Made by a program: the position numbers and the translations under genes. The notes below the pieces were generated by a model that did not search any database, was not told the DNA's origin, and saw only the letters and a list, made by a program, of their open reading frames with translations. DNA of 36,830 nt from a virus: IMG/VR virus record IMGVR_UViG_3300013122_000621, positions 1-36,830 of that record; one strand, written 5' to 3'. This document shows, one piece after another, positions 1-36,830 of the stretch; position 1 is the first letter of the stretch, and each line of letters opens with the position of its first letter.

Positions 1-405
1 TTATCGGCGGTGCTTTGGGCTGTATTCGCTCCGCCACTGCGACGTCATTCCGGCAAAAAGTTGCGCAGCAAGTTCTCGGCGCGCCGGCTCATAGTCGTCT
101 GCAGACTTCGCACCGCATGCTTTTGATTTGACGTCTGGTACAGCCACCAGCGATTGGTGTAAGAACTGTGCAACGCCCCCTTCGTCGACTAGGTCATCCC
201 CACGATAGAACAGGTAAGTGTGACAAAGGCGGCCAGCCATAAACAAGGCAAGCTCCCCCGTCATCGTGTCGCTTCGCCTGCGACGCTGGTTCACTCCCGT
301 GAATGCGCCCTGCAAATGTTTCGGTGCGGCGAGAAAGGTCAGGTAGATGCTCTTCTCCAGGTTATCGAAACTCTTCTCGATTTCCTTTATGGCCGAAAAA
401 GACAT
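1..405 (-). CDS. Hypothetical protein, 134 aa
   Basis: I do not recognise this protein. It has a lysine/glutamate-rich N-terminal helix (about residues 5-20), an arginine patch near residues 40-45 and a charged C-terminus ending in basic residues. No membrane segment or signal peptide is evident. The start is well supported because a GGAGG Shine-Dalgarno lies just upstream of the ATG on the minus strand. It is divergent from the small secreted-protein gene at 491 and separated from the XRE/integrase block. It may be phage cargo or a flanking gene; the sequence does not decide. The stop codon sits exactly at the window edge, so the gene is complete. Confidence 0.6.
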   Translation of the reverse strand: MSFSAIKEIEKSFDNLEKSIYLTFLAAPKHLQGAFTGVNQRRRRSDTMTGELALFMAGRLCHTYLFYRGDDLVDEGGVAQFLHQSLVAVPDVKSKACGAKSADDYEPARRELAAQLFAGMTSQWRSEYSPKHRR

Positions 406-490
406 GTTGCCTCCTATAAAATAGCGCCTTGCAAGATCTGCAGAGGGGCATCATAAAAATACACCTGTTAACTAGGCAGGGGGAAATAGG

Positions 491-715
491 ATGCGAGCAT
501 TTATAATATTCGCTTCGATCGTTGCGGCCGGCGCGGCCGAGGCGAAAGGGCCGGAGGCTATGGCGGTGTTCAACCACTGCCAGGCAGAAGCCTTAAAAAA
601 CTGCGGTAGGGACACGATCAGGTGCCGGGCCTACCGCAAATCGTTTGTCAAATCATGCATGATCCAGGCAGATGTTGATCCCGCTTACATTATGCTGCTT
701 ACCGAAACCAACTGA
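491..715 (+). CDS. Small secreted cysteine-containing protein, 74 aa
   Basis: The first about 18 residues form a typical Sec signal peptide: a short charged start, a hydrophobic stretch of Ile, Phe, Ala and Val, then a small-residue cleavage site near AEA/K. The mature part of about 56 residues has four cysteines at about positions 30, 38, 45 and 56 (C-x7-C-x6-C-x10-C), which could form two disulfides in the periplasm. A GGGGGA purine tract precedes the ATG. It ends one base before the end of the convergent XRE gene. The family is unknown to me; a lysogenic-conversion role is only a guess from position and export. Confidence 0.6.
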   Translation: MRAFIIFASIVAAGAAEAKGPEAMAVFNHCQAEALKNCGRDTIRCRAYRKSFVKSCMIQADVDPAYIMLLTETN

Positions 716-716
716 G

Positions 717-1061
717 CTACGAAACCAGCCGGCGCACTTTCGCCAGTTGCTCCTTCAAGTCCCGGTTCTCCTGAAGCACTTCGCTCATCTCGCTTTTCTT
801 GTCCGGATCGATGAGGCCGGTGAGAATGTCGATCGGCGCCACGTCCAGGGCGCGGCAAATATCAAGAAGGGTGCTGACCGCAATGCGGTTGGTGCCCTTT
901 TCGTATTTCTGGATCTGCTGAAACGTGACGTGGATGTGGTTGCCTAAGTCCGTCTGGCTCATGCCGCGCGCCTTGCGCGTGTCCCGCACGGCTGCGCCGA
1001 TCTGTTGGTCGATCGTGCGGCCGCTGCGCTTCGGGCGTTCATTGGTATCGAGGTTCAGCAT
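717..1061 (-). CDS. XRE-family helix-turn-helix regulator
   Basis: A 114-aa protein with a classic Cro/C1-type HTH at about residues 19-73: an IGAAVRDTRKARGMSQTDLG start, then a recognition segment with Q-Q-I-Q-K-Y-E-K-G-x-N-R. This resembles the rhizobial chromosomal/phage XRE regulators. The C-terminal 35 residues are charged and probably coiled-coil (EVLQENRDLKEQLAKVRR). I chose the start at 1061 rather than a longer one because it follows CAGGAG and sits one base after the stop of the upstream gene (TGAAATG). It is the last gene of the integrase operon. It could regulate integrase or other prophage genes. Confidence 0.85.
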   Translation of the reverse strand: MLNLDTNERPKRSGRTIDQQIGAAVRDTRKARGMSQTDLGNHIHVTFQQIQKYEKGTNRIAVSTLLDICRALDVAPIDILTGLIDPDKKSEMSEVLQENRDLKEQLAKVRRLVS

Positions 1062-1062
1062 T

Positions 1063-1578
1063 TCAATTCTCCTGACTGGCCTGACGCACCGCGCCGGCGG
1101 GTTGAAATTTCTCGGGATAGAAGATTTTCTCAAGCGCCTCGACGCATCGAGAAGCTGCTACGCCGCCATGTTCGCGACGCTGAAGTGCGGCGTTGTATTC
1201 ATCGAGTGCGGCCTTGCACGCGCTCAATTCGGCTTCGTGCCGGACGAGTGGCCGAGAATTCCAGAGTTCGATCGTCTGAGCCGAGCCGCAGCAATTGTCA
1301 CAGGCCGGTCCATGCGAACCGTCATTCGAAGCCCATCCACGAGGATCAACATTCGAGGATCCGCAGAACGGGCAAGGCAACAGGCCTGGCTCGAGTTCGG
1401 CCTGCAATTCTGATACAGGCTGGAATGCAGCGACACAGATATCCTGGTCGTGATATTCTTCCTCGTCGATCTGGCCACACCGTATGCAGCGCAATGTGCC
1501 ATCCGTAATCTCTTCGGGAAACCGAATGAACTTGCGGTACAGCCTGCCGTTAATTCTCACAGTCTCACTTTCGCGCAT
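1063..1578 (-). CDS. Lar-like zinc-ribbon protein
   Basis: A 171-aa protein. The central part (about residues 66-110) has the layout of the Lar restriction-alleviation family: an LLPCPFCGS start, a gap, then a CDNC pair and a terminal W-N-S-R-P. That gives a four-cysteine zinc site (C69, C72, C93, C96). A second CxxC lies at residues 31-34. The C-terminal 50 residues are helical and charged. Lar of the Rac prophage modulates type I restriction, but most phage homologues are untested, so the function here is inferred from the fold only. It is translated between the integrase and the XRE gene in one leftward unit. Confidence 0.65.
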   Translation of the reverse strand: MRESETVRINGRLYRKFIRFPEEITDGTLRCIRCGQIDEEEYHDQDICVAAFQPVSELQAELEPGLLPCPFCGSSNVDPRGWASNDGSHGPACDNCCGSAQTIELWNSRPLVRHEAELSACKAALDEYNAALQRREHGGVAASRCVEALEKIFYPEKFQPAGAVRQASQEN

Positions 1579-1589
1579 AATCGCTCCTT

Positions 1590-2774
1590 TTAAATTGCAA
1601 GGTCAGAACTCCCGCCACCCTCGTACCAGGTGACGAGGTTGCCGATCGCAGTTGTCGCCATTTCCGGATGGAGGGCGAGATAGTGTTTCAGGATCATGTG
1701 CGCGCCCTGGAGCGAGTGGCCGGAAACCGCGCAGATCTGCGGCAGGGTGTTGCCGGCGAGAGCCATCCATGTGACGCCGGTGGCGCGAAGATCCTTTTCC
1801 ATTACGGTCTTTATTGTCGGGATCTTCTTTGCCGCCTCCGCACGAATGTCGCTGAACAGGTTACGGTAGGTGTAATCGTTCCAAGGCGCCCATGTGTTTT
1901 CATTCAGATGCGCATAGGGACTGATGACGCCTTTCGCATTTCGACGATCGAGGGCGGCGTCGAGCCTAGCCTGATATGGCGTTGCCACCGGCGGATTGAC
2001 GATCGCGCTCGTCTTGTTCTGGCGGAGAACGAACCGGCCGTTGCGAAAGGCCGACTGCTTCAGGTGAAGCCGGTCGTATTGGCGTTGGCTGGTCCACACG
2101 CCGCAGAACAGCATGTCCGCGATATCGATACGCCGGAACTTCTCCCCTTCAGCCGTCGCGACCAGGCAATCAAATTCCTCCTTGGTGAGGAACCGCGCCC
2201 GTGGATCAGGCTGCTGCATGTCCAGATCTCGGGCCGGATTGATGCTCAACCCCTTCAACCGGCCGGAGCGCATACCCCATTTGATCGCCATGCCTAGCAC
2301 CACCAACGCACCGCGCGCAGTCGCCAGCCCGCGCGAGGTCCAGAGATCCTCATACAGGCCGTAACAAATGGTCTGATCCAGCGCCAACACTTCAGCGGCC
2401 CAAAGATCCGGGTCATGGTTCTCGATGACACGGGTTTTCTGCTTGTAGTCCTTGATGGTAGCCGGCGCCTTGCAGAGGACACGAGGGCTTTTTAACCATT
2501 CGTCCATCAGCTTCGAAACCGGATAGACTGCCGGCGCTTTCTTCCGCGCCATCACCGGGACCGCAGGGAAGGCCGCAGGCGCGTTTTCCGCCTTCGCCGC
2601 CGTCAACGCCCGCACGAACTCATTGGACCAATCCAGCGCCTCGCCCTGCGTGAACCAGCGGCCATTCGGATGTTTAAGATCCAGCGGCTTGTGCCCCTTC
2701 TCCCGAAGGCCGGGGCCGGGCTTGAAGCGTGGGCGGCCGTCGCGCCATTCAAGGTGTTTGATTTTGACTTTCAT
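1590..2774 (-). CDS. int: Tyrosine-family phage integrase
   Basis: Site-specific recombinase that integrates phage DNA into the host chromosome. From the start used (394 aa), catalytic residues are readable: Arg231 in SQRQYDRL, Lys254 in RQNKTSA, Arg330 in DLRATGVTW, His353 in SGHS and nucleophile Tyr365 in KHYL. The usual histidine of the HxLR box is replaced by Lys327. The N-terminal 90 residues suit an arm-binding domain. I chose ATG 2774 because GGAG lies 7 bases upstream; an in-frame ATG at 2804 lies inside a terminator hairpin and is unlikely. The gene lies directly behind that terminator (2786-2824), so read-through from the leftward operon may be limited. Confidence 0.93.
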   Translation of the reverse strand: MKVKIKHLEWRDGRPRFKPGPGLREKGHKPLDLKHPNGRWFTQGEALDWSNEFVRALTAAKAENAPAAFPAVPVMARKKAPAVYPVSKLMDEWLKSPRVLCKAPATIKDYKQKTRVIENHDPDLWAAEVLALDQTICYGLYEDLWTSRGLATARGALVVLGMAIKWGMRSGRLKGLSINPARDLDMQQPDPRARFLTKEEFDCLVATAEGEKFRRIDIADMLFCGVWTSQRQYDRLHLKQSAFRNGRFVLRQNKTSAIVNPPVATPYQARLDAALDRRNAKGVISPYAHLNENTWAPWNDYTYRNLFSDIRAEAAKKIPTIKTVMEKDLRATGVTWMALAGNTLPQICAVSGHSLQGAHMILKHYLALHPEMATTAIGNLVTWYEGGGSSDLAI

Positions 2775-2785
2775 ATCGCAACTCC

Positions 2786-2824
2786 AAAAAGACCCGGCGG
2801 CCACTCAGAACAAAGACCGCCGGG
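2786..2824 (-). terminator. Rho-independent terminator before int
   Basis: On the minus strand an 8-bp perfect stem (CCCGGCGG with CCGCCGGG, arms at 2817-2824 and 2793-2800) with a 16-nt loop is followed by TCTTTTT. It lies after the leftward small-gene operon and ends 12 bases before the integrase start codon. It would separate integrase expression from the operon, or attenuate it. Confidence 0.75.
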
Positions 2825-2878
2825 CAGGATCCGGCATTCGCAACGGAGGGGGACTGGCCGTGCAAATGGCCGGTAGAA

Positions 2879-2901
2879 CGACGCCGGAGGTCTTGGCGTC
2901 G
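2879..2901 (-). other. 7-bp inverted repeat
   Basis: CGACGCC and GGCGTCG flank a 9-nt loop just downstream of the stop of the 2911-3135 gene. There is no T-tract, so it is either an auxiliary RNA hairpin ahead of the stronger terminator at 2786 or a protein site. Confidence 0.35.
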
Positions 2902-2910
2902 CGCAGGGGA

Positions 2911-3135
2911 TCATGCGCCCTTCAGGCGTGCGGATGCTTCAGCGATGAATATTGATCGCGTCACCGCCATGTCCTGGCGCAGCCGCATGAACCGATCGAG
3001 CGCGGCCGGATCCGCAGGCAGTGCATCAAGCAGGCGCAAAGTTGCGTCGTCCTGCTGGAAGCCGGCGTCGCTGATCTGCTGAAGCAGACTGGCGACCGTG
3101 ACAGGGCCTTCGACGAGGTGAACCGTGGCGTTCAT
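2911..3135 (-). CDS. Small hypothetical phage protein, 74 aa
   Basis: An unrecognised, mostly helical protein. The first half contains VTVASLLQQISDAGFQQDD, the second a run of acidic and arginine residues. No membrane segment. It begins 3 bases after the stop of the 3139-3471 gene and is the last gene of the leftward small-gene operon before the terminator. Its codon use resembles its neighbours, and the adjacent ORFs overlap in the style of real phage genes. Function unknown; accessory early genes in this position often modulate host or lysogeny functions, but nothing here shows that. Confidence 0.6.
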   Translation of the reverse strand: MNATVHLVEGPVTVASLLQQISDAGFQQDDATLRLLDALPADPAALDRFMRLRQDMAVTRSIFIAEASARLKGA

Positions 3136-3138
3136 AGG

Positions 3139-3471
3139 TCACCGCCTTTCAGGCGCTTTGGTGCGGACTAACTCCGCAGCTGCTGCGCGGCCCTTGGCAA
3201 TGCCCGCTGCAAAGGCGGCCCAATCTGAGAGGCCGTAAAATTCGCTGATGTTGTAATCGACGTCGAGTTTCTCGATGTCATCGGCCATCGACGCCATGTC
3301 CTGCATCTGTGCGGAGAGGGCGGCCTCGAGCGCGGCGCGAATATTCTGTCGCCCGACTGATTGATCCGCGGGGGTAAAGTCAGTTGGCCATTCTCCGTGA
3401 CCGCGCAGATCAATAATCGCTTTGCATCCGGCATCCACCATCGCTTCAGTTATCTGGATCGTGTTGCTCAT
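3139..3471 (-). CDS. Hypothetical phage protein, 110 aa
   Basis: Begins with an ITEAMVDAGCKAI pattern that I have seen repeatedly in small phage early proteins of unknown role, followed by a segment rich in acidic residues and an alanine-rich C-terminal helix (DWAAFAAGIAKGRAAAAEL). Its start overlaps the stop of the 3468-3734 gene by ATGA, so translation is probably coupled. No catalytic motif is visible. I give no function. Confidence 0.7.
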   Translation of the reverse strand: MSNTIQITEAMVDAGCKAIIDLRGHGEWPTDFTPADQSVGRQNIRAALEAALSAQMQDMASMADDIEKLDVDYNISEFYGLSDWAAFAAGIAKGRAAAAELVRTKAPERR

Positions 3472-3734
3472 GCGTCACCGCCCTTCAGACGATAAAGCGC
3501 AAGCCCGCCGCCAGTGGTAAGCGTGAGGTTCGGCACGCGACCGCGCACGAGCTCCTTCTCCTGGAGCCGGCGGATCGTCGAAAAATCAAACCGCTTCGGA
3601 CCGACGCAAGCCTTGTTATTGACAACGGCCTGGTGGCGGAAAAAATCGATCGAGGCCAGCGCGGACTGTTCGGCGCGGGAAAGGTTGCGGCGCGGATCCA
3701 TAACCGCAGGATTTTCAGAGAGAGGAGTGATCAT
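3468..3734 (-). CDS. Small winged-helix-like hypothetical protein
   Basis: An 88-aa basic protein. The C-terminal half (about residues 50-85: STIRRLQEKELVRG, then a turn, then LTLTTGGGLALYRL) looks like the second and third helices plus wing of a small winged-helix domain, which could bind DNA. This is a visual judgement, not a database match. It overlaps its upstream neighbour (3731-4006) and downstream neighbour (3139-3471) by 4 bases each. Confidence 0.65.
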   Translation of the reverse strand: MITPLSENPAVMDPRRNLSRAEQSALASIDFFRHQAVVNNKACVGPKRFDFSTIRRLQEKELVRGRVPNLTLTTGGGLALYRLKGGDA

Positions 3735-4006
3735 GCTGCGTCCTCCAATCGCTCTACCCGCTCAACAGGGTAGTTCAGCATCATAGTGTAGCCAGTCTCG
3801 CTGGAGCGCTGGAGATCGTCGGTGGTGGCGAGCCGATCGCCAGCACCGTGAGGTTCATTCAGGTTGACAAAATGCTTGCCGTCAGCCCAGGCCCATGCCT
3901 GAAACGGGCCAGCATTGACGACTTCGCCAACTGCGCGGCCATCGTCCTTGACGTCCCACCATAAAAAATCCTGCCCGCAGTCTACGAAATAGAACCGGAT
4001 AATCAT
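3731..4006 (-). CDS. Hypothetical phage protein, 91 aa
   Basis: An aromatic-rich small protein: the first 45 residues contain many Phe, Trp and Tyr (FYFVDCGQDFLWWDV, then FQAWAWADGKHFVNLN), suggesting a compact beta-rich fold. I use ATG 4006 rather than a longer upstream ORF because 4006 overlaps the stop of the 4003-4347 gene by ATGA, the pattern used through this operon. I do not recognise the family. Confidence 0.65.
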   Translation of the reverse strand: MIIRFYFVDCGQDFLWWDVKDDGRAVGEVVNAGPFQAWAWADGKHFVNLNEPHGAGDRLATTDDLQRSSETGYTMMLNYPVERVERLEDAA

Positions 4007-4347
4007 GCCGGCGCTCCAAAAAATCTCGGGGAGCGCCGAATGCGCTCTGCGTGCTCGATGTATTCCGTCTGCAGCGTGTGCTCGTAGAGCTCGAGCACCT
4101 TCGGATGACCTGGCGCCTTCAAAAACTGCGCAGCCAGGCAAGCGTGCGTCTGGACCTGGAAGCGCATCAGGGAGGAAAGCAGCACAACGGGATCCGTGCC
4201 GCGCCGCATTTCCTCGTTAAAAAACTCGGCCATATTGTTTGCGAATGAGCTTACCGCCATCCGAGCCAAGCAGGATGTCTGGGGATCTGAATGAAGCAGA
4301 CCTTCCTCATGGCTGAAGCCTTCAGGGTGCGCGAAGATATCCGTCAT
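4003..4347 (-). CDS. Hypothetical phage protein, 114 aa
   Basis: A helical protein with SLMRFQVQTHACLAAQFLKAP near the middle and a C-terminal YEHTLQTEYIEHAERIRR helix. The start at 4347 has a strong GGGGAGGAG sequence upstream and overlaps the stop of the HTH gene by ATGA. No known motif seen. Second gene of the leftward operon, so it should be co-expressed with the HTH protein. Confidence 0.7.
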   Translation of the reverse strand: MTDIFAHPEGFSHEEGLLHSDPQTSCLARMAVSSFANNMAEFFNEEMRRGTDPVVLLSSLMRFQVQTHACLAAQFLKAPGHPKVLELYEHTLQTEYIEHAERIRRSPRFFGAPA

Positions 4348-4649
4348 GCGCTCCTCCCCGCATAGCGTGCGGCCAGGTCGCGGTTCTGGTTTGCGACCAG
4401 CCGCAGGTGAGCGCTGCCTCCGTTCGTCGGAGGGATCGGGTGCTCCGGCTCGAGATCGACCGGCGAAATGCCGCCCGTGTCCAGCCAGGCTTCCATGGCA
4501 CGGCGTGGCCACTGCCAGCCGACCGAGCATTTGCGCGGCATGCCATGATCGTTGTGCAGGCGCAGCCAGTTGCGGCGCACCCAATCTTCAGAGCGTTGCA
4601 GCGCCTCTGCCATTTCCGGCAGCATCACCAGTCTTTCCGATAAACTCAT
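4344..4649 (-). CDS. DNA-binding HTH protein, excisionase-like
   Basis: A 101-aa protein whose first 55 residues read as a small MerR/excisionase-type winged helix: an LPEMAEALQRSEDWVRRNWL helix-turn-helix, then a GMPRKCSVGWQWPRRAMEAWLD segment matching the wing and final helix. The C-terminus is proline-rich and charged. As first gene of the leftward operon that leads to int, a role as excisionase or recombination directionality factor is plausible but not proven. The upstream region holds CCATAAATG-type half-sites also found at the cro start, so the repressor may control it. Confidence 0.7.
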   Translation of the reverse strand: MSLSERLVMLPEMAEALQRSEDWVRRNWLRLHNDHGMPRKCSVGWQWPRRAMEAWLDTGGISPVDLEPEHPIPPTNGGSAHLRLVANQNRDLAARYAGRSA

Positions 4650-4699
4650 GTGTTGCGTCTCCGATGCAAATCAACCGGAGACAAACATGCCACGACTTA

Positions 4700-4731
4700 C
4701 CATAAATGCAACATATGAATTTCATTTAATG
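4700..4731. promoter_or_regulatory. Putative left operator
   Basis: Contains CCATAAATG (4700-4708), identical to a half-site at the cro start, a perfect odd-centre palindrome ATGAATTTCAT (4715-4725) and TCATTTAATG (4722-4731), which matches TCATTTATGG at 8 of 10 positions. It lies in an AT-rich stretch upstream of the leftward operon. Likely bound by the phage repressor or Cro. Confidence 0.5.
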
Positions 4732-4817
4732 TCTATTATCATCCCATTCATAGAATTAACGCCGACATACCGGTGACGCGCACATGTCATTTAGTGGTGG
4801 ATAAGTGCCAGAAAACG

Positions 4818-4854
4818 ACAAAAAGCAGCCATCGCGAGTGAGCGACGGCCGCTT
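4818..4854 (-). terminator. Terminator of the repressor gene
   Basis: On the minus strand, downstream of the repressor stop at 4896, a 13-bp stem (arms 4842-4854 and 4823-4835, two G-U pairs, 6-nt loop) is followed by TTTTT. On the plus strand the same arms have two A/C mismatches and a short TTTT, so it may act weakly in that direction. Confidence 0.75.
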
Positions 4855-4895
4855 TTACAAATTGTCGTAGATGAATTGCCCCATGCCCGAATGGG

Positions 4896-5552
4896 TTAGG
4901 ACGCTTTACGCATTTCCCGAAGCATGGCTGTTGCGGTTCCCTTTATCTCGACGGAACGATCAAGCAGGATCGGCGCGGGCTCGACACGACGATCGATTGA
5001 CCGCGACATCAGGTACGGCGGCTCAAAGAGCCTCAACACCCGACCAGCGCCGCCAGGGCGTTGGTTCGAGAGGTCCACACAAACAATATCACCAGCTGAG
5101 GGCGCTACATCCTCGTCGATCACCACAATATCACCGGGGAGATATCCCTCGAGCTCGAGCGAACGATCAAGAATTCGATAGGCAAGCAGCCGGTGCTCGT
5201 CCGCTGTCAGCGTGATCAAGTTTCTTGGAACATCAATGGCTTCAAGGCCAGACGGAGAATTCAGCGGCCGAATATGATGCGCATCAAGGTAGCTTGGACC
5301 CGGAGGCTGGCGACCAACCTTGGACGCGACCTTCTCCAGCGTTTTTGTCGTTGTAGTGAACTCAGAGGCAACATCGATCGCACGATAAATCGTCGTTGGC
5401 GACACGCCGACAAACTTCGCAAGCTCGATCGGCGACATATTGCGTTCAGCCATAATCGACTGAAGCCAATCCCGAATTTGCTCTCTTGTGCCGGTGTTCC
5501 AGTTCACAGCCAACGCTCTTGATAACGAAATAACGTTGGTAGAATGCATCAT
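4896..5552 (-). CDS. LexA/cI-like phage repressor
   Basis: A 218-aa protein. Residues about 23-60 form an HTH (REQIRDWLQSIMAERNMS, then LAKFVGVSPTTIYRAID). Residues about 120-180 match the S24/LexA fold, with YLPGDIVVIDED and PSAGDIVCVDL strands. Ser131 lies near the nucleophile position, but the expected catalytic lysine region reads GRVLRLFEP, so Arg replaces Lys; self-cleavage is doubtful. No clear Ala-Gly cleavage site was found. It is divergent from the Cro-like gene. Start is uncertain: ATG 5552, ATG 5549 or GTG 5507, none with a good Shine-Dalgarno. Expected to hold lysogeny by binding operators near 5617-5648 and 4700-4731. Confidence 0.85.
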   Translation of the reverse strand: MMHSTNVISLSRALAVNWNTGTREQIRDWLQSIMAERNMSPIELAKFVGVSPTTIYRAIDVASEFTTTTKTLEKVASKVGRQPPGPSYLDAHHIRPLNSPSGLEAIDVPRNLITLTADEHRLLAYRILDRSLELEGYLPGDIVVIDEDVAPSAGDIVCVDLSNQRPGGAGRVLRLFEPPYLMSRSIDRRVEPAPILLDRSVEIKGTATAMLREMRKAS

Positions 5553-5584
5553 CGGAAAAACGCCCGCACAAACTATTAATGATC

Positions 5585-5613
5585 TTGACCCTGATACCCA
5601 AATCAGCTTAGCC
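5585..5613 (+). promoter_or_regulatory. Candidate cro/early rightward promoter
   Basis: TTGACC (5585-5590), a 17-bp spacer and TTAGCC (5608-5613). The -35 is good, the -10 weak. Transcription would begin near the ATG at 5623, consistent with a leaderless cro message. Confidence 0.4.
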
Positions 5614-5616
5614 CTC

Positions 5617-5648
5617 TCATTTATGGAACACAACCATACCATAAATGA
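5617..5648. promoter_or_regulatory. Perfect 10-bp inverted repeat, operator candidate
   Basis: TCATTTATGG (5617-5626) and CCATAAATGA (5639-5648) with a 12-bp spacer; centres are 22 bp apart, about two helical turns. It overlaps the chosen start codon of the Cro-like gene. A half-site recurs at 4700-4708. Confidence 0.65.
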
Positions 5649-5895
5649 AATTGTTCGGCGGGCGGATGCCATCGGGTTCCCGATCCGTGAGCTGTGCGGT
5701 GAAGCGGACGTCAGCCTCTCGACATTTTGGAGATGGCAGCAGCCGGAAGCAAACCCGCGCATGCGTGATATGCGGGCCGCGCTTGATCGTATCGAGCGCG
5801 TCCTGGCTGAACGTGAACGTAAGGTTCTGGCTTCTCTTGTAGCGCGTCACCCCGAAGCCGCTTTGCGCAACCTCGATGACGGAGAGACGCAATGA
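5623..5895 (+). CDS. Cro-like HTH regulator
   Basis: A 90-aa protein with an HTH at about residues 17-40 (ADAIGFPIRELCGEADVSLSTFWRW), then a helical basic C-terminus (RIERVLAERERKVLA). It is first of the rightward operon and divergent from the repressor, the classic Cro position. ATG 5623 has no Shine-Dalgarno, and a promoter could place transcription start within a few bases, so it may be leaderless. An in-frame upstream extension to 5488 exists but would run into the repressor gene, so I reject it. The next gene overlaps its stop by ATGA. Confidence 0.75.
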   Translation: MEHNHTINEIVRRADAIGFPIRELCGEADVSLSTFWRWQQPEANPRMRDMRAALDRIERVLAERERKVLASLVARHPEAALRNLDDGETQ

Positions 5896-6137
5896 GCGCA
5901 CCAACTCAGGAAGATGTGAAAACAATGCGGGCGATCGCCGGCGGGCTCGACGAGATCCTCAACGGCAAGCAGCGGCCCAAGCCCAACGGCTTCGTGCTCC
6001 TGATCTTTTCGAACGACGCCGAGCTAGGCGCCCGTACCAACTATGTGAGCAACTGTGCCCGCTCCGAAATGATCGTCGCCCTGAAGGAAGTGCTGGCCCG
6101 CTTTGAGGGTCAGCCTGAAATTGTCGGGAGGGCGTGA
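5892..6137 (+). CDS. Conserved small phage protein, 81 aa
   Basis: Contains NGFVLLIFSND, then a NYVSNCARSEMIVALKEVLARFEGQPE segment. This N-Y-x-S-N...L-K-E...A-R-F-E-G-Q pattern recurs in small early proteins of many alphaproteobacterial and enteric phages, whose function is unknown. It overlaps both neighbours by a few bases, so it is translated as part of the early rightward operon. No catalytic residues are evident. Confidence 0.8.
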   Translation: MSAPTQEDVKTMRAIAGGLDEILNGKQRPKPNGFVLLIFSNDAELGARTNYVSNCARSEMIVALKEVLARFEGQPEIVGRA

Positions 6138-6553
6138 TGGCCAGCATGTCTCAGATGGTTGTACTGCAGCTTCAAATGGAACGGCGTCGTCGCGACCAGC
6201 GACAGCAGCTTATCATGAACTGGATCCGCGACACCTTCGGTGTGATCCCTGGCCTCGATGTCGAGAGCCAGCGTGAGCGAGCCATGCGCTTCCTCGAGGA
6301 GGCCCTCGAGCTTTGCCAAACGGCGGGGCTGACCCAGGGCGATGTCTACAGCATGGCCCGTTACACCTATGGGCGGCCTGCAGGAGTGCTTGCACAGGAA
6401 GCAGGCGGCGTTGCCGTCACTCTTTACGCCCTTTGCGAGGTGTTCGGCGTATCTGCCGCGCAGGCCGAGTTCGACGAGATCGGCAGGGTGATGGACATTT
6501 CACCGGACAAGTTCCAGGCGCGGCATGTTGCTAAAATGGAGAAGGGCATATGA
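6137..6553 (+). CDS. MazG-like NTP pyrophosphohydrolase-type protein
   Basis: A 138-aa protein. Residues about 50-120 resemble the all-alpha NTP-pyrophosphatase (MazG/HisE) fold: a RFLEEALELCQTAGL helix with an EExxE-type metal motif, then a helix with GVLAQEAGGVAVTLYAL and a final helix. Canonical MazG proteins hydrolyse NTPs to NMP and pyrophosphate; the second acidic pair is weak here (E-x-G-G rather than E-x-x-D), so activity is uncertain. I use ATG 6137, which shares the stop of the previous gene; a GTG at 6134 is possible. Likely role, if active: adjusting nucleotide pools in infection. Confidence 0.6.
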   Translation: MASMSQMVVLQLQMERRRRDQRQQLIMNWIRDTFGVIPGLDVESQRERAMRFLEEALELCQTAGLTQGDVYSMARYTYGRPAGVLAQEAGGVAVTLYALCEVFGVSAAQAEFDEIGRVMDISPDKFQARHVAKMEKGI

Positions 6554-6933
6554 AAAGCCTCATCTCCCGCATCGCAGACCTTCTCCTGGGCGGTTCAGCG
6601 CGCCGCCCGCAAAAGCCATTGCCCGAGATCCTGTTCTATCCGGTCATTTTCGCCAATGGCCACGATGATGACAGCGAGGGGCTGAAGGCTTTCTTCGAAA
6701 ACCGGCCATATATTTTCGGCGGCGATCTTTATGGACCGAGTGCCGGCCCGCGTCGGCTTGTAAACCTCCACCTGACGCTCTCCAAACACTCGATCGTCTT
6801 CATCAAGGACGGAAGGGTTCATTTCATCTACGGCTGCCCTTCAGGCGACGCCCTTACGGTCAGCATAAGCCATGGCTTTAACCGCCACATTCATAGTAGC
6901 CGCATCACGCTCGGGGCAAAGGTCGAGCTATGA
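6550..6933 (+). CDS. Hypothetical phage protein, 127 aa
   Basis: Begins with an amphipathic helix (SLISRIADLLLGG), then a proline- and aromatic-rich segment and a beta-rich second half (VNLHLTLSKHSIVFIKDGRVHFIYGCP). There is no clear signal peptide or membrane segment. It overlaps both neighbours by ATGA. Not recognised; no function assigned. Confidence 0.7.
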   Translation: MKSLISRIADLLLGGSARRPQKPLPEILFYPVIFANGHDDDSEGLKAFFENRPYIFGGDLYGPSAGPRRLVNLHLTLSKHSIVFIKDGRVHFIYGCPSGDALTVSISHGFNRHIHSSRITLGAKVEL

Positions 6934-7196
6934 CGATCGATCACGGGAACCGCGGCGATCGTGTACCAGGTGTTCGCTACGCTGAACAGGATCCTGTCGC
7001 GGACGTATTCTCCTACGACAGGCTGCCGAAGCAGATCCGCGCGATCCTGCGTGACGCGCCATGCCGGCTGAATGCAACGGAGACCCTTGCGGCGATCCGC
7101 GACGGCCAGTCCATCACACAGGTTTCAACGCGGCTCCTTCTTGGGATCAAAGGGTATCTGGAAGGAAGTGAGCGTGAAAGGCGGGCGCTGTCATGA
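6930..7196 (+). CDS. Hypothetical phage protein, 88 aa
   Basis: Mostly helical second half: RLPKQIRAILRDAPCRLNATETLAAI, then TRLLLGIKGYLEGSERERR. The wording of this part recalls small rhizobial phage proteins of unknown role, with no catalytic motif. It overlaps the neighbours on both sides by 4 bases. No function proposed. Confidence 0.7.
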   Translation: MTIDHGNRGDRVPGVRYAEQDPVADVFSYDRLPKQIRAILRDAPCRLNATETLAAIRDGQSITQVSTRLLLGIKGYLEGSERERRALS

Positions 7197-7474
7197 GCCA
7201 GTACACCGCCTTTGCGACCAACTGCGAGATCTCGCGGGATCCCGACGAAAACACCCGGCGACATCAGGCGATGATCGACGAGGTCAACGAGCTCGTCGGC
7301 GCCGACGGCTGGCGAGGTGTGAAAGTGGTTCAGCTTTTCACCCTCGCCGGCCACACGGTCCTGCAGGTCGAGCCCGGCCGATCGCCGCTCACGCTCGATT
7401 ACCTGCGGAAAATGAAAGCAGCAGCGAACACAAACACGCCGGAGCAATCTGCCCCGGCCAGCAACGGAGACTGA
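7193..7474 (+). CDS. Hypothetical phage protein, 93 aa
   Basis: An acidic N-terminal half with a helix HQAMIDEVNELVGADGWRG, a beta-strand pair around VVQLFTLAGHTVLQVEPG and an alanine/asparagine-rich C-terminal tail likely to be unstructured. No known motif. It precedes the ParB-like gene by 4 bases and overlaps the previous stop, so it belongs to the same early operon. Confidence 0.7.
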   Translation: MSQYTAFATNCEISRDPDENTRRHQAMIDEVNELVGADGWRGVKVVQLFTLAGHTVLQVEPGRSPLTLDYLRKMKAAANTNTPEQSAPASNGD

Positions 7475-7478
7475 TCTC

Positions 7479-8285
7479 ATGCAAGGCGTGAACATGCAGA
7501 TCGGCGAAACGCCGAGGCTCGAATGGATCGAGCTTTCCAGCATCTATGTAGATGCGACCTACCAGCGGCCGGTGAAGATGAAGCGGATCCTGCAGATCCT
7601 GCGGGATTTCACCTGGGCACAGTTCGGCGCGCTTATGCTCGTCGAGCAGGAAGATGGGCGCTTCAGCGTCTATGACGGCCAGCATCGTTACGAGGCAGCA
7701 AAGAAACACCCGCTCATCGAGAAGGTGCCGGCGTCGATCGTGAAACTCGACGAGGCATATCTCGAGGCGCAAAGCTTCCTGGGCGTCAACATCAACCGAT
7801 CGGCGATTTCCACCGTCGAAAAATACTGGGCGGGCATCGAGGCCGGCGACGAGAACATGATGCGGATCTGCGCTGTCCTCGATGAGGCCGGTTGCGACGT
7901 CGTTCCTGCCGGCACCAAATCGAAAGCCCCTCACCTGACCGCTTCCGTCAGCGCGATCGAGCGCGCCATCAAGGCTTATGGCGACCAGGCCGTGACGCTG
8001 GCATGCAAGGCGATCGTCGAAGCCTGGCCGAAGGATACCAGCGCATTGAGCGGCACGGTCATCCAGGCAACGGCCCGACTGTTCCGGAACAACAGCAAGA
8101 TCATCAGCTATGACCGCATGGTGCTGAAGCTGAAGGGCAAGAACCGCGCGATCCTTTCGGCCGACGCCGAGGCGATCCGCCGGATTTCCGGATCCGACGC
8201 GGCGCTGTCCGTCGCGAAGGCTCTTGTCGAAATCTACAACAAGGGTCTGCAGACCAACGAGATCAGCATCGGAGCGAAGAAATGA
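7479..8285 (+). CDS. ParB-like N-terminal domain protein
   Basis: A 268-aa protein. The N-terminal 100 residues match the ParB/sulfiredoxin-like fold: WIELSSIYVDATYQRPV, then a VYDGQHRYEAAK motif (D66-G-Q-H-R70), the nucleotide-binding signature of the family. The remaining 160 residues are helical without a recognised domain. Phage proteins of this type are not usually partition proteins; some are nucleases or regulators, and the activity of this one is unknown. It lies among early genes, before the replication genes, and overlaps the next start by ATGA. Confidence 0.8.
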   Translation: MQGVNMQIGETPRLEWIELSSIYVDATYQRPVKMKRILQILRDFTWAQFGALMLVEQEDGRFSVYDGQHRYEAAKKHPLIEKVPASIVKLDEAYLEAQSFLGVNINRSAISTVEKYWAGIEAGDENMMRICAVLDEAGCDVVPAGTKSKAPHLTASVSAIERAIKAYGDQAVTLACKAIVEAWPKDTSALSGTVIQATARLFRNNSKIISYDRMVLKLKGKNRAILSADAEAIRRISGSDAALSVAKALVEIYNKGLQTNEISIGAKK

Positions 8286-8710
8286 GCCAGCTTTCACAGA
8301 AAAAGATCAGAGCTCTGCGTGAACGCGTACCCGATAAAGAAAGCGACACTCGCAAGGCGTACCTTCAGCTGCGATGGGAAGCAGCGCCGGACGACGGCCG
8401 GTTTCCGGGCAAGAACTGGTTCTGCCACTACGAGCTTGTCATTCCGCTGCAGCGCTGGGACGTGCGCCGTGAAGACAATGACGGCGTTCCGTACGTCGAC
8501 GAGCTCGTGATCCCGATCAAGCCCCCGACAGTTCGCGGCGGCGATCGGGAGCCGTGTCGAATTGCGGACGGCACATATTACTTCGATCTGCCCTACCGCG
8601 ACGGCGCGCATGCTTACTGGGACGCCAAGCTTCTGGGTGACCCAGAAATCATTTGCATCGCAATCGATGGCACCATCATTCGCCAGTCTGACGATGAGGC
8701 CGCGTCATGA
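8282..8710 (+). CDS. Hypothetical phage protein, 142 aa
   Basis: A soluble mixed protein with a charged N-terminal helix and then beta-rich sequence: WFCHYELVIPLQRWDVRRED, PYVDELVIPIKPPTVRGG and a C-terminal YYFDLPYRDGAHAYWDAK. Many aromatics suggest a compact beta fold. I do not recognise it. Coupled by overlaps to the ParB-like gene and to the 8707 gene. Confidence 0.75.
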   Translation: MSQLSQKKIRALRERVPDKESDTRKAYLQLRWEAAPDDGRFPGKNWFCHYELVIPLQRWDVRREDNDGVPYVDELVIPIKPPTVRGGDREPCRIADGTYYFDLPYRDGAHAYWDAKLLGDPEIICIAIDGTIIRQSDDEAAS

Positions 8711-8913
8711 GCGAGTTCGACACCGAGCCCGTCCGCCGCGCTGTCCTGGCTAGTGAACGGCCGTTCAAATCTGCGTGCGGCGTAATCGGCTGCATGATTG
8801 GCACGATTGAAGTTCTGCACGGCGCTCCTGTCGCAGCGGCATTTCTTCGTCGCCTGCTGGAGGAAATGGAGCCGCCGCAGCTTGCGCCGGATTACACGAT
8901 TACCGAGCTTTGA
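8707..8913 (+). CDS. Small hypothetical phage protein, 68 aa
   Basis: A short protein with one possible hydrophobic stretch (SACGVIGCMIGTIEVLHGAPVAAAFL), too polar to call a membrane span confidently, and an acidic C-terminus. Two cysteines at about 23 and 28. It overlaps the preceding stop by ATGA. Function unknown. Confidence 0.6.
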   Translation: MSEFDTEPVRRAVLASERPFKSACGVIGCMIGTIEVLHGAPVAAAFLRRLLEEMEPPQLAPDYTITEL

Positions 8914-8925
8914 GAGGATCTGACA

Positions 8926-9240
8926 ATGACCGATATTGCATTTTCTGGTTGGGCCATCGTTGAAATCATGGGCCATCGCGTGCGCCCTGGCCGCGTGAAA
9001 GAAGTTGAAGTCGCCGGCGGCAAGATGCTGCAGGTAGACATCCCGATCTCTGACAATGATTTCGTTTCCGAGTTTTATGGCGTCCAGGCGCTCTATTCCG
9101 TGCGTCCCTGCACCGAAGAAATCGCGCGAGACGAAGCCGGGTATTCATATCGGGATCCCCGGCCGATCCGTCCCGTCGATTATCGCCCCTCGCCAGCATT
9201 GAGCGTCGAGAAAACCAACGACGACGACATGGATTTCTGA
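8926..9240 (+). CDS. Conserved phage protein of unknown function, 104 aa
   Basis: The start IAFSGWAIVEIMGHRVRPGRV, then VAGGKMLQVDIP and FVSEFYGVQALYSVRPCTEEIAR, is a pattern I recognise from many tailed phages of Gram-negative hosts, where it is annotated as hypothetical. It is a beta-rich domain of about 70 residues followed by an acidic, proline-containing tail. Its start follows a GAGG purine run. It is the last gene before a 72-base gap with a hairpin. Confidence 0.8.
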   Translation: MTDIAFSGWAIVEIMGHRVRPGRVKEVEVAGGKMLQVDIPISDNDFVSEFYGVQALYSVRPCTEEIARDEAGYSYRDPRPIRPVDYRPSPALSVEKTNDDDMDF

Positions 9241-9248
9241 CTGCCATT

Positions 9249-9280
9249 CCGCGCCGGATCTGTCCGTTGTGCCGGCGCGG
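9249..9280. other. 9-bp inverted repeat in early gap
   Basis: CCGCGCCGG (9249-9257) and CCGGCGCGG (9272-9280) with a 14-nt loop. It lies between the 8926 gene and the HTH gene at 9313. No T-tract follows, so it is probably an RNA structure or processing site rather than a terminator. Confidence 0.4.
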
Positions 9281-9312
9281 CCGACTGCCACATAAAATGA
9301 TGAGACCCGTGA

Positions 9313-9558
9313 ATGCAACGGACACCTTACCGGCCAGACCAGAAGGCCGCGCTGACCCGTATCGAGGAGAGGCGCGCCGCACTCGGCATTTCCTTCCAGG
9401 AGCTCGCGCTCGCTGCAGACATTTCGCTGGCGACCTATCGTCGCCTGCGACATAGCGGCCGTGCGTCCGACGCCCAGGTGAAGGCATTGCGGTTTGCGAT
9501 CCGGACGATCGAGCGCCGGCGCAGAGACACGGCCGACATGTTCGGAGCGATGGCATGA
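9313..9558 (+). CDS. Small HTH DNA-binding protein, 81 aa
   Basis: Residues about 25-50 hold a helix-turn-helix (GISFQELALAADISLATYRRLRHSG), and the C-terminus is strongly basic. It starts after a 72-base gap containing a hairpin, so it may head its own transcript, although no convincing promoter was seen; the Shine-Dalgarno is weak (GAG). It is coupled by ATGA to the second HTH gene at 9555. It could act as an early or middle regulator; the target is unknown. Confidence 0.75.
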   Translation: MQRTPYRPDQKAALTRIEERRAALGISFQELALAADISLATYRRLRHSGRASDAQVKALRFAIRTIERRRRDTADMFGAMA

Positions 9559-9821
9559 AGGAGCTTAAGGCCGCCCGCATCGCCCTGAAGGCAATTCGCC
9601 TGGTCCTGTTTCAGGCCACGATCCGCCCTGCCGATCGTCGATCGGTCGAGATCTATCTGCTGGTGACGACCTGCGGCGTCAACCAGGCCATCGCGGCCGA
9701 GGTGTGCGGCTGTACCAAGCAGAACGTGAGCAAACTTTTGAAATCGGTCGAGGACCGGCGCGACCAACGGGATTTTGACCGTGCGCTTTCCCTCCTCGAG
9801 GCCGTGGTGTTGGGAGAGTGA
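9555..9821 (+). CDS. Small HTH protein, possible late regulator
   Basis: An 88-aa protein with a clear HTH at about residues 50-72 (NQAIAAEVCGCTKQNVSKLL), of the kind found in sigma-like and transposase-like DNA-binding regions, preceded by a basic helical segment. The C-terminal part is charged. Paired with the HTH gene just upstream. Because no phage RNA polymerase is visible, this pair is a reasonable place to look for the switch to late genes, but that is inference. Confidence 0.7.
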   Translation: MKELKAARIALKAIRLVLFQATIRPADRRSVEIYLLVTTCGVNQAIAAEVCGCTKQNVSKLLKSVEDRRDQRDFDRALSLLEAVVLGE

Positions 9822-9822
9822 C

Positions 9823-10092
9823 ATGCCGGCAATACACGAACTGAAATGCCTTGCCCCATTCTACGACGCGATAGTGCGCGGCGAGAAAACCTTCGACGTC
9901 CGAAAGGACGATCGGGCGTTCCAGACGGGCGACACCCTCAACCTTCAGCGTGTCGACACCAATTCCGGAAATTTCGTTCACTATCCCGTTCTCATCTGCA
10001 GGATCGTCTATGTTCTGCGCGGTGGGCAGTTCGGGATTGAGCCCGGCTACGTGGTTCTTGGCATCCGGCACGGAGCGACGGAGGCACAATGA
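9823..10092 (+). CDS. DUF3850-like (ASCH/PUA-fold) protein
   Basis: An 89-aa protein opening with HELKCLAPFYDAIVRGEKTFDVRKDDRAF, then GDTLNLQRV: the arrangement (H-E-L-K, G-E-K-T-F-D-V-R-K-x-D-R, then G-D-x-L) is that of the DUF3850 family, which has an ASCH-like fold expected to bind RNA or nucleotides. I use ATG 9823, which has GGGAGAG upstream; longer in-frame starts overlap the HTH gene and have no support. Role in phage unknown. Confidence 0.85.
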   Translation: MPAIHELKCLAPFYDAIVRGEKTFDVRKDDRAFQTGDTLNLQRVDTNSGNFVHYPVLICRIVYVLRGGQFGIEPGYVVLGIRHGATEAQ

Positions 10093-11165
10093 GCCGGTTT
10101 TCCGTCGCCAAGGGCTATGCCGTCGACAATATCGAGACGCTCATCGCGGAGCTTCTCGGCGGCCAACAGAAATTCCGGCGAAAAAGCCTTTGGAATGTTC
10201 GCAATCCATATCGCGCGGGAGCCAAGGAAGACCAGATGGTTGTCTGGCTGACGGGGCCGCGCCGTGGCGCTTGGAAAGATTTTGCCGGAACGGATCAAGG
10301 CGATGCGATCGACCTCGTCGCCTTCGGGCTGAAGGGCGCGGTGACGGCAGAGACGCGTATCGACGCCGTCGAGTGGCTCGAGGACCGGTTTAACATCCGA
10401 CAGATGACGCCCGAGCGGAAGAAGCAATACGACGCGGAACGCCAGATCCGGATATCCGCGGCGGAAGCCGAGGAGAAGAAGCGCCGGGAAAAATCCATCG
10501 CCCGGGCCCGCAAGTTTTTCTTCAGCTGCAGGCCTATCGAGAATAGCCTGGCTGACCGCTATCTCGCCACGCGCGCCGTCCAGTTGGAACAGGTTGTCGA
10601 ACTGGGTCGATCGCTCCGGTTTCATCCGGAATGCGAGTACTGGATGGACGAGGCCCGACCGCGCCATCCTGCGATGATTGCCGCCATGGTCGATGTAACC
10701 GGCCGGATCGGCGCCTGCCACTACACCTTCCTGCAACGTGACGGATCGGGAAAAGCGGGCGTCGAAAAAGCCAAGCTGATGTTCCCCGAAACGACAGGCC
10801 TCGTTGTTCGCCTCACCAACGGCGAGAGCGGGTTGTCTGCGGAGGAAGCGGCCGAGAATGGTGTCATCAGCATTTGCGCCCTCACGGAAGGCATAGAGGA
10901 CGGCCTTTCCGTTGCCCTCACCAATCCCGAATTGCGCGTCTGGGCTGCCGGCAGCCTGCCGGGCCTTCGCAGCGTGCCGGATCACGCTTCCGTCTGCGCA
11001 TGGGTGGTTTTCAAGGACAACGACTGGGGCAAGCCGCAGGCGCAGGAACAGTTCGACCTGGCGATCGCCAGGCTCAGGAGCTTCAGGAAGCCGGTGGAGG
11101 TGATTTCCATGCCGGCCGAGTGGGGAAAAGACGTCAACGACGCGATCAGGAGCGGATGGAAATGA
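10089..11165 (+). CDS. Toprim-domain DNA primase
   Basis: A 358-aa protein. Residues 1-105 match the N-terminal region of phage primases of this kind (GAWKDFAGTDQGDAIDLVAFG), but without a CxxC/H zinc site. Residues about 255-330 form the Toprim domain: E267 in LTEGIEDGLSV and D310-x-D312 in VVFKDNDWG, the residues expected to bind metal. The middle region (about 135-250) has FFFSCRPIENSLADRYLATR and R-F-H-P-E, typical of these proteins. It would make primers for phage replication with the helicase at 12673. Overlaps the neighbours by ATGA. Confidence 0.88.
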   Translation: MSRFSVAKGYAVDNIETLIAELLGGQQKFRRKSLWNVRNPYRAGAKEDQMVVWLTGPRRGAWKDFAGTDQGDAIDLVAFGLKGAVTAETRIDAVEWLEDRFNIRQMTPERKKQYDAERQIRISAAEAEEKKRREKSIARARKFFFSCRPIENSLADRYLATRAVQLEQVVELGRSLRFHPECEYWMDEARPRHPAMIAAMVDVTGRIGACHYTFLQRDGSGKAGVEKAKLMFPETTGLVVRLTNGESGLSAEEAAENGVISICALTEGIEDGLSVALTNPELRVWAAGSLPGLRSVPDHASVCAWVVFKDNDWGKPQAQEQFDLAIARLRSFRKPVEVISMPAEWGKDVNDAIRSGWK

Positions 11166-11557
11166 GTTACGAAGTATTGGGCGAGCCGGATGACAGCCCT
11201 TTCGACGCCGCCATCGAGGCGGGTTGGATCAACCCGGAAGATGCCTCCAAAGCCATTATCGACGTGATGAACGAGCGCGATCGCCAGTGGGACGAGGAAG
11301 GTTTTACCCCAGGGGGCGACGACAAATATCAGGATGGCGAGCTCGAGCGGGCCGGCGCCGCTTTTGCGCTGTTCGCCTGCAGGTTCAGCACAAAGGGCGC
11401 TTGGTTCATCAATGATATTTGGCCGTTCTCGTCGACCTGGTGGAAGCCCAAGTCACATCGCCAGAACCTGGTGCGCGCCGCCGCCCTACTCGTCGCTGCG
11501 ATCGAGAAGATTGACCGCGCCGAAAAACGAGCTCAACAGCAAGGAGAGAGAGAATGA
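11162..11557 (+). CDS. Conserved phage protein (ERDRQ...EEGF type), 131 aa
   Basis: Contains IIDVMNERDRQWDEEGFTPGGDDKY, GELERAGAAFALFACRF, then WPFSSTWWKPKSHRQNLVRAAALLVAAIEKIDR. Many tailed phages carry this protein; it is sometimes linked to MazG-like nucleotide pyrophosphatases by fold, with acidic residues (E-x-x-R-Q, G-E-L) as possible metal ligands, but I cannot confirm activity. I use ATG 11162: it has AGGAG at a good distance and overlaps the primase stop by ATGA. ATG 11156 is possible but too close to that site. Confidence 0.75.
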   Translation: MSYEVLGEPDDSPFDAAIEAGWINPEDASKAIIDVMNERDRQWDEEGFTPGGDDKYQDGELERAGAAFALFACRFSTKGAWFINDIWPFSSTWWKPKSHRQNLVRAAALLVAAIEKIDRAEKRAQQQGERE

Positions 11558-12600
11558 CGGATATCATTTCGATAGATCCGGTGGATTTCGCCGGCGCCAT
11601 TGGTCACCTGGCGGCCAACGGCCTTTACGCCATCCTCGAGGGGCGCGATCTCGAGAACGAAAACTGGTTCGGCGGTGACGTCGCCCAGTCGGAGCACGAT
11701 GTTTATATCCTGGCGGAATATGTGTCGCGCACTGAAGCCAGCGGCGAGCGGTTGTGGCGCTTCGCTGCGATCGAGGCGCTGACCGACGACGGTAACTATG
11801 ATGACGTCGCCCTCTCCCGCCGGCTCGCCTTCAATCTTTTTGCATCCACCAGCCTGCAGGCCCTGCGGGAACTGAAGGCCGTGCAAGACGCGCTCGCGCA
11901 GATCCTGGCGGTTGCGGAATACAAGGAGCCGCCGGCGCTGAAGATCGAGGACAGCATTTTTGAGCCGCACGGCAGCTTGGGCGACCAGGAGGCCTATCAG
12001 GCGCAATGGCTGAAGGACCAGCAGGCCGCCGATAAGCGCGCGCTCGAGGAGACCACGGCCGCCGAGGAAGCAGCAGATGCCATGTCACTTGGCACGCCAA
12101 TCGAAACCGAAAATGAAGATCAGAACCGGCCAACGGCGCTTTCCGTTGGTCAACAGGAGGGTGCGACCGATGAAAAAGAAACTGCAGATGAGGGACAGAA
12201 AGCGGGCGGCGATGCTCAACCGGACCCGGATGCACAGGGCTCGATATCTGAACTTCTTGGCGACGGTGATAGCACCGAAGGATCAGACAAACCTGGTGGA
12301 GAGGCTCCCCCGGCTTCAGAAGTGGCGGAAGCGTTGGCAGACCAGGGCAGCGACGAAGGTGGCCAGAGCACTGACACGACCGGCGCCGAGCAGCAGGCGA
12401 TACAGCCTGGCGCCGCGGGGGGAGACGTTGCCGGCGGGGAAGAGCCTGGTGATGATCGGAGCAAGCCCGGCGATGATGGCACTGCATCTGATGGGAACGA
12501 CGGTGCGGCGGCCGCCGCCAGTGGTGACGATGCTGTCGGCGCCGACGTGAAAACGCCGGCACGCGCCCGAAAAACCAAAAAGACCAAATCAACGAACTGA
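11554..12600 (+). CDS. Protein with long acidic disordered tail, 348 aa
   Basis: Residues 1-165 look globular: ISIDPVDFAGAIGHLAANGLYAIL, then a helical part (RRLAFNLFASTSLQALREL). Residues about 170-335 are low complexity, rich in Gly, Asp, Glu, Ala, Ser and Thr, strongly acidic and probably disordered. The last 13 residues are basic (ARARKTKKTKSTN). It lies between primase and helicase, so it may bind DNA-associated proteins or act as a DNA mimic; neither is shown. A second reading frame inside the tail has an excellent Shine-Dalgarno (12170; see findings). Confidence 0.75.
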   Translation: MTDIISIDPVDFAGAIGHLAANGLYAILEGRDLENENWFGGDVAQSEHDVYILAEYVSRTEASGERLWRFAAIEALTDDGNYDDVALSRRLAFNLFASTSLQALRELKAVQDALAQILAVAEYKEPPALKIEDSIFEPHGSLGDQEAYQAQWLKDQQAADKRALEETTAAEEAADAMSLGTPIETENEDQNRPTALSVGQQEGATDEKETADEGQKAGGDAQPDPDAQGSISELLGDGDSTEGSDKPGGEAPPASEVAEALADQGSDEGGQSTDTTGAEQQAIQPGAAGGDVAGGEEPGDDRSKPGDDGTASDGNDGAAAAASGDDAVGADVKTPARARKTKKTKSTN

Positions 12601-12616
12601 AATTGAGCGCTCAATT
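12601..12616. promoter_or_regulatory. Perfect 16-bp palindrome before the helicase
   Basis: AATTGAGCGCTCAATT, immediately after the stop of the preceding gene and upstream of a candidate promoter. A perfect palindrome of this length suggests binding by a dimeric protein. Confidence 0.45.
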
Positions 12617-12620
12617 GTCA

Positions 12621-12652
12621 ACCGGAAGGCGGGTTTTGACCCGTTTTCCGGT
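12621..12652. other. Long interrupted hairpin over a promoter
   Basis: ACCGGAA/TTCCGGT (7 bp) and CGGGT/ACCCG (5 bp) separated by a 2x2 mismatch, loop TTTG. It contains the TTGACC of the candidate helicase promoter in its loop and 3' inner arm. No T-tract follows directly. Confidence 0.5.
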
Positions 12653-12664
12653 CACTGGGAAAAT
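12636..12664 (+). promoter_or_regulatory. Candidate helicase promoter
   Basis: TTGACC (12636-12641), 17-bp spacer and GAAAAT (12659-12664). Both boxes are acceptable for a host housekeeping sigma factor. It overlaps the 12621-12652 hairpin and would leave a very short leader before ATG 12673. Confidence 0.45.
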
Positions 12665-12672
12665 TTATTTTG

Positions 12673-14523
12673 ATGGCTGAGGAAAACAACGACGGCAAGC
12701 GCCCGGTCCGCGGTTTGATCGGTAGCGCGGTCAGCAAGGTCAAGCACCAGCTGAAGACGAAGGACGCCGCCTATCCGGAGCGTGGAAAGCCGCTGGACGG
12801 CGTTATGCCGGGCAAGTGGCTCGAGGATGGCCTGTTCGATGACACCGGGCATTTGCCCTGGAACTGCCCTGTCCGGCCGCTGGGCTATGACGGGGAGCAT
12901 TATTATTTCGTCGACACCATGGGGCAGGTATTCAATACCGGCGATAGCTCCATGGGTGTCGAGCGCCTGCAGAAGCTTTTTGCAGGACATGAGGCATGGC
13001 TCGACTGGGCCTTCCCATCCTATGACGCCAAGGGCCGGGTTTCTGGCTGGAAAGGCGAAATGGTTCGGCGCGCGCTATATGCGGCCTGCAGGGAGCGCGG
13101 CGCCTGGTCATCGGCCGACATGGTACGCGGCCGCGGTGCCTGGCGCGATCGTGACGGCAACCTGGTCCTGCATTGCGGCGATTGCCTGTGGATCAACGGC
13201 GAGATCTCCGACACTGGGGAGCATGGCGATCATCTGTATGTTCGCCGGCCGCGCGCGATGGTGCCCTGGTCCGAGCCGATCACCAACGAAAACAATCCGT
13301 CCGTTAAAATCGTCGAGATCCTGCGCACCTGGAACATGGACCGGAAGGAGGTCGATCCAATCATCGTGCTCGGCGCGATCGGTGTAGCGATGCTTGGTGG
13401 CGCGCTCGACTGGCGGCCCTCGATGATGATCGTCGGCGACGCCGGCGTCGGCAAATCCGAGCTCAACGGTAAAAACGGCGTCCTAAAAACAATTCTCGGC
13501 CGCATGATGGTCAGCACCACCAATGCCACGGAAGCGGGCCTTTATCAGCTGGTGGGACATGATAGCGTGCCGATCGCCATCGACGAGCTCGAGGGCGACG
13601 ACGGTATCGACCAGGCGCAGAAGGTCATCAAGATGGCCCGTGACGCGGCGTCCGGATCCGTGCGTATCCGCGGCGGCCAGAACCACAAGGGAGTAGAGTT
13701 TCAGGCACAATCGACCTTCTTCTTCTCGGGCATTAATCCACCGCCCCTGCCCCCGGCTTCGATGACCAGGCTGGCCATCATCCAGTTGCTGACGCTGGAT
13801 CCGGGAAGCAACAAAGCCCCCGTATTGCCGGAAGCCGATACCGTAGGCCCGCGACTGTTGCGGCGGCTCGCGGATAGCTGGAAGGATTTGCAGTATCGCC
13901 TTGATGACTATGCCAATATTCTTCGGGAGCACGGGCATGACAGCCGCGGCCAGAAGACATTCGGAACGTTCCTTGCAGTCGCTCACACAATGCTCGGCGA
14001 CGAGGGATTGAAGGCCCTCAATCTGCCTTATGACGATCTCTCTCCCTGGGGGGAATGGCTAGCTGCAGATCTCGTGCCGGAGCTCGAGGGCCGTGCGCCA
14101 ACATGGGAGCAAGTCCTCATCGCCATCCAGACATCGGTTATCGAGAATTATTCCGGCGGCGCGCGGCGCACCGTGGCGCAGGAGGTCGAGCGGATCAAGG
14201 CCGGTGAGAGCATCAGTGAAGTTCGTGACCGCCTCTCCCTGATAGATCTCGGCTTGATCGACGATCCTACGCGACCGAAGAACTATTACCTTGCCATCCC
14301 CAACCAGAGCCGCGTGCTGGCAAAAGCGCTGGCGGGCACACCTTTCTCCAATGGACAACAGGGCTCCTGGAGCTTCGCATTCAAGCGAGGCGACCCAAAT
14401 GTCGTCAAATCGAAAATTGAGTTAAAGCCTGGCCTTTTCGATAATCGCGTCACGGTTGCCGGGCGCCAGACGCGCTGCAGCTTCGTCTCCCTCTACGAAT
14501 ATACGAGGTGGTTGGCAAAATGA
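12673..14523 (+). CDS. Phage primase/helicase-type ATPase
   Basis: A 616-aa protein. Residues about 250-375 form the ATPase core: Walker A GDAGVGKS (255-262), Walker B IAIDELEGDD (301-310) and a sensor-type segment with FFFSGINPPPLPPAS. This arrangement is that of helicases of the phage D5/SF3-like group. The N-terminal 230 residues carry WxN and aromatic motifs but no clear primase zinc site; the separate Toprim primase at 10089 would supply priming. TTG 12670 and ATG 12673 both fit; ATG is preferred. It is the last gene before the terminator at 14537. Confidence 0.87.
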   Translation: MAEENNDGKRPVRGLIGSAVSKVKHQLKTKDAAYPERGKPLDGVMPGKWLEDGLFDDTGHLPWNCPVRPLGYDGEHYYFVDTMGQVFNTGDSSMGVERLQKLFAGHEAWLDWAFPSYDAKGRVSGWKGEMVRRALYAACRERGAWSSADMVRGRGAWRDRDGNLVLHCGDCLWINGEISDTGEHGDHLYVRRPRAMVPWSEPITNENNPSVKIVEILRTWNMDRKEVDPIIVLGAIGVAMLGGALDWRPSMMIVGDAGVGKSELNGKNGVLKTILGRMMVSTTNATEAGLYQLVGHDSVPIAIDELEGDDGIDQAQKVIKMARDAASGSVRIRGGQNHKGVEFQAQSTFFFSGINPPPLPPASMTRLAIIQLLTLDPGSNKAPVLPEADTVGPRLLRRLADSWKDLQYRLDDYANILREHGHDSRGQKTFGTFLAVAHTMLGDEGLKALNLPYDDLSPWGEWLAADLVPELEGRAPTWEQVLIAIQTSVIENYSGGARRTVAQEVERIKAGESISEVRDRLSLIDLGLIDDPTRPKNYYLAIPNQSRVLAKALAGTPFSNGQQGSWSFAFKRGDPNVVKSKIELKPGLFDNRVTVAGRQTRCSFVSLYEYTRWLAK

Positions 14524-14677
14524 CCCCTGCAACCATGGGCGGCAGAGGTCCGCCCTTTTGCGTCAATTTTCAGGTGGAAACCCGCACCCCAACCCTTCGG
14601 CATGCTGGAAACGGCGTGGTTGACGGATTTTGCCGTCGTGTAGCGTATCAGTAGGCGTGTGTCGTCGCCGCAATCGC
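14524..14677. other. Intergenic region upstream of the TGTCTA array
   Basis: No convincing gene. Holds the terminator at 14537-14559, a small inverted repeat GACGG/CCGTC at 14622-14637 and TTGACG at 14620-14625, which could be part of a promoter but has no clear -10. Together with 14678-14916 this makes a 393-base non-coding region. Confidence 0.6.
14537..14559 (+). terminator. Terminator of the replication operon
   Basis: GGGCGG (14537-14542) and CCGCCC (14550-14555) with a 7-nt loop, then TTTT. It lies just after the helicase stop and separates early from late genes. Confidence 0.75.
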
Positions 14678-14906
14678 TGTCTAACTGTCTAATGAGTGTC
14701 TAACGATTAAGGCACTGAATTAATTGAGAGAATAAGCCTCATTAGACATTTAGACAGCTAGACAGCAAACCTCTCATAATGTGCGCAAGTGTGCGTATGT
14801 ATACGAGGCATCATGCTGTCTAGTTGTCTAACTGTCTAAATATATATCTAACCATATGTTTTATATGGATAATTTTATTAGACAGTCGTTAGACACTCTG
14901 TAGACA
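14678..14906. repeat. Ordered TGTCTA iteron-like array
   Basis: Twelve exact copies of TGTCTA (or its complement TAGACA), mostly extended to TGTCTAA. Plus orientation: 14678, 14686, 14697. Minus: 14741, 14749, 14757. Plus: 14817, 14825, 14833 (a degenerate copy at 14845). Minus: 14877, 14888, 14899. (Positions are starts of 8-base units.) Spacings are 8 or 11 bp. Arms of each inverted module are separated by exactly 36 bp (14705-14740, 14841-14876). The surroundings are AT-rich in an otherwise GC-rich phage. Candidate origin, packaging site or late operator. Confidence 0.9.
14852..14868. other. Small inverted repeat within the array
   Basis: CCATAT and ATATGG with a 5-nt loop in the 36-bp AT-rich gap of the second module; GATAAT at 14868-14873 could serve as a -10 element for the late operon. 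No good -35 was found, unless a bound protein replaces it. Confidence 0.4.
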
Positions 14907-14916
14907 GCAGGCGGCG

Positions 14917-15510
14917 ATGGGATCGAATAATATATCCGACGATAATGCTCCTGAGGGACAGGATTGGCGTGCCGAGGCGGCCGACGCGCTGGCCTCTCAC
15001 GACCCGAAGAAGGCCGCAAAGCGCGGCCGTGGCCGGCCGAAGGGCGCGCGGAACCGCAAGACGGAGGATTTCGCCGCCTGGTACAGCGCGCAGGGCTACA
15101 AGGATCCGTTGCAGATGCAAGCGGAGTTCATGAGCGCAGATCCCGTGGGCATTCAGGCCTTTTTCTGCGAGCACGAGCGGACCCTGAAGGCGATCGGGAA
15201 GAAAACCGGCATGGCCGTGCCCTCCCTGGGCGAGATTGTCAAAGAGCAGCTGGCCTGCGCCCGTGACATTGCACCCTACCTGCATGGCAAGGCTCCGGTC
15301 CGCCTGGTGGTTGAAGACGAGCGGTTGCCGATCCTCGTCATCAACTCCGGCACGAACCAGCTTGACCAGGCGCGCACGGTCGCGGCGCAAAAGGGCTTGT
15401 CTGTCGGGCGTCCGCTGCTGGATGTCACACCTAATAAAATCAATGACTTAGCGGGTGACGAGGGCGAAAGTCCCACGACTGAAAGTCCCATGAGTGGAAA
15501 GCGCAAATGA
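14917..15510 (+). CDS. Putative terminase small subunit with AT-hook
   Basis: A 197-aa protein directly upstream of the large-terminase region. Residues about 35-50 contain GRGRPKGARNRKT, an AT-hook core (RGRPKG) seen in small terminases and DNA-binding proteins of this group; the centre (residues about 50-130) is helical. The C-terminus is acidic and Ser/Thr-rich. A small terminase recognises the packaging site and recruits the large subunit. The AT-rich TGTCTA array ends 10 bases before the ATG, which would suit an AT-hook. The family match is by context and layout, so moderately sure. Confidence 0.7.
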   Translation: MGSNNISDDNAPEGQDWRAEAADALASHDPKKAAKRGRGRPKGARNRKTEDFAAWYSAQGYKDPLQMQAEFMSADPVGIQAFFCEHERTLKAIGKKTGMAVPSLGEIVKEQLACARDIAPYLHGKAPVRLVVEDERLPILVINSGTNQLDQARTVAAQKGLSVGRPLLDVTPNKINDLAGDEGESPTTESPMSGKRK

Positions 15511-15603
15511 TTTCAGGCGCTTACGGGAATATTTCACTGATGGGATATCAGTTGCTTTCATCCGATTTCGAGGGGGACCGGCACCCTTGGGCGGGTCGAC
15601 CTG

Positions 15604-15621
15604 GGCGCGGCCGGCGCGGCC
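15604..15621. repeat. Tandem 9-bp direct repeat
   Basis: GGCGCGGCC twice in tandem, in the GC-rich region between the terminase genes; the end overlaps a NotI-type GCGGCCGC. Confidence 0.6.
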
Positions 15622-15673
15622 GCATCCGGTATGCCCCCCCTGCATGGCTGGCCACCGTACCCCGCCGGCCGGC

Positions 15674-15710
15674 CCTCCCCCGAAGGGGGGGCACCCCCGC
15701 CCCCTGGGGG
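15674..15710. other. G/C-tract cluster, G-quadruplex candidate on minus strand
   Basis: Runs CCC-T-CCCCC, then GAA and seven Gs, then CCCCC-G-CCCCC-T-GGGGG. On the minus strand this gives four G-runs with loops of 1, about 12 and 1 nt, and it can also form C/G hairpins (CCCCC-GAA-GGGGG; GCCCCC-T-GGGGGC). Confidence 0.45.
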
Positions 15711-15799
15711 CACGCGCACGCGCACCGTCGCCATTTTTGGCAAGGGGCCTCAAGGCCGTTTCGGGGGGTGATTTTGCCCTCTTGGGCCGCGTCTAATCT

Positions 15800-15898
15800 C
15801 CTCCGCCTTGGGGTCGGGGGCCGGGGCAACCGATGCACCGCGCTTCTTCCCGCCTCTGCGGGGGTCGGGGGGAAATCCTATCCTCTGTCGGGGAAGGG
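15800..15898 (+). repeat. Three imperfect G-rich repeats
   Basis: Three copies of a CCTC(C/T)G...GGGG-TC/AA-GGGG unit at 15800-15820, 15853-15872 and 15882-15898. The first continues into a third G-run. They may be protein-binding sites or G-quadruplex parts. Confidence 0.45.
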
Positions 15899-15966
15899 AA
15901 TTGAAAAGCGGACGGCCTCAAGCCGACGAACCTCCGGTTCGCGACTTTCGACCGACTTGCTTGTGG

Positions 15967-15997
15967 GCCGGCGCGCATGCGCTATGCGCGCGCCGGC
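15967..15997. other. GC-rich inverted repeat before terL
   Basis: GCCGGCGCGCAT (15967-15978) and ATGCGC-GC-GCCGGC (15984-15997) pair over 12 bp with a 2-nt bulge and a 5-nt loop, 27 bases before the large-terminase ATG. A smaller CGAACC/GGTTCG hairpin lies at 15927-15941. Confidence 0.6.
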
Positions 15998-16024
15998 TGG
16001 CGCCGCGACCGTTGGAGCCAACCA

Positions 16025-17698
16025 ATGAGCCAACATATTTCGAACATCATCACCCGTGACGACATTCGGACGTACTCCGACGAGGAGATGCGCAAGAAGA
16101 TCCTGGAGCTCGATTTCGTCGGCGACTTCGACCCGTTCAATTACACGCCGCCTGGTCCTGTCGGCGAAACCTTCCTGAATTCCACCTATCTCACCACCTT
16201 CATCATGGGGCCGCTGGGCGGCGGCAAAACCACCCTCTGCGCATTCCGGCGCATTCTCGCTGCCACCCTCGCGCCCGTGGCCTGGCACCCGGAAGACAAG
16301 AAGCCGACGCGCATGTGTCGCTGGATCGTGCTGCGAGACACCTTCCGCTCCGCAGAAAAAACAGTTCTGGAAAGCTGGAAACAGTGGTTCCCAAAGGGTT
16401 TCCCCGGCTCGAAATGGGCCGGTGGTAATGATCGGCCGGTCACGCACACCTTGCGTTTCATGGGGACAGACGGCGTTCGCATCGAAATCGTGACGGAATT
16501 TGCCGGTCTCGGCGAGAACTCGATCGAGACGCTGATGAAGGGCCGCGAATACTCGGGCGGCTGGCTCAACGAAGCCGACACGCACGTCGACGGCGCGCTC
16601 GATGACCTCGAGCAGCGCGTCGGCCGTTACCCTTCCGCCAACATTCTGCTAACCGTTGCCGAGCTCGAGAAGCTCAGCAGGGAACTGGGGCATCCGATCT
16701 ATTCAGGCCAGCGTCAGCGCCAGATAATCGGCGACCTCAACGCGCCGACCGTTGACAACTGGGTCTATAAAAAGTTCGTCAAGGACAAAACCGAGGACCG
16801 CCATCTCTGCATCCAGCCGTCCGGCCGATCGGAAAATGCGGAAAACCGCTTCAATCTTGACCCGGACTATTACGATCGCATCATCCGGAACCAGGACGAA
16901 CACTTCGTCAAGCGCATGGTCGACAATGAATTTGGGTACTCACGCCACGGCAAGCCGGTTTATGAAAAATTCAACCGCACGATCCACGTCGCCCGTTCCC
17001 GCATCTATTTCGAGCCAAAGCTCACCCTTGGCATAGGGATCGATATTTCCATGAACACCCTCAATCCAGCCGCCGTCTTCGGTCAGGTGCGAGGATCTCG
17101 GATATCGACCATCGACGAGCTTTATCTCGGGCACGGCGTGGGTGCTGCACGCATGGGCGAAGGCCTCGAACGAAAGATCCGGGAGGATTATGCCGGCGCA
17201 ACAAAAATCCGCATATGGTGCGATCCGGCCGCCGAGTATGGCGCCGACAGGGAGGCCGGTCAGCTGACCGCTATGGAGACGATCGCCATGATCCTTGGCC
17301 TTCCGATCCTCATTCCGGGCAATGGTTCAAACGAACTCGGCATGCGTCTGGACGCCGTCAAGACCGAATTGCGCGGCTATCATGAGCCGAACAGTGAATT
17401 GCAGATCTGCCCGGAAAAGTGCCCTCTCCTCCTCGAGGGCTTCGATGGAAAATACCGATACAAGCGCCGCAAGGAAACGGCGTCCACGGAATTCGAGGAA
17501 CAGCCCGAGAAAACCCACCCCTGGGCCGACCTTCAGGATGCCCTGCAGTATCTGGTTATCGGTTTTCGCGGTCGTGCTGGTGTCATTCGTGGTGCCGCCG
17601 ATCGGCAGCAAGGCGAGCGCTCAACGCGTGCGCCCGGTTCTTCGAGCTCTCCATGGGGTCGGGGTGGGTTTGATCCCCACAAGGTAGGCACCCGATGA
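16025..17698 (+). CDS. terL: Terminase large subunit
   Basis: The DNA-packaging motor, 557 aa. Walker A is GPLGGGKTT (62-70). The Walker B-type segment follows at REYSGGWLNEADTHVDGAL, where an acidic residue is expected for catalysis. The C-terminal nuclease half includes GIGIDISMNTLNPAAVFG and IWCDPAAEYGADRE, with Asp residues suited to metal binding. Length and layout are normal for podovirus large terminases. I use ATG 16025 (preceded by TTGGAG) rather than a longer start in the GC-rich non-coding region. Its stop overlaps the next start (ATGA). Confidence 0.92.
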   Translation: MSQHISNIITRDDIRTYSDEEMRKKILELDFVGDFDPFNYTPPGPVGETFLNSTYLTTFIMGPLGGGKTTLCAFRRILAATLAPVAWHPEDKKPTRMCRWIVLRDTFRSAEKTVLESWKQWFPKGFPGSKWAGGNDRPVTHTLRFMGTDGVRIEIVTEFAGLGENSIETLMKGREYSGGWLNEADTHVDGALDDLEQRVGRYPSANILLTVAELEKLSRELGHPIYSGQRQRQIIGDLNAPTVDNWVYKKFVKDKTEDRHLCIQPSGRSENAENRFNLDPDYYDRIIRNQDEHFVKRMVDNEFGYSRHGKPVYEKFNRTIHVARSRIYFEPKLTLGIGIDISMNTLNPAAVFGQVRGSRISTIDELYLGHGVGAARMGEGLERKIREDYAGATKIRIWCDPAAEYGADREAGQLTAMETIAMILGLPILIPGNGSNELGMRLDAVKTELRGYHEPNSELQICPEKCPLLLEGFDGKYRYKRRKETASTEFEEQPEKTHPWADLQDALQYLVIGFRGRAGVIRGAADRQQGERSTRAPGSSSSPWGRGGFDPHKVGTR

Positions 17699-18168
17699 CA
17701 TATCGTATCGATACCCCCGCCACACTGTTCGACATGGCCGAGCTTTCCGGAGCCAACACCCTTGTCGGTTGGGCCGTCGCGCGCGAAATGTGGTCATGCG
17801 GAGAGACATTCGCCATGCGATACCGCGATGAGCTCGTCGGACTTTTTGGCCTCTACCCCACCGAAACCGGCGCTGAAGCCTGGTTCAACATCAAAGAAAA
17901 AGCCGCGCCTCACATGCTTCGGCTAATCCGGGATATCCGGTTGACCTTAGCTTCCCGCTCTTACCCTGAGATCGTGGTGATCTGCACCACGGATGCTGGC
18001 CGTCGCATCGCGACCGCCAGCGGCTTTCATCTGTTCGAAAGTGACGGGGAAATCACACATGGGAAATTTGTTGGGTGGGGGCAGCAAGGAAGCTGCAAAC
18101 CTGCAGAAACAGGAAGCGGCAGCACAGCAGCGGCGGACCCTTGCAGATCTCGCCAGGCAACAGGCTGA
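17695..18168 (+). CDS. GNAT-like phage protein
   Basis: A 157-aa protein, with a fold like the GNAT N-acetyltransferases: VGWAVAREMWSCGETFAMRYRDELVGLFGLY, then a strand and helix LRLIRDIRLTLASRSYPEIVVIC, then DAGRRIATASGFHLFE, where the second half of the domain usually ends. The cofactor-binding Q/R-x-x-G-x-G/A motif is not clear, so acetyl transfer is uncertain. Such genes often sit between terminase and portal in T7-like phages of alphaproteobacteria, where their role is unknown. Its last 110 bases overlap the next gene in another frame. Confidence 0.7.
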   Translation: MTYRIDTPATLFDMAELSGANTLVGWAVAREMWSCGETFAMRYRDELVGLFGLYPTETGAEAWFNIKEKAAPHMLRLIRDIRLTLASRSYPEIVVICTTDAGRRIATASGFHLFESDGEITHGKFVGWGQQGSCKPAETGSGSTAAADPCRSRQATG

Positions 18169-18283
18169 AGTCGATCAGGCGACATCCGGTAAAACCGGCC
18201 GCAATACCGGTAGCCGCATGCTCGCCTTCATGAACGAAAGCTTTCTGTCCGGTAGCGGAACCGACAAGTTCGGACAGGCCTGA
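18059..18283 (+). CDS. Small Gln/Ala-rich virion protein candidate, 74 aa
   Basis: Starts MGNLLGGGSKEAANLQKQEAA, then a helical QQRRTLADLARQQAEVDQA stretch and a C-terminal GRNTGSRMLAFMNE segment with a hydrophobic patch. Placed between the GNAT-like gene and the connector, as small hypothetical or virion genes are in related podoviruses. ATG 18059 has GGGGA 8-9 bases upstream. It overlaps the GNAT gene by 110 bases in another frame. I cannot give a function. Confidence 0.7.
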   Translation: MGNLLGGGSKEAANLQKQEAAAQQRRTLADLARQQAEVDQATSGKTGRNTGSRMLAFMNESFLSGSGTDKFGQA

Positions 18284-19821
18284 TGTTCGAGGTCGACAAG
18301 CTCAAGGCCCGCCGCAACGCGGCAAAAAAAGAACGCGATGCATTCCAGCCGTTGATGGACGAGGCGTACCAGTACGCCATCCCCTTCCGAAAATCGACGC
18401 GGCACACTGGCCAGGGCGAAAAACGTGTCGACCAGGTCTTCGATCATACAGCGATCGACAGCGCTTTCCGTTTCGCCGGCAAGGTCCAGCAGGACTTCTG
18501 GCCGGCCGGGCAGGAAAACTTCGAAATCGAGCCTGGTCCGCTTGTGATGGACACCGGCGAGCGGGAACAGTTTTCCCAGCAACTGGCGCCGGTGAGCAAG
18601 GTAGCCCAGGCATTCTTCGAGGACGGCGACTGGGATATGGCGTTTCACGAAATGGCGCTCGATCTTTCAGCCGGGACCGGCGCCATTCTGATGAACCCCA
18701 CCCATGATCCGGAACTCCTCTGGGAGCCAATCTCCGTTCCCATCGAAGAGCTCCTGATTGAACAAGGCCCGAACAACAAGATTGCCGCCATTTTCTGGGA
18801 CCGGAAGATGTCCGTCCGTGTCCTCGTCGATACGTGGCAGGAGGGGAAATTCAGCAAGGATTTGATGGAGCTATTCCGGGTGAAACCGGAAAGTGAAATC
18901 GAGGTCCATGTCGACACTGTCTACGACCGGAAAAAGCGCCGTTGGCATATGCTCGTATGGTGCAACAAGCAGGACACCATCATCTATTCCAGCCAGTCGC
19001 GCACCTGCCCCTGGCTCATTCCCCGCTATTTCCGTGTACCAGGTGAGACCTACGGCCGTGGCCCGGTCATGTTGGCCATGCCGTCCATCAAGACGGTTAA
19101 CACGACTGCGCGTCTTCAGCTGCAAGCCGCTGCGATCGCCATGCTGGGGATTTATACCGCCGTCGATGACGGCGTATTCAATCCAGACCTTGCGGCACTG
19201 GCTCCGGGGGCATTCTGGAAGGTTGCCAGAAACGGCGGCACGCAAGGTCCGTCCGTCCAACGTTTCCCGGATCCGCGCATCGATCTCGGCAACCTGGTGC
19301 TCAACGACATGCGCATGGGCATCAAGGCCACAATGATGGATCAGTCGTTGCCGGCCGACGGCGCAGCTGTCCGCTCGGCAACCGAGATCCTCGAGCGTGT
19401 GAAGCGCCTGGCATCCGATCACCTTGGAGCCTACGGCCGCCTCATCAAGGAAGTGACGATCCCTGCTGTCAAGCGCGTGCTCGAGCTCGCCTACAATCGC
19501 GGCCTGATTGCCAACGAAATCCCGATAGATCAACTGATCACCCGGGTCCGCATCAAGTCGCCGCTGTCGATCGCACGCGAGGCGCAACGGATCGAGAAGA
19601 TCATCCAGTGGCTTCAGATGGTCCTCATGATCCTTCAGGATCGCGCCGGCCGCGTGGCTCACCTCGAAGAAGCCCTCTCCGATATCGGCCGCCAGCTGGG
19701 CGTGCCACCCGAATACATCGTCACCAATGAGCAGCGCCAGGCGATGGACAAGGCAGAACAAGAACAGGCACAGGCCGCCATGGCGCTGCAGGCGGCGGCC
19801 GCAACGGCTGGAGCGACGTGA
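18283..19821 (+). CDS. Head-to-tail connector (portal), T7 gp8-like
   Basis: A 512-aa portal protein. The beginning (KLKARRNAAKKERDAFQPLMDEAYQYAIPFR) and WPAGQENFEIEPG, then GTGAILMNPTHDPELLWEPISVPIEELLIEQGP and YGRGPVMLAMPSIKTVN are typical of the head-tail connector family of T7-like podoviruses. The C-terminus is helical, Ala/Gln-rich. Twelve copies would form the ring through which DNA enters and leaves the head. It shares its start base with the previous stop (18283) and has a normal length. Confidence 0.9.
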   Translation: MFEVDKLKARRNAAKKERDAFQPLMDEAYQYAIPFRKSTRHTGQGEKRVDQVFDHTAIDSAFRFAGKVQQDFWPAGQENFEIEPGPLVMDTGEREQFSQQLAPVSKVAQAFFEDGDWDMAFHEMALDLSAGTGAILMNPTHDPELLWEPISVPIEELLIEQGPNNKIAAIFWDRKMSVRVLVDTWQEGKFSKDLMELFRVKPESEIEVHVDTVYDRKKRRWHMLVWCNKQDTIIYSSQSRTCPWLIPRYFRVPGETYGRGPVMLAMPSIKTVNTTARLQLQAAAIAMLGIYTAVDDGVFNPDLAALAPGAFWKVARNGGTQGPSVQRFPDPRIDLGNLVLNDMRMGIKATMMDQSLPADGAAVRSATEILERVKRLASDHLGAYGRLIKEVTIPAVKRVLELAYNRGLIANEIPIDQLITRVRIKSPLSIAREAQRIEKIIQWLQMVLMILQDRAGRVAHLEEALSDIGRQLGVPPEYIVTNEQRQAMDKAEQEQAQAAMALQAAAATAGAT

Positions 19822-19822
19822 C

Positions 19823-20188
19823 ATGCAGCCAAACTCCCTACAGGACATCATTTCTTCAGCGGCGAAAGGAGGCTGGAATTGGTTCGAAAGCGCCGATCCC
19901 GAAGTGAAACGCGCGCTGGAAGTCAAGCAAGCCAAGGACAGCGAAGATCAGAAAACGATCGCCCGCGCCTGGGCCCGCTTTGCGCGTAGCTCCGATGGAA
20001 AGCGCGCCCTCGAACTGCTGTTCGATACGACATTGAGGCGAACCGTTTTCTTCACATCTCTCGGTCTCGACCCGATGTCGATGGCCGTTTTCGGCGCATT
20101 CCGCGAGGGGCAGAATGCCCTCGCCCACGAGATTGCCCGGCAGATTGGCCTGGGCAATGCTGAGGCAGTCAAGCCTCGTGACACCTGA
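19823..20188 (+). CDS. Bbp19-like phage protein, 121 aa
   Basis: Residues about 45-110 have the layout of the Bbp19 family: WARFARSSDGKRALELLFDTTLRRTVFF, then a FREGQNALAHEIARQIG end. Bbp19 is a small podovirus protein next to head genes, with no proven function. ATG 19823 follows the connector stop by one base. The N-terminal 40 residues are less conserved. Confidence 0.75.
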   Translation: MQPNSLQDIISSAAKGGWNWFESADPEVKRALEVKQAKDSEDQKTIARAWARFARSSDGKRALELLFDTTLRRTVFFTSLGLDPMSMAVFGAFREGQNALAHEIARQIGLGNAEAVKPRDT

Positions 20189-20202
20189 AAGGACGGCGTG
20201 AC

Positions 20203-21042
20203 ATGTATGAAATCTATGCACGGCGCTGGCAGCGCCTTTTCAATTCCGAAGGCGGCGGCGGCGGTGGCGGTGGCAACGAGGGCGGGGGCTGGACGGCCCC
20301 GCAGGGGTTGCCATCTGAATTCGCCGGCGCCTCAGCTGATGAAACCCTTGGCAAACTCCTCGGCGGATACACGGATCTTAACACCCGTTTCGGCGGCATG
20401 CGCGAAAAACTCTCGAAAATGCCGTCTGCGCCGGAGAAACCGGACATGTACACATTCGAGCCAGGCGACAACCTCAAGCCATTCTTCGGCGATATCGCCA
20501 AGGATCCCGCCTTCGCATCCGCCCGGACGGCCGCTCACAAGCATGGCCTTAGCCAGGAACAGTTTGCAGGGTTCATTTCCGACGTTTATTCGCCTCTCGT
20601 CGAACAGGGCGTGCTGTCTGCACCGTTCGACCCCGCCGGCGAACTGAAGACATTTTCGAGCGCAACCGGCCTCGACGTCAAAGGAACGCAGGAAGCGCTG
20701 GTCGCAAACGAGACCTTCGCCAAGGGGCTTTCGGCGCAGCTTAAGGACGTGCCGGAAGCGCTCAAAAATGACGTCAACGGCATGCTGATGGCATTGACCG
20801 ACACGGCGGCCGGCAACGTGCTTCTCCGAGCCCTCTCCGGCCGACTGGGGGAAAATGGCATTCGGATCAGCGGCGACGGCGGCCAGCAGGGAGCATTGAC
20901 GGCCGACGATCTCAAAAAGCTCGACACGGATCCGCGTATCGACCCACGCAATCGCGATCACAAGGATCCGAACCAGCGGTTCGATGAGAGCCTCCGCAAG
21001 CAGTATGATGAGGCGTATGCGCGCCTCTATCCGACCCGGTAA
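20203..21042 (+). CDS. Scaffolding protein candidate
   Basis: A 279-aa protein directly before the major capsid gene, in the position of scaffold in podoviruses. It begins with a Gly-run (eight Gly in a row near residue 18), followed by a helical, charged central part (FAGFISDVYSPLVEQGVL, then LSAQLKDVPEALKNDVNGML) and a basic, helical C-terminus (RFDESLRKQYDEAYARLYP), as expected for the capsid-binding end of scaffolds. No protease motif is visible. The assignment rests on context and features. The triplet repeat of the Gly-run (20251-20274) could vary in length. Confidence 0.75.
   Translation: MYEIYARRWQRLFNSEGGGGGGGGNEGGGWTAPQGLPSEFAGASADETLGKLLGGYTDLNTRFGGMREKLSKMPSAPEKPDMYTFEPGDNLKPFFGDIAKDPAFASARTAAHKHGLSQEQFAGFISDVYSPLVEQGVLSAPFDPAGELKTFSSATGLDVKGTQEALVANETFAKGLSAQLKDVPEALKNDVNGMLMALTDTAAGNVLLRALSGRLGENGIRISGDGGQQGALTADDLKKLDTDPRIDPRNRDHKDPNQRFDESLRKQYDEAYARLYPTR
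20251..20274 (+). repeat. GGC/GGT triplet repeat
   Basis: Eight Gly codons (GGC and GGT) in tandem in the scaffold gene. In-frame expansions and contractions are likely at such tracts. Confidence 0.7.
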
Positions 21043-21045
21043 AAG

Positions 21046-21070
21046 TTGACCGGACGCCCGCTCGCTTATC
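21046..21070 (+). promoter_or_regulatory. TTGACC motif upstream of the capsid gene
   Basis: TTGACC, 13 bp, then CTTATC. A copy with identical spacing lies before the endolysin gene (35646-35670). It follows the scaffold stop. Likely a promoter element, with a non-standard spacing. Confidence 0.4.
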
Positions 21071-21101
21071 GTCAAGATCAGCACAGGGCGGACCTGCGAC
21101 G

Positions 21102-21136
21102 CCTGCGGCCTCTCCGGCCCTGACCGGACCCGCAGG
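21102..21136 (+). other. Structured leader of the capsid gene
   Basis: CCTGCGG/CCGCAGG (7 bp) encloses TCCGG/CCGGA (5 bp), loop CCCTGA, so a two-part stem. No T-tract follows; the capsid Shine-Dalgarno (GGAGAG) is 40 bases further. It may stabilise or process the capsid message. Confidence 0.5.
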
Positions 21137-21192
21137 CCTTCGCGGCCTCTCCATCCCCGGTGTTTCCCCAACATCATCGGAGAGATCGTCAT

Positions 21193-22068
21193 ATGACGCA
21201 GAATGCACCCAACTGGAACACCACCCAGTACGCCAACCGGGCGATGCACATCTACCAGCAGAAGGGCAATCGTCTTCGCCCGACCGTCACCCAGGCCATG
21301 CGCATCGAGAACAACGAAAAGGGCATCTTCTGGCTGGCCGGTAAGTCGAAGGCCAAGAAGGTCGAGCGCCGGGAACGCAACCAGCCTTCGAACGCCGCAC
21401 GCAAGAAGGTCGAAGTTCCGCTTGCGACCTGGAAGGCCTTCGACGTCATCGAGGAGTACGACGTCGATCGCATGACCGTCGACGAGAAGGAAGTTGTCTA
21501 CGAAAGCGGCGCCAACGCGCTCGGTCGCGCGACCGATATCGAAATCTATCAGCAGATGGCTACCGCTGTGCCGACCGTGCCTGGCGCCCTCGATTTTTCG
21601 GCTGGTGCGTTTAACGCCGCCAACGCGTTGACCCTCTGCGCGGCTCTGCAAGACGATAAGGTTCCCTGGGACGGAAACGTGTATTGCGGCCTTCCTTCAA
21701 AGCAATGGAACCAACTCCTCGCCAATAAGGTCGTCAATTCCGCCGATCATGTCGGCCCGGATCTCCCCTTCGTGAAGGCAACGGACACCCGTTTCTGGAA
21801 CGGCGTCAACTGGTTTCTCTTCGTCGAAGAAGATCCGCTGGATCTCTATCCGGTCCCCAGCGCCAACAAGCAGGACCTGTTCATCTGGCATAAGTCGGCC
21901 ATGGGCTGGGCGAACAACACCGATCTCAGCGTTATCACCGACTGGGATAACTACGAGAACTGGTGGACCGTCAACATGACCAGCAAGGGCGCTGCTTCGC
22001 CCATGCAGGAGGGTAAGGGCATCAAGCGCTTCACCACCTCCAGCAACACCGCGATCTCGATCGTCTGA
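21193..22068 (+). CDS. Major capsid protein
   Basis: A 291-aa protein. The order after scaffold, the size, and segments such as NRAMHIYQQKGNRLRPTVTQAM, then WKAFDVIEEYDVDRMTVDEKEV and DIEIYQQMATAVP, and a C-terminal DWDNYENWWTVN segment, are typical of phage capsid proteins of the Phage_capsid_2-like group (HK97 fold). The family match is from memory. ATG 21193 follows GGAGAG. A strong terminator right after the stop and a structured leader before suggest a separate, abundant message. Confidence 0.85.
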   Translation: MTQNAPNWNTTQYANRAMHIYQQKGNRLRPTVTQAMRIENNEKGIFWLAGKSKAKKVERRERNQPSNAARKKVEVPLATWKAFDVIEEYDVDRMTVDEKEVVYESGANALGRATDIEIYQQMATAVPTVPGALDFSAGAFNAANALTLCAALQDDKVPWDGNVYCGLPSKQWNQLLANKVVNSADHVGPDLPFVKATDTRFWNGVNWFLFVEEDPLDLYPVPSANKQDLFIWHKSAMGWANNTDLSVITDWDNYENWWTVNMTSKGAASPMQEGKGIKRFTTSSNTAISIV

Positions 22069-22072
22069 TGCT

Positions 22073-22108
22073 GATGGCGGCGTTTGCGCCGCCATCACCT
22101 TGTTTATT
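22073..22108 (+). terminator. Terminator after the capsid gene
   Basis: Perfect 10-bp stem GATGGCGGCG/CGCCGCCATC (22073-22082, 22087-22096), loop TTTG, then ACCTTGTTTATTT. Starts 4 bases after the capsid stop codon. It should reduce read-through to tail genes. Confidence 0.75.
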
Positions 22109-22127
22109 TCCAGCAAAGGAACACACC

Positions 22128-22406
22128 ATGGCTTTCGATAAGAAAGGTTTCCGGACGGTCGATTTCATGTTCAACCCGTCCGGCGAGGCCGGCGCAAATC
22201 TCGGCGTCCACAAGTATGTCACCAACGACGACCGCGCGGCCGTCGAAACAGCGGGCTATTTCAACCCGCTCGCCAAACTCCTGAAGGTCGGCGACCATGT
22301 CGATATGACCCTCGCCCTGGGTACTGCGCCGGTAAGGCGAAATTACATCGTCACCGCCAACACCGGCACTGTCGTCACCATTGCCGCCCAGAACATCGCA
22401 GCCTGA
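22128..22406 (+). CDS. Hypothetical protein after capsid, 92 aa
   Basis: A small beta-rich protein: FRTVDFMFNPSGEAGANLGVHKYVTNDD, then a helix and VGDHVDMTLALGTAPVRRNYIVTANTGTVVTIA. Genes of this size next to the major capsid often encode head decoration or completion proteins, and this one sits between two terminator hairpins. ATG 22128 follows AAAGGA. I do not recognise the family, so decoration is only a suggestion. Confidence 0.7.
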   Translation: MAFDKKGFRTVDFMFNPSGEAGANLGVHKYVTNDDRAAVETAGYFNPLAKLLKVGDHVDMTLALGTAPVRRNYIVTANTGTVVTIAAQNIAA

Positions 22407-22424
22407 TGTTTTGATGCAGCCCCG

Positions 22425-22455
22425 CCCTCGTCGGTTCACGCCCCGACGAGGGTTT
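22425..22455 (+). terminator. Second terminator, before tail tubular A
   Basis: Perfect 10-bp stem CCCTCGTCGG/CCGACGAGGG (22425-22434, 22443-22452), 8-nt loop, then TTT. It lies after the 22128 gene and before the tail tubular A gene. Confidence 0.7.
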
Positions 22456-22474
22456 GGCATCTGAGGATTTGCCC

Positions 22475-23104
22475 ATGGCTCTGCTGACCCCGCTTGATAT
22501 CATCAACACCGCATGCGCCCGTATCGGGGAAGAACCGGTTCAGAGCCTTACCGAAGATCTGGGCGGCGGCCAGAGCGCATCGCTGATCTATGAAGAAACC
22601 GTGGATTTCAATCTCGGCATCCAACCTTCGGGTTTTACGTTTGCGCGCGAGGTTCGCCAGCTTTCCCGCTTGACGGACGCTACGCCGCTTACAGGTTTCA
22701 AAAACGTCTTCGAGATCCCGCAACCATACACCGGACTGCCTGTTTTCTTCTCCGATGACGTCACAGATCCGGATCGTCGGTTCGACCGATTTATCTTGAC
22801 CAACGGCCAGGTGCACGCCGACGCCGAACCTCTCTTCGCCATGATCAAGTTCCGGCCAGATCCGCACCGCTGGACCGGCACTTTCAAAACGGCAACGATC
22901 ACCGCGCTGGCCGGAAAGCTCGCTTTCGCGATCGCCTCCAATCGCAACGCCATGTCTGACTTTCTGACCGAAGCATATGGCACGCCATCCGAAGGGTTTC
23001 GCGGCGGTCAGATGCGCGCCGCTCTGTCAGAGGATGGCTTTGCCAATCCGCCGCGGCGGATCCAGACACAGCGCAACCCTCTTGAACACGCCTGGAGGTC
23101 CTGA
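22475..23104 (+). CDS. Tail tubular protein A-like (T7 gp11-type)
   Basis: A 209-aa adaptor protein. Begins LTPLDIINTACARIGEEPVQSL, then a Y-E-E-T segment, and has RWTGTFKTATITALAGKLAFAIASN, typical of the gp11/tail tubular A family that links connector and nozzle. Followed directly by the nozzle gene, with which it shares a base (23104). ATG 22475 follows GAGG. Confidence 0.85.
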   Translation: MALLTPLDIINTACARIGEEPVQSLTEDLGGGQSASLIYEETVDFNLGIQPSGFTFAREVRQLSRLTDATPLTGFKNVFEIPQPYTGLPVFFSDDVTDPDRRFDRFILTNGQVHADAEPLFAMIKFRPDPHRWTGTFKTATITALAGKLAFAIASNRNAMSDFLTEAYGTPSEGFRGGQMRAALSEDGFANPPRRIQTQRNPLEHAWRS

Positions 23105-25134
23105 TGGTTTCCAGCCCTGGACGCATGCAATCGGCATTCACCGCCGGCGAACTCGTGGAGATACTGGAAGAGCGCACAACGCTAAAGTACTTCTCGACCG
23201 GTCTCAAGCGAGCGGAAAACATCGTCGTCGCCCCCCAGGGAGGATTCCGTCTGCGAGACGGTTTACGATTTGTTGGTGATCTGCCGCAGGACGCAGCCAG
23301 AATTTTCCCATTTGATGCATCAAATGGCAGCTATTACGACCTCGTTTTTGCAAGCGATACGTGCCGCGTATGGAGCGCGACAGAGCAAGTCGCGAGCATG
23401 ACTATCGAGGGTCTTGCTTCACATATTCCCGAGCTCACCGCGGCTCAACGTCTCGACACGATGCTGCTGTTCCATCAAGATCTGCAGTCCAAGCGCATCA
23501 GGCTGATGCCGAGCGGTTGGGTAGTGGATAACGTGCCCTACGACGCCCTGCCGAACTATGATTATGGAGCCGTCTACAGCAATGGCGTTCCAGCAGAATG
23601 GCGATTGGAATTTGTCGGGCTTGAGACCGGTTCGACGATATTTGTGCTGACAGTGTCGGGACAGGAAACCCAGTCCATCTTTTACGATGCAAACATGACT
23701 GTCCTGATATCCCACATTGTGACCGCGCTGGATAATCTTCCCAACGTGTACCCCGGCTTTTCAGTCGTAGCTCCCTCTGTGAACAAGATTGTAATCACCT
23801 TCTCTGGCACCGGAAATGAGGGGGATGGCTGGGCGGTTTCAGGCAGAATTATCAATAAATCCGACGCGGCTGTTCTCTCCGTCAGGCAAACGCCCGGGGT
23901 CGCTCCTGGCGAGCCAGTAATATCAGCTGCACGAGGCTGGCCACAGTGCGGGTGTTTTTATCAGCAGCGCCTCATTGTTGGCGGATTCCGTTCTCTTCCA
24001 AATGCCTGGATGGCATCAAGGCAGGCCGACTATTTCAATTACGACAATCGCTTCACCGAAGCGAGTGGACCTTTCCTCGTACCCATGGACATCGCCGGCG
24101 GTGAACGCATCGAGGCGGTCGTGACGTCTCTCAATCTCCAGATATTCACGACCCAGGCGGAATACTGGATTGCGGAGCGAGCCCTGTCCAAAACCGAAGC
24201 ACCGAACCATGTGCAGGCCTCCCGCAACGGTATCAAGCGCGGCGTCCCTGTAGCGGAAAATGAGGGGGCATCCCTCTGGTGTCACAGCAATGGCTCAACC
24301 TTGGGAGAGTTGCGGTATACCGACCAGGAAGGGAATTACATCGCCACCAATATTTCCCTTCTGGCGCCACACCTCCTGCAGGACGTTTCTGACATGGCTG
24401 TGCGCCGCGCCACGGCCTCGATGGATGGCAACGTTGGCTGCATCCTCCTCGAGGATGGAAACGCCCGTCTCGTCACCCTTCTGCGTGAACAGGAAGTGAC
24501 GGCTTTCGCCAGAATGACGGCTGACGGAAATTTCAAGGCCGTGTCCCGCAACGGCCGAAACGAACTATCCTTCATCATGGATCATGGCGGACAGCGCACC
24601 CTTGAGAGGATGGAAAACGGCTTGCTGCTGGACGAGGCGATAGATTTCGCTTTCGGTTCGCCGACGGCCGTCATCATGGGCCTGGCCAGGTTCAACGGTC
24701 GGCAGGTTTGGGCGATCGGCGATCGCAACGTTTTTGGACCTTTCACCGTCGCTTCAGGCGCAATCACGCTGCCCGTTGCTGTTTCGGCCGCCACGATCGG
24801 AACATGGCGGCCGCCGGTGGTTTCGACACTTCCTCCCCCGAGGGAGGTAGGGCCGAACACGGTGCTGAAGCGAAAAGCGAGGATCCACACCGTCCATATT
24901 TCCGTGCTCGACACAACCAGCCTGGCGATCGGCACCAATGGCGGCCCGCTTCATGACGTCGATCTTTATCGTTGGGGTGTGGCGGCCGATGTTCCCGAGC
25001 TAGACCAGGGTGTAACCCGGAGCATCAAGATCAGCGGCCTTCGTGGTTATTCCGATGCACCTTTCGTCACCATATCACAAACGCGCCCCGGTAGACTGAA
25101 CATCCGGGCCATTACGGTAGAGGCTGCACTATAA
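23104..25134 (+). CDS. Tail tubular protein B-like nozzle (T7 gp12-type)
   Basis: A 676-aa protein. The N-terminus MQSAFTAGELVEILEERTTLKYF, then ENIVVAPQGGFRLRDGLRFV, is the pattern found at the start of phage nozzle proteins (F-x-x-G-E-L...K-Y...G-G...R-x-G-x-x-F). The rest is beta-rich, with Ile/Val/Thr strands. It should form the distal part of the short tail tube. Shine-Dalgarno GGAGG lies before ATG 23104. Confidence 0.85.
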   Translation: MVSSPGRMQSAFTAGELVEILEERTTLKYFSTGLKRAENIVVAPQGGFRLRDGLRFVGDLPQDAARIFPFDASNGSYYDLVFASDTCRVWSATEQVASMTIEGLASHIPELTAAQRLDTMLLFHQDLQSKRIRLMPSGWVVDNVPYDALPNYDYGAVYSNGVPAEWRLEFVGLETGSTIFVLTVSGQETQSIFYDANMTVLISHIVTALDNLPNVYPGFSVVAPSVNKIVITFSGTGNEGDGWAVSGRIINKSDAAVLSVRQTPGVAPGEPVISAARGWPQCGCFYQQRLIVGGFRSLPNAWMASRQADYFNYDNRFTEASGPFLVPMDIAGGERIEAVVTSLNLQIFTTQAEYWIAERALSKTEAPNHVQASRNGIKRGVPVAENEGASLWCHSNGSTLGELRYTDQEGNYIATNISLLAPHLLQDVSDMAVRRATASMDGNVGCILLEDGNARLVTLLREQEVTAFARMTADGNFKAVSRNGRNELSFIMDHGGQRTLERMENGLLLDEAIDFAFGSPTAVIMGLARFNGRQVWAIGDRNVFGPFTVASGAITLPVAVSAATIGTWRPPVVSTLPPPREVGPNTVLKRKARIHTVHISVLDTTSLAIGTNGGPLHDVDLYRWGVAADVPELDQGVTRSIKISGLRGYSDAPFVTISQTRPGRLNIRAITVEAAL

Positions 25135-25147
25135 TGGAGATGCAGCC

Positions 25148-25714
25148 ATGGAACTTGCCGTCGCGGCGATCGGGAAAGTTTTTGCGGGACTAGGATTGTC
25201 AGGTGCGGCAACTGGTGCCGCCGCAACCACGGCGGCCGGCGCAGCCACTGGCGCCGCGGCGGCCGGATCCGGAGCACTTGGCGCCCTTCAGGGGTTCTCT
25301 ACCGTCCTCAAGGTTCTTGGCACTATCGGAGCCGGCGCGGCCGCCGCCCGCGAGAGCAATGACCTTGCCGCCCAGACCATGCTGCAGGAAGGCCAGGAAC
25401 AGCTGGCCGGCGAGCAGCGGAAAACCAAGATGTCGCGTGAACTGGCTCGCGTTCTCGGCAACAATGATGTTGCCTATGCAGCCGCTGGCATCGATCTCAC
25501 CCAGGGCGTTGCCGCCGACAGTGCCGCCAATGCCAAGACCCGTGCTGCAGACGAGATCTCCATCGACCAGCAGGATACGGATTTCCGCCGCACCATGTAT
25601 CGCCTGCGGGCGCAAAACCTCGTGGCCCGGGGGAAATCCCAGAAAGGCGGCGCACTTCTCAGCGCCTTCGGCGACGTCGCCAATTACGGTATCGGCCTGA
25701 TGGAGAGAGGCTAA
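25148..25714 (+). CDS. Internal virion protein, small (T7 gp14-like)
   Basis: A 188-aa protein with an Ala/Gly-rich hydrophobic N-terminal half (residues about 5-70: alternating GAATGAAATTAAG and ALGALQGFSTVLKVLGTIGAGAAA), then a helical Gln/Glu-rich C-terminal half. This is the profile of the small inner-core/ejection protein of T7-like phages, which inserts in the envelope. A GGAG precedes the ATG. The next gene overlaps at TAATG. Confidence 0.8.
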   Translation: MELAVAAIGKVFAGLGLSGAATGAAATTAAGAATGAAAAGSGALGALQGFSTVLKVLGTIGAGAAAARESNDLAAQTMLQEGQEQLAGEQRKTKMSRELARVLGNNDVAYAAAGIDLTQGVAADSAANAKTRAADEISIDQQDTDFRRTMYRLRAQNLVARGKSQKGGALLSAFGDVANYGIGLMERG

Positions 25715-28590
25715 TGGCAAACAGACAGGTTCGCAATCCGGGCCAGTTGGCCCGCTTCGACATGAGTGCTGCGATCGGCGATGCGCCGAGCTTTGCGGTT
25801 AACACCGGCCAGGCCGCTGAAGCGCTCGCCAGCGTCGCCGGCAATCTGTCGGACACTCTCGGGAAGATGGCCGACCGCGCCGCCCAGCGCGAAGGTGAGC
25901 TTGCAGGTTTGACAACCGGCCAAGAGGCTGCCGGATCCTATCTTCAGCAATCGCAGGCGAACGGAACTGCGGCTGGTGTCGCAGGGACCGGCCCATGGTA
26001 CGAGCAGGCGAAAGCCCTGTTGCGAAAAGAGGAAGGGTTTCGCGACGTCCCTTATTATGACGTGAACGCCCATCGCGTCGGCTACGGATCGGACACCACG
26101 GTAACAGCCGACGGCAAGGTGGTGAAAGTCGTCAAGGGAATGAAGATCACCCGCGATGACGCGGAGCGCGATCTCGATTACCGTCTGACAAAGCGCGAGG
26201 GCCTGCAGGTTCAGAAGCAGCTGGGCGACACCTGGAACAGGTTGCCGGAAAGCGCGAAAGCCGCCCTTGCATCAGTCGGCTACAATTACGGCTCCCTGCC
26301 GAAAGAGGTTGTCGCCGCGGCAAAGACCGGGAACCTCGAGATGCTGTCTTCAGCAGTCGCTGGTTTGAGCTCGAACAAGACGCGGCGCCAGCGGGAAGCC
26401 TCTATGATCCTGGGCGCCCGTAGCGCACCCGTGCAGACCGCAAGTGCAACGCCAGCCCAGTCTGCAGGCGCGGCGCCGGCGAAAACCGCCACGGCACCTG
26501 TAGGTGTTGACCCGACGAAAACAGCCAGTACGGAAACGCCTCTTTCGACGACACCGCTTGCCCTTCGTCGTGATGGCACAATTCGGGGAGAGGCTTTCGA
26601 CAATGCCGCCCTTTCGTCCTGGGGCTGGCGCATGCAGGAGGGCATTTCAAACGACCTCTATGCAGCAGCGCAGCAATTCGAGGAAGACCCGGCCGGCTAC
26701 GCTGGCGCCGCGGAAACGATCCGCAAAAAATACGCGGATGAACTACCGAACGATCCCAAGGCGCGGGACATGTTCGACAAAAGCTTCGTCAACCAGAACC
26801 AGGCCTACACGCGGAACATTAACGCGCAGCATGAGAAGAAACTGCGGGAAGAGCAGCTTTCGTCGTTTTCGGCGGGCTATAGCTCGAGGCTCGTCGACTT
26901 TGAGCGCCAGGCGCAGGTGCTGGGTGCGAACCCGGACGGCGACGCAATCATTGCCGAGCAGACCCGGAGCTTTCAGCGTTCGATCGACGGCGCCGAGGCA
27001 CAGGGCATTCTCACTCCCGCCCAGGCGGCAAAGTACAAGCTCGATGTGGCCGATACCGCGGCGCGCGGCAGGATACAGGGCGTCTACGATGCGCTTCCGA
27101 CGCCGGAGCAGAAAGAGGCTTTCGCCACCAGCCTCCTGAATGACTGGAAGGAGCAAAAAGGCCCTCTCGCTGCCCTGCCCTATGATACGGTCAAGGGCAT
27201 TTCCAATACGCTTTTCAACGACGCCCGGGAACAGATCAACCGGCGCACTGCGTCCAACAAGGCGGAAAAAATCCGCGTCGATGCGCTGATCGAGGATGAC
27301 GTCGCCAGCATCGCCGCGACCGGCAAGGGCCTCGATCCGGCATCTTCAGGCCTTGACCCGGCAAAGGTCGGGGAGATCATCGGTCCCGAGGGGATGCAGA
27401 AATGGCGGCTGGGGCAGGATCGTGCCAACCGCATCTATTCCGCGACAAACGGCATGGAGGTACAGAGCACCGCCGATCTCAATCAGCGCCTCACGCTGAT
27501 GAAACCTGAAGCCGGAAAACCGGGTTACGCCGACGAGCTCGAGATCTACGAGGCCGCCCGCAAGCGCGCCCAGGACGTCCTGAAGGAGCGGCAGACAGAC
27601 CCTCTCGGCCAGGCCGCACGCGGTGGCGCGATCGAAGTCCAGCCGATCGACGCCACGTCGGCCGACGAGCTCTCCCGTACATTGACATTGCGAAAGACCC
27701 AGCGTGACCAGGTCGCGGGCCTCTATCAGCAACAGGTGCCGGTTTTCCGGCCTGGGGAAAAAGAGGCCCTTTCCGCTGCCATTCTGCGTAAACCCGAGAT
27801 GCTGCCGGCATTCGCCATGTCGGTGCAGGAAGCATTCGGGAACGAGGCGCCACGCGTGCTCTCCGAGATTAGCGAAGATGGCCCGATCATCGCCCACGCT
27901 GCCGGCCTCTCTCTCGCGTCGGGTGATACTTCGATCGCCAACGACGTCGCCGACACCTTGGCCAACAAACGTGAAAAGGTCTACACCGCCAAAATGCCTG
28001 CGCAGGGCGACATGTCGAATTTTGCCAACGGCGAGATCGGCGGCGCCATGTATGCGGATCCGCGCACGCAATCGGCGCTAGTCCAGACCGCCTCCATCCT
28101 CTTCGAGCAGATGGCAAACCAGCATGGCTTTGATGCAACTGATCTGAAAACCGAAGGATCGATTGCGCGGGCTGCATTCTCCCGCGCGATCGACCGCGCC
28201 GCGGGCGCACGCACGGTTGGCGACAAGACCTTCGGCGGCTTGGCCGAGGTCAACGGCGCCCGGATCATTGTGCCCTCAGACATGGAGAAAGATCGGCCCG
28301 CCCGCCTGCTAGCCGGCCTCACGCCTGCCCAGATGGAAAAGCTGCCACCGATCGACAGCAGCAACGAGTTCAAGATCCCGATCGATAAGATCCGGCAGGC
28401 GAAACTAGTGTCAGTCGGCGACGGCCTCTATCGAGTGGCGCTGAACGATCCGTTGAGCGACGACCCCAAATATCTTCGTGCCGCCGGCGGAACGTTCTGG
28501 ACCCTAAACATCCGCCAACTGGACGAGGTTTCCAAAACTACCCGCTCCCGTGATGAAGAACTCGATCTCACACCGTGGACCCCGCTATGA
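25714..28590 (+). CDS. Internal virion protein with GH24 lysozyme domain
   Basis: A 958-aa protein. Residues about 95-240 are a GH24 (T4-type) lysozyme domain: ALLRKEEGFRDVPYYDVN, with Glu107 and Asp116 at catalytic spacing, then HRVGYGSDTT. The Thr normally before the GYG is Arg121 here, so the triad is incomplete in the classic sense; Glu and Asp may suffice. The rest is Ala/Gln/Glu-rich and probably helical. It should be carried in the head and help DNA entry by cutting peptidoglycan. T7 has this role in gp16 with a lytic transglycosylase; here the enzyme family differs. Confidence 0.85.
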   Translation: MANRQVRNPGQLARFDMSAAIGDAPSFAVNTGQAAEALASVAGNLSDTLGKMADRAAQREGELAGLTTGQEAAGSYLQQSQANGTAAGVAGTGPWYEQAKALLRKEEGFRDVPYYDVNAHRVGYGSDTTVTADGKVVKVVKGMKITRDDAERDLDYRLTKREGLQVQKQLGDTWNRLPESAKAALASVGYNYGSLPKEVVAAAKTGNLEMLSSAVAGLSSNKTRRQREASMILGARSAPVQTASATPAQSAGAAPAKTATAPVGVDPTKTASTETPLSTTPLALRRDGTIRGEAFDNAALSSWGWRMQEGISNDLYAAAQQFEEDPAGYAGAAETIRKKYADELPNDPKARDMFDKSFVNQNQAYTRNINAQHEKKLREEQLSSFSAGYSSRLVDFERQAQVLGANPDGDAIIAEQTRSFQRSIDGAEAQGILTPAQAAKYKLDVADTAARGRIQGVYDALPTPEQKEAFATSLLNDWKEQKGPLAALPYDTVKGISNTLFNDAREQINRRTASNKAEKIRVDALIEDDVASIAATGKGLDPASSGLDPAKVGEIIGPEGMQKWRLGQDRANRIYSATNGMEVQSTADLNQRLTLMKPEAGKPGYADELEIYEAARKRAQDVLKERQTDPLGQAARGGAIEVQPIDATSADELSRTLTLRKTQRDQVAGLYQQQVPVFRPGEKEALSAAILRKPEMLPAFAMSVQEAFGNEAPRVLSEISEDGPIIAHAAGLSLASGDTSIANDVADTLANKREKVYTAKMPAQGDMSNFANGEIGGAMYADPRTQSALVQTASILFEQMANQHGFDATDLKTEGSIARAAFSRAIDRAAGARTVGDKTFGGLAEVNGARIIVPSDMEKDRPARLLAGLTPAQMEKLPPIDSSNEFKIPIDKIRQAKLVSVGDGLYRVALNDPLSDDPKYLRAAGGTFWTLNIRQLDEVSKTTRSRDEELDLTPWTPL

Positions 28591-30422
28591 GTTTCTGGTT
28601 CTCCCCAATCCGCGATGATGCCCCCGCTTCCTGGGCAGACGGTCAATCGACGCTTGGCGAAATACTATCCGCTGGCACTGAGCAGATGCGCCTCGTAGAT
28701 AACACGACGGCAAAGGCCGAGGCCTACACCCGCGCTTATGATGAGCGGATCCGCGCGATCCGCGATGCAACCGGCGAAACGTTCGAAAACCCAATGAATG
28801 TCAGCGTTGCACGGGACGAACCGGCGCAACGTTTCGACCCGCAACGCGGCATCATCAGCGATACAGAACGCACGGCCGTCAAGATGCAGGAGGCCGTTGA
28901 TCGCTTTAACATCTGGCTTTCCGACGTCGAGAAACGCCATCCTGATCGTGCCTCAATCATCCGTGCCGGTGTGCCTGTCGAACGTGACGCCGAGGCCCTG
29001 GCGAAGAATGCTGACGAACGCCTGGCGAAAGCCATGGCCGCTCACGACGGTATAGGCAAGTGGGTGGCCGCAATCACTGGCGGTGTCATCGGTTCCGGTT
29101 ACGACCCTATCCAGGTTATGACGATGTTTGCCGGGGGTGGGCCAGGTGGCGCACGCACCATTGGCGGTCGCATTCTTTCGACGGCGCTGAAGGAGGCTGC
29201 CGTCAATGGCTTTGTTGAAGCCGCGCTTCAGCCACAGGTTCAGTCCTGGCGGAAGGAAATCGGGATTGAGAACGGCCTTAACGAAGCCCTCAAGAATGTC
29301 GCCTTTGCCGCGACCGTCGGCGGTGTTCTCGGCGGTGGCGTCCAAGCCGGCGGTGAAGCTATTCGTCGTGTGTTACGTCCGCGTGAGGTCGAGCAGATCG
29401 CTGAAGCGGTCGCAGCATCGCCGGCGACACGACCGGAGATCCGCGAGGCTTTTTCCGGCGATCCGATCCGCGCCAGCGAAATTGCCGCACCGATACGCAG
29501 CGCCATGCCGGCCGAAGCGCGCGGCGCCATCGACGCCATCAGCGCCATGCGTGCCATCGACGACATGCGGCCCGCGGCCGCCACGGTCGAGACCCATGAT
29601 GCCGCAATCAGCCAGGCCATGCGGGCTGCGCAGACAAACACGCCATTTTCGTTCGAACCGGATCCGGAACAGGTGCGCCGCATCGTTGACCAGCTTGTGC
29701 CGGAAAGCGTTACCAGCAAAGCCGCCGGCGCGGACACGCTTGCGCAATTCCTTATGCGGACAGGCGGCGTGCAGGATTTCCGCGGCGAACTGAGGGCGCT
29801 TGGGCTGGAGAACGTCAGCGAGCGTTTCGTGGGCCGTCTCGTCCGCGAAAACGGTCTGCCGCTCGACGAGGCGCGCAGAGCAGCTGCAGAGGCCGGTTAT
29901 TTCGATCATCGCTATGGCACGCCTGACGAGGCCATGGAAAAAAGTACCATCCGCGACCTGCTCGATGAACTGGACGCCGGATCCCGCCAAACTTCCCGTT
30001 CCATCGATGACGGTGGCCGCGCTTATGCCGACGGCCTGGTGAATGACCTGGTTGCCCGCGCCGGTCCCGCCGTCGACGACAAATTGATCCTGAAGGCGGC
30101 CGAGCTTTCCAATTCGGAAAACATTGCGCCGGCGGAAGCGCTGGACCGCGTCCTGATTGATGCCGATCGGGCGGCTGAAGAAGCCACACGGATCCCTGTG
30201 GCGCCGGAGCGGATCGACGTCAACGACATGCGCGGCGGCCTCGATGATCCAGGCCGGCCGATCGAGGACACGTTTTTCACCGACGAGGATCTCGCGGATC
30301 TTCCGGATGATTTCGATATTCCCTTTTTCGACGACGGCCGCGCCGTCACGCCTGAAGGGATCAAGGAAGAGCTCGAGCGCCTCGACTGGCTCTCGACCGT
30401 TGTGGAGGCCTGTCGGGCATGA
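28587..30422 (+). CDS. Internal virion protein, 611 aa
   Basis: A large, mostly helical protein with a Gly-rich segment around residues 150-210 (WVAAITGGVIGSG, then FAGGGPGGARTIGG), which could interact with membranes, and many Ala/Arg/Glu residues. The acidic C-terminal section contains DFDIPFFDDGRAV. It lies between the lysozyme-carrying protein and the largest one, in the cluster of ejection proteins. ATG 28587 overlaps the previous stop. No family name is certain. Confidence 0.75.
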   Translation: MSFWFSPIRDDAPASWADGQSTLGEILSAGTEQMRLVDNTTAKAEAYTRAYDERIRAIRDATGETFENPMNVSVARDEPAQRFDPQRGIISDTERTAVKMQEAVDRFNIWLSDVEKRHPDRASIIRAGVPVERDAEALAKNADERLAKAMAAHDGIGKWVAAITGGVIGSGYDPIQVMTMFAGGGPGGARTIGGRILSTALKEAAVNGFVEAALQPQVQSWRKEIGIENGLNEALKNVAFAATVGGVLGGGVQAGGEAIRRVLRPREVEQIAEAVAASPATRPEIREAFSGDPIRASEIAAPIRSAMPAEARGAIDAISAMRAIDDMRPAAATVETHDAAISQAMRAAQTNTPFSFEPDPEQVRRIVDQLVPESVTSKAAGADTLAQFLMRTGGVQDFRGELRALGLENVSERFVGRLVRENGLPLDEARRAAAEAGYFDHRYGTPDEAMEKSTIRDLLDELDAGSRQTSRSIDDGGRAYADGLVNDLVARAGPAVDDKLILKAAELSNSENIAPAEALDRVLIDADRAAEEATRIPVAPERIDVNDMRGGLDDPGRPIEDTFFTDEDLADLPDDFDIPFFDDGRAVTPEGIKEELERLDWLSTVVEACRA

Positions 30423-32917
30423 GCTTCAAGGATTGTATGACCACAGCCGTCGAAGGCGGCGAAGTCTCGAAAGAAGACGCCGCACGCCTCACGCGCGAAT
30501 TCGATAGCATGCGCAGGAAATTCGCCGCGAACAGCGAAGTGACGGCCGACGCGGAGGCGAAAAAAGCGCTGGCGGAATTGCTGAAGGCTGAAAGTGCGCA
30601 TCAGAAACGCAAGGCAAAACTCTCCCTTTCGTCGATCAAGCGGATTGCGGCCGACATTAACAGCTACAAAAATCCGCGCGGCGAACACGATGTAGGTGCT
30701 GCAGCGCTGGACCTGCTTGAGCATTTTGGCACCGCACCCTTCGACAGTGTCGAAGGCAGGCGCAAGGCGATTATCGGCATGGCTCATGCCCGGATGGATG
30801 AGGTTCTGTCCCATTTCAAGCGTTCCGCGCTCCTGGGTGACGTTGGCCGGCACAACAAGGCCCAACTGGACGAGGTGGTGCGCGAGGCTTTTGGTGAAAA
30901 TTCGGGAAACCCCGCATCCAGGCAATTCGCCCAGGTCTGGGAAGATACTCACGAATGGCTGCGCCGGCGATTTAACGCCGCCGGCGGCGCGATCGGCAAG
31001 CTCGAGCGCTGGGGATTGCCGCAGCACCATGATGCCCGGGCCTTGCGCAAGATGGGTCTCGATCAGTGGAAAGCGGATATTCGTCCCCTCCTCGATGTCG
31101 GCCGCATGAAAAATCCGTTGACCAGCCAGCCGATCGACGCGGCCGAACTCGACGATATTCTCGATGGCATCTGGACCAACATTGCAACGGAAGGCTGGTC
31201 GAAGCGGGAACCATTGCGCCAGGCATTCGGCAAGGGCGCCCTTGCCAACCAGCGCGCCGAGCATCGCTTCCTGATTTTTCGCGACGCCGACAGCTGGCTT
31301 CGATATCAGCGCGACTATGGTGGCGGTGGCGATGCATTTGCCGCGATGATGGGCCATATCAACATGATGGCAAAAGATATCGCAGCGATGGAGGTTCTTG
31401 GCCCCAATCCCAACGGCACCATCGAGTGGCTGAAACAGGCGGTTCAAAAACAGGCAATGGAAAAGGTTGCCGGCCGGCCGAGCCGCTTTGCCGGAAAATC
31501 GGATCGGGCGATCGACGGCGCGCAGTCTGCCAACAAAAAGATTGACGCTGTCTGGGGCTCCATCCGCGGAACGCTCGAAACACCTGTCAATGGCCGCTGG
31601 GCTTCAGGCCTGGCTGCGACCCGCAGCCTTATCACCGCAAGCGTTCTCGGATCTGCAGCGCTGTCATCGGTTTCCGATATCGGCACGAGCATGATGGCTC
31701 GCCAATTCGTCGGTATCGGCGCCCGCGGCGCTTTCGCTGATCTGGTCAAGGCTGCCGGCACGCAAACACGGAGGGAGGCGGTTGCTTCCGGTCTTATTCT
31801 CGAGGAGGCCATGCATGTCTTCCATGCGCAGGCCCGTTACGTTGGAACGATCGACGGCCGCGGCTGGTCCGGATTTCTTGCCGATCGGGTTTTGACCCTT
31901 TCCGGGCTCACGCCCTGGAGCCAAGCCGGCCGTCACGCCTTCGGCCTCGCGTTCATGCGGACCGCTGCAGAAAACGCCGGCAAGCCCTTCGCCTCGTTGC
32001 CGCCGGCGTTCCGTGACGTCATGACCCGCTACGGGATCCGCGAGCTCGACTGGGATAAAATGCGCAAGCTGCCAATGCATGACATGGGCAGCGGCACACA
32101 AATCATGCGGCCGAACGAAATCGCCGAACGGCTGGATGAGCGGCTGGCAGAACGCTACCTGTCCATGATCCAGGCCGAAACAGAATATGCAATTCCGTCC
32201 GGATCCGCGCGCTCGAAAGTCATGCTGGTTGATGAGAACCGCCCCGGCACGTTCATAGGTGAAGTGGTGCGGAGCTTCGCCCAGTTCAAAAGCTTTGGCG
32301 CCGTATTTCTGCTTTTGCATGGTCGGCGTGTTCATGGCCTCCTCACGGGTGGCCAGACTGCAAAGGGAGCCGCATATGCAGGTTCGCTTCTGATTTCCAC
32401 CACACTTTTCGGGGGCATGGCGCTTCAGCTTAAGTCCCTCGCCAGCGGCCGTGATCCCCAGGACATGAAGGATGGCGCATTCTGGGGTGCGGCACTCCTG
32501 CAGGGCGGCGGCCTTGGCATTTATGGCGACTTCCTCTTTTCAAACATCAATCGATACGGCGGCGGGTTCTCGACAACCTTCGGCGGTCCGCTGATGCAAC
32601 GCGCCAACGACGCATGGAACCTCACGGCCGGCAACATCGCCCAGTTGGCCAGCGGCGAGAAAACTCATTTCGGCCGCGAGCTCGTGAAGTTCATGAAAGG
32701 CAACACACCCGGATCCACGATCTGGTACACGAAGCTTGCCTGGGAACGGATTGTCTGGGACCAGCTACAATACCTGATGGATCCAGAGGCCAACAAGGCA
32801 TTCAAGCAGCGTCAGCGCTTCTTCGACAAAGAGTTTGGCCAGGGTTTCTGGTGGCGCCCTGGGCAGGCTGTCCCTGATCGGGCTCCGGACCTGCCGGCGG
32901 CACTCGGCGGAAGTTGA
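30419..32917 (+). CDS. Large internal virion protein, 832 aa
   Basis: Contains a segment W-x-x-R-R-R-F-N-A-A-G-G-A-I-G-K-L-E-R-W-G-L-P-Q-H-H-D (residues about 180-205), which I recognise as shared by large ejection proteins of podoviruses of Gram-negative hosts. Hydrophobic Ala/Gly/Leu-rich stretches near residues 400-440 and 640-690 could span or enter a membrane. With the 25148, 25714 and 28587 products it would form the inner core and ejection channel. Ends in a GWG-type Trp/Pro-rich C-terminus (GQGFWWRPGQAVPDRAP). Confidence 0.8.
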   Translation: MSFKDCMTTAVEGGEVSKEDAARLTREFDSMRRKFAANSEVTADAEAKKALAELLKAESAHQKRKAKLSLSSIKRIAADINSYKNPRGEHDVGAAALDLLEHFGTAPFDSVEGRRKAIIGMAHARMDEVLSHFKRSALLGDVGRHNKAQLDEVVREAFGENSGNPASRQFAQVWEDTHEWLRRRFNAAGGAIGKLERWGLPQHHDARALRKMGLDQWKADIRPLLDVGRMKNPLTSQPIDAAELDDILDGIWTNIATEGWSKREPLRQAFGKGALANQRAEHRFLIFRDADSWLRYQRDYGGGGDAFAAMMGHINMMAKDIAAMEVLGPNPNGTIEWLKQAVQKQAMEKVAGRPSRFAGKSDRAIDGAQSANKKIDAVWGSIRGTLETPVNGRWASGLAATRSLITASVLGSAALSSVSDIGTSMMARQFVGIGARGAFADLVKAAGTQTRREAVASGLILEEAMHVFHAQARYVGTIDGRGWSGFLADRVLTLSGLTPWSQAGRHAFGLAFMRTAAENAGKPFASLPPAFRDVMTRYGIRELDWDKMRKLPMHDMGSGTQIMRPNEIAERLDERLAERYLSMIQAETEYAIPSGSARSKVMLVDENRPGTFIGEVVRSFAQFKSFGAVFLLLHGRRVHGLLTGGQTAKGAAYAGSLLISTTLFGGMALQLKSLASGRDPQDMKDGAFWGAALLQGGGLGIYGDFLFSNINRYGGGFSTTFGGPLMQRANDAWNLTAGNIAQLASGEKTHFGRELVKFMKGNTPGSTIWYTKLAWERIVWDQLQYLMDPEANKAFKQRQRFFDKEFGQGFWWRPGQAVPDRAPDLPAALGGS

Positions 32918-32932
32918 CCCTACCTCACTTAT
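32914..32932 (+). promoter_or_regulatory. TTGACC motif upstream of the fibre gene
   Basis: TTGACC, C-TACC-TC, then CTTATG, similar to the motif before the endolysin gene (TTGACCGTACC) but with 5 bp less to CTTA. Overlaps the stop codon of the preceding gene. Confidence 0.35.
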
Positions 32933-32969
32933 GAAATGATGCCCCTGTTGAACTCAGGGGCCATTTCAT
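32931..32969 (+). other. Hairpin sequestering the fibre-gene start
   Basis: ATGAAAT/ATTTCAT (7 bp) plus GCCCCTG/CAGGGGC (7 bp), with a small internal asymmetry and a 7-nt loop. The 3' arm contains AGGGG (Shine-Dalgarno) and the first two bases of the ATG at 32968. It may act as a terminator and/or a translational switch. Confidence 0.7.
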
Positions 32970-33717
32970 GAGCAGTGTTTTCCCAATCATCGACGACCCC
33001 CGGTATCGTCGCTACACGGCAAGCGCTGGTCAGAAAACCTTCAGCATTCCTTTCCCGTTCCAGCAAGGCGAGGACATAAAAATCCTTCGGCAGCTTTCTG
33101 CCGGGGTTTACGAAACAGTGTCGTCTCCAGAATACACGATCAGTGGCGCCAACGAGCCGACAGGCGGAACTCTGGTCTTTAACACCGGCCGATCGGCGGG
33201 TGACATCATTTTGATTTTGGGAGACGCGATCCTCGATCGCATGACCTCGATCGTGCGGGACGGAAGGTTCTCGAGCGGCCTCATGGAGGGCGAGCTCGAT
33301 CGCATTCGGATTATCGAGCAGGAATTCCGCAGAGACGCCGGCCGTTCACTCAAAGTCGACTACGGTTCAAACCCGTTTACTGTCGCGGGGGATATACCAT
33401 CTGGAAGCACGCTATATCTTGACGGCGACACCATCCGAGGCGGACCGCAAGCCAGCGGCCTGGAAGACGCTATTGCGCAGGCTGCAGGATACGCTGACGC
33501 CGCCCAAGCCTCAGAACTCGCGTCTGCAGCATCAGCAATCCAATCGGCCAACTCTGCTGCCCAGTCGCTCGGAAGCGCGGCACAGGCGCAAAACCTGCTC
33601 GATGCAGCACAGGCAGGTTACACCGGCTTCCAGCCGGGCACCTTCTACGACCTCGGGCGGGTAACCGATCCATTCGAACTTTTCCCCGGCGACCTTGGCC
33701 GGGTCACCGATCTTTAA
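32968..33717 (+). CDS. Tail fibre N-terminal (adaptor) protein
   Basis: A 249-aa protein. Residues 1-120 have the T7 gp17 N-terminal pattern (RYTASAGQKTFSIPFPFQQGEDIKIL, then beta strands) that anchors fibres to the tail. Residues about 155-225 are Ala/Gln/Ser-rich helical repeats. The C-terminus has a duplicated G-R-V-T-D motif. The gene ends early for a fibre, and a second fibre gene starts 13 bases later, so this looks like the tail-binding part of a two-gene fibre. Confidence 0.85.
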   Translation: MSSVFPIIDDPRYRRYTASAGQKTFSIPFPFQQGEDIKILRQLSAGVYETVSSPEYTISGANEPTGGTLVFNTGRSAGDIILILGDAILDRMTSIVRDGRFSSGLMEGELDRIRIIEQEFRRDAGRSLKVDYGSNPFTVAGDIPSGSTLYLDGDTIRGGPQASGLEDAIAQAAGYADAAQASELASAASAIQSANSAAQSLGSAAQAQNLLDAAQAGYTGFQPGTFYDLGRVTDPFELFPGDLGRVTDL

Positions 33718-33729
33718 GCGAGGGAAACG

Positions 33730-35253
33730 ATGGCCACCCCTATCAGCCAACTCAAAGGAACCGCAGCCGAGCTCGCCGGGAAAGTATTCGGCAACGCGCT
33801 GCTAATATGGAACGAGACCACAAAACGGTGGCACGGTGGCGACGGCGTCACGGCTGGCGGCATTCCGATGGCGAGAGAGGATCAGAAAAATGATGGCTCT
33901 TTCGCCTATCTCGAGGCGGTCAAGGTCGACGACTACACCGTTGTCGCGGGTGACAAAGGCGTGTGTCTTATTGCGAGCAAGGCAACACCTATTACTTTCA
34001 CCCTCTCACCTGCAGCCACACTTTCTGCCAGCTTCAATTGCGCGATTAAAAACATCGGCGCAGGAACCCTTACGATCGCAGCCAGCGGCGCTGAAACAAT
34101 CGACGGCGTAAGCTCGATCACGCTCGCTTCCGGCGCTGCAGTCATGCTGCGTGGCAATGGTACGCTGTTCAGATCTTTTTTTACAACGGGTCTGAACAAG
34201 ACAGGCGACAGCATGTCCGGTCCTCTGGACATGCTCGGCAACCAGATCCGCAAGACCGGCTCGATTAATGGCGGCATCCTTGCCGGCCTGAGAAACAGGC
34301 TTATCAACGGCGCGGCGACGATCATCAACAGAGGCGGACAGACGATTGCCGCCGGCGCCTCTGGATACGTATTTGACCGCTGGCTGGTGACGAACAACAC
34401 CAATCAGCCGGTGGTGGTTTCGCAGTTTCAGTTGGCACTCGGTGCAGCATTCGGCGGCGCAAAGTACGTGATGCGATACAACTTCGCTGTAGCCCCCACT
34501 GCGGGAACATTGCGGATCGCCCAACGCATCGAGGCCGTCACGAGCTTCAAAGCTGGCGACCACACGATGACCGCCTACATCACTGGTCCTGCCGGCAACG
34601 AGACGCTCGCATCCGAGATAGTACAGAATTTTGGTACAAGCGGATCCGGATCTACTACCACAGCGATGGCCTTTGCATCTGGTACTCCCACGACAATCTA
34701 TTCAGCGACCACCAACCGTCGCTGCTGGGGCGTCACGGTGCCCGGCATATCCGGGAAAGTGCTTGGAACGGCGAATGACTACCTTGAAGTCGCCATGGTT
34801 CTGACGCCACGCCAGGCAGGCAATTATGACATCACCTGGTGCTCTTTCGTCCAGGGCGATGCTACGCTTGAGACGGATCCATTTTCGCCGCGCGATCCTG
34901 TGCATGAGGATCGCCTTTGCCGTCGTTATTTGCCTGGCTTCCTCACAAAAGGTGCTGGCGCTGTACCCAGCTTTGGCACGGCCACTAGTTCTTCACAGGC
35001 TACTTTTGTTGTCAATTACGGTGTCATTGCGCGGGCCGCCCCGACGGGTGCCGTCGTTCAGGGTGCAGGCATCTTTACGACTTGGGGAGCCGCACAGGGT
35101 GTGACTGGATGGAACTTTTCAGGTGGCTCATCGGAATACGCGGGTGAAATTCAGATCTCGACATCTGGTACCGGCTTTGTTGCCGGCGATGCGGGCTGGC
35201 TTCGCGCATCCGCTGGTCCTCTCAACTTGTATTTCACGGGGTGCGAACTATGA
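33730..35253 (+). CDS. Tail fibre / receptor-binding protein
   Basis: A 507-aa protein. The N-terminal 80 residues include an HGGDGVTAGGIPMA loop; the middle has beta-rich, Thr/Ala/Gly-rich repeats; residues about 185-225 read RLINGAATIINRGGQTIAAGASGYVFDRW, a pattern typical of carbohydrate-binding fibre tips in phages. The C-terminal 150 residues are beta-rich and probably recognise the host surface. ATG 33730 follows GAGGG. The next gene overlaps at ATGA, as for a chaperone. Confidence 0.8.
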   Translation: MATPISQLKGTAAELAGKVFGNALLIWNETTKRWHGGDGVTAGGIPMAREDQKNDGSFAYLEAVKVDDYTVVAGDKGVCLIASKATPITFTLSPAATLSASFNCAIKNIGAGTLTIAASGAETIDGVSSITLASGAAVMLRGNGTLFRSFFTTGLNKTGDSMSGPLDMLGNQIRKTGSINGGILAGLRNRLINGAATIINRGGQTIAAGASGYVFDRWLVTNNTNQPVVVSQFQLALGAAFGGAKYVMRYNFAVAPTAGTLRIAQRIEAVTSFKAGDHTMTAYITGPAGNETLASEIVQNFGTSGSGSTTTAMAFASGTPTTIYSATTNRRCWGVTVPGISGKVLGTANDYLEVAMVLTPRQAGNYDITWCSFVQGDATLETDPFSPRDPVHEDRLCRRYLPGFLTKGAGAVPSFGTATSSSQATFVVNYGVIARAAPTGAVVQGAGIFTTWGAAQGVTGWNFSGGSSEYAGEIQISTSGTGFVAGDAGWLRASAGPLNLYFTGCEL

Positions 35254-35636
35254 CCAAATGGAGACTGATCACGCCGCCTGGCGCAGAGCCGCAAATCGTC
35301 TCGCGCGTTCTGGCCGACGGCGCTCATGAAAGCTGCCTCGTTACCGCGCAAGACTATGTCGACTGGGTCGCAGCTGGAAATGAACCGGACCCTTACGTGG
35401 TGCCGGAAGCCGAACCCTATCGCCTTTTTAAAACGACGCTCTGGGTCAGGCTTTCGAATGCCGATGCTGAAACCGTCATGGCGGCCAAGGCGCTTCAGCC
35501 GGCAAAGTTCCGGGGCATATGGGATGATGCCCAGATCATCGAGAGCGACAGCGAGTTTTTCGATGCTCTCAAGGCCTTCCTGTCGGCAACTCTGAACGCA
35601 GAAAAGGCCGAGGCACTGCTGCAGCCGGAAAGCTGA
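35250..35636 (+). CDS. Tail fibre assembly protein candidate
   Basis: A 128-aa acidic protein, containing WRLITPPGAEPQIVSRV, EPDPYVVPEAEPYRLFKTTLWVRLS and a helical C-terminus. Placed directly after the fibre gene and overlapping it by ATGA, it suits a chaperone for fibre folding, but no family motif is certain. A GTG at 35241 is an alternative start. Confidence 0.6.
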   Translation: MTKWRLITPPGAEPQIVSRVLADGAHESCLVTAQDYVDWVAAGNEPDPYVVPEAEPYRLFKTTLWVRLSNADAETVMAAKALQPAKFRGIWDDAQIIESDSEFFDALKAFLSATLNAEKAEALLQPES

Positions 35637-35645
35637 CGCCCGCAT

Positions 35646-35670
35646 TTGACCGTACCGCCTCTCCCTTACC
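35646..35670 (+). promoter_or_regulatory. TTGACC motif upstream of the endolysin gene
   Basis: TTGACC, 13 bp, CTTACC: same geometry as at 21046, and 18 of the 23 bases from TTGACC to CTTA agree. Followed by the 35671 hairpin. Confidence 0.4.
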
Positions 35671-35703
35671 ATGGCTCCAGTTGTAAAAACCGGAGCCATT
35701 TTT
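35671..35703 (+). terminator. Terminator-like hairpin over the endolysin Shine-Dalgarno
   Basis: ATGGCTCC/GGAGCCAT (8 bp), one mismatch, GTT/AAC (3 bp), loop GTAAA, then TTTTT. GGAG in the 3' arm is at Shine-Dalgarno distance (9 bases) from ATG 35705. It can act as terminator of the fibre operon and as a block to translation when read as part of a long message. Confidence 0.75.
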
Positions 35704-35704
35704 C

Positions 35705-36625
35705 ATGTCCACAAAGCTGCCTGAGGCCGTGCCATTGCACGCGCAAAACCTGTTGGATTTCATCGGTGATATTGAAGCGCCGCAGGGTTACAATACCATC
35801 TTTGGAAACCGCCAGGGGAAACTACGCGTTCCTCTCACCCAGATGACCTATGGCGACATCATCGATGCGCAGGCCAACTGGGGAAACAAGACGTGGGTGA
35901 AAAAAAACTGGGGCTATGACACGGCGTCAAGCGCCGCCGGCCGTTATCAGTTCATGCGTGCCACCCTGCAGGGCATCGCGAAGGAGGTTCCCTCCATCGA
36001 TGGCAGGACAATCTTTTCAAGCGACCTGCAGAACAAGCTTGGTTACTACCTGCTGCTGCGCAGGGGCTATGCCGATTTCATTTCGGGTAAGCTCAATCTC
36101 GTCCAGTTCGGGCTGAAGCTCGCCCAGGAGTGGGCAAGCTTTCCTGTCCTCGCTGGCGCGAAAGGCGCTCACCGGCAGGTGGCACGCGGTCAAAGCTATT
36201 ACGCCGGCGACGGTCTCAATAAGGCATTGGTAAAGCCGGAACGGGTCGAGGCGCGTCTGCGGCATGTGCTCGACCTTGTCAGGCTCGTGACAGTCGGCGA
36301 TACGCCGGCGACGATTTCTCCTGCCCCCTCCCGGCAGGATCCCGGTGTCGATGGCAATACTGCCGCACCTGTGCCGGCGGAAAAGGTGGACCCACCCTCG
36401 CCTGCCGGAGGGCGGAAGGCGAAGCCTGTGCGCAAATCTGGTCGTTTCTGGACATGGTTGCTCGCAGGCGGCATTTCGAGCACGACCATCACCGAAAAGC
36501 TGGGGGCTTTCCAGCTTGATTGGCGCGTGCAGATTGCCCTGTTGGCCGTCATCGTGGGGTTTGCGATCTACGCAATCGCCACCATGCCGGCGGTGCGCCG
36601 CGCTCTTGGTATCGGCGATGTTTGA
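35705..36625 (+). CDS. Endolysin with C-terminal membrane segment
   Basis: A 306-aa peptidoglycan-cutting enzyme, lambda R/GH104-like by motif: E24 in GDIEAPQGYNTIFG, then SSAAGRYQFMRATLQG (residues 75-90) and EWASFPVLAGAKGAHRQV, comparable with AGRYQLL and IWASLPG of lambda R. Residues about 195-240 are a Pro/Ala/Lys linker, and residues about 275-294 (VQIALLAVIVGFAIYAIATM) a membrane segment; a weaker hydrophobic stretch lies at about 245-255. No signal peptide. The enzyme may be membrane-tethered or fused with a holin-like part. No separate holin is visible in the window. Confidence 0.8.
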   Translation: MSTKLPEAVPLHAQNLLDFIGDIEAPQGYNTIFGNRQGKLRVPLTQMTYGDIIDAQANWGNKTWVKKNWGYDTASSAAGRYQFMRATLQGIAKEVPSIDGRTIFSSDLQNKLGYYLLLRRGYADFISGKLNLVQFGLKLAQEWASFPVLAGAKGAHRQVARGQSYYAGDGLNKALVKPERVEARLRHVLDLVRLVTVGDTPATISPAPSRQDPGVDGNTAAPVPAEKVDPPSPAGGRKAKPVRKSGRFWTWLLAGGISSTTITEKLGAFQLDWRVQIALLAVIVGFAIYAIATMPAVRRALGIGDV

Positions 36626-36830
36626 CAAGCTCAGAACCGCGCTGGTGGCGATCGGCGGGGCGGCGGCCGGCATCGCTGTCACCTCCCTCGTAATGGTGCC
36701 GGCGGCGAAACGGGAAGGCAAATCGGCGGCGATCGCCGAAATGGCCGTGGCGGCCGCCAGGGTCGAGATGCAGAGAAAGGGTGACGATGCGAGCCTGCAG
36801 ACCAAAACAGATTTTCAGCTTTGCGTTCTT
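36618..36830 (+). CDS. Rz-like inner-membrane spanin (partial)
   Basis: The first 71 residues; the 3' end is cut by the window. An N-terminal membrane segment (LRTALVAIGGAAAGIAVTSLVMV) is followed by a charged, helical region that resembles small Rz-like proteins of rhizobial phages (KREGKSAAIAE, EMQRKGDDASLQTKTDFQLCV). ATG 36618 overlaps the endolysin gene by 8 bases. With an outer-membrane partner it would disrupt the outer membrane at lysis. A nested Rz1 could lie beyond the end. Confidence 0.65.
   Translation, partial: MFDKLRTALVAIGGAAAGIAVTSLVMVPAAKREGKSAAIAEMAVAAARVEMQRKGDDASLQTKTDFQLCVL

Follow-up and report, generated by a model that had tools for sequence, protein, structure and literature searches.

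The DNA analyzed here (the window, 36,830 nucleotides) is a 36.8-kb virus record that encodes an integrase, a Toprim primase, a helicase-like protein, and a terminase large subunit, along with T7-type portal, major head, tail, and internal virion proteins and endolysins; the virus is a complete or nearly complete temperate podophage. The helicase-like protein matches a PHROG DNA primase family, and an intergenic region separates the stop codon of its gene from a small-terminase (TerS) candidate (Table 1). Upstream of the primase gene lie two small overlapping HTH genes (9313-9558 and 9555-9821; a Cro-type and a second HTH). In many relatives, they are a single fused gene of about 175 aa, and close relatives conserve them strongly. 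A ParB-like protein (PHROG 1033) is encoded at 7479-8285.

The intergenic region contains 12 exact copies of the hexamer TGTCTA (14678-14906), hereafter called the word, in four groups of three with orientation >>> <<< >>> <<<; the array starts about 157 bp from the end of the helicase gene. Step lengths within the four groups are 8/11, 8/8, 8/8, and 11/11 bp. A first-pass annotation of the window had reported these 12 elements in four alternating triplets, steps of 8 or 11 bp, 52 bp between the two modules, and 10 bp from the last element to the terS ATG, and all of these agree with the positions we obtained. It had also given the gap inside each module as 36 bp; our hexamer-based measurement gives 40 bp (14703-14742 and 14839-14878), and a value of 36 bp needs units stretched by 2 bp.

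Table 1. Features of the array and its surroundings, with positions in the window
Feature	Position	Strand	Remark
Toprim primase, DUF7146 + Toprim_3	10089..11165	+	
Initiator-helicase candidate, 616 aa, D5/SF3-like	12673..14523	+	
Helicase C-terminal domain, residues 477-616, predicted winged-helix-like, proposed iteron reader	14101..14520	+	
Terminator-like hairpin 3' of helicase gene	14537..14555	+	Consensus scan only
Promoter-like TTGACG-N15-TAGCGT toward terS, between helicase and array	14620..14646	+	
Iteron group 1, three TGTCTA (14678, 14686, 14697)	14678..14702	+	Conserved in relatives
Inner left spacer, 40 bp	14703..14742	.	Median 58% AT, 44 phages
Iteron group 2, three TAGACA (14743, 14751, 14759)	14743..14764	-	
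Central spacer, 52 bp, alternating purine-pyrimidine stretch, CCTC/GAGG at borders	14765..14816	.	
Iteron group 3, three TGTCTA (14817, 14825, 14833)	14817..14838	+	
Inner right spacer, 40 bp, AT-rich, candidate DNA-unwinding segment	14839..14878	.	
Iteron group 4, three TAGACA (14879, 14890, 14901), 10 bp before terS start	14879..14906	-	
TerS candidate adjoining array; by covariation not the reader	14917..15510	+	

Across the whole window, TGTCTA occurs 17 times versus 4.1 expected, and 17 copies were reached in 0 of 100 shuffles. Many copies elsewhere would, according to the first-pass annotation, count against the array; only five lie outside it, all isolated and at chance level. The densest hexamer in the window reaches 12 copies in 240 bp; in 30 dinucleotide shuffles, no hexamer exceeded 8.

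Within the central spacer of the window, the longest purine-pyrimidine alternation is 17, a value reached in 2 of 100 shuffles; over 44 phages, the median alternation is 21.5, versus 9.4 in shuffles, and the median length of this spacer is 52 bp. A central hairpin or cruciform was considered and rejected: the folding energy is as in shuffles (z near 0), and the alternation alone stands out. The terS-side inner spacer, which in the window is the AT-rich 40-bp segment flanked by inverted groups 3 and 4, has the highest AT content of the three spacers in 33 of the 44 phages (median 67% AT), whereas the center between the two halves is the most AT-rich spacer in 0 of 44. A check of GC skew, recommended by the first-pass annotation, gave no clear origin signal, as cumulative skew has a peak near 15-16 kb, where a bidirectional origin would give a minimum.

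The TTGACG and TAGCGT hexamers of the promoter-like sequence are nearly invariant in 10 relatives, albeit at an unusual spacing of 15 nt, and the sequence was missed by the consensus scan. It may represent a late promoter, with transcription passing through the putative origin. The terS ATG of the window is not conserved; in one relative (L137, about 12237), terS seems to start at a GTG approximately one codon upstream.

Conserved plan and changing word in related phages

Relatives of the window include prophages of Hyphomicrobiales (Pseudochrobactrum, Rhizobium, Martelella, and Stappia); one relative, L165, resides in Pseudochrobactrum asaccharolyticum DSM 25619. The four-group plan before terS is kept in the relatives found through TerS and in six more viral contigs found through the helicase. 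We used a de novo hexamer scan together with helicase searches of whole genomes; this analysis identified about 60 arrays with more than 10 different words, including TGTCTA, TGTCCC, TGCCTA (in L131), TGTACC, GTTCCA, GTAACC, CTAACC, TCAACC, TGTCTC, GTTGCA, and others. In Martelella L133, the word TGTCCC is present as exactly 3+3+3+3 copies with steps of 11,11 / 8,8 / 8,8 / 11,11.

Ten close relatives show no variation in 69 of the 72 iteron columns, versus 41 of the 157 spacer columns. The four-group plan, steps of 8-12 bp, and a center of ~52 bp are conserved in relatives; group sizes and the orientation of the outer groups vary among arrays, and the inner "<< center >>" plan is constant. The first-pass annotation had named relatives with random spacing or no repeats as the case that would speak against the array, and the opposite was found. 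Its equal inner gaps do not hold as a fixed geometry, since the inner start-to-start distances are 46/46 in the window, 48/47 in L137, 56/47 in L128, and 57/47 in L144.

In some relatives, cargo genes occupy up to 6.5 kb between the helicase gene and the array (L169/L163, 8520-8763; L202, L247, and L248). The array stays beside terS despite this insertion, and L163 and L164 carry unlike cargo after the same helicase end. A GTCCCC array (L193/L213, 7087-7377) lies near a helicase distantly related to that of the window (E about 1e-26, first profile); no primase or terminase of the window family was detected at that locus.

Covariation of the word with the helicase and predicted helicase structure

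We used Mantel tests to compare word similarity with protein distances in 44 phages; in these tests, in which permutation leaves some shared ancestry, helicase distance gave the best fit (r = -0.71; partial given TerL, -0.50; 0/499 permutations), and the C-terminal part of the helicase added to the whole helicase (-0.23; 0/499 permutations). TerS distance, tested in the same 44 phages, was not significant (partial given TerL, -0.03). In a subset of 19 phages, the helicase gene lies >600 bp from the array (0.6-6.5 kb) and terS is adjacent; here, the helicase C-terminal part retained r = -0.71 (partial, -0.54), and the TerS partial was +0.15. Because the helicase still tracks the word at 0.6-6.5 kb from an array that adjoins terS, physical linkage does not explain the tie between helicase and word. 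Counts of word changes on protein trees differ little (helicase 12, primase 12, TerL 13, TerS 14, and C-terminal HTH 14), and they are a weak result in line with the covariation.

AlphaFold2 modeled the helicase with a middling mean pLDDT of 69.8, the C-terminal part being better. Foldseek aligned this model to PDB structures, with SCCmec Cch as the top match, followed by SaPIBov1 Rep, poxvirus E5/D5, and PriRep1; the matches are weak (best E 0.0087, prob 0.96; Cch and SaPIBov1 Rep both at E about 0.01). Modeled alone, the C-terminal domain reached a pLDDT of 82.8 and was predicted to consist of three helices and a two-stranded wing; against PDB, this model gave no significant fold match, the best being a pCW3 relaxosome accessory protein (E 0.4). 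A sequence search of PDB chains matched no helicase of the D5/SF3 (SaPI Rep/Cch) kind, and DUF5906 was identified as a weak match in one member of the helicase family.

Arrays beside D5-type helicases in other phages

We scanned viral contigs, blind to their proteins, for closely spaced triplets of TGTCTA, ATCTGT, or GGTTAC, defining a dense two-strand array as at least 7 copies in 300 bp and searching for helicases within a radius of 2.5 kb. Among the matches listed, a D5-type helicase was found near 21 of 36 dense TGTCTA arrays (the helicase-finding profiles were built from seven array neighbors, so for this set the helicase type was not chosen independently), and near 18 of 21 ATCTGT and 17 of 39 GGTTAC arrays (both sets independent of profile construction). 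The corresponding fractions for isolated triplets, again among the matches listed, were 1/56, 1/68, and 0/24 (Fisher, dense vs isolated: 3e-10, 8e-15, and 7e-5). ATCTGT was meant as a negative control and marked arrays of the same kind; isolated triplets were therefore used as the control.

Among the matches listed, the array is positioned 3' of the D5-type helicase gene in 54 of 56 cases, at a median distance of 40 bp, and only 8 of the 56 helicases belong to the window's own family. Pfam domains of the neighbors checked among these matches include D5_N, Pox_D5, VapE-like, DUF5906, DUF927, Prim-Pol, and Cch HTH_56, the last carried by the array neighbor in L106. No D5-type helicase was detected within 2.5 kb of 15 of the 36 dense TGTCTA arrays among the matches listed, which may reflect short contigs or other initiators. 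These include L009, L019, L036/L077, L050, L052, and L093, where the initiator may lie off the fetched stretch. A separate type of ATCTGT array (L296, L310, L322, L328, L329, L352, and L359) lies 3' of a D5-type helicase; about four copies face outward on either side of a stretch of about 190 bp.

A putative replication origin, its alternatives, and known systems

Based on these sequence comparisons, the array is very probably a replication origin, the iterons of which are recognized by the D5-type initiator helicase encoded next to it. The first-pass annotation had listed origin iterons next to a helicase among its readings, and the covariation of word and helicase, the predicted fold, and the position 3' of D5-type helicases all support this reading. 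In the mechanism we propose, the self-loading D5/SF3-type helicase would bind the hexamer iterons, with its C-terminal winged-helix-like domain as the most likely reader, and would assemble on two mirror-image half-sites; two hexamers would match the 12 iterons. The helicase would then open an AT-rich segment flanked by inverted groups (probably 14839-14878) and unwind the DNA, after which the phage Toprim primase (10089) would prime.

An alternative that we regard as unlikely is that the twin-HTH protein (9313-9821) reads the array, as an origin or regulatory site, and recruits the helicase, much as RSF1010 RepC, RepA, and RepB' share the work. In its favor, most relatives keep the twin-HTH gene close to the primase, the word shows some covariation with the C-terminal HTH (partial given TerL, -0.21), and in a close trio (L145/L146/L147) the twin-HTH proteins have 60-62% identity, versus 84% for other proteins, where the word differs. 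However, this covariation is smaller than that of many helicase stretches of equal length and almost disappears in phages with a long distance between helicase and array (-0.11), and the C-terminal HTH tree has 14 word changes versus 12. Arrays of other phages accompany the helicase, and among the matches listed the twin-HTH C-terminal domain is found there only in the window's family. With a signal weaker than that of the helicase, the twin-HTH protein was disfavored as the reader. Residues of the recognition helix in its C-terminal HTH gave no residual signal with the word given TerL and a slight one given the helicase; a likeness of this HTH to DnaA domain IV, suspected by eye, was also set aside, as Pfam gave generic HTH matches only.

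The first-pass annotation had also offered a packaging site read by an AT-hook terminase protein. A pac or cosB-like site bound by the TerS product (14917) would fit with the array abutting terS in nearly all relatives, even those with cargo genes between array and helicase, and lambda cosB is located just upstream of the lambda small-terminase gene. We nevertheless consider such a site highly improbable: TerS does not covary with the word and was disfavored as the reader, a difference in word within the close trio is not accompanied by additional TerS divergence, and unrelated phages also carry arrays 3' of D5-type helicases. That association and the tie between word and helicase would likewise be left unexplained by a late-gene operator or activator acting on the TTGACG-N15-TAGCGT sequence upstream of the array, with the modules looped. 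Although the terminator-like hairpin and near-invariant promoter-like sequence between helicase and array are in line with it, and transcription toward terS would cross the array, this reading appears quite improbable; as a side role coexisting with an origin, it is a minor possibility. For repeats that are functionless, arising by chance or mutational accumulation, we found no supporting point, and the comparative data already refute this idea, leaving it a negligible probability: iterons are conserved over spacers, many phages have changed words, and shuffles reached the observed count in 0 of 100 cases.

If the array is an origin read by the helicase, then origin, likely initiator, and a readable recognition word would lie side by side for a whole phage group, and with so many naturally varied words on a single geometry, comparison could yield the code by which the C-terminal domains of D5-type helicases recognize DNA. 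It would also provide a simple DNA signature for locating the origins of phages with D5-type helicases. We tentatively suggest, as a possibility somewhat short of even, a phage-wide class of origin with ~12 iterons in a mirror-symmetric inverted plan, 3' of a D5-type helicase gene and serving as a pad for two hexamers; the geometry would stay constant, and the word would change in step with the C-terminal domain of the helicase. PICIs/SaPIs would be one user of this class, perhaps having derived it from such phages. If true, PICIs/SaPIs are not the sole owners of this replicon.

The first-pass annotation stated that no described site has this layout, which is too strong, as SaPI/PICI origins are a close precedent (PMC6092414, PMC7581432). 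SaPI Rep helicases recognize, through their C-terminal domain, iterons that directly follow the rep gene, apparently as two hexamers (PMC7581432). In 2018, the authors describing the PICI origin organization stated that it is shared by no other known bacterial replicon (PMC6092414); our results call the published confinement of this layout to PICIs into question and bear on the source of satellite replicons. A fixed layout with a phage-specific six-letter word has previously been described mainly for satellites (PICIs/SaPIs), not full-size phages, and a literature search, outside which most subscription papers fell, found no account of such arrays in complete phages.

Like the putative replicon of the window, SaPI/PICI Rep-ori loci (SaPIbov1, SaPI5, and EcCICFT073) have a primase, an initiator helicase, and an iteron origin directly 3'. 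Their origins contain short iteron sets around an AT-rich stretch, with an iteron sequence that varies by element; the primase is separate or fused, and the gene order is pri-rep-ori-(terS) (PMC6092414, PMC7581432). A putative origin directly 3' of the initiator-helicase gene, a feature of the SaPI/PICI type, is present in the window, and cargo genes intervene in some relatives. The predicted helicase fold of the window also resembles SaPIBov1 Rep and PriRep1, with weak E-values. SaPI/PICI elements are satellites, whereas the putative window replicon is part of a temperate podophage of full size that encodes its own portal, capsid, tail, and terminase; because the structural gene set is full (portal, major head and tail proteins, internal virion proteins, terminase, and endolysins), the window is not a PICI. 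The window array also differs from SaPI/PICI origins in its four groups, two mirror halves, and alternating purine-pyrimidine center, and its AT-rich segment is inside one half rather than at the center.

A lambdoid O-type origin (iterons inside the initiator gene, with a loader and host helicase) was rejected as a model, as the window array is intergenic and 3' of a helicase-like gene; the Bartonella run-off replication origin, a potential parallel from Hyphomicrobiales, is described as lambda-like and was set aside. In phage P4 alpha, primase and helicase are fused, whereas the window encodes them in separate ORFs. RSF1010 RepA/RepB'/RepC resembles the window in having iterons and a separate primase and helicase; however, a third protein reads the RSF1010 iterons (PMC4234260), whereas the word in the window follows the helicase. 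SCCmec Cch/Cch2, a close parallel to what is proposed here for the window, is a D5-family helicase with a C-terminal domain that binds short repeats just downstream of its gene (PMC7581432); the Cch2 site has three 5-nt iterons, whereas the window has 12 iterons of 6 nt arranged in ordered inverted groups.
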